From the NCBI GenBank assembly GCA_947497945.1, contig CANMIP010000037.1, positions 1 to 44,025 of the forward strand: a stretch of DNA of 44,025 nucleotides, given 5' to 3'. A model generated the notes under the pieces. The model saw only the letters and a list, made by a program, of their open reading frames with translations, was not told the DNA's origin and did not search any database. The stretch's first letter is position 1. Each line of letters opens with the position of its first letter. This document shows positions 1-44,025 of this stretch, piece after piece. This DNA comes from an uncultured Tropicimonas sp. (GTDB lineage: Bacteria > Pseudomonadota > Alphaproteobacteria > Rhodobacterales > Rhodobacteraceae). The position numbers and the translations under genes are program-made.

Positions 1-291
1 TAAGGAAGGTGTTTGCGCCATCTGATAGCATCAGCTCTCTGCGCAAGCAGCACGTTGTTTTTCCACAAAATCGGCGGTCTCCGGACCTTCGCCGCGGTCG
101 CGGGATGCGTACACACAAAATGAAGAAGCCGACCTTCGCCGGACACCGAATAGGCGCCGCCATACTGCGCTGGAGCCGTCAGCTTCGAGACCGGAGTTAT
201 CGTCGTAGCGCCATGTGACCTGCGTCAAGGCGATCAACAAGCCGGCATACTAATATCGCGCATCGGAGGAATGCGGGCGTGGAGGTCGTCC
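1..291. other. Left edge, no confident gene
   Basis: I find no convincing intact gene here. The minus strand carries two short protein-like stretches in different frames (a piece reading TWRYDDNSGLEADGSS and, directly after it in another frame, one reading QYGGAYSVSGEGRLLHF), so this may be the frameshifted remains of a gene running off the left edge. That reading is weak. Confidence 0.2.
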
Positions 292-1956
292 ATGGTTTTC
301 GTGTCCGAGCGAATGGCTGCGGTGATCACAGTTGGTTTCCTTGTTTCTTTCGGGACAGGATGCAATGCCGCTGATAATTCTGATGTGGCGCAGGATGATG
401 GAGCATCGGCAGGCCTGGCCTTCACGGTCGCCTCAGAGACAGTTTCCGACCGTTTCCTGATCAGAGGCGTCCCGTACGAGCATGTCGGCGGTGGCCTGTT
501 TCAGCCTGTCGTTTCAGGGCCGGATGCCCTGGCCGCCCCAGCGATAAACCTCCGGCAAGTGCAACACTTTCATGACCCCGCGGAGAACCCCGATGTCCCG
601 CTATACACGGACATAACCTTGCCCGGGGTCACGCCGCGTCTTCTCGACGAGGCCGGCCGCGAATATGCCCTGATCACGCTCTACAACATCGACCCGCCGC
701 TGGAGGACCTGCCGTCACGCGAGGCCGGGATCGACCGCGGCATGGACTACCGCGACCCGTCCAATATCCTCAAGGGAGTCTATTCGAATTACGTCTCGCC
801 GATCCTCACCAATGACCGGGAGCGGGTCAAGGTCGCAGGACACCCCATCGGGCATTTCTACGTGAAGATCGAAGTTTCCGGTTACCCGGCGATCCTCACC
901 GGAATGACCACCATCGCGTGGGCCGACCAGCAGTTGGTCGATTTCACGCTGAAGCGCGAACTCGGGCTGGGGGGCGTGCTGCTGACCCGGCAGCCGGGGC
1001 GGCTCTATTCCTCGGCCGAGGTCATGCGCGAACTGTCACTCCGCCAGCGCGAACTGCGCGTCATTGACGGCCGCCACTATCATCTGGAAAACGGGCGCAA
1101 CATCGGCCCGACCTACGTGATCGAGGACGGCAACGTGCCGTTCCTGCGTATCCGGGTTCCGGCAGAGAACGGCAGAGATGCGATCGGCGTCTTCACGGAA
1201 TACTTGGCGCGCGGCGAGCAGAACTATTTCGGTTCCCTGCTAAGCCGCCCCGGGCGTGGCAGCGGCGCCGGCTGCTCGGCCTTCGCTATGCACTGGCTGA
1301 AGTCCTCAGGCATCATCCCCTTCGTAGACGAAGCGAAGATGGACGCGGCCATCGCCGAAATCCCAGGCGATCCGCCGTTTTGGTCGCATTTCTACCGGCG
1401 GCTGGAGATTCCTTGGTCCCATATTGGCTGCGACGAGCGTGTCGGCCTTTACGGCCCACCGCAGCCCGCCGACTACACGGTCTACGATCTGCTATTCCAC
1501 GATCTGCCGGCCTCGGAGATCCTCTCTGCCACGGAAGGTTTCGCCGAACTCGTCCGCGAGGATTACGGCTCCGTCGCTGGAACGCTCTTCCAGTACGGAG
1601 CGCTCACCCCGGTCCGCGGACTTGTCATCGGCTGGCGGCGAAAGGACCCCCAGGACAGCGGCGACTACAACTGGGCTGCCCCCGGAGAGGGGTTCGAGGT
1701 CGGCTTCTGGGACAATGCGGGCTTCTCAGATTGGGTAAAACTGCAGTGGACTCGAGCCACCCCGACGGACGGCCTCACCCTCGTGCTCGAAGGACGCTTT
1801 CAGGGCGTAGAGATAGATGCCATGACGACGCCACGCCAAACGGAACCCTTCTATGCAGTTGCTGACCAGTTGGAGGCAGCGCGGAATCTCAGAAACGAAC
1901 GGAGGCTTTTCCCCAGGACCTGTCGAGAGGTGTTCGAAGCGTTCAGCCCGGAATGA
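292..1956 (+). CDS. Large exported protein, possible lipoprotein, function unknown
   Basis: I do not recognise this 554-residue protein. The ATG at 292 is chosen because GGAGG at 281-285 sits 6 bases upstream; the ATG at 271 directly abuts its own purine run and would have no spacing. The N-terminus has a short charged region, a hydrophobic stretch and Gly-Thr-Gly-Cys (Cys24), which could be a weak lipobox, so the protein is probably exported and perhaps lipid-anchored. Past the middle it has a Gly-rich Cys motif, GSGAGCSAFAMHW, and a later WSHIGCDER stretch; a Cys-dependent hydrolase is possible but I cannot assign a family. The next genes on this strand encode a periplasmic-type acylase and a radical SAM protein. 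Confidence 0.75.
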   Translation: MVFVSERMAAVITVGFLVSFGTGCNAADNSDVAQDDGASAGLAFTVASETVSDRFLIRGVPYEHVGGGLFQPVVSGPDALAAPAINLRQVQHFHDPAENPDVPLYTDITLPGVTPRLLDEAGREYALITLYNIDPPLEDLPSREAGIDRGMDYRDPSNILKGVYSNYVSPILTNDRERVKVAGHPIGHFYVKIEVSGYPAILTGMTTIAWADQQLVDFTLKRELGLGGVLLTRQPGRLYSSAEVMRELSLRQRELRVIDGRHYHLENGRNIGPTYVIEDGNVPFLRIRVPAENGRDAIGVFTEYLARGEQNYFGSLLSRPGRGSGAGCSAFAMHWLKSSGIIPFVDEAKMDAAIAEIPGDPPFWSHFYRRLEIPWSHIGCDERVGLYGPPQPADYTVYDLLFHDLPASEILSATEGFAELVREDYGSVAGTLFQYGALTPVRGLVIGWRRKDPQDSGDYNWAAPGEGFEVGFWDNAGFSDWVKLQWTRATPTDGLTLVLEGRFQGVEIDAMTTPRQTEPFYAVADQLEAARNLRNERRLFPRTCREVFEAFSPE

Positions 1957-2028
1957 TGTGAGCCGGAAATGGCTTGGTCGATCGCCTCCGGGCCCTTTAG
2001 AAGTTGATGTTGCCCGCCGCCTGCCGGT

Positions 2029-2151
2029 TCACTCGATATCGTTCTTGTAGATGAGCCCATCCTCCATGATCAGGTCGAGGTATCTGGCACACTCGACCAA
2101 GTCGATGGCGACGTCCTGGGCTTTCAAGGGATGCGCCAATCCGGTTGACCT
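2029..2151 (-). pseudogene. C-terminal remnant of an unknown gene
   Basis: On the minus strand a 40-codon open stretch with no start codon ends at a TGA at 2029-2031. It reads like real protein (for example DVAIDLVECARYLDLIMEDG) rather than like an out-of-frame shadow, and it ends LIYKNDIE. It lies in the gap between two plus-strand genes. I take it as the tail of a deleted gene; no family is recognised. Confidence 0.3.
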
Positions 2152-2251
2152 GAATCATTAACGATTTCGATCAGGCTGCTAAACTTGCCTTGAGTATCCA
2201 AGGAGAGCGGAGTGGGAATTTCTTCTCGCTGCGCAGTGTGGTGTCGCTGAA

Positions 2252-4648
2252 ATGCGCTGGGCATTAAGAGCTGTAGGGTTGGTCTCATTTCTGGTCGTGT
2301 TTGTTGCCGCGACCGGCACATATCTGGTGGCCCGGTCCCTGCCGAACTACAGCGCAAGTGTCGAAGTTGTGGGACTTGCCGCGCCCGTTGAGATCGTCCG
2401 CAGCGCCGAGGCCATACCGCATATCTTCGGCGAAACTGACGTGGACGTGTATTTCGGCCTCGGCTATGCCCATGCTCAGGATCGCTTCTGGCAGATGGAG
2501 ATGTTTCGTCGTACCGCGCAGGGGCGGCTGTCGGAACTGGTCGGCCCGGCGACCTTGTCCGTCGACGAACTTCTGCGTCGCTTCGATCTCTACGGCGCAG
2601 CAAAATCTTCGGTCGACGTTCAAACCGCGTATGCCCGCGCGGCTTTGGAGGCCTATTCAGCCGGAATCAACGCGCGGCTCGAAGAGGCATCAGGCTGGGG
2701 CGAGCTTGCACCCGAGTTCTTGCTCTTCCCGGTCGAGATCGAGCCGTGGCAACCCGCGGACACATTGGCATTGCTCAAGCTTCTGGCGTTGCAACTTGCG
2801 TCGCACGTGGATCGCGAGGTGCTCCGGGCGCGAGTCTCCTCCGTGGTGTCACCGCAACGTCTGCGCGATATCCTTCCCGACGATCCCAACACGGGGATTG
2901 CAGCGATGCCGGAGTATTCCCAGCTTTTTCCGGATGTCCCGGATGCCATGGGCCCGGCCGTGGCGCTCGCCCCCTACCTTTCTTCCGAAATCTCCTCGAA
3001 TGCATGGGCGGCTGGACCGACCAGGACTGAGAGCGGGCTGCCGCTATTGGCCAATGACCCGCATCTCGATTTCGCCGCGCCTGCGGTCTTCTATCTCGCA
3101 CGGCTGGATCTGAAGGATGGGGCGGTGATTGGCGCGACGGTCCCCGGTATTCCCTCCATTCTCTCCGGCCGGCGAGACGGATTTTCTTGGGGCCTCACAG
3201 CGGCAAATATGGACGATCAGGACGTCTTCATCGAGAAGCTGAATCCGGAAAACCCGAACGAGGTGCTGACGCCGGAAGGTTACAAGCCGTTGCGCACCCG
3301 ACGCGAGACGATCCGTGTTCGCGCAAGCGATCCCCTGGAGATCGAATTGCGATGGTCCGAAAATGGGCCGGTGATCCCGGGGAAATACTATAATCTCGAC
3401 AAGATCACACCCGAAGGACATGTCGCCGTCATTGCCCGAACGCTGTTCGATCCCGCGGATACGTCCCTCAGCGCGGCGCATGATCTCCAGAGAGCGACCT
3501 CGATCGAGGAGGCGATTGCCGGGGTCGATAATTTCGTGACCCCGGCACAGAACCTGACCATGGCAGACAGGGATGGGATCGCGCTGCAGATGATCGGGCG
3601 TATGCCGCGTCGGGTCGAGGGACACTCGACCCTCGGCCGGATGCCCTCGGAGGGGTGGATTGCCACGAACCGTTGGCATGGCACGCTTGCTTACCTTGAC
3701 AATCCGCGTTTCGTCGATCCGTTCCAGGGTGTCGTCGGCAACACAAACAGCAAGACGTTGGATCGACCCTTTCCGTTCCATGTCTCGTTCGACTGGGGCG
3801 ACAGTTGGCGGATCAGACGCTGGGAAGAACGGATGGCCGCCCGAGAAAAACACAACCGGGAGAGCTTCGTCGCCGCGCAGAACGATCTGGTGAGTTTTCC
3901 AGCGAGGACGCTGCTGCCACTCCTGAAAAGGACATTGGGTTCGGTAACGGGCAGGCAGGAAGAGGCGATGGCGTTGCTCGACGGATGGGATGCCGCCATG
4001 TTGGCCGACCGGCCGGAACCGCTCATCTATGCTGCCTGGATGCGGGCGCTGCAGTGGCAACTCGCGGCGGACGAATTGGGCGATCTGATCGACGAGTTCG
4101 ATCACCCGAACCCGACGTTCCTGCAGCGTGTGCTGAGCGACACGGATGGCGCAGCCGCGTGGTGCGACGACGCTGGAACCGTGGCGACAGAGAGTTGCGA
4201 GGATGCGGTCCGGGCGGCGCTGGACCGGGCGCTCGACCGGCTGGCCGAAAGACCGGGTGGCACGCTTGTCAATATGCGCTGGGGTGACCTGCACCAGGCG
4301 ACCCATGACCATCCCGTGCTGGGACGGCTTCCTGTGATCGGGCAGTTCGTAAATATCCGCCAATCCACCGGCGGCAGCGACAACACGCTGCTGCGTGGAT
4401 TGACACGCGGGACTGGCGAGGAACCGCTCCGCAACAAGCACGGCGCCCTCTATCGGTCGGTGATCGACATGGCACAGCCGGAAAGCTCTGTCTTCGTGAT
4501 CTCCACCGGCCAGTCCGGTCATCCCCTGTCGTCACACTACCGGGATCTTGGCGCACTCTGGCGCGACGGCAGGTACGTCTCCATGGGAACCGACACCGAA
4601 ACCGTTCGGTCCACGGCACAAGGGGTGACCAGGTTGATGCCGAAGTAG
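2252..4648 (+). CDS. Penicillin amidase family acylase (Ntn hydrolase)
   Basis: The 798-residue product has the layout of penicillin G acylase-type N-terminal nucleophile hydrolases: an N-terminal membrane or signal segment (residues 7-25), an alpha-chain region with GYAHAQDRFWQMEMFRR near 71-87, a spacer, and the new beta-chain N-terminus at SNAW (Ser249, the expected nucleophile after autocatalytic cleavage), followed by a NDPHL motif shortly after. Length fits the family (about 750-850). Members cleave amide bonds in beta-lactam side chains or in N-acyl homoserine lactones and act in the periplasm. Substrate cannot be read from the sequence; quorum-signal degradation is one possibility. 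The ATG has no strong Shine-Dalgarno sequence. It precedes the radical SAM gene by 58 bases, so co-transcription is likely. Confidence 0.88.
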   Translation: MRWALRAVGLVSFLVVFVAATGTYLVARSLPNYSASVEVVGLAAPVEIVRSAEAIPHIFGETDVDVYFGLGYAHAQDRFWQMEMFRRTAQGRLSELVGPATLSVDELLRRFDLYGAAKSSVDVQTAYARAALEAYSAGINARLEEASGWGELAPEFLLFPVEIEPWQPADTLALLKLLALQLASHVDREVLRARVSSVVSPQRLRDILPDDPNTGIAAMPEYSQLFPDVPDAMGPAVALAPYLSSEISSNAWAAGPTRTESGLPLLANDPHLDFAAPAVFYLARLDLKDGAVIGATVPGIPSILSGRRDGFSWGLTAANMDDQDVFIEKLNPENPNEVLTPEGYKPLRTRRETIRVRASDPLEIELRWSENGPVIPGKYYNLDKITPEGHVAVIARTLFDPADTSLSAAHDLQRATSIEEAIAGVDNFVTPAQNLTMADRDGIALQMIGRMPRRVEGHSTLGRMPSEGWIATNRWHGTLAYLDNPRFVDPFQGVVGNTNSKTLDRPFPFHVSFDWGDSWRIRRWEERMAAREKHNRESFVAAQNDLVSFPARTLLPLLKRTLGSVTGRQEEAMALLDGWDAAMLADRPEPLIYAAWMRALQWQLAADELGDLIDEFDHPNPTFLQRVLSDTDGAAAWCDDAGTVATESCEDAVRAALDRALDRLAERPGGTLVNMRWGDLHQATHDHPVLGRLPVIGQFVNIRQSTGGSDNTLLRGLTRGTGEEPLRNKHGALYRSVIDMAQPESSVFVISTGQSGHPLSSHYRDLGALWRDGRYVSMGTDTETVRSTAQGVTRLMPK

Positions 4649-4706
4649 TCGGCGAGACCGGAAGGACGGCCGCGATCATGTATCTTGCGTTGGAGCCCGT
4701 GAAAAA

Positions 4707-6269
4707 ATGGAAAGGGCTGGGACATATCGGAAAGTCGGGGTGCTCGAACTGCTCGCGATGACGGCGGTTCTGGGTGGAGCTATGAACCCACTGTTTCGCG
4801 CTGAGACAACCGTTCGCCGACAGCTTTACAGCATCATGCCGCAGACCGTTTCCGTCTGGCTGAGACGCGCCGGGTCCGAAGCGCACTACGCCACCTACAC
4901 GGGATTGGGTGACCCAATGGCGGTGCTGCCCGATGATCTGGACCTCATCTTCATAGCGACTCCCACGCAACACGCGGCGCTTGCCTATGCGATGGCGCGT
5001 CTCTATCGGGCTGGCGGCACAAGCGTCGCCCTGGCGGGACCGCACGCGCGTGCTTTTCCCGAGGATTCCGCGCGCTTCGCGGACTTCGTGGTCACGGACT
5101 GTGACGAGGTTGTCGTGACAGAGTTGATATCCGGTCGGATTCCGCCGGGCACCATCCTGAAGAGCGCACGCGCACTGCGCGACCTTCCCCTCGTTGAAGA
5201 GCGCGACACGGAGATCCAGACGGCCGCCTTCGTTGGCGGGCGACAGCTGCGGACCACGGCGATTTCGTTGCTTGCCAGCCTGGGGTGCCCGTACCAGTGC
5301 GATTTCTGTTCTGAATGGAAGACGGCCCATGTCTCCTTCGACACGGGGCGGGTCCGGCGGGAACTCGAAACCATCTCCCGCCGCTATCCCGGAGCCATCG
5401 TCGCGTTTCACGATCCGAATTTCGGCGTCCGTTTCGACGACACGTTGCGAGCCTTCGAGGAAGCAGACGTTCGAACCCTCAACCCGTTCGTCATGGAGAC
5501 GACACTGTCGCTCCTCAACGCTGCGCGTCTGAAGAGGTTGCGGGACGCAGGATGCCTGATGGTAGCGCCCGGAATCGAATCCTGGGAGGATTACTCGAAC
5601 AAGTCCAGGACCACGCGGACGGTGGGCGAGGCCAAATACACAGCAATCTCGAACAAGCTTCGAGAGGTTGCTTCGTACATCCCGACCATCCAGGCGAACC
5701 TCATTCTGGGCATAGACGCCGACCGGGGCGATTCACCGTTCGCGTTGACCCACAGGTTCATCGCCGAGCACCCTGGCGTGTGGACAAACATCAATATGCC
5801 GATCCCTTTTGGCGACTCGCCATTTGTTCAAAAGGTCCGGAGAGAGGGACGGCTGAACCGGTTCCTGCCCTTCGCGTTCTACACCCTGCCATATCCGGCG
5901 CTTCGCCCCCGGCACTACGAGCTGGCCGACTATCTGCGGCGGATGGCGGAAATCTACCGCGCGCAGATCGGCGCGAGACTGCTGGTTGAGCGCTTGGCCC
6001 ACATGCCGGGTGGACTTGCACGCTGGGTCGTCCTCGCCCGGACGATCGGGCTTCGCGCGGAGTATCGCGAGCTCTGCAGGGTAAGGCGGGACATGGAGGA
6101 GAACACTGCGTTGAGGGCGTTTCTTAAGGGCCGCAGCCGGGACCTTCCGACGTTCTTCCGGATACGGCTGAAGCAACGAATGGGCCGTTTCGCCAGGGTT
6201 CTGACCGATAGGGACTATCAACCGCGCTTGCCGGGTTACGCGCACGGCCGGGCGCCTCTGCTCGTTTGA
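4707..6269 (+). CDS. Radical SAM protein with B12-binding-like N-terminal domain
   Basis: The 520-residue protein carries the radical SAM iron-sulfur motif C-X3-C-X2-C at Cys194, Cys198 and Cys201 (CPYQCDFC). Upstream, residues about 65-145 look like a cobalamin-binding Rossmann domain (DLIFIATPTQHAALAYA, then ALAGPHARAFPED and a VTDCDEVV segment), as in the BchE/methyltransferase-like class. After the cluster motif comes a TIM-barrel-like stretch with HDPNFGV and a GIDADRGDSPF loop. The family generates a 5'-deoxyadenosyl radical for methylation, oxidation or ring chemistry; the substrate here is unknown. Its position between an acylase gene and a broken peptidase gene suggests a small exported-metabolite or peptide pathway, but this is inference. 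Confidence 0.85.
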   Translation: MERAGTYRKVGVLELLAMTAVLGGAMNPLFRAETTVRRQLYSIMPQTVSVWLRRAGSEAHYATYTGLGDPMAVLPDDLDLIFIATPTQHAALAYAMARLYRAGGTSVALAGPHARAFPEDSARFADFVVTDCDEVVVTELISGRIPPGTILKSARALRDLPLVEERDTEIQTAAFVGGRQLRTTAISLLASLGCPYQCDFCSEWKTAHVSFDTGRVRRELETISRRYPGAIVAFHDPNFGVRFDDTLRAFEEADVRTLNPFVMETTLSLLNAARLKRLRDAGCLMVAPGIESWEDYSNKSRTTRTVGEAKYTAISNKLREVASYIPTIQANLILGIDADRGDSPFALTHRFIAEHPGVWTNINMPIPFGDSPFVQKVRREGRLNRFLPFAFYTLPYPALRPRHYELADYLRRMAEIYRAQIGARLLVERLAHMPGGLARWVVLARTIGLRAEYRELCRVRRDMEENTALRAFLKGRSRDLPTFFRIRLKQRMGRFARVLTDRDYQPRLPGYAHGRAPLLV

Positions 6270-6309
6270 CGATACGGAGGTATCGCGCGACCGCACAGGA
6301 AAGGGAGAG

Positions 6310-7080
6310 ATGATGACACGTCTGATTATCGGACTTCTGGCGGGGCTCGTTGCGACACTGGGCGTGCTGGCCGTCAACGCCGTTCGCTACGGACCTCCGT
6401 CTGCGCCGGCCATCAGCCTCTCCCCGGCGCCTGCGGTCGATCCGGGTCCGCTGGCCGAGAGATTGGCCGGTGCCTTGCAGATCCAGACGATCTCTCTTGA
6501 CAGCATGCCGGTATCGAAACCCGAGATTTTCGACGCCTTCCGGGACTATCTGTTGGAAACATTCCCGAAGGTCAAGGCGTCGCTGCGGATGGAGATCGTC
6601 GCGGATCACAGCATGCTGCTGGTCTGGCAAGGCAGCGACCGGGCGCTCGCCCCGGTTCTGTTCTCCGCGCATATGGATGTTGTGCCGCCCGCGGACCCCA
6701 ACGGAAAGTGGAGCGTGCCGCCCTTCTCCGGCGCGATCCAGGACGGATATGTCTGGGGGCGCGGGGCGCTTGACATGAAGCAGGCGCTGATGGGCTATCT
6801 CGAAGCCGCCGAACTCCTTCTTGAAGAGGGGCTCGTTATCACGACCGGGATCGTTCCCGTAAGCGATACGCCGGTCGCCACTATCGGCGTCGCGCAGAAA
6901 GGCTATCCCATGGTCGAGCTATCCCTGGCCGGGACGGGCGGCCATGCCGGCAGGATTACGGCACCGAAAAGAACATGCCAACTGCCTCGAAGCATGCCGA
7001 CGCGACCCAACTGCTTTATCCGGACTGCACAACTTGGGACCGGGCCTCCTCACCAGGCCGAGATGCTGCGCGGCGCATGA
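6310..7080 (+). pseudogene. M20 family metallopeptidase, broken
   Basis: The first 165 residues read well as an M20 peptidase of the PM20D1/carboxypeptidase S type: membrane segment at 4-22, zinc-site motif SAHMDVVP, GKWSVPPFSGAI and GRGALDMKQ. After LLEEGLV the expected block with the catalytic Asp-Glu-Glu is missing, and the sequence jumps to PVATIGVAQKGYPMVELSLAGTGGHAG, normally found further on. From about 6960 the frame turns into unrelated low-quality sequence and stops at 7080, well short of the usual 450-500 residues. I infer an internal deletion plus loss of the 3' half. A good ribosome site (GGGAGAG) precedes the ATG. Confidence 0.7.
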
Positions 7081-7716
7081 ACGGCCGTTCTGGCGAAGCT
7101 GCATCGCGGCGGCGGTCCCGGTCGTCAATGTCGCCTGTGGGCCGATCTCGACGGTTGGGCGATCAAAGGCGAAGGCCTGGTTTGGCCGCGGCACCGGACA
7201 TTGCCTTAGGAACCCCAATGTCACCTTTGGGCAGGAAACTGCCGCCCACGAAGGAGATCGGAACAAATCGAATTTGCGCGCCCTCGCCGGATGCGCAATC
7301 CGGCTGCCAATGGCCGCTTCCGGTCGAACCGAGGTGCCGACGGTTGCTTTCCTCACTCGGCTTCAGCCGAACTGTCGCCGTCACAAAATTCGGGCACCCT
7401 ATGGAACGTGATGTTCCGCTGCGGCAACACCTGGAGCCGACGATGTGAGGTCGCCATGGCGCGCTTGCGTTGTCGGATAGACCGCAGCCCAGGCGAAACG
7501 CGCCTCGAACGATGGAGGTGGCGAAGTAGCACGGCATCGAGCACCCGATCAGGAGGTGAGTATCCTGACAGCGACGCGAAATCCCCCGCCAGAGGGAATA
7601 GCGAAGCGAACGGCCGACCGGGCAACCATTTGGCATTCGTTTTTTGGTCCCGTACGGCGAAATGAACGTGTGCGATGATGGTTCAGCGCACCAACCTAGC
7701 TAACCTCTTAATCCGT
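7081..7716. other. Intergenic, decayed sequence
   Basis: About 640 bases with several overlapping short open frames in all phases but none with protein-like composition, ribosome site or family motif. It lies between the broken M20 peptidase and the phage remnants, and marks the left edge of the mobile region. Confidence 0.5.
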
Positions 7717-8067
7717 TCAGGGGCGGATCAGCCCCTCGCTGTCCAATCGAATTCTGACCTCGGGTGATTTTCTAGGCGATCGGCGAACATGTAAAACATT
7801 ACGCCTTTCGAGGGTGCTAAGCGCCCGGCTCCGTTCCGACCGGGAGCGAATGCCAGCTTCTCGCCAAATCTGCTGGCACAACTTGATCTTGTTCCAACAG
7901 CGCATCTTCGCGAGCCGCGCCAACGACATAAGTAGTCGGGTCGCAGGATCCGCGACGGCTGCGCGAACCGTTTCCATTGGGAGGACAGCGAACGCCTCGT
8001 CGCCATTGAATGAGTGGCCAACCCCTGCCTCATCAGTTTCAATCGGGTTCTCCGATACAGATCCCAT
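7717..8067 (-). CDS. Small basic protein, possible winged-helix DNA binder
   Basis: Unrecognised 116-residue protein. The N-terminal 35 residues are acidic (NPIETDEAG and so on); the rest is basic and helical, with a run such as TRLLMSLARLAKMRCWNKIKLCQQIWREAG followed by SRALSTLERRNVLHVRR, which has the feel of a helix-turn-helix with a beta-wing. The ATG at 8067 is chosen because upstream in-frame sequence overlaps the portal remnant and loses protein character. No clear Shine-Dalgarno is seen. It overlaps the tail of the portal fragment by 29 bases and may have been joined to it by a deletion. Confidence 0.5.
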   Translation of the reverse strand: MGSVSENPIETDEAGVGHSFNGDEAFAVLPMETVRAAVADPATRLLMSLARLAKMRCWNKIKLCQQIWREAGIRSRSERSRALSTLERRNVLHVRRSPRKSPEVRIRLDSEGLIRP

Positions 8068-8773
8068 TTTTGAAGAGAAAAAGATATTGAAGAGTGGGTA
8101 CCGGGGTCGCGGATGGCCGAACGGTCCGTGTCGCTTGCCCGGTTGCGTCCACCCCGTTCTCCCAGTGCTCCACGTCGAGCGGGACATTTGGGAGTTGCAG
8201 CCTCGGCACCTCGCCGCCGTCCACCGGCCCGAGGCCAAGGTCCCGGCGCGCTTCGTTGGGCGACATGAGGCCACCGGACACGGCGTCCCTGAGACCTTTG
8301 ATACGAGCCTCGAAGTTCTGGCGAAGGAGGGTGGCGGTATCGAGCTCGACCTTGGCGTCGTCCGGCAGACCGAAGAAGTGTGCCAGTACCAATTCGAGGT
8401 GCTGGACCGTGAAGCCGAGACCCTGGGACAAGAATACCTGCATGTGGGTTTCGGCGTTGTTGTAGGAGACGTTGTCGCTGTTGTTTAGCAGCATGCTGGG
8501 GATCGAGAAGACCCTCGCCACGTCGTCCACCGTGAGCTTGTACTGCTCAATAATCTCGCTGTCGCTGGCGCTCATCGTGAGGCTTTCCCACGACAGACCC
8601 GACGCCAGAATTGGGACGCCGCCAGAGTTCATCGACCGGGACTGGTCTTCCCATGCCTTCCTGAGTTGAGCCATCTGGTCCTTGGTCAGGTTCGCGTCCG
8701 TGCTCAACACCCCCGAGGGGCGGCTCTGGTTCGCGAAGAACGCTGCTGAGTTCTCGTTGATTGCGTTGCCCAA
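8039..8773 (-). pseudogene. Phage portal protein (HK97 type), truncated at both ends
   Basis: The frame encodes the C-terminal half of an HK97-like portal protein: AAFFANQSRPSGVLSTD, LTKDQMAQLRKAWEDQ, GVPILASGLSWESLTMSASDSE, and VARVFSIPSMLLNN followed by SPNEARRDLGLGPVDGG are strongly characteristic. Portal proteins form the dodecameric ring through which DNA enters the capsid. A full protein is about 380-450 residues; here only some 230 remain. The upstream half is cut off where the oppositely oriented recombinase gene begins (about 8774-8800), and the last 20 residues do not look like portal sequence. No terminase, protease or capsid gene lies nearby, so this is a prophage relic. Confidence 0.85.
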
Positions 8774-8788
8774 CTTGCGAACTTCATC

Positions 8789-9934
8789 GTGGATCTGGAA
8801 GCGCTTGTGCCTGAGTTCTACTTCCCTCCTACGGCTGGAAAGACACCCAATGGAAAGCTGAAGCGGGCCGTCGGCAAGGCGGGGCGCTGGTCAGTGCGCC
8901 GGCGGATGGGTGATGGGCGCTATGCCACCGAGAGCCTAAACGTGCTGGCCGATGACGTGGCACCGGCGAATAACAAGGGCGTACTGTCCTACGATCAGGC
9001 TGTTCGACGCATCCAAGGGATATCGAAGCTGGTCGGTGGTGCCGACATTTCGGTGAAGGATGCCGCGACCGATTGGGCGGATTGGAAAAGCCTGACCGCT
9101 CGCGATCATCGGTCCCGTATCAACTATCGAAGTACCGCCCGCCGGATCGCGGAGGCGTTTCCACGCAAGACGCTTCGCACGATCACTACTGGTGACCTGA
9201 CGCGGTATCGGGACCGCTTCCTTGCGGAAGTGGACCGGGACCGGGACGATTACATGGAGGCGCTCTGCAGGCGCAGATCCACCGCGAACCGGTCACTCGC
9301 CACCGTCAAGGCGGTACTGAACCGTGCTGCCCAAGAACATGGCTATGGAGGTGACCGCGTTTGGAACAACGCAAAGAAGTTCTCAAAGGCCGAGAATTTC
9401 GGATCTCGGCAGAATATCCTCACGCCCGACCAATGTCGGACGCTTTTGATTTCCATCGAGGATGACGCCTTTCGGGATCTCGTGCATATCGCCCTGCTCA
9501 CCGGCTGTCGCTATGGCGAGTTGCGGACGGCCCGTGTTCGGGATCTGGACGTGAGCGCCAAGACGCTCGATGTCGACGGAAAGACCGGTCCGCGTACCAT
9601 CACCATTGGCAACGACGCCTTATCGATCCTTAAGCGGCTTACCGACCGCGTGAACAACAAGCGGCGCTGCATTTTCCTTCGTTCGAATGGGAAGGAATGG
9701 GATCATGACGACCAACAAGACCCGATGTCCGATGCCGTCGAGGCTGCGGGTCTGGAACCCGGCACGGTCTTCTATGATCTGCGTCACACCTGCCTGTCGA
9801 AGTGGATTGCCGATGGCGTTCCAATCCGTGCCGTTGCCGAACAGGCAGGCACCAGCGTCGAGATGTTGGAAAGATCCTACGCGAAGTTCATTCCAGACCA
9901 GAAACAGCAGTGGTTTTCTTCGGGTGCGGTGTAG
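8789..9934 (+). CDS. Tyrosine recombinase/phage integrase
   Basis: The 381-residue protein has the catalytic domain of phage integrases: first Arg in TGCRYGELR (Arg241), second Arg in DLRHTCLS (Arg332) and the nucleophile in MLERSYAKF (Tyr364). The usual His of the H-x-x-R box is Tyr329 and the His ahead of the nucleophile is replaced in EQAGTS, variants that occur in active members, so activity is possible. The core-binding domain is around residues 88-200. The start is uncertain: I use GTG at 8789, but the gene abuts a truncated portal gene in the opposite direction, so its true N-terminus may be lost. Confidence 0.75.
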   Translation: MDLEALVPEFYFPPTAGKTPNGKLKRAVGKAGRWSVRRRMGDGRYATESLNVLADDVAPANNKGVLSYDQAVRRIQGISKLVGGADISVKDAATDWADWKSLTARDHRSRINYRSTARRIAEAFPRKTLRTITTGDLTRYRDRFLAEVDRDRDDYMEALCRRRSTANRSLATVKAVLNRAAQEHGYGGDRVWNNAKKFSKAENFGSRQNILTPDQCRTLLISIEDDAFRDLVHIALLTGCRYGELRTARVRDLDVSAKTLDVDGKTGPRTITIGNDALSILKRLTDRVNNKRRCIFLRSNGKEWDHDDQQDPMSDAVEAAGLEPGTVFYDLRHTCLSKWIADGVPIRAVAEQAGTSVEMLERSYAKFIPDQKQQWFSSGAV

Positions 9935-9948
9935 TTGAGTGCGTGCTG

Positions 9949-10302
9949 CTACCGCGATGGCAGGCTACGGTAGTGCGGATCAACGTATGTGACCCCGCCT
10001 GATGGCGTCGACCGATAGTGGCCGTCCATGTGAACGGGCTTGTAGCCGCCGCTGGGAGAAGCGCTGACCATCTGCATCCAAATGTTTCGCTGGAAGGCTT
10101 GGTTTTTTGCAAATGCTACGCAGTTTTGATGTAGTTCTGCTTCGCTCGCCTTGGCCTCGGTGACCGACAGCGTCCTCATGCAATGAATGTAGTCTTCCTC
10201 ACTTTGAGATGTCGTTTCACATGCGGTGAGGAAGACCAGAGTTGACGTTGCCGTTGCCCAAGCAGACCACCCCTTCCGAACTAATCGTGCAGAACCAAAC
10301 AC
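9949..10302 (-). CDS. Small lipoprotein, function unknown
   Basis: A 117-residue product with a convincing lipoprotein signal: basic residues (ARLVRKG), a hydrophobic core and the lipobox LTAC. I place the start at the GTG at 10302, preceded by AAAGG about 10 bases upstream; a TTG at 10356 would extend the frame but would push the signal peptide inward. The mature part holds two further Cys residues and a C-terminal repeat rich in Tyr, His, Pro and Gly (YKPVHMDGHYRS, VDPHYRS). It faces the recombinase gene tail to tail with 14 bases between stops, and may be cargo of the decayed element. Confidence 0.55.
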   Translation of the reverse strand: MFGSARLVRKGWSAWATATSTLVFLTACETTSQSEEDYIHCMRTLSVTEAKASEAELHQNCVAFAKNQAFQRNIWMQMVSASPSGGYKPVHMDGHYRSTPSGGVTYVDPHYRSLPSR

Positions 10303-10366
10303 TTCGTTTCTACCTTTCAACGAGCTAATCACATCTTCGATTGCACTCCATACCAAGAAAGTCGTT

Positions 10367-10402
10367 CGCAGGAACGTCGCTCGTCTGCGTGACGTTCCTG
10401 CG
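10367..10402. repeat. 12-bp inverted repeat in a gene-free gap
   Basis: CGCAGGAACGTC at 10367-10378 is repeated inverted as GACGTTCCTGCG at 10391-10402 with a 12-base loop. It lies 65 bases upstream of the lipoprotein start and could be a regulator site or an RNA hairpin; there is no T-run on either side, so a simple terminator is unlikely. A second, smaller hairpin (CTTCGCC, loop GAT, GGCGAAG) sits at 10584-10600. The gap 10303-10698 holds nothing else that I can support. Confidence 0.5.
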
Positions 10403-10698
10403 ATATGTAGTTGACTAGGTTCAAGTCAGTTCTTACTGCATTCAACTGAACCATTTGGCGGGATCGTCTGTCCCGCCAGTCACCACGTGGCCTGCACCGA
10501 TGCGCAGGCGGCTCGGCACCCCCGGATGGTGTCCCGACGAGCAAGGTCGTCGTGGGTCTTCAGGCCCGTGGTAACAGGGAACGCTTCGCCGATGGCGAAG
10601 ACTAGGACACACGCATGGCCGACCTCTCAGATGGGGTGCCGCCAGTTCGTGTCCGCGCGCGTGTTCCCTCACCTTGGCGGTGCCCTAGGAAGACGCCG

Positions 10699-10902
10699 AT
10701 GGAGAGTTTTGAACAGAAGGTTCTGGAATGGCTGGACGCAGTCACCACGCGATTGGACGACGCCGTCATTCACAGAGACCAGATCGAAGCCAAGCTGGAC
10801 CGCTATCGCCCAGAAACTGCGCTGTCCGCGCAAGCTGCCGAACAGGCGCTGACCGCAATCAATGCATTAAACCGTCGCGTCACCCGGTTGGGAGGCAAGT
10901 GA
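10699..10902 (+). CDS. Small helical protein, unknown
   Basis: Unrecognised 67-residue protein, predicted to be almost wholly alpha-helical (MESFEQKVLEWLDAVTTRL, then a QAAEQALTAINALNRRV helix). The ATG at 10699 follows an AGGAAGA purine run; upstream in-frame sequence is Pro/Arg-rich and not protein-like. Its TGA overlaps the ATG of the AlpA-like gene, so the two are translationally coupled. Small coiled proteins of this kind often accompany regulatory genes of integrated elements. Confidence 0.5.
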   Translation: MESFEQKVLEWLDAVTTRLDDAVIHRDQIEAKLDRYRPETALSAQAAEQALTAINALNRRVTRLGGK

Positions 10903-11132
10903 TGTCCGACCGCGAATACACCACTGCCGATCTCGCCGCTCTCGCCACCCTGCCCATCCTCTCGTTCGAGCAAGCCGCCGCGTTGGCCCAGATCCCATTT
11001 TCCACCTTCGACGTTCTGTGTCGGCGTGGGGATGGTCCCCTCTTCGTCAAGATCGGACGCCATAGGCGCTCGACACCGGCTGAGATCACGAGATGGATGC
11101 AGAGCAAAATTCAGGACGCGCATGATGCGTGA
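10902..11132 (+). CDS. AlpA/excisionase-like helix-turn-helix protein
   Basis: The 76-residue product matches the short MerR-type helix-turn-helix of AlpA and excisionase proteins: LSFEQAAALAQIPFSTFDVLCRRGDGPLFVKIGRHRRSTP, then AEITRWMQSKI. Such proteins control integrase transcription or act as recombination directionality factors. The ATG overlaps the previous stop (TGATG), and its own end overlaps the next small gene. It presumably served the decayed element left of the tRNA-Thr repeat, perhaps together with the recombinase at 8.8-9.9 kb. Confidence 0.65.
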   Translation: MSDREYTTADLAALATLPILSFEQAAALAQIPFSTFDVLCRRGDGPLFVKIGRHRRSTPAEITRWMQSKIQDAHDA

Positions 11133-11322
11133 GTTTGAGACCAAACGCCTCGTAGCCGAGATCCGCAACCTCAACGAAGAGACGCTGAAGATGATGCAGG
11201 AGACCAAGCCGATCGCCAGTCGGACCTTCCCCGGATGGGTGCTGGTTGTCGGATAGCTGGCCGCAGCTATTGCCGCCAGCCCTGCAACGTTCGTGGTTGT
11301 CGAACACCTGCTTTCCCGTTGA
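11122..11322 (+). pseudogene. Small membrane protein interrupted by an in-frame amber codon
   Basis: From ATG at 11122 the frame gives a charged amphipathic N-terminus (REFETKRLVAEIRNLNEETLKMMQ) and enters a hydrophobic segment, then meets TAG at 11254-11256. In the same frame the hydrophobic segment simply continues (LAAAIAASPATFVVVEHLL) and ends at TGA 11320-11322. The expected protein is therefore a 66-residue single-span membrane protein cut in the middle of its membrane helix. It overlaps the AlpA-like gene by 11 bases. Whether the amber codon is a mutation or is suppressed cannot be told. Confidence 0.5.
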
Positions 11323-11446
11323 TCCGTGGCAGTTGCCGCCCGTCGCCGCCGACCCGAGCGCCCCCGAGTTCTTCCATCTCGACGCGCTGGATCACGAACT
11401 GACCACCAATCACCGCGCAGCCGACAGCGCATCGGCACGGGAATAA
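11318..11446 (+). pseudogene. Fragment of RecD-like/SF1 helicase
   Basis: In one frame a short stretch reads VDPWQLPPV, then FFHLDALDHELTTNHRAAD. This resembles motif III (GDPxQLPPV) and the following L-T-x-x-x-R region of RecD-like phage helicases, where the two motifs lie about this far apart. It has no start, lacks all other helicase motifs, and stops at 11446. I read it as a deletion remnant; the match is short. Confidence 0.4.
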
Positions 11447-11664
11447 GCTACCTGATCCAGCACTCTGCCGGATCGGGCAAGTCGAACACGATCGGCTGGC
11501 TGGCGCACCAAGCGATCAATCTTCACGACAAAGATGACAACGCCATCTTCAACACCGCGATCATTGTCACCGACCGGATCGTGCTGGACCGTCAGCTTCA
11601 AAGCACTGTCTCGCAGTTTCAGCAGGTAGCCGGTGTCGTGAAGAAGATCGACGGCACCTCTGCC
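11434..11664 (+). pseudogene. Fragment of type I restriction enzyme HsdR
   Basis: The frame encodes about 77 residues closely resembling the motor domain entry of HsdR: SYLIQHSAGSGKSNTIGWLAHQ (Walker A GSGKS), then the DNA-translocase strand AIIVTDRIVLDRQLQ and a VSQFQQVAGVVKKID stretch. HsdR is normally about 1000 residues; nuclease domain, remaining helicase motifs and partner genes hsdM and hsdS are absent. It is fused in frame to an unrelated tail at about 11665. Confidence 0.75.
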
Positions 11665-11751
11665 GTTGTCTTCGACGACAGGGATGCGGTGGTTGCTATG
11701 TGGCGTGAAGAAGGCATCGCTTGCTTTCAAGTCGCGACAGGTGACTTCTGA
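11665..11751 (+). pseudogene. C-terminal tail of a T4 Pnk-like polynucleotide kinase/phosphatase
   Basis: The last 28 codons of the HsdR-fragment frame read VVFDDRDAVVAMWREEG and end CFQVATGDF. This is the typical end of the HAD-type phosphatase domain of T4 polynucleotide kinase relatives (DDRxxVVxMWR, then QVAxGDF at the very C-terminus). The in-frame join to HsdR sequence is therefore an illegitimate fusion. No kinase P-loop domain is present nearby. Confidence 0.55.
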
Positions 11752-11896
11752 TACCCTTGCATTGCGATGATGCTGCACTCTGGATTGGGTGATGATCAGG
11801 CGCACTTTTTGGCATGAGCTACAGCCATTCTCGACAAATAGTGGCGAAATCCGCCCTGCTGTGCAGCGCAAAAACTACGTATGTATATGATTTTGC

Positions 11897-11941
11897 TGGT
11901 GCTGCCGGAGAGATTTGAACTCTCGACCTCTCCCTTACCAA
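11897..11941 (-). repeat. Left attachment repeat (3' fragment of tRNA-Thr)
   Basis: These 45 bases are identical to 27016-27060, the 3' part of the intact tRNA-Thr from the anticodon loop to the encoded CCA. Identity stops abruptly on both sides (c/a at the left edge, a/g at the right), and the 5' half of the tRNA is missing, so this is not a working tRNA but the duplicated attachment site left by integration. The integrase gene starts 185 bases to the right. Confidence 0.93.
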
Positions 11942-12007
11942 AGGCGTGGCGGATGGGGTTAATCGAGTTTCCGGGGTGCTGGAAGGGATGCAAAATCGAT
12001 ACGTGGG

Positions 12008-12059
12008 AAACAGTCATATTACTGTTTTTGCTTGAAATATATGGGTTAGGTGGTATTCG
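12008..12059 (+). promoter_or_regulatory. Candidate integrase promoter with palindromic operator
   Basis: A perfect 7-bp dyad, AAACAGTcatattACTGTTT (12008-12027), directly precedes TTGAAA (12032-12037) and TATTCG (12054-12059) spaced by 16 bases, a plausible -35/-10 pair reading towards the integrase. The dyad could be the site of a repressor of integrase transcription. The assignment rests on pattern alone. Confidence 0.4.
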
Positions 12060-12097
12060 TCAGGGTATGACGGGGGTGCGCCCGCGTTTCCCTCACA

Positions 12098-12117
12098 GTG
12101 TTGCCCCAGTGTTACCC
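12098..12117. repeat. Left paired GTGTTRCCC motif (putative integrase arm site)
   Basis: GTGTTGCCC (12098-12106) and GTGTTACCC (12109-12117) form a direct repeat with 11-bp period, 8 bases ahead of the integrase ATG. The same pair, same order, orientation and spacing, occurs at 26926-26945 near the other end of the element. Short direct repeats near both attachment sites are typical of arm-type binding sites for tyrosine integrases. Confidence 0.55.
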
Positions 12118-12125
12118 GAGATTTC

Positions 12126-13355
12126 ATGCCTGCCAGAGAACAAGACCGCATCCGGCTAACAGACGCACGTGTGCGCGCCGCAGAACTGCCCGAAGGTAAA
12201 AAGGATTTGTTCCTATGGGATGAAGACTTGCGGGGCTTCGCTCTGCGTCTGCGCGGAAAGGTGAAATCCTACATCGTGGTCTATCGGCCCCAAGGAACAG
12301 GCAGGACAGCGAACCCCAAGAAGCTCAAGCTTGGTACGCCCGAGACCATCCCCAATGTGAAAGAAGCGCGGAACCTGGCGCGGGCGATACTGGGCCGGGT
12401 CGCGGCCGGCGCGGACCCGATCGAGGAACGGAAGGAGGAAAAGCGCAAGTCCACCGTGGCCGTGGGCGCGATGCTGGACCGGTACGAAGCACAACTGAAG
12501 CGGCGCCAACACGTCAAGCGCAAGGACGTGCTGAGCCTGTTGAGGCGCCGGCTGTCGCCCATGCTTCGAAAGGACATTTCCGAACTCAAGGGCTGGGAGT
12601 TGGCCCGGTTGATAGAGAAACTCGACAACGAAGCGGAAGGGCGCGGCAAAGAGTTTCGGGTGCGACTGAACGCCTTTCTGAACTTCTGCACTTTCGACGC
12701 GCGGGTGATCGACGCAAACCCGCTGGCCGGGTATCGCAGAGGCCGTGACACGCGTGCTGAGCGCATAGCAAAGGCCGGGACGGGCAGAGCCCTGTCTGAT
12801 AGCGAACTGGCCTCTGTGTGGCTTGCTGCGAGCCCAGGGACAGCATTCGGGCGGCTTGTGCGGTTCCTGATCCTGACCGGCTGTCGCCGGAACGAAGGCG
12901 CGCAGCTCCAATGGGAAATGGTCGATCTGAGCAACGCCCGGATCGACCTGCCCGCAACGTTCACGAAACAGGGGCGCGGCCACGCGGTTTTTGTCGCTCC
13001 CGCCCTGGGCGAGGTTCTTTCACAATGCACACCCGACAGCCGGGGGCTGGAATGGGTCTTCCCCGCGCCGCGCACGGGCGGCCCCATGTCGGGCTGGACG
13101 CAGCTCATGAAGCGATATTACCGCCGCGACGAAGGCGGCATTGTGTTCACTCTGCACGATCTGCGACGGACGTTTCGCACCGGCCTGTCGCGGCTGGGTG
13201 TCGATCGGGAGATTGCGGAACTCGCGCTGGGCCACGCGCGCGGGGATCTGGAAGCGCGCTACAACAAAGATGAATGCGAGGCGGAGCTGCGAGAGGCGTT
13301 CGATATATGGGCCCGACATGTCATAAAGGAAGTGACGCATGACCCGTCCGGATGA
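12126..13355 (+). CDS. P4-type tyrosine integrase of the element
   Basis: A 409-residue site-specific recombinase that should insert and excise the surrounding element at tRNA-Thr. The N-terminus (residues 8-100) is the DUF4102-type arm-binding domain (LTDARVRAAELPEGKKDLFLWDEDLRGFALRLR). The catalytic residues are all present: Arg254 in TGCRRNEG, His344 and Arg347 in LHDLRRTF, His370 in LGHARGD, and nucleophile Tyr379 in LEARYNKDE. Length is typical for the family. It lies at the left end, just inside the attachment repeat, and overlaps the next gene by 17 bases. Nothing indicates damage, so the element may still be able to move. Confidence 0.95.
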   Translation: MPAREQDRIRLTDARVRAAELPEGKKDLFLWDEDLRGFALRLRGKVKSYIVVYRPQGTGRTANPKKLKLGTPETIPNVKEARNLARAILGRVAAGADPIEERKEEKRKSTVAVGAMLDRYEAQLKRRQHVKRKDVLSLLRRRLSPMLRKDISELKGWELARLIEKLDNEAEGRGKEFRVRLNAFLNFCTFDARVIDANPLAGYRRGRDTRAERIAKAGTGRALSDSELASVWLAASPGTAFGRLVRFLILTGCRRNEGAQLQWEMVDLSNARIDLPATFTKQGRGHAVFVAPALGEVLSQCTPDSRGLEWVFPAPRTGGPMSGWTQLMKRYYRRDEGGIVFTLHDLRRTFRTGLSRLGVDREIAELALGHARGDLEARYNKDECEAELREAFDIWARHVIKEVTHDPSG

Positions 13356-13827
13356 TCACTCCGCACCGCTGGGTGACATTCTCGGAACGTGGAACGAAGA
13401 TGGCACACCCGCTTCGAAGCCCGCAACGCCGCGAACACGATACAGCTTCGACGACATTCTCGTGCAACTCGCGAAGGCTTGGGGAGAGGACCACGCTGAA
13501 GTTCTTCGGGAGTTTCACGGGGACACAGCGTTAGCTCGGCTGGCTCGAAAGATCCTGGCTACGGACACAAAGAAGGAAAGCGCCGCCATGCGCACATATC
13601 TTCTTGGCGAGAGCATCCGCCGAGAAGGCTATAAGGGTGTGGCACTTTTTGCCGAGTTGGCACGGCGCCTTTGGGAGTCGCAGGGGCGAAACGTTTCAGG
13701 GCCGGCGGGCACAGAAGACGACAGCTCAAGCGCCAAGACCCAGTATTACCGGGGAAAAAGGGAACTCGAAGAGCGAGCGCAAGCATTCGGAACGCTTAAG
13801 GAAATGTTCTCCCCCGACGACGGGTAA
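13339..13827 (+). CDS. Unknown protein following the integrase
   Basis: Unrecognised 162-residue soluble protein. ATG at 13339 has AAAGGA eight bases upstream and lies within the end of the integrase gene, so the two are probably translated from one message. The sequence is hydrophilic and helical in the middle (SFDDILVQLAKAWGEDHAEVLREFHG, then SAAMRTYLLGESIRREGYKGVALFAELARRLWESQ), with a Ser/Asp-rich linker and a final charged helix. No motif of a known enzyme is visible. Confidence 0.6.
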   Translation: MTRPDDHSAPLGDILGTWNEDGTPASKPATPRTRYSFDDILVQLAKAWGEDHAEVLREFHGDTALARLARKILATDTKKESAAMRTYLLGESIRREGYKGVALFAELARRLWESQGRNVSGPAGTEDDSSSAKTQYYRGKRELEERAQAFGTLKEMFSPDDG

Positions 13828-13912
13828 CTTTTGGGCCCGATTTGTTACCTGCCTCGACCCTTTGGCCGGCCCTATCCTCCGCAACACCGCACAACCCGGA
13901 GGAAGCGACCCG

Positions 13913-14191
13913 ATGCCAGTTTGTGAACATAGTGCCGAACCGTCCGCCAGCTCCCCGGACGGCAAAAAGAAACGCAGGCGTAGAAAGCCGGTGTCCGTCC
14001 CGGATCTCGACAACCTTCCCGGAGACGCTTTACTTACCCGCCGCCAGACCTCTCTTGCGCTAAGCTTCGCGATCCCGACGTTGAAGGCGTGGGCGAAGAA
14101 GGGGCGCGGCCCGCAGATTACCCGCGTGGAAGGTCTTCCGCGCTATCGCGTCGGCGACGTGAAAGCCTGGATTGTTTCCAGCAATGGGTAG
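13913..14191 (+). CDS. AlpA-like helix-turn-helix regulator/excisionase
   Basis: The 92-residue product has a Lys/Arg-rich N-terminus (KKKRRRRK) and a compact helix-turn-helix: LLTRRQTSLALSFAIPTLKAWAKKGRGPQITRVEGLPRYRVGDVKAWI, the pattern of the AlpA/excisionase family (TRRQ...TLKxWxxxGxGP...RYRxxDVxxWI). GGAGG lies about 10 bases before the ATG at 13913; longer in-frame starts overlap the previous gene. In satellites an AlpA-type protein activates excision or integrase expression. It overlaps the next gene by 8 bases. Confidence 0.8.
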   Translation: MPVCEHSAEPSASSPDGKKKRRRRKPVSVPDLDNLPGDALLTRRQTSLALSFAIPTLKAWAKKGRGPQITRVEGLPRYRVGDVKAWIVSSNG

Positions 14192-14993
14192 CTCGACACG
14201 TTCCCCGCTCCGCCACTTGCCGGAAGGGACGCTTTTCAAGAAGGTTTGCGACTTTCTTGAAGCGGAGCCTTCCGACGGCCGCGAGCCTTGGGACGACCCA
14301 GACCCCACATGGCGGTTCGCGATCTTGTCCGGAATTGCCGACGGAGAGAAACGGCTCTGGGAATGGCCGCTCCCTGCCGTTTGCGAGCTCTGGGTGCCGT
14401 CGCTCTTGAAGGCCGACGGCTGGGAAGAAGCCGAAATCGAAGATTTCTGCTTAAAGTTCCCGCGGGCTGTGGATCGAATGGCGCAAGACGCAATGGACCT
14501 TGCCTGGCACACCTCTACCCAAGCACTAAGGGACTATCGTCCTAAACCGCCGATCGAAACCCGTCGGTGCGTCGTCATTGCGGCCTATCTGGACGAAGCC
14601 TTTCGCGACCGTGAGCGCGGAAAGAAGCGTTCACGCAGAGCACTGTATTGTGCAGCGGCTAAGCGGCTCGGGATTTCCAACCGGGTGGTTCGGAACCAAG
14701 TTGAAAAGGAAACCGTGAGCCCGTTGGCGCTCATTCATCCGAACGGCGAACCTAGGTTTTACTATGGGAAGAACAACGGAGCCGCGTACCGAATGTGGTA
14801 CACCACCATGTGCGCCAAGATCCTTGCCCAAGTGGAAAAAAAGGAAGCGTCGCCTTACGCGACTTTCATGCGATCGGCCGCGCAAATTCTGACAGAGGAA
14901 AAGCCTGTTCTTGCGCAAACCACGGATGGAAGCTGCCAGCCGACGGAACAGCCGGAGAGCGAGCAATGCAGAAAAGTGCGGACGGTCTACTGA
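14184..14993 (+). CDS. Unknown island protein
   Basis: Unrecognised 269-residue protein, start ATG 14184 overlapping the TAG of the AlpA-like gene. Features: Trp-rich acidic middle (EPWDDPDPTWRFAILSGIADG, then LWEWPLPAVCELWVP), a region with SRRALYCAAAKRLGISNRVVRNQVEKE that looks like a helix-turn-helix, and a polar tail. The helix-turn-helix suggests DNA binding, perhaps in replication or regulation of the element. Its 3' end overlaps the next small gene by 28 bases. Confidence 0.6.
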   Translation: MGSSTRSPLRHLPEGTLFKKVCDFLEAEPSDGREPWDDPDPTWRFAILSGIADGEKRLWEWPLPAVCELWVPSLLKADGWEEAEIEDFCLKFPRAVDRMAQDAMDLAWHTSTQALRDYRPKPPIETRRCVVIAAYLDEAFRDRERGKKRSRRALYCAAAKRLGISNRVVRNQVEKETVSPLALIHPNGEPRFYYGKNNGAAYRMWYTTMCAKILAQVEKKEASPYATFMRSAAQILTEEKPVLAQTTDGSCQPTEQPESEQCRKVRTVY

Positions 14994-15205
14994 CCTTGAA
15001 GGAGGCCGCGAGCGTCGCGGGGCGGTCCTATAGCTGGGCATGGGATTGCGCCTCAGACGGACGGCTGGATCGGAGCGAGTGCGCCGGAAACCGCGTCTTG
15101 GTGACGGCACAAAGCGTCAGGGCCTTGTTGGTCCGTGAGGCCGTCCGGGCAGCTGGAGCGACGAACAAGCCGCGCCTGCGGCTGGTGATCGACAACACGG
15201 AATGA
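14966..15205 (+). CDS. Small helix-turn-helix protein
   Basis: The 79-residue product reads LLTLKEAASVAGRSYSWAWDCASDGRLDR, then NRVLVTAQSVRALLVREA: a MerR/excisionase-type helix-turn-helix with a following wing (GNRVLVTAQSV). GGAGAG precedes ATG 14966 by about 7 bases. It is the second such small DNA-binding protein in the left half of the element; one may act on excision and the other on transcription. It ends 9 bases before the next start. Confidence 0.6.
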   Translation: MQKSADGLLTLKEAASVAGRSYSWAWDCASDGRLDRSECAGNRVLVTAQSVRALLVREAVRAAGATNKPRLRLVIDNTE

Positions 15206-15214
15206 ACCGCCCCA

Positions 15215-15709
15215 ATGGAACAGAAACCACATACTGCTGAAACCGCCGGGTACGAACGGGGAATGAAGCGGCTTTCCGAGTTCGCGCCCTGGCTCACTCC
15301 CGAAGAGAAGAATTCCCTGCTGGCCGATGAGCAGAAAGCTATTCGCACCGGCGAATGGGGCGAGTGGATGGAAGTCGAAAGCGATCACATTCGTCCCGGC
15401 AGCCGTCATTGGAGATCGAAGGCGTACGGCGTTATCGTCAAAGAGGTTGACGCCCACGTCAAGATTTCGATTCACAGTTGGGCCGGCATTCGCCCGAGCT
15501 GGTGGGACGTTCAACGCATCAAAAATGAAATTGTCGGCGAAGACGCGACGGCGGTCGAAGTCTACCCGCCTCAATCGGAAGTCGTGGACAACGAAGAAGT
15601 CTTCCACATCTGGGTTGTTCCGAGGCTGCCGTTCTCTCTTCATCATCGCAATCACGCCGCGCCGGAACAGCGGTCCGGGAGCGATCCACTTCCAGCCGGC
15701 AGTCTCTAG
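15215..15709 (+). CDS. Phage/plasmid-type protein of unknown function (DUF7694-like)
   Basis: The 164-residue protein ends its conserved part with VKISIHSWAGIRPSWWDVQRIKNEIVGEDATAVEVYPPQSEVVDNEEVFHIWVVP. The pattern W-x-x-x-Q-x-I-K-x-E...AVEVYPP...D...HIWV is one I associate with small phage and plasmid proteins grouped as DUF7694; this is from memory and not searched. No catalytic site is evident. It lies directly upstream of the primase-helicase gene and is probably part of the same transcript. Confidence 0.6.
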   Translation: MEQKPHTAETAGYERGMKRLSEFAPWLTPEEKNSLLADEQKAIRTGEWGEWMEVESDHIRPGSRHWRSKAYGVIVKEVDAHVKISIHSWAGIRPSWWDVQRIKNEIVGEDATAVEVYPPQSEVVDNEEVFHIWVVPRLPFSLHHRNHAAPEQRSGSDPLPAGSL

Positions 15710-15718
15710 ACCGAAATG

Positions 15719-15756
15719 AAAAAGGCGCGCCGCGGGAGCCTATCCGCGAGCGCGCC
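15719..15756 (-). terminator. Rho-independent-type hairpin reading leftward
   Basis: GGCGCGC-CGCGG (15724-15735) pairs with CCGCG-a-GCGCGCC (15744-15756), with an 8-base loop. On the minus strand the hairpin is followed by TTTTT (complement of 15719-15723), the form of an intrinsic terminator. All neighbouring genes are on the plus strand, so it would stop antisense transcription; in the plus direction it would be a 5' UTR hairpin about 20 bases before the primase-helicase start. Confidence 0.5.
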
Positions 15757-15776
15757 AAAGAAAGCTGAGACAAAAA

Positions 15777-18143
15777 ATGGTATACTATAACAACTTCGAC
15801 GAAGTAAACGGTGAAGTGCTGCCCAAGGGCAACCCGGCCGATGTCGCCGTGGAGTTCCTCCGGTGGCTCGATCCGGACGGCACCCACCACCTTGAGGCGT
15901 TCGACCCAACGAAGGACCGCGGCACGCCGCTTTCATGCAAGACGTTCGCCGCTGGTGATTGGGAGGGAATTCGAACCTGGGTGGCCGCTCACGCCGGCCA
16001 CCACAACGTCTATTACATGGCGAACGAGGTTCGCCCGGATCTCGGTAGTGCGTCTGCGGAGAAACACGATATCGTTCAGATCCGCGTGCTTCACGCTGAT
16101 GTCGACCCGCCGAAAGGCGTGGATATCGATACGGCGCGGGAAAACATCCTGCGCACGCTTGCCTCAGCGAAATTCGCATTCAGCGCGGTTGTCGACAGCG
16201 GTGGCGGGTACCAAGCCCTTATGCGCCTCGATAAGAAGCTTGACCACACACACGAAACGCGGAACTGGACCGAGAACCACAATCGGGGTTTTGCAGCCGA
16301 TTACGGTGGCGACGGGGTTTCGAACGTCAATCGCCTGATGCGCCTCCCGGGGCCGGACAATATCCCAACACCGGACAAACGCACGAGAGGGCGCGTGCAA
16401 CGGCCGGCATCGATCGTAACACTCACCCATAGTTATTTCTCCCGTGAACGGATTTCGAACGAGAAGCTTGTTACCCCAATGGAAGCCGGCGTAGGTGGCG
16501 ACAATTCAGAGGAAGTTTGCGAGGCCCGGGATGAAATCCGGTGTTCCGGCTATGACTGCGTTTCCTCGATTGCCGATCTGCCTGAGGAACTGCGAGACCG
16601 CTTCGAAATCGATCTTCTATCGAACGGACCGCTGGCGAAACTATGGGCTGGCGAACCGCCAAAAGGCGGAAACGTCTCCGGATCAGACTACCGTTTCGCG
16701 CTGGCGGGTCGGCTCAAGGCGGTCGGCGGCTACACGGCGGAAGACTTCGCCTTTCTTTGCTACGCGTGGGAGCATTCCGTCGGCGCCGGAAAAGATCAGG
16801 ACGAAAGCCTGACCCTTCGGGAGTTGTCGCGAGCATGGGGCCGGGTGAATGCCGCAAAGCGGCAAGAAGTGAAGGTCGAAGACCACTTAAGCCCTGTTGA
16901 CGACACCAACAACGGCACGACCGAAGACGCCGACATCAAGGTGCAGGAAGCGAAAAGTCGACCGCCTTTCTCATTGCAACTGATCGGTGAGATTGAACCC
17001 AGGCCGCCGGAATATCTGGTAGCCGGATTGATAGAAACGGACTCGCTTGCAGTGGTATTTGGCGAACCCGGGTGCGGGAAGTCCTTCCTGGCCCTGGATA
17101 TTGGTCTATCCGTTGCAACCGGCCACGCGTTCCACTCCCGACCGGTGAAGTCCGGCCCGGTGGTCTACATTGCCGGGGAGGGCCACAGCGGACTTGCACG
17201 CCGCAAGGATGCATGGGCCGCCAGCCGTGCGGTGGATTTGGTAGATGTCCCACTTTGGCTCAGCGGCGGCGCCGCCCAATTTCTTGACGGGGCGTCTCTC
17301 AAGGCTGTTGCCGAAGCTATTGACGGTGTGGCGGAAACCCAGGGTGCGCCGGCTCTGATCGTGATCGACACGCTTGCGCGAAACTTCGGACCGGGTGACG
17401 AGAATGGAACATCGGATATGAGTAAATTCGTTGCGGCCGTCGATCTTGTCCGGCGCCGATACAAAGGGTGCACAGCCCTGATCGTCCACCATAGTGGATT
17501 GATGAACAAAGGCCGAGCCCGCGGCTCCGGAGCGCTTCATGGGGCGAATGACGCAGAGTATCGCGTCGAAAAGAAGGAAGCGGAGATAGGCGTCTTCAAC
17601 ACGCGAATGAAGGACGCACCGCAAAGCGAACCACTCTACTTCCGACTTGAGAGCGTCGATTGCAGCAATGAACACGGACCGTTCTCGAGCGCCGTTCTGA
17701 TCAACACAGCGCCTCAAGCGAAAGCACTGGCACTGAGCGGCACGGAAGCGCTGGGCGCCAAAACGTTGCTTGCCGCCGCAAACGATAGAGGAGATCCAGA
17801 CGCCCCCGTTTCTCTCAAAGCGTGGCGAACGGTCTTCTACGCTCAGCACTCCGGCAAGACGAACGACGGTAAACGAAGAGCCTTCAACCGTGTCCGCAAG
17901 GATCTGGAAGACAAGAGTGTCATCGTTGAGCTTGCGGCAGATGACGGCATAACGGCCTATACCTTTACCCAGGGAGGATTTTCCTTGTGCGGGACAAGCG
18001 GGACAAATGCGGGACATGTCCCGCTTGTCCCGCCTGGGGCGCAACGTTCGGAGCGGGACAAGCGGGACACACCCCTACAGGGGTGTCCGCATGTCCCGCC
18101 CGCAGCGGGTTCTAAGCTGTCTCGGGAAGAGGTTTTCGGATGA
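15777..18143 (+). CDS. Primase-helicase: AEP-like primase fused to RepA/RecA-type ATPase
   Basis: The 788-residue protein probably initiates replication of the element. Residues about 20-230 resemble an archaeo-eukaryotic-type primase: metal-site pair Asp108/Asp110 in LHADVDPP, VVDSGGGYQALMRL at 138-151, and NRLMRLPGPDNIP. Residues about 400-640 form a RecA-fold helicase of the RepA/AAA_25 type: Walker A GEPGCGKS (429-436), YIAGEGHSGL, Walker B LIVIDTLAR (Asp531) and LIVHHSGL. The C-terminal 60 residues are Gly/Pro-rich and are encoded by the GCGGGACA array, which probably constrains the DNA more than the protein. A clear Shine-Dalgarno is lacking. The stop overlaps the next ATG (ATGA). Confidence 0.85.
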   Translation: MVYYNNFDEVNGEVLPKGNPADVAVEFLRWLDPDGTHHLEAFDPTKDRGTPLSCKTFAAGDWEGIRTWVAAHAGHHNVYYMANEVRPDLGSASAEKHDIVQIRVLHADVDPPKGVDIDTARENILRTLASAKFAFSAVVDSGGGYQALMRLDKKLDHTHETRNWTENHNRGFAADYGGDGVSNVNRLMRLPGPDNIPTPDKRTRGRVQRPASIVTLTHSYFSRERISNEKLVTPMEAGVGGDNSEEVCEARDEIRCSGYDCVSSIADLPEELRDRFEIDLLSNGPLAKLWAGEPPKGGNVSGSDYRFALAGRLKAVGGYTAEDFAFLCYAWEHSVGAGKDQDESLTLRELSRAWGRVNAAKRQEVKVEDHLSPVDDTNNGTTEDADIKVQEAKSRPPFSLQLIGEIEPRPPEYLVAGLIETDSLAVVFGEPGCGKSFLALDIGLSVATGHAFHSRPVKSGPVVYIAGEGHSGLARRKDAWAASRAVDLVDVPLWLSGGAAQFLDGASLKAVAEAIDGVAETQGAPALIVIDTLARNFGPGDENGTSDMSKFVAAVDLVRRRYKGCTALIVHHSGLMNKGRARGSGALHGANDAEYRVEKKEAEIGVFNTRMKDAPQSEPLYFRLESVDCSNEHGPFSSAVLINTAPQAKALALSGTEALGAKTLLAAANDRGDPDAPVSLKAWRTVFYAQHSGKTNDGKRRAFNRVRKDLEDKSVIVELAADDGITAYTFTQGGFSLCGTSGTNAGHVPLVPPGAQRSERDKRDTPLQGCPHVPPAAGSKLSREEVFG
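17989..18099. repeat. GCGGGACA iteron-like array, candidate replication origin
   Basis: Eight exact copies of GCGGGACA lie in 111 bases: forward at 17989, 17998, 18009, 18053 and 18062, and inverted at 18017, 18026 and 18092; a 7-base variant TGTCCGC is at 18084. Most neighbours are 9 bases apart. Copies at 18009 and 18017 make the perfect palindrome GCGGGACATGTCCCGC, and a separate hairpin ACACCCC-taca-GGGGTGT lies at 18069-18086. The array sits inside the last codons of the primase-helicase gene, where rep-linked origins of satellites and plasmids are often found. Confidence 0.75.
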
Positions 18144-18328
18144 ACAGAAAATGTCCCGGCTGGGTGAAGAACAAAGCGCGGAAAGAGGCATACGTATGCC
18201 TCTACAGCGCCACGGCCGCACGCCAAACGCCCGCGCGAACCTTCTTCGCAACGCCCTGGAGCCTAGTCACAAATGGGGTTATATGGTACCCCACTCATGC
18301 GTTCCGGTCGGAAGGCTCTGAAAGATGA
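18140..18328 (+). CDS. Small protein coupled to primase-helicase
   Basis: Unrecognised 62-residue basic protein. Support comes from architecture: its ATG shares ATGA with the stop of the upstream gene, and its own TGA overlaps the ATG of the downstream gene in the same way, so the frame is kept open exactly between two coupled genes. The sequence (MNRKCPGWVKNKARKEAYVC, then SATAARQTPARTFFATPWS) shows no known motif. Confidence 0.5.
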   Translation: MNRKCPGWVKNKARKEAYVCLYSATAARQTPARTFFATPWSLVTNGVIWYPTHAFRSEGSER

Positions 18329-18915
18329 CGAAGAAGCGCGGCGGCGCGAAACCGCATGTGTACACGCCCGAATTTCGGGAAATGGCGAACGCCGCCCTTG
18401 CACGGCACAATGCCCGGCGTCCGATGCTTCCCAAGTGCGGCGCGAAACGAAAGAGCGACGGGCTGCCCTGCCAGAACCTCGCGATGAGGAACGGCCGGTG
18501 TCATCGCCATGGCGGCAAGACGCCGACCGGCGCTCAGTGGCACCGCCCGCAATGGCCGGACAAATCCGCGCCGGATGCAATGGCGAAGCTGAACGCCAAG
18601 CTGCAGACCTTGGAGAAGCGCCGGAAAGAGATCGAGCGGCGGAAGCTGCGCATGACGCCCGAAGAGCGTGAGCGCTATGACAAGTGGCATCGTGACCGAC
18701 CCCTGGGTACACAAGAGAAACGTGCCGCGTTGCGGGACATGCGCCAACGCGACCTGGAAGCCCGGGAGTTGTTCAGCCCGTCGGGAGCGCCGGCACCCGA
18801 ACCCAATGCTGAAACGCAGTCGATCAACTCTGAGTTGGAGCAGATCGAAGCTTTGCGCGTGAAGCTGACTGCGAAAATCGCAGAAGCAGGCCGATGGAAG
18901 GACGTATTCGGATGA
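18325..18915 (+). CDS. HGG-motif protein of phage/satellite type
   Basis: The 196-residue protein contains CGAKRKSDGLPCQNLAMRNGRCHRHGGKTPTG: a CGA...G-x-P-C...G-R-C-x-x-HGG-x-(S/T)-x-G pattern common in short proteins next to terminase or packaging genes of alphaproteobacterial phages. The Cys/His spacing suggests a metal-binding knuckle. The rest is a long charged helix (LQTLEKRRKEIERRKLRMTPEERERYDKWHRD) and a second C-terminal helix likely to form a coiled coil. It starts in the stop of the previous gene and ends in the start of the next. A role at DNA ends or packaging is inferred from context only. Confidence 0.65.
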   Translation: MTKKRGGAKPHVYTPEFREMANAALARHNARRPMLPKCGAKRKSDGLPCQNLAMRNGRCHRHGGKTPTGAQWHRPQWPDKSAPDAMAKLNAKLQTLEKRRKEIERRKLRMTPEERERYDKWHRDRPLGTQEKRAALRDMRQRDLEARELFSPSGAPAPEPNAETQSINSELEQIEALRVKLTAKIAEAGRWKDVFG

Positions 18916-19235
18916 CGCAGCGGGACGTGGAGGCACGGAAACGGGCGCTATTGACCGAGATCCAGACCGATGGCGCGGAGGCGGCCTATGCCGCGGCTCT
19001 GGCGGTCTGCAAGGACAACAAGGCGCCCGCCCCGGCTCGCGCGACATGCGCCACGACGATCCTGCGGGCGGGCGGGTATCTCAACGCCAGGGAAGATCCG
19101 ATCGCTCCGAAGCAGGCCGGAGAACTAACCGCGGCGGATATCGAAGCAAAACTGGCTGCCACGAGGGCAGCATTGGAGGCGCTTGATGCAGCGGCCGCCG
19201 CGGGTGTTGGTAGTGACGATGACGCCTTTGGGTAG
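18912..19235 (+). CDS. Terminase-small-subunit-like protein
   Basis: The 107-residue protein begins within the stop of the HGG gene (ATGA). It is helical and Ala-rich, with KAPAPARATCATTILRAGGYLNARED, close to a recurring segment (KAPAPARATAARTLLE...) of small phage proteins that sit where a terminase small subunit would be. An acidic Ala/Gly-rich tail follows. I recognise the segment but not a proven function. If it is a small terminase subunit, it could redirect packaging of a helper phage to the element, as in phage-inducible islands. It is the last gene of the plus-strand run; the resolvase lies tail to tail with it. Confidence 0.45.
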   Translation: MTQRDVEARKRALLTEIQTDGAEAAYAAALAVCKDNKAPAPARATCATTILRAGGYLNAREDPIAPKQAGELTAADIEAKLAATRAALEALDAAAAAGVGSDDDAFG

Positions 19236-19324
19236 TTGTGCACCCCAGGGCCGCCCCAGAGCGCACAGGAAGCCGCAGAACAGGGCCTCCCTGCTGCGCC
19301 GGACGATACCGGAGCTATTGGCGT

Positions 19325-19966
19325 TTACGCACCCCAGAGCTCCAGCGCTGTGGCACAGCCTGCCGGATCCATCTTGATGCGCCAGAGCGTCTGACGCGAA
19401 AGGCCGGTCTGCCGTGACGCTTCGGAAAGCCCCATTCCTTCGCCAAGCAGGCGCTGGGCGATCTCGAATTGCTCCCGGCTATAGCTGGGCTTTCGGCCGC
19501 GGAACTTCTGCGCAGCGTCTGGCTGGGCCTTGGCATGGGCGATACCCGCGCGTCGGGCTTCCTTCATCGCTTCCGCCTGCGCCTGTGAAAGCGCCGCCAT
19601 GAACGCAATCAGAGCGTCGCGCACCGCCTGCTGCATAGGATCTTCCGTCGATCCGTCGAACACCATCCCGTTGACGACGGTTCGCACGACGACACCGCGC
19701 CGCATGAATTCCCGGATCGTGTCGCTCACATCCTCGTAGTCGCGCCCCAGGCGGTCCACCCAGCGCACCAGGAGCGTATCTCCAGCCCGCAGCATGTCGA
19801 ACAGCCGACGGCCCTCAGGGCGCTCTGCAAGCCGCGTGGTGACGCCTGAGACGCCTTCGTCGGCAACCACGTCGTCGACTTTGAAGCCCGCGTCCCGCGC
19901 CTGTGTGAGCTGGTGCGCGGCGGTTTGGTCTCGTGTCGATACCCTAGCGTACAGAACCGTTCTCAT
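19325..19966 (-). CDS. Serine resolvase/invertase
   Basis: The 213-residue protein is a small serine recombinase: YARVSTRDQ with nucleophile Ser10, then DEGVSGVTTRLAERPEGRRLFDMLRAGDTLLVRWVDRLGRDYEDV with the conserved active-site Arg residues, the long E-helix (ALIAFMAALSQAQAEAMKEARRAG) and a C-terminal helix-turn-helix (GMGLSEASRQTGLSRQTLWRI). It acts on short crossover sites for resolution, inversion or multimer control. Its ATG overlaps the stop of the small gene at 19963-20193 by 4 bases, and both are expressed leftward from the promoter near 20.25 kb. Confidence 0.92.
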   Translation of the reverse strand: MRTVLYARVSTRDQTAAHQLTQARDAGFKVDDVVADEGVSGVTTRLAERPEGRRLFDMLRAGDTLLVRWVDRLGRDYEDVSDTIREFMRRGVVVRTVVNGMVFDGSTEDPMQQAVRDALIAFMAALSQAQAEAMKEARRAGIAHAKAQPDAAQKFRGRKPSYSREQFEIAQRLLGEGMGLSEASRQTGLSRQTLWRIKMDPAGCATALELWGA

Positions 19967-20193
19967 GACACGGCCGGCGGTTGCATTTCGAAGAACCCAT
20001 GTCGTGTCACTTCACCGGCCGCGCGCATCCGGATCCGGGACGGTCCAGCATACAGCGTGAACACATCCAAGTCGTCCAATGCCTCCCAAATCGCCACAGC
20101 GTCGCCGCTGCGCTTTGCTTCGGCGAGTTGGCGCAAAAGCACGCAACATGCGCGGAACTCTTCATCTAGTGTCGGCGTGGGGAAATCGATCAT
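19963..20193 (-). CDS. Small acidic protein upstream of resolvase
   Basis: Unrecognised 76-residue protein (MIDFPTPTLDEEFRACCVLL, then a helix VAIWEALDDLDVFTLYAG and a basic stretch RIRMRAAGEVTRHG). The ATGA overlap with the resolvase start shows translational coupling. It could be an accessory or regulatory partner of the resolvase. The promoter and repeat array just upstream support its expression. Confidence 0.6.
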   Translation of the reverse strand: MIDFPTPTLDEEFRACCVLLRQLAEAKRSGDAVAIWEALDDLDVFTLYAGPSRIRMRAAGEVTRHGFFEMQPPAVS

Positions 20194-20210
20194 ATCGGCC
20201 TCGCTATCGC

Positions 20211-20277
20211 ATGTCCGTTTACCTTATGTCCGCTTACCTTATGTCCGTTAATATATATGTCCGTAAGCGGCCGTCAA
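20211..20277 (-). promoter_or_regulatory. Resolvase operon promoter overlapped by TGTCCG repeat array
   Basis: Reading leftward, TTGACG (complement of 20272-20277) and TATATT (20250-20255) are spaced by 16 bases, a near-consensus promoter; TATTAA with 18 bases is the alternative -10. ATGTCCG occurs four times at 15-16-bp intervals (20211, 20226, 20241, 20257), the first two as tandem 15-mers ATGTCCGYTTACCTT. One copy lies between -35 and -10 and three lie at or downstream of the start point, as expected for an autoregulated operator or for recombinase subsites. Confidence 0.65.
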
Positions 20278-20470
20278 GGCATACGGGCATACATTTCAGC
20301 ACAGAACCAACGTCCGTTGTCCTATACCCTTGCGGACAGATTGCCTAAGGCGCGGAGGAACAAAGGTCTCCCGTGGAATGGAGGTCAGACCGCAACCTCT
20401 CGGGCGAGGAACTGAAATCTTGTTGCCTGATTGATCGGCTTGTAGGTTCTGTTCGTCGTGGGGGTGTCAC

Positions 20471-21109
20471 ATGAAATGGTTCTTGCTCATAGCATCAGCG
20501 TCGCTTGTGTTTTCGTCATTCGCCCTGGCCGACGCCCAGAAGGGTGAAATGTTTGGGTATCGAATTGGGGATCCGGTACCCGGGTTCACACCCGAAAAGC
20601 TGATAGACCCTGTTTTTGGCGGTTCTTACGTGGTTGCGCCGGCGCCTGAAATGTCAGGAGAGTTTGACGAACTCCAGCTTTACGTGACGCCTCTGACAGG
20701 TCGAATCGTAGCAATGGTGGCACAGAAAGAGTTTGAAGATGGAACCCCGTCGGACGAATTCCTTGTCAAAATGGCCGCCGCGCTCCGCGCGAAATTCGGC
20801 CCGAACCGCTGGCGCTACGTATCCTATTTGAGGGAATGCACCGAGGACGGCCTATGGCGTTGCACGCATCTCGGTCGGGATGTTGCTGGTTATCTGACCC
20901 GGCAAGGAGACTTCACGATCGAACTACTTCGCTATAAGGGGACCGACTCCGAGGAGACAATTCACGTGCGTTTCGCCCCGGTGAAGGGAGGACAACTGGA
21001 GGCGCTATGGCTCGACGAGCTCATGCACGAGTACGATACTATAGAGGCCTCGGAACGTCGCGCCTTAATCACGAGGGAAAAGGGGGGCCTGCTGCGCGGT
21101 ATCGAGTGA
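20471..21109 (+). CDS. Exported protein, function unknown
   Basis: The 212-residue protein has a clean Sec signal peptide (MKWFLLIASASLVFSSFALA, cleavage before DAQKG). The mature domain (about 190 residues) begins FGYRIGDPVPGFTPEKL and contains YVTPLTGRIVAMVAQKEF, LRAKFGPNRWRY, two Cys residues in RECTEDGLWRCTHLG that may form a disulfide, and a basic tail. It looks like a compact periplasmic fold that I cannot name. As the only exported protein in the element it is probably a host-benefit or surface-modifying cargo gene. It stands alone, with more than 400 bases of non-coding DNA on the right. Confidence 0.65.
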   Translation: MKWFLLIASASLVFSSFALADAQKGEMFGYRIGDPVPGFTPEKLIDPVFGGSYVVAPAPEMSGEFDELQLYVTPLTGRIVAMVAQKEFEDGTPSDEFLVKMAAALRAKFGPNRWRYVSYLRECTEDGLWRCTHLGRDVAGYLTRQGDFTIELLRYKGTDSEETIHVRFAPVKGGQLEALWLDELMHEYDTIEASERRALITREKGGLLRGIE

Positions 21110-21577
21110 ACCGGTGGCGGGGCTTTCAGACGCCTAGGGTTCGTGGAGCAGCGCCGATCGTACCCGACGATATGATAGGGCTATCCAGCCTCGGGGATTG
21201 AACGCGACCCTGGGTGCCTTTGAACGTCTTCGCGACGTATCCGGTTGGCGAGGCCCGACACACCTCACGGAAAATCCTGCGCGGACTTCTCCTGTGAAAA
21301 GCCTGGCGAAACGCATTGCGCGCGGCAGGCCGGCGGCGTGCCGCACTACCCGCACACACCCCCTGGGTACAGTCCGAACGCCGAACCAAAACCGCCGCCC
21401 CGTGCCGGGAGAAATTTTCGGTTTTGTGGAACTTGTCGATTTGTCTTTAGCCGCAAGCAAATTCAGAACGCATCGATATGCACGCGAATACACAACCCTA
21501 ACCATGTGAAATCGAGCGTATTTCATGCCGCGGATGCGTATCGTGACATACAGCATTCCCGAGGCACCCGATGGGCT
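21110..21577. other. Gene-free stretch in cargo region
   Basis: About 470 bases with short overlapping frames of poor composition. I see no promoter or repeat that I would defend. Confidence 0.4.
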
Positions 21578-21963
21578 TCAAATAGCCCGAACCTCTGGCG
21601 CGATGCACGCGCGGTTCGGAGTCTCATCGGATCGAAAGATTCCGAAACGATTTACTACACCATTGACGAACTCGCACCCTGTGTCCTTTACGGCGGTACG
21701 CTCATCCGGCGCCGAGCCCAGGAACTTCTGAGCGCTCTGGCCGGGCATCCTGTTGCCAAGCGCTTCGCACAACCGGCGAACTGTTGGTTCTCGAAGTAGG
21801 CGTTAACTGTCAAAGCCATTTCCTGGCAAATTGCCATGTCGCTTTTGAACATGGTGTCGCTGTCGAAAGCCTGCCCGCCGGTCGCAAAATTCTGCTTGGA
21901 CCGAGCCACGTAGAGGTCCGATATTGCTCCGAACTCATTCCCAGCCTGTTCCGCGTCGCTCAT
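21578..21963 (-). pseudogene. Frameshifted gene of unknown family
   Basis: From ATG at 21963 the minus strand reads well for about 62 residues (MSDAEQAGNEFGAISDLYVA, later FDSDTMFKSDMAICQEMALTVNAYFENQQFAG). Near 21785 the good sequence moves to another frame, which continues LCEALGNRMPGQSAQKFLGS and stays protein-like to a stop at 21578. Joined, the protein would be about 125 residues. A one-base loss, or two-base gain, explains this. I see no slippery heptamer, so a mutation is more likely than programmed frameshifting. Confidence 0.5.
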
Positions 21964-21985
21964 CGTAATAAGCGCCGGCTCCTTC

Positions 21986-22025
21986 TGCGCAAACAGCCGT
22001 CGTCATTTTTGCGCAAGTTGCGCAG
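21986..22025. promoter_or_regulatory. TGCGCAA repeats in a divergent promoter region
   Basis: TGCGCAA occurs at 21986-21992 and 22010-22016, with TGCGCAG at 22019-22025. They lie between the divergently oriented frameshifted gene (start 21963) and the gene starting at 22063, where a shared regulator could bind. TTATAT at 22035-22040 is a possible -10 for the rightward gene, but no well-spaced -35 is evident. Confidence 0.35.
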
Positions 22026-22062
22026 CTCAGCCCCTTATATTGGGTGCAGAAAAGGAAATACG

Positions 22063-22602
22063 ATGACCCAAGTTCTTATGTTTTCGAACCCTGGCGAAAC
22101 TCAAAAAGATGCCGACTACTACGCGCAGCACATTGCCGATGAATTCCACCGTGCCGCCATCAACCCGAACCCTCACGGCTGTGCATGGCACGCCTCCGGA
22201 GCGCTCGACTCCCTCGGCCGGCGTGCCTTCGGCGATGGCCCGAGCCCGTCGCCTGAGTTAATCCGACCCCTTGTGAATGCTCTGGCCGCCGCACGTCCCG
22301 CGGTTCTTGCACTGTTCACGGGTGACGAGGGATCGCGCCGGCTGGCACCGATGGCCTTTGACTGCGCACAGGAAGCCGTTAGGCGCTGGGCGTTGCCGCC
22401 CGAAGCGCGCAGCGACAGCAACGACATCTTCAGCAGTCGAATGGCATTCTGTTGGCTGCAGAACTATTGCTGGAGCGAGTCCATCCGGGAACACTTCGAA
22501 GGCTCGCAGTGGGTTTCGCACAGAGACATCTGGCCGGCCTGCGCGGCGGTTCTCAAGCCGAGAGGCCGCGGGAACCCGCCCGGCCCTCCCGTGTTCGGCT
22601 AA
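22063..22602 (+). CDS. Unknown cargo protein
   Basis: Unrecognised 179-residue protein. The ATG at 22063 follows AAAAGGA by about 7 bases; the in-frame extension to the left is not protein-like. It is rich in Ala, Trp and Cys (PHGCAWHASGALDSLGRRAFG, WLQNYCWSESIREHFEG and DIWPACAAVL), with no signal peptide and no membrane helix. The Trp and Cys/His content suggests a compact globular or metal-binding fold. It is not obviously co-transcribed with other genes. Confidence 0.55.
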   Translation: MTQVLMFSNPGETQKDADYYAQHIADEFHRAAINPNPHGCAWHASGALDSLGRRAFGDGPSPSPELIRPLVNALAAARPAVLALFTGDEGSRRLAPMAFDCAQEAVRRWALPPEARSDSNDIFSSRMAFCWLQNYCWSESIREHFEGSQWVSHRDIWPACAAVLKPRGRGNPPGPPVFG

Positions 22603-22909
22603 GGCGGCCGGGTGCCGACCTCTGCGGCCCCACCCCAGCCCTGCCGCTGTTCTTCGGAATCTACCAGAACGCCTAGTGTTCCCCACCTAACGTATGATTC
22701 CCAATGTCAAGGTCATTCGCACCAAGGCTACCTCCCATTAGGTAACCTTGAATCAGGTTCGGCGTGGCCTGATCCTCTTGAGTAGGATGATCCAGAAATT
22801 AGGCCTCATGGGAATCCTTATCAATTCAATATGAACTGAAACCGCTAAAAAAGAGGGTCGTTAAGGACCAGTCCCAATGCATTGCGGCGCTGTTCGGTGA
22901 ACTCTTGGC
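22603..22909. other. AT-richer gap, no gene seen
   Basis: About 300 bases, visibly richer in A and T than the surroundings from 22680 to 22870, without an acceptable coding frame. It separates the 22.1-22.6 kb gene from the divergent cargo pair and may mark a junction between cargo blocks. Confidence 0.4.
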
Positions 22910-23518
22910 TCAAAAACCTTGTCGGAATTTCTTGACGTTCTCGGAGGTCCAGGGCTTTCCGGTGACGGTTTTACGACCCTGCGCGTTCAACGCAATGGCG
23001 ATACGCGTATTGCTTTCGTGTTCGGCGGCGAGTAGCCGGATCATCGCGGCCAACTCCGCCTTTGAGGTGGGTTTCCCCGCGCTGTGGGCAGCCTGGATAT
23101 CGCGCCAAGCGCGGAAATGCTCGACCGGATCAAAGAACATGCCATCGATCGGCAACGGATCGGGCAGTAGCCAAATAGCTTCGATCCCCTCCCGTTCGAG
23201 GTAGTTGCGCAGCGGCGTGTGTTCCCGCCAACCGAAGGCACTGGCGAATTCGACCAATACTGGCATTGCTCCGGCTTTCTTCCTCGCAACCTCGAAGCTT
23301 TCAACCGCGTGGTCCGACACGCGATCCGGAGCAAGTTCCAGAAACACTTCCTCACCTACCAACTCGCCGCCGTTGCCCTTAGCCCAGCGGCGGACGAGGT
23401 CGCGCTGATAACGGATCGTGCGGCTCTGCGCGGCGGCGGCATCCACATCGGCGGGCAGTTTCGCGAACCCAGCCCAGGCAACCGGCAACGTCCAGTAAAA
23501 TCCAAAGTATCGTTCCAT
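22910..23518 (-). CDS. Serine-recombinase-related protein without recognisable catalytic Ser
   Basis: The 202-residue protein follows the alternating strand-helix order of a resolvase catalytic domain (YFGFYWTLP, SRTIRYQRDLVRRWAKGNGG, ELVGEEVFLELAPDR, a helix, then AMPVLVEFASAFGW and IEAIWLLPD). It ends with the helix pattern that closes large serine recombinases: RIAIALNAQGRKTVTGKPWTSENVKKFRQ. The usual R-x-S nucleophile motif is replaced by the YWTLPVAWAGF region, so I expect no recombinase activity; a DNA-binding regulator is more likely. AAGGAGG lies 7 bases before ATG 23518. It is divergent from the phosphatase/ADP-ribosylglycohydrolase fusion, with only 87 bases between the starts. Confidence 0.5.
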   Translation of the reverse strand: MERYFGFYWTLPVAWAGFAKLPADVDAAAAQSRTIRYQRDLVRRWAKGNGGELVGEEVFLELAPDRVSDHAVESFEVARKKAGAMPVLVEFASAFGWREHTPLRNYLEREGIEAIWLLPDPLPIDGMFFDPVEHFRAWRDIQAAHSAGKPTSKAELAAMIRLLAAEHESNTRIAIALNAQGRKTVTGKPWTSENVKKFRQGF

Positions 23519-23605
23519 TCCAACGTCCTCCTTCGGGGAAAATCCCGACAGATCGCCCGACGCCCCTCAAATCTGCGAAATTGAAGGCATTCAAAGGAGG
23601 CTACC

Positions 23606-25480
23606 ATGACCAACCGTTCCGAAACCACTCTTCCGGACCCGCGCGACCTCTTGTCCGAGGTGGCGGAGGCCGTTCTGATCGCGGGCAGCCTGCTGCGCGC
23701 CGAGGCGCATCGTCCCGCCGGCCCACGCAAGCTTGGTTCCTTCAAGGCGCCCATCGATGACGAGATCGAGGCGTTTCTGAAGGAGCGCCTGCTCAGGCTC
23801 CATCCCTGTGATTGGTGGGGTGAGGAAACGCCACGCCGTCTGTCCGACCACCGGGATGCCTGGGCCGTAGATCCGCAGGATGGCACGCGCGCGTTCCTCA
23901 GGGGCCTGCGCGGCTCCTCCGTTTCGGTCGCTCTAGTGCGCGACGGAGTGCCGGTGCTTGGCATCGTTTATGCCCCGCTTGCGCCCACCGATGACGGCGA
24001 CTTCTTCGCTTGGGCCGAAGGGCTGCCTGCCACTCGCAACGGCGAGGTTCTGGGCGCTATCGGCAACGATGCTCCAGCCTTCTCCTTTGATCCGGACGCC
24101 GAAACACCGTCGATGTGGCCACTTCCAAAGCCAGAGGCACGCGGATACGGGGTCGACACGGTTCTCGCGCTAAACGATCAGGCAGGCAACCATGCCCGGC
24201 ACAATCACGTGGCCTTCCGCCCGGCGCGGGTGCGCGCAGTGCCCTCTATCGCCTGGCGGCTCGCTCTGGCGGCGGCAGGAGAGGTGGATGCCGCCCTTAG
24301 CCTGACGTCTGGCTTGTGCGACTACGACATCGCTGGCGGCCATGCAATCCTGCGCGGGGTCGGCGGCGTTCTGACTGAACTTGGTGGAGAGCCTATTCTC
24401 TATAGTGGCGGGCGCAGCTTCAACGGCTGCATCGGCGGTCCTGAGGCGATCGTGGCCGAGGTTGCACAACGCCGACCCGTCTTCAGCCATGAAAAAAGCC
24501 GCCACGCCGCCCGACCCGCGCGGCTCTGCCCATCTTCGGGCATGCTTGACCGGGCGCAGGGAGTGTTGATGGGCCTTCTGGCGGGTGACGCGCTCGGCTC
24601 AGCGGTCGAGTTCCGCTCGACTAGCGAGATCCTGCGCCTCTACCCGGACGGTGTGCGCGATCTCGCTGATGGCGGAACCTGGAACACCTTTGCGGGCCAG
24701 CCTACGGATGATGGCGAAATGGCGCTGTCGCTGGCACGCTGCCTGGTGGCCGAGGAGCGTTTCGACACCGACGCCGTAGGACGGGCCTATGTTGGCTGGG
24801 GCGCCTCGCGGCCCTTCGACATGGGCGGTACGACAGCAGCGGGGTTGGCTTCACTGGCCGGGCGTGGCCGGAGGAACACTGACAGTCAGTCGAATGGGGC
24901 CTTGATGCGCGTGGCCCCCATTGGCATCTTCGCCGCCGGCCGGCCGGAACTGGCCGCGCGGTTGGCGCGCGAGGATGCGGCCCTGACCCATCCCCATCCA
25001 GTCTGTGTCGCAGCCTCCGGCGCTTATGCCGCGGCCGTTGCTGGAGCGGTTGGAGGCGCCCCGCGTCCGACTGTCTGGGCGCTGGCGCATGCCAATTCTG
25101 GCAAGGGCGAGGGAGGTCAGGCCGTGCGCCGCGCACTCATGCACGCGTTCGGGAGCGACCCATTCGACATGATGCGCAATATGGGTTGGGTGATCCACGC
25201 CTTCACGAACGCCTTCCGCGCACTGGCAATGGACGCCCCTTTGGAGCGTGCGCTGACCGGCACGGTGCGGTTCGGCGGCGACACTGACACCAACGCAGCC
25301 ATCTGCGGTGCCCTGATCGGCGCGGTTCAGGGCCGCTCGGGACTGCCACAGCGTTGGCAGCGCGCGATTCTCACCTGCCGCGCAGTCGATGCGCCGGGCA
25401 TTGCCCATCCGCGTCCGGTCCCATTCTGGCCCGATGACGCACCCGATCTCGCCGAGGCGTTGCTGGCCGCTGGAGCCTGA
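23606..25480 (+). CDS. Fusion of inositol-monophosphatase-like and ADP-ribosylglycohydrolase domains
   Basis: A 624-residue two-domain enzyme. Residues 10-290 have the motifs of the IMPase/CysQ superfamily: WWGEET (Glu73/Glu74), VDPQDGT (89-94, with flanking WA) and CDYDIAGGHAIL (Asp239, Asp241), so all Mg-binding positions seem present. Residues 313-623 are an ADP-ribosylglycohydrolase (DraG/ARH type): GVLMGLLAGDALGSAVEF, metal-binding PTDDGEM (367-371), NGALMRVAPIG, and GGDTDTNAAICGALIGA (557 onward). The first domain removes phosphate from nucleotide- or inositol-type substrates; the second hydrolyses ADP-ribose linkages from proteins, DNA or small molecules. Together they suggest stepwise processing of a phosphorylated ADP-ribose compound, which is inference. 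A strong AAGGAGG precedes ATG 23606. Confidence 0.9.
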   Translation: MTNRSETTLPDPRDLLSEVAEAVLIAGSLLRAEAHRPAGPRKLGSFKAPIDDEIEAFLKERLLRLHPCDWWGEETPRRLSDHRDAWAVDPQDGTRAFLRGLRGSSVSVALVRDGVPVLGIVYAPLAPTDDGDFFAWAEGLPATRNGEVLGAIGNDAPAFSFDPDAETPSMWPLPKPEARGYGVDTVLALNDQAGNHARHNHVAFRPARVRAVPSIAWRLALAAAGEVDAALSLTSGLCDYDIAGGHAILRGVGGVLTELGGEPILYSGGRSFNGCIGGPEAIVAEVAQRRPVFSHEKSRHAARPARLCPSSGMLDRAQGVLMGLLAGDALGSAVEFRSTSEILRLYPDGVRDLADGGTWNTFAGQPTDDGEMALSLARCLVAEERFDTDAVGRAYVGWGASRPFDMGGTTAAGLASLAGRGRRNTDSQSNGALMRVAPIGIFAAGRPELAARLAREDAALTHPHPVCVAASGAYAAAVAGAVGGAPRPTVWALAHANSGKGEGGQAVRRALMHAFGSDPFDMMRNMGWVIHAFTNAFRALAMDAPLERALTGTVRFGGDTDTNAAICGALIGAVQGRSGLPQRWQRAILTCRAVDAPGIAHPRPVPFWPDDAPDLAEALLAAGA

Positions 25481-25537
25481 TCGGTGAAACTGCCGATCGG
25501 TTCCCGTGCCGACCGTCCCAGAATACATGAGGAAGCC

Positions 25538-25738
25538 ATGCACGATGCCGTACCTGCCAATGCACACCTTGGGAAACAGCGGCGCATCCTAACCAAGGCA
25601 GTGGCCCTCTTGACCACCATCAACGGAGTGGAAGCACGCCTAACCGCCGCTGACGCCACCTGCACCGACCGCCTCGAAGCCCTGCTTCACGGGCGACTCG
25701 TGCCGATCATTGTCCAAAACAAGGAGATTTCAGAATGA
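25538..25738 (+). CDS. Small protein between fusion enzyme and winged-helix protein
   Basis: Unrecognised 66-residue protein, start ATG 25538 with GAGGAA about 5 bases upstream; a GTG at 25484 would give 84 residues. Its C-terminus is helical (ILTKAVALLTTINGVEARL, then DRLEALLHGRLVPIIVQNK). The stop overlaps the ATG of the next gene (ATGA). Size, position and coupling would suit a regulator, antitoxin or complex partner, but nothing in the sequence proves it. Confidence 0.5.
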   Translation: MHDAVPANAHLGKQRRILTKAVALLTTINGVEARLTAADATCTDRLEALLHGRLVPIIVQNKEISE

Positions 25739-26490
25739 GTGCGCTTTACAAGGATTCCCCCGAAGTGGTCGAGTTCATGAGATTGTTTTCACAACTGAAG
25801 GAGTGGTCCGACGACGACGCCGCTGGACCCGGTGACTTCGCCCCCCGTAACGAGAGCATCAAGAATCTCTGTGTTGAGGTTTCTTCTGCAGGCACCCTCC
25901 TCACAAGAAACGAGCGCCAGTCGCGGGAGTTATTCGCCGCACCTGTCGATCCGGCCTTTCTGTCCGCCTGGCGCGAGTATGAGGAGCGCTACAAATCTGT
26001 TCTGTCCTGGATCTGGCTTTCTGAATTTCGCCCTTGGCCTGAGCCATCCGAACCAAGCCGCGTGTCAAAGGCGGATTTGCAATGGCGCAACGCGGATGAC
26101 GAGGCGTCCGGGCAGACCAGGGCTATTGAGGAAGTGATCGATTTCGCGCAGGACAATGCCGGTTCTGCCGAGTCGTTAGAGGTAAAAAGCTCCGAAAAGA
26201 CCCCGGGTCAAACATCTGAGAAGGAGACTCCAATGGGAAAGATTCGCTGGGTAGATGACGTGTTCGAAGCAATCCGGAGACTCGGAGGCAGTGCGACTCT
26301 GCATTCGATCTACAAGGAAGTGGAGAATATCCGCCGGAAGGCTGGGCGGTCAGTTCCTAAGACGCTGGAGGCAACTATCAGGCGGACACTCGAAGATCAC
26401 TCGTCTGACTCAGCCAATTATCGTGGGACCGACCTTTTCGCCAACATTGGACGAGGTGAATGGGCAATCCGGCAGGATCGTCGCGCCTAG
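25735..26490 (+). CDS. Protein with C-terminal winged-helix domain of restriction/HNH-associated type
   Basis: The 251-residue protein has an unassigned N-terminal helical domain (residues 1-110), a charged linker (about 120-165) and a C-terminal winged helix from residue 167: IRWVDDVFEAIRRLGGSATL, a YKEVENIRRK helix, TLEATIRRTLEDHSSDSANYRG and the closing strand LFANIGRGEWAIR. The C-terminal pattern (W-V-x-D-V...ATIRRTLEDHSSDS...G-x-W) is one I know from DNA-recognition domains next to restriction endonucleases. An internal ATG at 26233, with AAGGAG 6 bases upstream, would give the winged helix alone (85 residues). It is coupled to the small gene before it. Confidence 0.65.
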   Translation: MSALYKDSPEVVEFMRLFSQLKEWSDDDAAGPGDFAPRNESIKNLCVEVSSAGTLLTRNERQSRELFAAPVDPAFLSAWREYEERYKSVLSWIWLSEFRPWPEPSEPSRVSKADLQWRNADDEASGQTRAIEEVIDFAQDNAGSAESLEVKSSEKTPGQTSEKETPMGKIRWVDDVFEAIRRLGGSATLHSIYKEVENIRRKAGRSVPKTLEATIRRTLEDHSSDSANYRGTDLFANIGRGEWAIRQDRRA

Positions 26491-26572
26491 GACATATGAG
26501 TTGCTGCCTGCGGGGGGTAAGCCCTCGCAGGCGCTCGCGCCGAACAGCATAGAAATTGTGATGGAGGCGATA

Positions 26573-26761
26573 ATGCGGAAATACCGGAACGAACTGAAAA
26601 GCGTGATATCGGCCGAGGGCCTCACGATAAATGATGTCAGGGTCGGCAGGCACATCAAGATCATTTGCGAGGAAGGGTGCATTACCGCTTCAAAGACACC
26701 TGGCGATTGGCGCAATATGCGAAACATCCGGTCGCAGGCTCGGCGAATGCGCGGTGGGTAG
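26573..26761 (+). CDS. Small basic protein, possibly HicA-like
   Basis: A 62-residue protein, start ATG 26573 with GGAGG five bases upstream. The sequence runs helix (MRKYRNELKSVISAEGLTIN), two strands (VRVGRHIKIICEEGCITAS), then TPGDWRNMRNIRSQARRM. This order, with a (S/T)-P-x-D-x-R-x-x-x-N-x-R ending, recalls the double-stranded-RNA-binding-like fold of HicA toxins and small phage relatives, though the HicA catalytic His is not in its usual context. No HicB-type partner follows. It is the last gene before the right end; 26762-26925 holds nothing that I recognise. Confidence 0.45.
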   Translation: MRKYRNELKSVISAEGLTINDVRVGRHIKIICEEGCITASKTPGDWRNMRNIRSQARRMRGG

Positions 26762-26925
26762 ATTTTAACAGTCAGAGATCTTCGAAGGCTGCGCGCGGTT
26801 GGCGGTCTGGGAGCCTTCCGTCAGGCGCGGAACACTAGCTTAGCGCTGGGTGTTCGCACCGACGCCGAATGAGATTCTTTCCCTGATTCTTCACTCGATA
26901 CAAGGCAAGACGTGGAAACGTTGGC

Positions 26926-26945
26926 GTGTTGCCCCGGTGTTACCC
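26926..26945. repeat. Right paired GTGTTRCCC motif (putative integrase arm site)
   Basis: GTGTTGCCC (26926-26934) and GTGTTACCC (26937-26945) repeat the motif pair found just before the integrase gene, with the same 11-bp period and orientation. The pair lies 70 bases left of the right attachment core. Matching pairs at both ends of the element are best explained as integrase arm sites. Confidence 0.55.
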
Positions 26946-27015
26946 AGGAGGAATTTCCAGAGACGCTACGAACGACGCTAGCACTGGCAAATTACTGATA
27001 TATCTAGAGATTTTA

Positions 27016-27090
<75 letters not shown>

Positions 27091-27106
27091 GCTGGAGTGA
27101 GGGCGG

Positions 27107-27134
27107 GATATACAGTCTGCGGGTAGGAGTGCAA
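27107..27134 (-). promoter_or_regulatory. Promoter of tRNA-Thr
   Basis: On the minus strand TTGCAC (complement of 27129-27134) and TATATC (27107-27112) are spaced by 16 bases; the -10 ends 17 bases before the tRNA 5' end. Fit and position are good for a stable-RNA promoter. Confidence 0.6.
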
Positions 27135-27221
27135 GCGGATTTTTGCATCACCGTGCGGAATTGCGCGAGACACGGCCGAGGCAGGCTGGACCTGAGGCCA
27201 CGTGTCGCGTAATCGCGGCGC

Positions 27222-27437
27222 ATGAACAGCAAGGACAAGGCTTCCGGGACCGGCTGGACCACGGGCGCGGGCACAGGCGGCGACCGTGATGCGCGGTTGA
27301 AACAGGCGCTCAAGGCGAATCTGGCACGGCGCAAGGCACAGGCGCGGGCCCGTGCGGCCGAGGAGCCGTCCCGCGATGAATTGAAGACCGAACAGACAGG
27401 CCGGGACACGGCCGGAGAGGCGGAGCAGGATGGATAG
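27222..27437 (+). CDS. Small conserved-type protein ahead of murA
   Basis: A 71-residue, very hydrophilic protein ([20 protein letters not shown], helix [24 protein letters not shown], acidic tail). The basic helix reading [11 protein letters not shown] is seen in short proteins just upstream of murA in related bacteria, from memory. It overlaps the murA start by 8 bases, so the two are coupled. Function unknown. Confidence 0.65.
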
Positions 27438-28701
27438 GATCGTCGTTCAGGGCAACGGCCCGCTATCGGGTGAAATCAACATTTCGGGGGCGAAGAATGC
27501 CTGCCTGGCCCTGATGCCGGCAACGCTTCTGAGCGAGGAGCCGTTGACGCTCACAAATGCGCCACGCCTCTCCGACATCCGCACCATGACGACCCTGCTG
27601 GAATCGCTCGGCGCCGAGATTTCGACCATGCAGGACGGCAAGGTGCTGGCCATGTCCAGCCATGCCGCCGAAAACCACGTCGCCGACTATGACATCGTGC
27701 GCAAGATGCGCGCCTCCAACCTCGTGCTTGGCCCGCTGCTGGCGCGGCACGGCCACGCGGTGGTCTCGCTGCCGGGCGGCTGCGCCATTGGTGCACGTCC
27801 GATGGACATCCATATCGACGCGTTGGAGCAGATGGGCGCTGAGATCGAGCTGCGCGACGGCTATCTCCACGCCACGACGAAGGGCGGCCTCAAGGGGGCC
27901 GAGATCCCGCTGCGCTTTGCCTCCGTCGGCGCGACGGAGAATATCGTCATGGCAGCGACGCTGGCCAAGGGCACGACGGTCCTGAGCAATGCCGCGCGCG
28001 AGCCGGAAATTGTCGACCTCGTCGAATGCCTGCGCCGGATGGGCGCGCAGATCGAGGGGGAAGGCACAGATACGATCACCATCCAGGGCGTCGACCGGCT
28101 CAGTGGCGCGACCCATCCGGTGGTCGCGGACCGGATCGAGACCGGCACCTACATGCTGGCCCCGGCGATTGCCGGCGGCGAGGTCGAGCTGATCGGCGGG
28201 CGGATCAACCTGCTGGGAGCCTTCTGCGAGAAGCTCGATGCCTGCGAGATCGATGTCACCGAGACCGATAGGGGCCTGCGCGTGAAGCGCCGTAACGGGC
28301 GCGTTGGTGCGGTCGATGTTGTCACAGAGATTTTCCCCGGCTTCCCGACAGACCTGCAGGCGCAGATGATGGCGCTGCTGTGCACGGCGGACGGGGTCTC
28401 CGTACTCGAGGAACGTATCTTCGAGAACCGGTTCATGCATGCCCCGGAGCTGATTCGGATGGGGGCACAGATCGATGTGCAGGGCGGGGTAGCCACCGTG
28501 ACCGGGGTCGAACGCCTGCGCGGGGCGCCGGTCATGGCGACCGACCTGCGCGCATCGGTCTCCCTGATCCTCGCGGCCCTTGCGGCCGAGGGGGAGACCG
28601 TGATCAATCGGGTTTATCATCTCGATCGCGGATATGAGCGAGTCGAGGAAAAACTGGGCGCCGTTGGCGCAAAGATCGAGCGGGTGAGCGAACATGACTG
28701 A
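27430..28701 (+). CDS. murA: UDP-N-acetylglucosamine 1-carboxyvinyltransferase
   Basis: MurA transfers enolpyruvate from phosphoenolpyruvate to UDP-GlcNAc, the first committed step of peptidoglycan synthesis in the cytoplasm. The 423-residue protein matches the family length. It starts [24 protein letters not shown] (Lys22-Asn23 of the active site) and has [14 protein letters not shown] with the catalytic, fosfomycin-reactive Cys at position 118. ATEN and [17 protein letters not shown] near the end are also typical. Two internally similar halves form the inside-out barrel. The stop overlaps the start of the DUF2948 gene. Confidence 0.97.
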
Positions 28702-29170
28702 TGCAACCTTCGAGGACGGCGCGGAACGGCCGCTGAACCTGTCGGCGGAGGATGGCGACGACCTGCAGGTCATCTCGGCGATGGTGCAGGACGCGGTATT
28801 CCCGATCACCGAGATGCGTTGGGAGCGAAAGGCGCGGCGCTTCGCCGTGCTGCTCAACCGTTTCCGCTGGGAAGATCGCGAGGCCGCGGAGCGGCTGGGG
28901 CGGCCTTTCGAACGGGTGCAGAGCCTGCTCGTGATCGAAGACGTGCAGAAGGTTTCCAGCCAGGGGATCGACCGCGCGGATACCGAGACGGTTCTCTCGC
29001 TGCTGTCGCTGGCTTTCGAGCCGGGCGAGGACGGCACCGGGCGGCTGGAGCTGGTTCTGGCCGGGGACGGAGCAATCGGGCTCGATGTCGAATGCCTGAA
29101 TGTCGCCCTTCGGGATGTGACGCGGCCCTATGTGGCCCCCTCGGGCCATGTCCCGGAGCATGGCGACTGA
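28694..29170 (+). CDS. DUF2948 family protein
   Basis: The 158-residue protein has the hallmarks of the DUF2948 family of alphaproteobacteria, almost always between murA and his[37 protein letters not shown] and [39 protein letters not shown]. The function is not known to me. ATG 28694 overlaps the murA stop by 8 bases, so it is translated with murA. Confidence 0.9.
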
Positions 29171-29239
29171 GCGCCGCGCAACGGCCTGCTTGAGGCGGCT
29201 GGAGCGGGGCGCTATCAGGGGCCTCGACAAGGAGACCCC

Positions 29240-30547
29240 ATGCCCCAGTTTCTTGACAGCCGCGACGCGGATTTCGAAGCGAAATTCGCCGCCTTCCTGA
29301 CCACCAAGCGCGAGGATGCGCCGGATGTGGATGAGACCGTTGCCGGCATCATCGCGGATGTGCGCGCACGCGGCGATGTGGCGGTGCTGGAGCTGACGGC
29401 GCGGTTCGACCGGCTGGAGCTGACGCCCGAGACGCTGGCTTTCTCGGCCGAGGAGATCGAGCGCTATTGCGCCGAGGTCTCCGAAGAAGAGCGCGCCGCG
29501 CTGGAACTCGCGGCCGAACGCATCCGGGCTTATCACGAGAAACAGCTTCCCGAAGATGCGAGCTGGCAGGATGCCTCCGGCGCAACGCTGGGCTGGCGCT
29601 GGACGCCGGTGTCGGCGGCCGGTCTCTACGTGCCGGGCGGGATCGCCTCCTACCCTTCCTCCGTGCTGATGAACGCCATCCCGGCCAAGGTCGCTGGCGT
29701 CGAGGAACTGGCCATCGCCGTGCCGACACCGGACGGCGAGGTGAACCCGCTGGTGCTGCTGGCGGCGAGGATCGCCGGGGTCGACAGGATCTATCGCATG
29801 GGCGGCGCGCAAGCCGTGGCCGCGCTGGCCTATGGAACCGAGACGGTCGCGCCGGTGGACAAGATCACCGGGCCGGGCAACGCCTTTGTCGCCGCCGCCA
29901 AGCGGCGTGTCTTCGGCAAGGTCGGGATCGACATGATCGCGGGGCCCTCGGAGATCCTCGTCATTGCCGATGCGGAGAACGACCCCGACTGGATCGCCGT
30001 GGACCTGCTCAGCCAGGCCGAGCATGACGAGAGCGCGCAGTCGATCCTGATCACGCCGGATGCCGCGTTTGGTCGTGCCGTCGCCGAAGCCGTCGAGAAG
30101 CGGCTTGAAACGCTGGAACGACGCGCCGTCGCTGCGCCGAGCTGGCGCGATTATGGCGCGATCATCACGGTGCGCGATCTCGACGAGGCCGCCGCCCTGT
30201 CGGACCGGGTCGCGCCCGAGCACCTGGAGCTGTGTGTCGCCGATCCGGAGGCGCTGTCGGACAAGATCAAACATGCCGGCGCCATCTTCCTCGGCGCCTG
30301 GACGCCGGAGGCCATCGGCGACTATGTCGGCGGGCCGAACCACGTGCTGCCCACGGCGCGCTCGGCGCGCTTCTCCTCCGGGCTTTCCGTGCTCGATTTC
30401 ATGAAGCGCACCACGCTGGCGCGCATGTCTCCCGGCGCCCTGGCCGCGATTGGCCCGGCCGCCGAAACCCTTGCCATTTCCGAGAGCCTGGAGGCGCATG
30501 GCCTGTCCGTCCGCGCCCGGCTCGACCGGCTCAACGAGGACGGCTGA
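29240..30547 (+). CDS. hisD: Histidinol dehydrogenase
   Basis: HisD oxidises L-histidinol to L-histidine in two NAD-dependent steps, the end of histidine biosynthesis. The 435-residue protein matches the family: YVPGGIASYPSSVLMNAIPAKVAG, GAQAVAALAYGTETV, and zinc-site residues in LSQAEHDESAQ (Gln, His), DYVGGPNHVLPT (Asp) and LEAHGLSVRARL (His). The substrate-binding segment KRTTLARMSP is present. GGAGACCCC precedes the ATG. It is not in a his operon; the stop overlaps the UPF0262 start by one base (TGATG). Confidence 0.97.
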   Translation: MPQFLDSRDADFEAKFAAFLTTKREDAPDVDETVAGIIADVRARGDVAVLELTARFDRLELTPETLAFSAEEIERYCAEVSEEERAALELAAERIRAYHEKQLPEDASWQDASGATLGWRWTPVSAAGLYVPGGIASYPSSVLMNAIPAKVAGVEELAIAVPTPDGEVNPLVLLAARIAGVDRIYRMGGAQAVAALAYGTETVAPVDKITGPGNAFVAAAKRRVFGKVGIDMIAGPSEILVIADAENDPDWIAVDLLSQAEHDESAQSILITPDAAFGRAVAEAVEKRLETLERRAVAAPSWRDYGAIITVRDLDEAAALSDRVAPEHLELCVADPEALSDKIKHAGAIFLGAWTPEAIGDYVGGPNHVLPTARSARFSSGLSVLDFMKRTTLARMSPGALAAIGPAAETLAISESLEAHGLSVRARLDRLNEDG

Positions 30548-31035
30548 TGAACGCCAACCGCATCTGCCATATCGAGATCGACCAGACGCATCTGGCCGCG
30601 CCCACGCCCGAGATCGAGCAGGAGCGGAAGGTGGCAATCTTCGACCTGCTCGAGGACAATTCCTTCGCCCTGCCCGAACGGCATGAGGGCGAGGCCATCC
30701 CGGAGGGCCCCTACCGGCTGCTGCTGGCGATCCGCGAGCGCCGCCTGGTCTTCGACATCGCCACGCAAGGCAACGATAAGGTCGGCGAGTTCCACCTCTC
30801 GCTGAGCCCGTTCCGGCAGGTGGTGAAGGACTATTTCCAGATCTGCGAGAGCTATTTCTCTGCCGTGAAAACCATGCCGCCGAGCCAGATCGAGGCAATC
30901 GACATGGCGCGGCGCGGCATCCACAACGAGGGCGCGCGCGTTCTCCAGGAGCGGCTGGAAGGCAAGGCGGCAGTCGATATCGACACGGCGCGGCGTCTCT
31001 TCACCCTCATCTGTGTGCTGCATTTCGGAGGCTGA
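30547..31035 (+). CDS. UPF0262 family protein
   Basis: The 162-residue protein matches UPF0262, a family restricted to alphaproteobacteria and found next to hisD: ERKVAIFDLLEDNSF, GPYRLLLAIRERRLVFDI, SPFRQVVKDYFQICESYFSA, and ARRGIHNEGARVLQERLEGKA. Its function is unknown. The ATG at 30547 shares a base with the hisD stop, and the phosphatase gene begins 3 bases after its own stop. Confidence 0.92.
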   Translation: MNANRICHIEIDQTHLAAPTPEIEQERKVAIFDLLEDNSFALPERHEGEAIPEGPYRLLLAIRERRLVFDIATQGNDKVGEFHLSLSPFRQVVKDYFQICESYFSAVKTMPPSQIEAIDMARRGIHNEGARVLQERLEGKAAVDIDTARRLFTLICVLHFGG

Positions 31036-31038
31036 GCG

Positions 31039-31494
31039 ATGGGAGATCTTCCGGCTTCGGTGCTTTTCACCTGCGATCACAACGCGGTGCGCTCGCCGAT
31101 TGCCGAAGGTATCGCCAAGCTTTATTACGGCCATTCCTTCTATATCCAGTCCGCCGGCGTAAAGAACGACCTCGAGATCGACGGTTTCTGCATCGCCGTC
31201 TGTGACGAGTTGAAGGTCGACCTCTCGCGCCACCGTGCCCGCTCTTTCGACGAGATGCAGGATTGGGGCGACGATCTGGGCGGCTTCGACCTCATCGTCT
31301 CGCTCTCGCCGGCAAGCCAGCGCAAGGCGCTGGAGCTGACGCGTTATTACCATCTGGACGTCGAATACTGGCCGATCATGGACCCGACCGGGCTCGGCGA
31401 GACCCGCGACGCCAAGCTGGCCCGCTACAGGCAGACGCGCGACCAGATCATCGAGCGGCTGGTCGCCCGGTTCGGCCCGCCGACAGCACAATAA
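31039..31494 (+). CDS. Low-molecular-weight tyrosine phosphatase/arsenate reductase-like protein
   Basis: The 151-residue protein has the phosphate-binding loop C-X5-R (Cys12 to Arg18: CDHNAVRSP) near its N-terminus and the acid Asp115 in MDPTG, as in low-molecular-weight protein tyrosine phosphatases. [13 protein letters not shown] and [11 protein letters not shown] are also typical. The natural substrate is unknown; the chromosomal position after UPF0262 is conserved in the group. It is probably the last gene of the murA-hisD operon, since almost 300 bases follow before infA. Confidence 0.9.
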
Positions 31495-31789
31495 GCCGAT
31501 GGGGGTCCCCGACAGGGGGCCGGGGCTTCCTTGTCGCCGGGATCAACTCGGCGATCAATCCGGAACCGATCTCCGACACGCCCCCCGGTCGCGGAGCTGC
31601 ATATGCGCCGGACGGCATGGTCCGCGTGACCGCGATTGTCGCGATGTTTTCCCCCTCGGCGCCAAATTCTCGCTCCGCAGCGGTGATGATATCCATTTGC
31701 GGCAAATCGCCCTTGATTTGACCGGTATAAAAGCGCATTTAACGGCCACCCTCGCTAGAGGGCCGACTGAAACCATTTTTGGAGTGACC
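31495..31789. other. infA leader region
   Basis: Nearly 300 bases without a gene. GC-rich self-complementary sequence right after the phosphatase stop (GGGGGTCCCC and nearby) may aid termination. TATAAA at 31726-31731 is a possible -10 for infA, although a matching -35 is not clear. A small hairpin CCCTC-gcta-GAGGG lies at 31749-31762 in the presumed 5' leader. Confidence 0.4.
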
Positions 31790-32008
31790 ATGGCCAAGGA
31801 AGAGCTGCTCGAATTTCCCGGTGTCGTGAAGGAACTTCTGCCGAATGCGACATTCAGGGTCGAGTTGGAAAACGGCCATGAAATCATCGCTCATACGGCA
31901 GGAAAGATGCGCAAGAACCGCATCCGTGTCCTCGCGGGCGACCGGGTCCAGGTTGAACTGACCCCTTACGACCTGTCGAAAGGTCGTATCAACTACCGCT
32001 TCAAGTAA
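31790..32008 (+). CDS. infA: Translation initiation factor IF-1
   Basis: IF-1 occupies the ribosomal A site during initiation. The 72-residue product is the canonical S1-fold protein: [43 protein letters not shown] and [19 protein letters not shown] lies 6 bases ahead of the ATG. It has its own leader, so it is probably transcribed separately from the genes before it, and together with maf, which starts 12 bases later. Confidence 0.98.
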
Positions 32009-32020
32009 GGCCGCAACCGC

Positions 32021-32599
32021 ATGCGCCTGATCCTCGGCTCGGGCAGCCCGCGCCGCCGCGAGCTGCTGGCCCAGATCGGCGTCGTGGCCGATGACATCCG
32101 TCCGCCCGATATCGACGAGACGCCCCTGAAGGGCGAACTCGCGCGGAGCTATTGCAACCGCATGGCACGGGAAAAGGCGCTGGCCGTAAAGGCTGCTGCC
32201 GACGAGATCGTGCTGTCCGCCGATACGACAGTCGCGCTTGGCCGCCGTATCCTGGGCAAACCGGGCGACGCCGCCGAGGCCGCCGAATTCCTGCACGCGC
32301 TCTCCGGCAGACGACACCGCGTGATCACGGCCGTTGCCGTGCGGATCGGCGACAGGCTGCTGGAGCGCGACAGTGTCAGCGCCGTCAAGATGAAGATGCT
32401 GAGCAACCTGGAGATCAACGCCTATCTCGCCTCCCGTGACTGGGACGGCAAGGCCGGCGGATACTCGATCCAGGGGCCCGCTGGCGCCTTTATTCCGTGG
32501 ATCTCCGGCTCCTACACAGCGATTGTCGGCCTGCCACTCGCCGAGACGGCAAACCTGCTGATCGCCGCGGGCTACCCGCTATACAGGGAAACAGAATGA
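32021..32599 (+). CDS. maf: Maf-type nucleotide pyrophosphatase
   Basis: Maf proteins hydrolyse non-canonical or modified nucleoside triphosphates (dTTP/UTP or m7GTP types), limiting their incorporation. The 192-residue protein shows the signature [11 protein letters not shown] at the N-terminus, the catalytic strand [17 protein letters not shown], and [10 protein letters not shown]-like [17 protein letters not shown]. Length is standard. The TGA overlaps the start of the RNase E/G-like gene (ATGA). Confidence 0.95.
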
Positions 32600-33642
32600 A
32601 GGGCAGAAGCGTCTTTCTCGACCACATCGCCGGCCGCGCCGCCGCCGCTCTGGTGATCGATGGCAGCCTCGAGGACTTCCTCGTCACCCCGCCAGAGGAC
32701 GGCCCCGAACCGGTCGGCACGATCTTCCGCGCCGTCGTCGACCGCCCGATCAAGGGCCAGGGCGGTGTCTTCGTCCGCCTGCCTGGCGGCGAGACCGGCT
32801 TCCTGCGCCACGCCAAGGGCCTGTCCGCCGGCCAGCCCGTCCTGGTCCAGACCACCGGATTCGCCGATCCCGGCAAGGCCGCACCGATGACGTTGAAGTT
32901 GCTGTTCAAGTCCAAATTCGCCATCGTGACACCCACTGCGCCGGGGCTCAATGTCTCCCGACAGATCCGCGACGAGGAACGCCGGGCAGAGCTCAAGTTC
33001 CTCGCCGAGGACCTGATGTCGGGCAGCGATTTCGGGCTGATCCTCCGCTCCGAAGCAGAAAACGCCGATGAGACCGACGTCGCGGAGGATATCGCCGAGA
33101 TGCGCAGCCTCGCCGAGGCGATCCTTTCCGGTCAGGATGGCGATCCGGAACGGCTTCTGGATGGTGCCGATGCCCACGCGCTGGCATGGCGCGAATGGGG
33201 CCAGCCGGACGAAATCGAGACCGAGCCGGGTTGCTTTGAAACCCGCGGCATCCTCGACGCCCTTCTGGAGGGCATCGGCAGCGCCACCGCCCTGCCCGGC
33301 GGTGGCTCGATCCTGGTGGAACCGACCCGTGCCATGATTGCGGTCGATGTCAATTCCGGAACGGATTTCTCTCTGGCGGCTGCCCTGAAGGCCAATATCG
33401 AAGCCGCCCGTGCGCTTCCCAGGGCGCTCCGCCTGCGCGGCCTTGGCGGTCAGGTTACGGTGGATTTCGCGCCCCTTCCCAAGAAGGATCGTCGTCAGAT
33501 CGACCAGGTCTTGCGCACTGCATTCAGAACCGATCCTGTCGAAACTTCGCTCGCCGGCTGGACACCTCTCGGGAATTTCGAAGCCCAACGCAAGCGGGAG
33601 CGCCTGCCGCTCGACGCAGAAGTTCTGAAGGCGCTGCAATGA
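32596..33642 (+). CDS. RNase E/G-like endoribonuclease
   Basis: The 348-residue protein resembles the catalytic core of RNase E/G: an N-terminal S1-like segment ([31 protein letters not shown]), then [12 protein letters not shown] and [14 protein letters not shown] with the two Asp residues expected to bind the catalytic Mg, and the [11 protein letters not shown] stretch. The zinc-link CPxCxG and the long C-terminal scaffold are absent, so it is a short form distinct from the main RNase E. ATG 32596 overlaps the maf stop. It presumably acts in RNA processing. Confidence 0.85.
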
Positions 33643-33815
33643 CTTGCCCCATTTGCCAGGAAAAGAGTCAACCGCGCTATAGCCCGTTCTGTTCTAGGCG
33701 ATGTGCGGATCTCGACCTCTCGCATTGGCTCGATGGAAGCTACGCAATCCAGACCGAAGAACCAGCGCTGCATCTCGACTCCGATGCCGAGAACGGTGCC
33801 CAGCCCAAGCACTGA
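33639..33815 (+). CDS. yacG: DNA gyrase inhibitor YacG
   Basis: A 58-residue zinc-binding protein: [10 protein letters not shown], later YSPFCSRRCADLDLSHWLDGSY. The four Cys ligands (CPIC and CSRRC) and the R-C-A-D-L-D-L-x-x-W-x-x-x-x-Y stretch are characteristic. YacG binds GyrB and blocks DNA binding by gyrase. The ATG overlaps the stop of the RNase gene (ATGA), so it is the last member of the infA-maf-RNase cluster. The run of Ts after its TGA could help termination. Confidence 0.93.
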   Translation: MTCPICQEKSQPRYSPFCSRRCADLDLSHWLDGSYAIQTEEPALHLDSDAENGAQPKH

Positions 33816-33892
33816 CTTTTTTCGTCGTGGCCTCTGGACTTACCCTGAAGCTGCGTCTAGAAGGCTCGAACCCAACGCTAGCGCGTTCCCGT

Positions 33893-33967
33893 GCCCGGGT
33901 AGCTCAGGGGTAGAGCAGTGGATTGAAAATCCTCGTGTCGGTGGTTCGATTCCGCCCCCGGGCACCA
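33893..33967 (+). tRNA. tRNA-Phe (anticodon GAA)
   Basis: A 75-base tRNA with acceptor GCCCGGG/CCCGGGC, discriminator A and encoded CCA (33965-33967). The anticodon loop TTGAAAA gives GAA (positions 33925-33927). The T-arm has GTTCGAT. It follows yacG, as in related genomes, and an integrase remnant starts 61 bases downstream, showing use as an attachment site. Confidence 0.97.
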
Positions 33968-34028
33968 CTCCCCTTAGCAAGCCCCTGTTTCCCTTCAGTT
34001 TTCACCAATGCGAGCTGGAGTGTAGACC

Positions 34029-34268
34029 ATGCTGGAGACCAAAACTGCCGCCTTCACATTTGTGAAGCAAGGGATCTTCTATTTCTCACGTCGTGTCCCG
34101 AGCGACCTTTCCCACCACTATGACACCGACAGGATCAGCTACTCGCTGAGGACCAGATCGGCTGTCGTAGCCAACACCAGGACAACGAGAGCAGCGATGC
34201 AGCTCGACAACCACTGGTACCACCTCCGTGTTCAGGATGTTGACTTGTCCGGAAAGCACCGCCTGCGA
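34029..34268 (+). pseudogene. N-terminal fragment of a phage integrase at tRNA-Phe
   Basis: The first 80 codons after tRNA-Phe read MLETKTAAFTFVKQGIFYFS, then RRVPSDLSHHYDTDRISYSLRTRS. This is the arm-binding N-terminus of integrases in which a Y-x-F-x-R-R-V-P core begins the protein. After about residue 78 the frame passes into transposase-like sequence, so the catalytic domain is gone. It is a relic of an element that once integrated at tRNA-Phe; no second copy of the tRNA 3' end is found in the window. Confidence 0.7.
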
Positions 34269-34316
34269 TGTCAGGGCCAGTCTGTCTTGAGTCAACAAAC
34301 ACCTCATGCGGGGGCT

Positions 34317-35213
34317 GAGCAGAACACAGTCACCCTGGCCAAGCTGGGCATCCCTCGAACGACATTTTATCGGTGGTATGATCGATACCTTCAGCGTGGC
34401 GCGTCCGTTGAACACGAACCGGCCTCAGCGTCCGAGCAGGCGAAGCGTGATGTTCTGGACAAGGCTGCCATCAGACGTCTGTTCGATGCCAGCCGGTGCC
34501 GGTAAGGCGCGCGCAAGATTTGGCACGCTCTGCGCCGGGAAGGACACGACATCGCTCGTGGCACCGTGGAGCGCCTGATGAAAGCCAAGGGTATTCAGGG
34601 TGTTGTCCGGGGCAAGAAGGTCGTCACGACCAATCCTGACACGGCACAGCCATGCCCCGACGACAAGGTGAACCGAGAGTTTGCGGCGGATTTCCCAAAC
34701 CAGCTTTGGGTTTCGGATTTCACCTATGTCTCCAGCTGGCAGGGAATGGTTTACGTAGCCTTCGTGATCGATGTTTTCGCCCGCAAGATCGTCGGGTGGC
34801 GCGTCTCGACCTCGATGTCGACCGGTTTCGTGCTGGATGCCTTGAACCAAGCCATCTGCCAGAGGGCTCCGTCCGAGGCCGACAAGCTGATCCATCACAG
34901 CGACCGTGGCGGCCAATACCTGTCGATCAAATACACCGAGCAACTGGCCGAAGCAGGAATCGACACCTCGGTCGGTAGCGTCGGGGACAGTTATGACAAT
35001 GCTCTGGCCGAAAGCATCATCGGATTGTTCAAGACCGAAGTTATCAACTTCATCGGCCCCTGGAAGTCAGTTGGCCAGGTCGAATGGGAGACGTTGAAAT
35101 GGATCGACTGGTACAACAACGAGCGCCTGCACAGCGCCATCGGATACGTCACGCCGCAAGAAGCAGAGGAGGCCTTCTACGAAGCCTTGAACGCTGACGA
35201 AAAAGCAACCTAA
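34317..35213 (+). pseudogene. IS3-family transposase genes, broken
   Basis: In frame with the integrase fragment, residues reading TLAKLGIPRTTFYRWYDRYLQRG (34317-34403) look like a transposase helix-turn-helix, directly joined to an IS3-type OrfB from about 34401. OrfB is interrupted by TAA at 34503-34505, where relatives have Tyr (YGARKIW). After it the frame continues KIWHALRREGHDIARGTVERL and an intact rve core: WVSDFTYV, HHSDRGGQY and NALAESIIGLFKTE carry the D-D-E triad. A start at 34566 could still give 215 residues. Terminal inverted repeats are not evident, so the copy is likely immobile. Confidence 0.8.
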
Positions 35214-35441
35214 TCATTGAACCAAACCCTCTCCGGTAGAGATTGATGCGCCGACCCTGTTCGGGTCCCAACTTGTGGCGGTCCCTGTTCAGACAGGTGC
35301 GTCGACCACGGAGCGAAGCTTGAACCCAGCCAGGATACAATGCCAGCGCGGCAAAACCGCCCGAAGACTATACAGATGCAACCCGATTGGCGAAAACGAG
35401 TTCGGGTTGGTCTGACACCGCCCTATGGATAGACACATTTG
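35214..35441. other. Intergenic between IS3 remnant and lacI-type gene
   Basis: About 230 bases. The first 30 (TTGAACCAAACCCTCTCCGG) may hold the worn right end of the IS3-type element. No gene or terminator can be supported. Confidence 0.35.
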
Positions 35442-36473
35442 TCAGGGTGAGGCCCCCATGGTGGGACATGAGTTGCCCGCCACTGGCCGCAGGGTGGAGC
35501 GCTCGACCACGGTGCAGGGGAATATCCGGGCTTCGGGATGGCGGTCAGGCTCATCCAGCATGGCAAGCATCATCTCGATCGACGAGCCCACGATCTGGCG
35601 GATCGGCTGGTGAATCGTGGTCAAGGCGATGTTTTCCCATCGCGCCATTTCCATATCGTTCAGCCCGATGATCCCGATGTCATCAGGGGAGGACAGGCCA
35701 CTTTCCCGAATCGCCGATAGCGCCCCAATCGACAAAACATCGTCGCCGCAGAAATAGGCTTGTGCGGGCCGTGATTCCAGGAACCGCGACATCTCGAAAC
35801 GTCCGGCATCGAAGGTATAGGCGCCGGCGAAGGAGTGGCTCACGCTCACGTCGGGATGTTTTGCCAGCTCCTCCACGAAGCCGGCATAGCGGTCCTGCGT
35901 CGAGGTCGACGATTCCGGCCCTCCCAGGAAAGCGACATTGTCATACTTGCGCGAGATCAGTTCGCGTGCAGCCATGCGTCCGCATTCGACATTGTCGATG
36001 CCCACCACATGAACCTGTGGCGTGGCGACCGACCGGCCGAACGCATGCACCACCGGGATACCGGCGTCCCGAAACGCCACGGCAAATCCCGGCGGCAGCG
36101 TGGAGGATGCAACAACGACCCCGTCGACGGAATATTGCCGCATCATGCGAATGGAGTTTCTGGGGTCGACGTCGTCCGAAAGATTCAGCAGCAGGGGGCG
36201 CAGGCCAACGTTCTGCAAGCCGCGGGTGAACAGGTCGAAGACTTCAAGGAAAATCGGATTGTGAAAGTTGTTCGACACCAAACCGATCATCTTCGTGCTT
36301 CCGGTGGTCAGCGACGAGGCAAGCGCGTTGGGATGATACCCCAGTTCCTTGGCCGCGCCTTCGACGCGCTCGCGCATCTTTTGCGATACCGAGGCGCCCG
36401 GTGTGAACGTTCGCGACACGGCCGAACGCGATACACCCGCTCGCTCCGCCACATCCTTCAATGTCACCGGCAT
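35442..36473 (-). CDS. LacI-family transcription regulator
   Basis: The 343-residue protein begins MPVTLKDVAERAGVSRSAVSRTF, the LacI-type helix-turn-helix, with the hinge-helix region HPNALASSLTTGSTKMIGLV after it. The rest is a periplasmic-binding-protein-like sensor domain (VDGVVVASSTLPP, VGIDNVECGRMAARELISR, FCGDDVLSIGALSAIRESGL, GIIGLNDMEMARWENIALTTIHQP). ATG 36473 follows GGTGGA by about 7 bases; upstream in-frame sequence is not protein-like. It is the last gene downstream of a sugar ABC transport set on the same strand and probably represses it in response to the transported sugar. Confidence 0.92.
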   Translation of the reverse strand: MPVTLKDVAERAGVSRSAVSRTFTPGASVSQKMRERVEGAAKELGYHPNALASSLTTGSTKMIGLVSNNFHNPIFLEVFDLFTRGLQNVGLRPLLLNLSDDVDPRNSIRMMRQYSVDGVVVASSTLPPGFAVAFRDAGIPVVHAFGRSVATPQVHVVGIDNVECGRMAARELISRKYDNVAFLGGPESSTSTQDRYAGFVEELAKHPDVSVSHSFAGAYTFDAGRFEMSRFLESRPAQAYFCGDDVLSIGALSAIRESGLSSPDDIGIIGLNDMEMARWENIALTTIHQPIRQIVGSSIEMMLAMLDEPDRHPEARIFPCTVVERSTLRPVAGNSCPTMGASP

Positions 36474-36799
36474 CGGTATTCCACCTTCGTTATGAACTCG
36501 CCGATAGACGAATGCGTCATCCGGAGCTGTGCGATGGCAGTCGATTTCCTCCAGACAGGTGATGAAGGAGAAGTCATTCTCGTTCTGACGGTGGGCGGGA
36601 CAGCTCGGCCCGCGGCCGGCAGGGGCGAGGACTTCGGTCTTTCGCGTTCCCCCGACGCCTTCGCCGCGCTTTCCCCGTCCCCAAGAGGATAGAGCGCAAA
36701 CCCGACATATCCCCAACCAGCACGATCGGGCGTGATGTCATTAGCCTTGTCGTGGGGTCCGTCGGGCCCGAGCTGCAGGTCTGCTATCGCTTCTCCCAT
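36474..36799. other. Gap upstream of lacI-type gene
   Basis: About 325 bases without a credible gene between the dioxygenase stop and the regulator start. It should contain the regulator promoter, but I see no convincing -35/-10 pair or LacI-type palindrome. Confidence 0.4.
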
Positions 36800-37951
36800 C
36801 TAGGGCACGCGGCGCGCGCTGTTTTCTTCCAGCGCTGCGTTGAAGTCATCCACGCCCATCCCCGTGTCCAGCGCACGCGCGAGGAGTTCGGCCTGGCTTT
36901 CCGAGGCCAGCCCGCCGATGGGCGGATCGGTGTCGAGATTGGTCGGGAAGGGGTAGCCCTCAGCGGCGGCCCCGATCGCCGCCGCACGCGCGGCACCGGT
37001 CAGGTTCAGGTCCCGCAGGGCGGGGAAGAGCCGACGCACCATCCCGGGTCGGTCTATCCGCTCCAGCGTGCGCCCCATGGCCGAACCGATCTGCATCAGG
37101 TTCGCCATTCGTTGGATATTCGAGGACCGGTTTTCGCCCGCGGCATGGAATAGTGCGGGGTTGAAGAACAGCCCATCGCCCTTCTGCAGCGGCAATTGCA
37201 CATGGCGCCGCTCGAAGAGATCGCGGAACGCGGGCAGCAATGCCGCCACATATCCCGGCCCGTAGCGTTGCGAGTTCGGCAGAAGCTTCGTCGGTCCGCT
37301 TTCGACCGGCATGTCGCAATGGGCCACGGCGCCCTGAAGGGTCAGGGCCGGGGAAAGGCGATGCGCATGTGCCGGAAATGCCTGGGCCTGATCCTGAGTC
37401 ACGAAGCCGAGATGATAGTCGCGATGGCAGGTCTGCGGCTTGCCTCCGGGCCGCACGAGGTTGACCTGCGTGGTCATTTGCCACCATGGGCCCAACCAGG
37501 CTTCGCTGACCGCGGCGACGGCCGGGCTGGCAAAGTAGCGGGCAAACAGGTGCGGGTCGCGCAGACAGAGCTTCTGAAGGGAGTTCCACACCCGCTCATT
37601 GGCCCCGCGTTCGCCAAAATGATCTCCACCGGTGTTGAGCGCGCTTTCTTCTCCGATGATCGCCTCGAAAGCAGTTGTGGCCGCATCGACCGCGTCGAGG
37701 TCGGGGATCGCACCTTTCAGGACCAGGACCCCCGAGAGATCACCCAGAACCTGCGCCCATTCTGCCAACAGCGCCCGGCGCGTGTCGGGCGCGGCAAGGG
37801 CAGCCTCGATCTCCATCGCCGTGTAGATGGGAATGTTGAATTCCACGCTGCTGGCAAATCGCAGCCGGCCGGGATCAAGCGGTTCGGAGATCAGCGCCTC
37901 GAATTCTTCGATCTTGCAGTCGGACGGCGTGAAGGTGAAATGGCTGCTCAT
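36800..37951 (-). CDS. Phytanoyl-CoA dioxygenase family protein
   Basis: The 383-residue protein has the PhyH-type Fe(II)/2-oxoglutarate oxygenase layout: HRDYHLGF (His-x-Asp metal pair) in the middle, SGPTKLLPNSQRYGPGY, and KGDGLFFNPALFHAAGENRSSNIQR with the distal His and the 2-oxoglutarate-binding Arg. AAAGGA lies 7 bases before ATG 37951. In the same strand and close behind an ABC sugar transporter, it may hydroxylate the imported compound or a derivative, inferred from position. A substrate cannot be named. Confidence 0.87.
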   Translation of the reverse strand: MSSHFTFTPSDCKIEEFEALISEPLDPGRLRFASSVEFNIPIYTAMEIEAALAAPDTRRALLAEWAQVLGDLSGVLVLKGAIPDLDAVDAATTAFEAIIGEESALNTGGDHFGERGANERVWNSLQKLCLRDPHLFARYFASPAVAAVSEAWLGPWWQMTTQVNLVRPGGKPQTCHRDYHLGFVTQDQAQAFPAHAHRLSPALTLQGAVAHCDMPVESGPTKLLPNSQRYGPGYVAALLPAFRDLFERRHVQLPLQKGDGLFFNPALFHAAGENRSSNIQRMANLMQIGSAMGRTLERIDRPGMVRRLFPALRDLNLTGAARAAAIGAAAEGYPFPTNLDTDPPIGGLASESQAELLARALDTGMGVDDFNAALEENSARRVP

Positions 37952-37954
37952 GAT

Positions 37955-38275
37955 CTATCCTTTTCTGGTGGGGACACCACGCCGGGCCTGTAGCGGTCTG
38001 AACCCGGCTTAAAAAGCTGGCGGGTCTCGACCTCATTCCGCAACAACAGGGACACGATATGGCCCTCATCGCTCGCTTGGTTCAGGGTCTTGAAACTGGC
38101 GCCAGTCCTGGGCGATCTCATCGACTTGCCGCAGGTCGGAGCGGCATTGGTCCCGCGCCGTCTCGGAGAAAGGCGCGGCCATCGCCACCTGCTCGATACC
38201 GGGTTCCGGCGCGACCATCCCAATATGCGACTGGCTGATTTGCCCTGCGCCGAGGAATACAGATCGGATGCACAT
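37955..38275 (-). pseudogene. Remnant of a dinucleotide-binding oxidoreductase (possibly Gfo/Idh type)
   Basis: Between the ATPase and dioxygenase genes a 69-residue frame (ATG 38275, 13 bases after the ATPase stop) starts CIRSVFLGAGQISQSHIGMVA, like the Rossmann strand and G-x-G-x-I-x-x-x-H of Gfo/Idh/MocA oxidoreductases, but ends at 38066. Just after it another frame is protein-like (DEGHIVSLLLRNEVETRQLF, then KPGSDRYRPG) up to the dioxygenase start. I read this as an operon oxidoreductase gene reduced by internal deletion and frameshift. An intact small protein is the alternative. Confidence 0.35.
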
Positions 38276-38288
38276 GCCACGTCCCCGG

Positions 38289-39068
38289 TCAGAGTGCGTG
38301 TTCCATGTATTCCTCGCCGGTTTTCGCGCCGGTGATATAGGCCACGATGTCCTGACCGTCCGTCTCCTCCTTTTTCAGATTCGCCACGATGCGGCCGCGA
38401 CGGAACACCACGATCCGGTCGACGAGTTCCATCACCTGCCGCATGTTGTGGCTGATAAGGATCAGCGGCTCCCCCTGGTCCTTCAAGGTCTTGATGATGT
38501 TTTCCACCTGCGCGGTTTCCTGCACGCCCAAGGCCGCGGTCGGTTCGTCCATGATGGTCAGACGGGAATGGAAGGTCGCGGTGCGGGCAATCGCGACGCA
38601 TTGGCGCTGACCGCCAGACATGTTTCGGATCGTGTTGCGGATGTTGGGGATCTTCACCGCAGTCTTGTTCAGACCGTCAATCGTGGCCTGCCGCATGCCC
38701 TTGTAGTCAAGGATGCGGAACGGACCAAGCCAATCGGCAAAGGTCTTCTCACGCCCCAAGAAGAGGTTGTCCGGCACGTCAAGATCATCTGCCAGCGCCA
38801 GCGTCTGGAACACGGTCTCGATCCCGGCTTCGCGGGCATCGAGCGGCCCGGCAAAATGGACCTCGTCGCCATACAGCCAGACCTGGCCACGGGTGCGTTG
38901 CTCGACCCCGGTGATCTGGCGGACAAATGTCGATTTGCCCGCGCCATTGTCGCCCATGATGGCAACATGTTCGCCCTTTCGGATTTCGAAATCGGCCCCT
39001 TCGAGCGCGTGAACACCACCATAATGCTTGGTCAGATCCACGGTTTTGAGAACAACGTCCTGATTCAT
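38289..39068 (-). CDS. Sugar ABC transporter ATP-binding protein
   Basis: The 259-residue ATPase has one nucleotide-binding domain: Walker A GDNGAGKST, Q-loop region ETVFQTLALADDLDVPDNLFLG, signature MSGGQRQ, Walker B LTIMDEPTAALG and switch His in LISHNM. The FLGRE and VFRRGRIVANL segments are of the ribose/xylose importer class (CUT2), where single-domain versions occur. ATG 39068 is preferred, with AGGACAGG directly upstream, over an earlier in-frame start inside the permease end. It energises sugar import with the permease 16 bases upstream. Confidence 0.94.
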   Translation of the reverse strand: MNQDVVLKTVDLTKHYGGVHALEGADFEIRKGEHVAIMGDNGAGKSTFVRQITGVEQRTRGQVWLYGDEVHFAGPLDAREAGIETVFQTLALADDLDVPDNLFLGREKTFADWLGPFRILDYKGMRQATIDGLNKTAVKIPNIRNTIRNMSGGQRQCVAIARTATFHSRLTIMDEPTAALGVQETAQVENIIKTLKDQGEPLILISHNMRQVMELVDRIVVFRRGRIVANLKKEETDGQDIVAYITGAKTGEEYMEHAL

Positions 39069-39084
39069 ATCCTGTCCTTCTGTC

Positions 39085-40158
39085 TCAAGCTCGGCTGCGT
39101 TGGCGATATTGGTCGAGCACGACCGCGGCAATGATGATGCCCCCCATGGCCATCAGCTGATAGGATCCATCGAGCTTGATATACGTGAAGCCGGACCTGA
39201 TGACGCCGATGACCATTGCGCCCAACACCGTGCCGACAATCGACCCGCGTCCGCCCTTCAGGCTGATGCCACCGATCACGGCCATGGCGATTGCGAACAA
39301 CTCGTAGAATTCCCCCATACCGGCCTGGGCCGTCGATCCCTTGGAACTCAACACAATCCCGGCAAAGGCCGCCAGCATCGACGCGAGCATGTAGACCAGA
39401 ACCTTGTGGCGCTTGACGTTGATGCCCGACATCCTGGCGGCTTCTTCGTTCGAGCCGATGGCGTAGGTGTGCTTTCCATAGACCGTGAACTTGAGGATCA
39501 GTTGAAAGACAACCGCCAGCGACAGGAACCAGACCACCGGCATCATGCCCGAGCCGATGAACTTGTACCCTTCGGTCGGGAACGAAACGGGGCGGCCTCC
39601 GGACCACCACAGCGCAATGCCGCGGCAGATCAGGAACATGCCAAGCGTGGCGATGAAGGGAGGAATCCGGAAATAGGCGATGAACGTGCCGTTTATCGCG
39701 CCGATAATGGCCCCGAACGTCAATCCGACGGCGATGGGAACGATTGTCGGCAGGTCCATGGCCCAAAGCCCGAAAACTGCCTTTGGGTTTGGGTTGCCGT
39801 TCACAAGCTCGGTCTGTGCAAAACTCATCGCGATCATGGCGGTCGCGGCGACCAGGGGGCCGGAACTGAGGTCAATGCCGGCCGTGATGATGACCTGGGT
39901 GACGCCGAGGGCAATGATGCCGATGATCGCCACCTGCAGGATGATGATCTTCAAGCGTGCTTCGTTGAAAATGGAGTCGAAACGATCCCTGGTATCAAAC
40001 AGGAAACTCTGCCCTTTCATGTAGGGCAGCAACTGGCCGGCCACCTCGAAGAGCGCGACGATGATAATCAGCGCCAGGAGGATGTTCATTTCATTGGGCC
40101 AGGACCTTTTTTGTTTGTCAAAGGTCAGTCCGCCGGTTCCATGGCTGGTATCCGCCAT
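39085..40158 (-). CDS. Sugar ABC transporter permease (CUT2 class)
   Basis: The 357-residue membrane protein has some 8-10 hydrophobic segments and the typical permease stretches of ribose-type importers: ALGVTQVIITAGIDLSSGPLVA, FGAIIGAINGTFIAYFRIPPFIATLGM, YAIGSNEEAARMSGINVKRHK (the EAA-like cytoplasmic loop) and AMAVIGGISLKGGRGSIVGTVLGA. It forms the inner-membrane channel with the neighbouring ATPase. It is separated from the binding-protein gene by a strong hairpin, which should lower its expression relative to the binding protein. Confidence 0.95.
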   Translation of the reverse strand: MADTSHGTGGLTFDKQKRSWPNEMNILLALIIIVALFEVAGQLLPYMKGQSFLFDTRDRFDSIFNEARLKIIILQVAIIGIIALGVTQVIITAGIDLSSGPLVAATAMIAMSFAQTELVNGNPNPKAVFGLWAMDLPTIVPIAVGLTFGAIIGAINGTFIAYFRIPPFIATLGMFLICRGIALWWSGGRPVSFPTEGYKFIGSGMMPVVWFLSLAVVFQLILKFTVYGKHTYAIGSNEEAARMSGINVKRHKVLVYMLASMLAAFAGIVLSSKGSTAQAGMGEFYELFAIAMAVIGGISLKGGRGSIVGTVLGAMVIGVIRSGFTYIKLDGSYQLMAMGGIIIAAVVLDQYRQRSRA

Positions 40159-40191
40159 TTCTTACGCCCCCTGTGTCAACGCCATAGCGTT

Positions 40192-40220
40192 GCAGGACGG
40201 AGCCAAGGGCTCCGTCCTGC
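40192..40220 (-). promoter_or_regulatory. Intercistronic hairpin between binding protein and permease genes
   Basis: GCAGGACGGAGCC (40192-40204) and its perfect inverse complement (40208-40220) are separated by only AAG: a 13-bp, GC-rich stem with no mismatch. It lies 20 bases after the binding-protein stop and 34 before the permease start. There is no T-run, so it is more likely an mRNA-stabilising or partly attenuating stem that lets the binding protein be made in excess, as in other binding-protein operons. Confidence 0.7.
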
Positions 40221-40239
40221 GAATTGCTTCTGATTGAAC

Positions 40240-41181
40240 TCAGTTCTTGTCGAGGAAGTCGGCCATGTTCGCCGGGGTCACAAGAACGAAGGGGATGTAG
40301 ACTTTCTGATCTACGTCTTCGCCTTTCGTCAGCGCGATCGCCGTATCGACAGAGCCCGCGCCCTGACCAAAGGCATCCTGGAACACGGTGACGTCGTAGT
40401 CGCCGGATTGCATGGCAACCAGGGCGTCCTGGCTCGCGTCGACGCCGCCAACCTGTACGTCGGCCATGTCCATGCCGCCTGCCTTCATCGCCTGAATCGC
40501 GCCGATAGCCATTTCGTCGTTATTGGCCAGGACGAAATCGAAGGGCTCACCCGAGGACATCCAGTTGGTCATGAGGTCCTGGGCTTCATCGCGGGACCAG
40601 TTGGCGGTCTGCTCGTCAATCAGCGTCATGAAGTTGCACATATCCATGCCGATGACGTCGTGCACATCCTTCGAACGCTGAACTGCGGCCTGGTTCGACA
40701 GCTGGCCGTTCATCAGGTAGCCACGGGCACCGCCGGCCTTCCCGTCGGCCCGCAGATTGTTACAGATCTGGAAAGCCGAAAGCGTGCCGGATTCAATCTC
40801 GTTCGACGCCACAAAGGCTTGCGTCGGTGGAAGCTCGTTGACGTTGTCGGGCTCGCGGTTGACGAATACCAGCGGCACGTCGCCGGCGGCTTCGGTCACG
40901 GCGGCGCCGGCCGAGGTATCGACGATGTTCACGATGATCGCGTCAACGCCCGAGGCCACGAAGTTCTTCACCTGGTCGATCTGCTTTGCGAGATCGTCGG
41001 TGGCGTCCTCCATCTGCAGCTCGACACCATCAAGGCTGTCGGCGTGCTCTGTCATACCATTTCGCATGACGGTCAGCCAGTTATCGTCGAAACGCGAGAT
41101 CGTCGCGCCGATTTCAAGCGCGAACGCAGAAGTGCTCATAACGGACATGAGCGCCGTCGCGGCAACAATAGTTCTTTTCAT
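40240..41181 (-). CDS. Periplasmic sugar-binding protein of ABC transporter
   Basis: The 313-residue protein has a Sec signal peptide (MKRTIVAATALMSVMSTSAFA, then LEIGATISRFDDNW) and the fold of ribose/galactose-type binding proteins: KNFVASGVDAIIVNIVDTSAG, VPLVFVNREP, FVLANNDEMAIGAIQAM and VGGVDASQDALVAM. GGGAGGA lies about 6 bases before ATG 41181; earlier in-frame starts would bury the signal peptide. It captures the substrate in the periplasm for the permease and ATPase downstream. The substrate is probably a sugar or polyol. Confidence 0.95.
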   Translation of the reverse strand: MKRTIVAATALMSVMSTSAFALEIGATISRFDDNWLTVMRNGMTEHADSLDGVELQMEDATDDLAKQIDQVKNFVASGVDAIIVNIVDTSAGAAVTEAAGDVPLVFVNREPDNVNELPPTQAFVASNEIESGTLSAFQICNNLRADGKAGGARGYLMNGQLSNQAAVQRSKDVHDVIGMDMCNFMTLIDEQTANWSRDEAQDLMTNWMSSGEPFDFVLANNDEMAIGAIQAMKAGGMDMADVQVGGVDASQDALVAMQSGDYDVTVFQDAFGQGAGSVDTAIALTKGEDVDQKVYIPFVLVTPANMADFLDKN

Positions 41182-41274
41182 GAGTGTCCTCCCTGATCGG
41201 TGCCCGGCACACACCTGTTGTTTTTGCCGGAAAGCCCCTGTTTCGAGGCTGTTCACCCTCGCTTCATGCGGCTC

Positions 41275-41508
41275 TCAACCACATCTGCGAGGAATTGAAA
41301 TCTCCTGACCTGCGCATCGCCTTAACGGGGTCGGCAAGGGTGCGAGGGTCGGCTGCAAAGCACTCAGAGGCCCGACCCGCGCGATCAGCTTGGCCTCCAG
41401 ATCCTTGCGCAGTTCCATCTCGACAGGGCCCGGATCCCGCACGAATTCGCGGATCTGGCCCAACGGCGTCTCTGACATTGCGGCTTGGTTCAACTCGAAA
41501 TCGGGCAT
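41275..41508 (-). CDS. Short frame upstream of the transport operon, doubtful
   Basis: A 77-residue frame whose first 45 residues (MPDFELNQAAMSETPLGQIR, then EFVRDPGPVEMELRKDLEAKL) look like the start of a real protein, after which the sequence becomes Pro/Leu/Arg-rich and loses character. It may be the 5' stub of a gene cut off by deletion. It lies on the same strand, 93 bases ahead of the binding-protein gene. The operon promoter must lie around it, but I could not pick one out. Confidence 0.25.
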   Translation of the reverse strand: MPDFELNQAAMSETPLGQIREFVRDPGPVEMELRKDLEAKLIARVGPLSALQPTLAPLPTPLRRCAGQEISIPRRCG

Positions 41509-41714
41509 GTTTCCCCTGTCAGTCCCGCACCCAGGTTTCCTCCCGAAGCCTGCGATGTCTCCGAAGGCTCGACGAATAGTTGCGTTGCGTCAACGAAAAC
41601 TTGCAACCGATTGCAGTTTTAAATGAGCGACCATCCGAGCTGTCCGTGGAGGATGTCATGGGTACTTGGCTAGCGACCGGGCGGGGGGCTGAGTTGCGTC
41701 CTCGGAAGAAGAAA

Positions 41715-41816
41715 CGCGACCCGTTCAAGTACTTCAAGACATCGGCGGAGATCATTCGCCTGGCCATGATGCTCCACGTCCGTTTCGCGGCGAAAGCCAG
41801 AGAAAGTGATAAATGA
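41715..41816 (+). pseudogene. N-terminal stub of an IS6-family transposase
   Basis: The stretch RDPFKYFKTSAEIIRLAMMLHVRF matches the N-terminus of IS6/IS26-type transposases (F-K-x-(F/Y)-x-T-S-x-E-I-I-x-L-A-V-M-L-Y-V-R-F). The frame then runs into AAKARESDK and a stop; the DDE domain is absent. No inverted repeats can be paired. It documents a past IS6-type insertion next to the SDR gene. Confidence 0.65.
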
Positions 41817-42045
41817 CAGGCATTTAACGGGCTTATATCTGCGTCCGTCCGTCGGATGACCGAGACGTCGGCAATGCAGCCCCAGCCAGCCCCCCTGTTG
41901 TCGGAACTCGAGTTTGAAATGTTCGAAGCGGGATTTGGCGCAAAGCTTTTCTGTCGACCACTGGCTGACATTCGTACGAACAGCACCATCTAGAAAGGTA
42001 CCGTCGCGTTATTCCTGACGCGCGGCTTTTCTCGGAGAACCTGCA

Positions 42046-42972
42046 ATGACTGACCGTTCCTCATTTGGAAAAGACACCACAACCGATGAAGTGCTCGAGG
42101 GTATAGATCTTTCAGGAAAGACCATCATTATTACCGGTGGAACCAGTGGCTTGGGCCAAGAAAGCGCTCGTGCGATGGCTGCAAGGGGCGCCTCGGTGAT
42201 AATCACGGGCCGTGATTTGGACAAAGCCCGCGCCGTTGCCACCCGGATCGGGGGAGATGTAAGCATTGAGGAGCTTGAGCTTGGGTCGATCGCGTCCATT
42301 CGTGCCTTTGCCCAGAGAATCCTGAAAAAACGCACTGAAATTGACATCCTGATCAACAATGCGGGTGTTATGGCCAGCCCGTATGCTGAGACGAACGATG
42401 GGTTCGAGTTGCAGTTCGGGTCCAACCACCTCGGTCATTTCCTGATGACGACCCTGCTTATGCCGGCTCTCGGCGAGGGGAGCCGCGTCGTCTCTCTGAG
42501 TTCGTCGGCACATCACTTCGCCCCAGTCATGTTCGACGACATCGGTTTCAAGGCGAAGGATTACGACAAGTGGGCGGCCTACGGTCAGTCCAAGACCGCG
42601 AACGCGCTATTTGCGGTGGGCCTGAACGCAAGGCTCAAATCCAAAGGTGCGGAGGCATTCTCTGTCCATCCCGGCGTGATACAGACCGAACTTGCCCGAC
42701 ACATGACCGAAGAAGATATGGCGATGTTCGCCGAGGGCATAGAAGCTGGCACAATCCCAATGAAATCGATCCCGCAAGGTGCCGCGACCCAGGTCTATGC
42801 TGCCACTGCGCCTGAACTGACCGGAATGGGCGGTGCCTATCTAGCAGATGTCCAGATCGCCCCGGTGGAGGAGGATACAGAAGACATGACCAAGGTCCGA
42901 CCTTACGCACTTGATGAGACGGCGGCTGAGAGGCTTTGGGACATTTCCGAAGAAATGGTCTCGACGGTGTAA
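42046..42972 (+). CDS. Short-chain dehydrogenase/reductase, retinol dehydrogenase-like
   Basis: The 308-residue protein is a classical-type SDR: cofactor motif TGGTSGLGQESA near residue 31, NNAGVM, catalytic Ser in SLSSSAH and the Tyr-x-x-x-Lys pair in YGQSK. SVHPGVIQTEL follows. The length and the YAETNDGFELQFGSNHLGHF segment place it with WW-oxidoreductase/retinol-dehydrogenase-like members, and TGRDLDKA suggests NADP preference. Substrate unknown. It stands alone, flanked by IS remnants on both sides, and ends in a terminator-like hairpin. Confidence 0.92.
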   Translation: MTDRSSFGKDTTTDEVLEGIDLSGKTIIITGGTSGLGQESARAMAARGASVIITGRDLDKARAVATRIGGDVSIEELELGSIASIRAFAQRILKKRTEIDILINNAGVMASPYAETNDGFELQFGSNHLGHFLMTTLLMPALGEGSRVVSLSSSAHHFAPVMFDDIGFKAKDYDKWAAYGQSKTANALFAVGLNARLKSKGAEAFSVHPGVIQTELARHMTEEDMAMFAEGIEAGTIPMKSIPQGAATQVYAATAPELTGMGGAYLADVQIAPVEEDTEDMTKVRPYALDETAAERLWDISEEMVSTV

Positions 42973-42995
42973 CGCTCCAAGTTCGGGCACTCACC

Positions 42996-43023
42996 ATCGG
43001 GCGACTCCCAAGGGTCGCCCGAT
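42996..43023 (+). terminator. Hairpin after SDR gene
   Basis: ATCGGGCGAC (42996-43005) pairs perfectly with GTCGCCCGAT (43014-43023) around an 8-base loop, 24 bases after the SDR stop. The following bases are not T-rich, so it may be an imperfect intrinsic terminator or a 3' protecting stem. Confidence 0.55.
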
Positions 43024-43111
43024 TGCGTCCCAAAAGCCCACGGGCAGAGCTCACTCTGCGAAAACGACGCCGGACCGTTTTCTTCGCCTAGGCTCAGGAC
43101 TCGTTCTCGTC

Positions 43112-43305
43112 TCATAGCCAGAACATGACGGTTGCCGCGAGAGCGATGGCTGATAGGAACGCTCTCAGGCACCGGTCGTAGCGGGTGGCAACGCGCCGCC
43201 AGTCCTTGAGCCTGCCGAACATGATCTCGATACGGATTCGACGCCGGTAGCCTCGCTTGTCGAATTTGACGGGTTTCTTTCGTGCTTTACGCCCAGGGAT
43301 GCAGG
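43112..43305 (-). pseudogene. C-terminal part of an IS5-family transposase
   Basis: The minus strand ends with ACIPGRKARKKPVKFDKRGYRR, then RIEIMFGRLKDWRRVATRYDRC and ALAATVMFWL, the usual end of IS5-family (IS427-like) transposases, including the C-terminal catalytic Glu region (Y-x-x-R-x-x-I-E-x-x-F). The 5' part is missing; upstream of about 43305 the sequence belongs to an IS21-type end, so the IS5 copy appears to have been split by that insertion. Confidence 0.8.
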
Positions 43306-43307
43306 CG

Positions 43308-44025
43308 TGAGAAGGGCGGTGAGAAAGTCGTCCACGGTAGCGGTGGGATGAGCCTGCTGCGGGCGGCGTAAAAGTCGTCCACCTTTGCCCTTCCTGATTT
43401 GACGGAGGGAGGGCGGGAGGATCTTCACCCGCTGCCCGGCAGTGGTTTGCTTGCAAACCATGAGAGGGTGGATTTGTATCGCAAGGTTTGTCTGGCGTGT
43501 GCAGAAGGCATGAGCCAGCGTGAGGCGGCCCGGCATTTCGAAATATCTCGTGACACCGTTCGGAAGATTTTGGCGTTTTCGGTCCCACCCGGCTACCGGC
43601 GGTCAGCACCGATCCGGCGTCCCAAACTGGATGGGTTTACCGGGATCATCGACCAGTGGCTGTCGGAAGATCGGGAACAACCGCGCAAACAGCGGCATAC
43701 AGCCAAGCGGATCTTCGAACGGCTTCGCGACGAGCACGGCTTCGAGGGCGGGTATACCATCATCAAGGATTATGTGCGGGAGCACGGTCGGCGGAATCGT
43801 GAGGTGTTTGTTCCTCTGACGCACGCACCGGGCCATGCCCAGGCCGATTTCGGCGAAGCGGTCGTAGTGATCGGCGGCGTCGAGCAGAAGGCCCATTTCT
43901 TTGCTCTGGATCTTCCGCATAGCGATGCCTGTTACGTTCGGGCGTATCCGGCGGCAACGGCGGAAGCCTGGATGGACGGGCATGTCCATGCCTTTGGGTT
44001 CTTCGGGGCTGTTCCGCTGTCGATC
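43308..44025 (+). mobile_element. IS21-family element, left part, running off the window
   Basis: The element appears to start near 43308 inside IS5 sequence. Its left end has a direct repeat AAAGTCGTCCAC at 43324-43335 and 43371-43382, such internal end repeats being usual for IS21 elements. The exact terminus is uncertain because the right end lies outside the window. Confidence 0.65.
43468..44025 (+). CDS. istA: IS21-family transposase IstA, partial
   Basis: An uninterrupted frame from GTG 43468 to the window edge (186 codons) reads YRKVCLACAEGMSQREAARHF and EISRDTVRKILAFSVPPGYRR, the helix-turn-helix of IS21 IstA, then RQRHTAKRIFERLRDEHGF, the second DNA-binding region, and the start of the DDE domain with PGHAQADFGEA (first catalytic Asp) and KAHFFALDLPHSDACYVRAYPA. 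The GTG has GAGAGG just before it. The helper ATPase IstB would be expected beyond the edge. No stop or frameshift is seen. Confidence 0.9.
   Translation, partial: MDLYRKVCLACAEGMSQREAARHFEISRDTVRKILAFSVPPGYRRSAPIRRPKLDGFTGIIDQWLSEDREQPRKQRHTAKRIFERLRDEHGFEGGYTIIKDYVREHGRRNREVFVPLTHAPGHAQADFGEAVVVIGGVEQKAHFFALDLPHSDACYVRAYPAATAEAWMDGHVHAFGFFGAVPLSI

What the first reader, a model, noticed from the sequence alone, without database searches (positions are those of the whole stretch)
22910..26761. Phosphatase/ADP-ribosylglycohydrolase fusion in a compact cargo module
A full IMPase/CysQ-like domain and a full DraG/ARH-type domain share one 624-residue chain, each with its metal-binding motifs intact. 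The gene faces a recombinase-like protein without an obvious nucleophile across 87 bases, both with near-perfect Shine-Dalgarno sites, and is followed by two coupled genes, the second with a winged helix of the kind found beside restriction enzymes. On a satellite-like element such cargo often protects against phage or blocks host defence. A scheme in which one domain dephosphorylates and the other removes ADP-ribose (from DNA, protein or an NAD-derived signal) is conceivable. I do not know a described system of this composition.
Basis: partly seen in the sequence, partly recalled or inferred. Interest (0 to 1): 0.78.

Follow-up and report, generated by a model that had tools for sequence, protein, structure and literature searches.

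The report
Phosphatase–ADP-ribosylhydrolase fusion with dead-recombinase partner
A mobile bacterial DNA element carries an enzyme that joins a phosphatase to an ADP-ribose remover, paired with a gene resembling a dead DNA recombinase that probably acts as its genetic switch; relatives of the pair often sit among anti-virus genes, so it may undo chemical tags that viruses or rival toxins put on cell molecules.

Summary
ORF 23606-25480 (+) fuses an IMPase-like phosphatase to a DraG/ARH domain, with metal-ligand motifs invariant in 18 of 18 aligned fusions, the window included. The divergent gene 22910-23518 (-), REC, is the linked partner. Of 21 loci that searches with REC alone returned, 20 have an ARH gene or its pieces alongside; L041 keeps only an IMPase stub. 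A prediction written first held in 10 of 10 intact loci. The two downstream genes occur in none of the other loci. A 13-bp motif (CGGAAAATCCCGA) lies between the genes with at most 2 mismatches in 30 of 32 REC loci, against 63 of 9848 control stretches, and in 0 of 5 REC-less fusions. The ARH partner varies in 28 intact loci: IMPase fused (22), PTP fused (1), ARH alone (5; beside UDG, metallophosphoesterase or a GIY-YIG-like gene). Neighbours are rich in defence families. ARG-phosphatase systems were predicted in 2022 (PMC9503650); the IMPase version and a recombinase-like regulator are not in its main text (figures and supplement not seen). Best reading: an inducible ADP-ribosylation eraser on a 15-kb tRNA-Thr element.

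The parts
22910..23518 (-). REC: degenerate serine-recombinase-like protein (202 aa), putative operator-binding regulator
   Evidence: Pfam Recombinase (DNA-binding) in 12 of 13 members at E <= 0.1, resolvase catalytic domain listed for none; Pro where Ser would be, invariant in A2 (register with resolvases read by eye); AF2 model pLDDT 89, best Foldseek hit a serine integrase but weak, E 0.042
23536..23548 (+). Conserved intergenic motif, consensus CGGAAAATCCCGA (window copy GGGAAAATCCCGA), next to the REC ribosome-binding site; putative operator
   Evidence: <=2 mismatches in 30 of 32 REC loci; 63 of 9848 control stretches; 0 of 5 REC-less fusion loci
23606..25480 (+). IMPase-ARH fusion, 624 aa
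   Evidence: AF2 model pLDDT 87.5, pTM 0.90, Foldseek hits DraG and SuhB/IMPase
23666..24406 (+). Inositol monophosphatase-like domain (residues 21-267)
   Evidence: Pfam PF00459 E 6.6e-27; NCBIfam best HisN and CysQ, all far below cut-off
24560..25354 (+). ADP-ribosylglycohydrolase (DraG/ARH) domain (residues 319-583)
   Evidence: Pfam PF03747 E 8.1e-64; PDB best DraG E 1.2e-25
11892..11948 (+). Left att-like repeat (copy of tRNA-Thr 3' part)
   Evidence: 57 nt, 93% identical to 27011-27067
12126..13355 (+). Tyrosine integrase with Arm-DNA-bind_3 domain, next to the left repeat
15777..18143 (+). Primase/helicase-like replication protein of the carrying element
   Evidence: Pfam AAA_25; PHROG DNA polymerase/primase E 1.1e-44
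27011..27067 (+). Right att-like repeat, within tRNA-Thr (27016-27090, -) but for its first 5 bases
25484..25738 (+). 84-aa ORF downstream; NOT part of the conserved module
   Evidence: only in the window's own copies among 111 loci
25735..26490 (+). 251-aa ORF downstream; NOT part of the conserved module
   Evidence: only in the window's own copies among 111 loci; no Pfam, PADLOC, PHROG or NCBIfam match

Best explanation
A two-gene, self-regulated ADP-ribosylation eraser carried on mobile or defence-rich DNA. Shown: REC and an ARH gene are divergent neighbours and share a 13-bp intergenic motif; the ARH is mostly fused to a phosphatase. Inferred: REC is a serine recombinase that lost its nucleophile and now only binds DNA. 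It binds CGGAAAATCCCGA between the two genes and keeps the pair low. A signal linked to ADP-ribosylation relieves this. The ARH domain then removes ADP-ribose from a macromolecule modified by a phage or rival-toxin ADP-ribosyltransferase. The phosphatase (IMPase here; PTP or metallophosphoesterase elsewhere) removes a phosphomonoester at the same lesion or on the released product, sometimes helped by a Nudix enzyme. Which phosphate is unknown: ADP-ribose itself has no phosphomonoester, so the candidates are AMP and ribose-5-phosphate after Nudix cleavage, a phosphate end freed by the ARH, or ADP-ribose-1''-phosphate.
For: REC-only searches: ARH or its pieces beside REC in 20 of 21 loci (searches; partners); the prediction for the 10 intact loci of the last search was written first and held in 10 of 10. 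Motif in 30 of 32 loci, whichever enzyme is downstream, and in 0 of 5 REC-less fusions. REC and fusion distances correlate over 15 loci (r 0.56, 0 of 5000 permutations as high). Two of the 5 REC-less fusion loci have WYL regulators upstream, a type the 2022 paper ascribes to these systems. Unrelated phosphatases replace each other beside ARH. Nudix downstream in L014, L017, L018, L027 and the decayed L110. Around 18 REC loci 120 neighbour proteins hit 144 PADLOC families, 109 control proteins 3. ARH-like and macrodomain enzymes are reported to act on phosphate-end ADP-ribosylated RNA (PMC11833690, section 18).
Against: No activity, binding or phage test exists. Five of 28 intact REC loci have ARH without a fused phosphatase; three have UDG and one a GIY-YIG-like gene instead, and no phosphatase was recognised beside these four, so a phosphatase is not obligatory. 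REC of L028 and L058 ends without the usual C-terminal helices. REC structure match to serine recombinases is weak (E 0.042). Inside the window alone the motif is not exceptional: 5 matches at <=2 mismatches against 2.2 expected; its weight comes from position and conservation. A looser control (both strands, true sites not removed) gave 96 of 3000. Two REC loci miss it: L011 (3 mismatches) and the decayed L111 (4). A second exact 12-mer lies elsewhere in the own genome. The motif could be a promoter or host-factor site. PADLOC counts are families, of which 25 of 144 were shown, nearly all hit by one protein each; Pfam also lists plainly metabolic neighbours.
Confidence: 0.5

Rival explanations
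1. Nucleic-acid repair reading: the module mends ADP-ribosylated DNA or RNA (DarT-like lesions); UDG, GIY-YIG-like and phosphatase partners are alternative end-processing enzymes.
For: UDG beside REC-linked ARH in 4 loci (L056, L101, L104, L108); a GIY-YIG-like ORF directly after ARH in L109 (motif recalled, no family search); a close ARH-only relative in viral contig L047 sits with DarT, Mrr and McrBC genes; ARH-like enzymes remove ADP-ribose from nucleic-acid phosphate ends.
Against: 22 of 28 intact REC loci have IMPase, not a DNA enzyme; the UDG looks divergent and one of them (L104) found no PDB relative; no DarT was seen next to REC loci, but not every neighbour was named.
Confidence: 0.22
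2. Small-molecule signal degradation: the two domains destroy an NAD-derived or phosphorylated ADP-ribose signal (counter-defence or self-protection).
For: Cargo of a mobile element; phosphatase plus glycosidase plus Nudix fits breakdown of a nucleotide; SIR2 gene near L056; one full fusion with REC in an IMG/VR contig (L043).
Against: The 2022 survey argues that ARG domains prefer macromolecular adducts (PMC9503650); no fusion covering 80% of the query in 50,697 phage records.
Confidence: 0.13
3. Metabolic gene of the element without role in conflict (nucleotide or inositol-phosphate salvage).
For: IMPase family is mostly metabolic (recalled); NCBIfam best phosphatase matches are HisN and CysQ; some loci have metabolic neighbours.
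Against: Sporadic presence (REC in 3 of 248 family and 12 of 390 order genomes, own included), defence-rich neighbours, REC linkage.
Confidence: 0.1
4. REC is a third enzyme (for instance a DNA-end or adduct sensor) rather than a transcription regulator, and the motif is its own promoter.
For: Catalytic-like N-terminal part kept with a strict new motif YWTxP.
Against: Divergent layout, motif conserved with different downstream genes, no motif where REC is absent.
Confidence: 0.15

Closest known systems
ARG-centric systems predicted to counter viral ADP-ribosylation (PMC9503650, Viruses 2022, section 3.8)
   Same: ARG/ARH domain with a phosphatase in the same chain or next gene; Nudix; restriction and other defence neighbours; WYL regulators in two REC-less fusion loci
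   Different: Phosphatases named there are rhodanese-phosphatase, calcineurin-like, HD and HAD; IMPase and a recombinase-like regulator are not in the main text (figures and supplement not seen)
DraT-DraG
   Same: ARH domain is closest in PDB to DraG (E 1.2e-25)
   Different: Not equivalog level (129.6 of 337 bits); fused phosphatase, other context
Tri1 toxin / ADP-ribosylarginine hydrolase immunity pair
   Same: ARH fold used against an ADP-ribosylating toxin (6dre hit)
   Different: No toxin gene beside it was recognised; below NCBIfam cut-off (92 of 490 bits)
DarTG
   Same: Reversal of ADP-ribosylation in phage conflict; DarT sits near a close ARH-only relative in viral contig L047
   Different: Macro or NADAR antitoxin there; no DarT seen next to REC loci
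Serine recombinases
   Same: C-terminal Recombinase DNA-binding domain in 12 of 13
   Different: No catalytic serine by my alignment; resolvase domain listed for 0 of 13

Membership tests
ARG-centric anti-ADP-ribosylation systems (PMC9503650) | ARG/ARH domain | tested here: met
   ARH in 28 of 28 intact REC loci (in L057 by the record's annotation)
ARG-centric anti-ADP-ribosylation systems (PMC9503650) | Phosphatase in same chain or adjacent gene (over 55% there) | tested here: met
   window and 24 of 28 loci (22 IMPase, 1 PTP, 1 metallophosphoesterase); none recognised in 4 (L056, L104, L108, L109)
ARG-centric anti-ADP-ribosylation systems (PMC9503650) | Nudix or WYL transcription factor (over 42% there, not in every system) | tested here: not met
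   window has neither next to the fusion; REC takes the place; WYL in 2 of 5 REC-less fusions, a Nudix gene (not shown to be a regulator) in 4 loci
ARG-centric anti-ADP-ribosylation systems (PMC9503650) | No coupled ADP-ribosyltransferase or sirtuin | tested here: inconclusive
   none in the first 25 of 128 Pfam families of 120 neighbours, the rest not shown; a SIR2 gene near L056
ARG-centric anti-ADP-ribosylation systems (PMC9503650) | Removes ADP-ribose in vivo and protects from phage | not testable with these tools
   a prediction in the paper too
DraG/ARH hydrolases | Binuclear metal motifs | tested here: met
   invariant in 18 of 18; roles of the residues recalled
IMPase superfamily | EE, DxxDGT and late D metal ligands | tested here: met
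   invariant in 18 of 18; roles of the residues recalled
CysQ / HisN / SuhB (named IMPase subfamilies) | Equivalog score | tested here: not met
   all below a quarter of cut-off
Serine recombinase (active) | Catalytic resolvase domain with Ser nucleophile | tested here: not met
   resolvase domain listed for 0 of 13 members; Pro at that place
Integrative element at a tRNA (P4-like satellites considered) | Integrase at tRNA, flanking att-like repeat, replication gene | tested here: met
   empty site not proven
Integrative element at a tRNA (P4-like satellites considered) | Packaging by a helper phage | not tested
   no test made

The most novel reading that the evidence does not exclude
A mobile ADP-ribosylation repair switch in which a dead serine recombinase is both operator-binding repressor and sensor of ADP-ribosylated nucleic acid or its breakdown products, driving interchangeable repair enzymes (ARH with IMPase, PTP, metallophosphoesterase, UDG or a GIY-YIG-like nuclease): a new class of regulator and a new phosphatase for the predicted ARG systems.
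Probability: 0.25. Interest if true: 0.82.

Novelty: new variant of a known kind. Interest (0 to 1): 0.62.

Why it matters
It gives the computationally predicted ADP-ribosylation-countering systems a concrete, two-gene, testable form with a defined candidate operator. It shows that very different phosphatases stand beside the same ARH-REC pair. It also suggests that a recombinase can lose catalysis and become the switch of a defence cargo. The open question of how bacteria undo phage or toxin ADP-ribosylation becomes directly assayable.

Tried and rejected
Downstream genes 25484-25738 and 25735-26490 as module members: rejected, found only in the window's own copies among 111 loci (first seen). 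PADLOC and PHROG names: none for fusion or REC in PADLOC, none for REC in PHROGs (the fusion was not scanned there). Sequence search of REC against PDB: nothing relevant. Empty-site comparison with a same-genus genome: the murA side aligns, the left flank does not, so no clean empty site was shown. Whether IMPase-linked REC forms one clade: tree not resolved. UDG protein of L104 against PDB: no hit. Second exact motif copy in the own genome: lies inside long open stretches (545 and 694 codons), taken as chance.

Literature: 10 searches. Zero papers for ADP-ribosylglycohydrolase + inositol monophosphatase + fused (43), ADP-ribosylglycohydrolase + IMPase (48), inositol monophosphatase + ADP-ribosyl + phage defense (104), ADP-ribosylglycohydrolase + 'recombinase family protein' (105). 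The library holds open-licence papers only; supplements could not be read.

Dropped before counts: of 140 neighbour proteins listed I gave 120 to the scans (50,000-residue limit, farthest ones of each locus dropped); the 18 loci used leave out L013 and the later L100-L111. Control: 109 proteins from 8 arbitrary regions of 3 genomes; 2 of 10 requested regions did not exist. Gene calls there come from a crude script. Loci that are the same place were counted once in the 32: L035/L039/L073, L033/L036/L072, L042/L043/L083, L041/L082. Of the 32, 28 have open REC and ARH frames; L041, L073, L110 and L111 are broken.
Full report
What is there. ORF 23606-25480 (+) encodes 624 residues with an inositol-monophosphatase-like domain (21-267) and an ADP-ribosylglycohydrolase domain (319-583). 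Seventeen other fusions align over both domains at 39-58% identity to the window protein, and both sets of metal-binding motifs are invariant in all 18. The AlphaFold2 model is good (pLDDT 87.5, pTM 0.90); Foldseek matches one half to DraG and the other to SuhB/IMPase. By sequence, the ARH half is nearest DraG among solved structures. NCBIfam does not place the phosphatase half: HisN and CysQ score best but far below their cut-offs.

The divergent gene. 22910-23518 (-), called REC here, lies 87 bp away. At E <= 0.1, 12 of 13 relatives match the Recombinase DNA-binding domain of Pfam; the resolvase catalytic domain is listed for none. The YARVS motif of resolvases is replaced by YWTLP, so proline stands where the serine nucleophile would be (the register with resolvases is my reading). 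Its model (pLDDT 89) finds a serine integrase first in the PDB, but weakly (E 0.042).

Linkage. Among 18 full-length fusions, 13 have REC divergent next to them and 5 (L015, L016, L025, L029, L032) do not. To avoid circularity I also searched with REC alone. A family sample gave 3 of 248 genomes, a class sample 1 of 385 (the own genome only) and an order sample 12 of 390, own included each time; plasmids gave 5 records and viral contigs 2 loci (a second viral scan gave the same two contigs). Without the own genome this makes 21 loci. Twenty have an ARH gene or pieces of one on the other side; L041 keeps only an IMPase stub, interrupted by other DNA. In three of the 20 (G225, G1151, G1152) the ARH is in pieces. 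For the ten intact loci of the order sample I wrote the prediction first: ten of ten had the divergent ARH and the motif. REC and fusion sequence distances correlate over 15 loci (r 0.56, 0 of 5000 permutations as high).

Partners. In 28 intact REC loci the ARH is fused to IMPase in 22 and to a PTP-type phosphatase in 1 (Cereibacter plasmid). It stands alone in 5: with a metallophosphoesterase next to it (Paracoccus marcusii), with a UDG-superfamily gene (L056, L104, L108), or with a GIY-YIG-like gene (L109, motif recalled). A Nudix gene follows in L014, L017, L018 and L027 and in the decayed L110, and UDG also follows one IMPase fusion (L101). So ARH is the constant enzyme and a phosphatase the usual, not obligatory, companion. 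The window's two downstream ORFs occur in no other locus held here.

Motif. The intergenic DNA holds CGGAAAATCCCGA, on the same strand, with at most 2 mismatches in 19 of 20 loci of the first set (10 exact) and 11 of 12 of the second (9 exact). The misses are L011 (3 mismatches) and the decayed L111 (4). Of 9848 control stretches of equal length from the same loci 63 reach this (0.6%); a looser control on both strands with true sites left in gave 96 of 3000. Within the window alone the motif is unremarkable (5 matches at two mismatches, 2.2 expected). Information content is 0.8-1.9 bits over the core and mostly 0.0-0.5 around it. The five REC-less fusions have 4-5 mismatches at best. In the window the motif (23536-23548) stands next to the ribosome-binding site of rec. 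The motif stays the same when the downstream enzyme changes, which points to REC as its reader. This is inference; a promoter element or host factor is not excluded.

Setting. The module is cargo of an element bounded by a 57-nt, 93% identical repeat of tRNA-Thr at 11892-11948 and 27011-27067, with an integrase next to the left copy and a primase/helicase gene. A same-genus genome (G007) lacks REC and fusion and aligns on the murA side of the tRNA only, so the empty site is not proven; another of the genus (G1262) has two REC loci. Around 18 REC loci, 120 neighbour proteins hit 144 PADLOC families at E 1e-10; among the 25 shown are Wadjet JetA, Septu PtuA, SIR2, SoFic, DISARM, Lamassu and type IV restriction models. 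109 control proteins hit 3 families, all of the mads set. Families are not proteins and most were hit by one protein, so the ratio is only a guide; Pfam shows metabolic neighbours too, with integrases and transposases.

Known before. PMC9503650 (section 3.8 read in full; other passages seen) predicts host systems built on an ARG domain coupled to a phosphatase, often under Nudix or WYL regulators, to reverse phage ADP-ribosylation. The present module fits that idea. REC-less fusions in L025 and Pseudomonas luteola even carry WYL regulators upstream. New relative to that text are the IMPase phosphatase, the degenerate recombinase with its motif, and the UDG and GIY-YIG-like companions; figures and supplement were not seen. 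PMC11833690 (abstract, passages and section 18) shows ARH-like enzymes acting on phosphate-end ADP-ribosylated RNA. PMC12255303 (passages) describes a different repressor of a defence island. PMC13092281 was seen in passages only.

Mechanism. Free ADP-ribose has no phosphomonoester, so the phosphatase cannot simply follow the ARH. It needs a Nudix step first, or a phosphate at the lesion itself. That unrelated phosphatase folds stand in the same place says that the reaction, not the fold, is selected. UDG and GIY-YIG-like partners in loci where no phosphatase was recognised hint at nucleic-acid lesions, where the 2022 paper favours proteins. I rate an inducible eraser at 0.5 overall, with the nucleic-acid version as main rival.

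Noticed in passing
L047 1-9506 (viral contig; L053 and L054 alike in gene lengths): A close ARH-only relative lies in one cluster with a UvrD-like helicase, DarT, a second ARH fused to a glyoxalase domain, a HARE-HTH/Mrr nuclease, AAA_5 and McrBC genes; in L054 a REase-ARP gene follows the ARH. Families were scanned in L047 only, plus one gene each of L053 and L054. Possibly an ADP-ribosylation-coupled restriction system.
   Followed up: partly
L014 9697-10998, L017 8930-10231, L027 11338-12084: The Nudix protein after the fusion carries, or is followed by, a conserved 245-aa domain without Pfam match beginning EKWFAWFDGS.
   Followed up: no
L105 6596-8815: Fusion with an extra N-terminal stretch of well over 100 residues before the IMPase domain.
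   Followed up: no
window 8789-9934 and 11326-11751: A second tyrosine integrase and a fragment that looks like a type I restriction helicase (by eye) just left of the element, so the left flank is probably another mobile region.
   Followed up: no
L028 8195-8770, L058 6998-7576: REC of these two plasmids ends in unrelated residues where others have the C-terminal DNA-binding helices; decay or frame change.
   Followed up: no
   Followed up: partly
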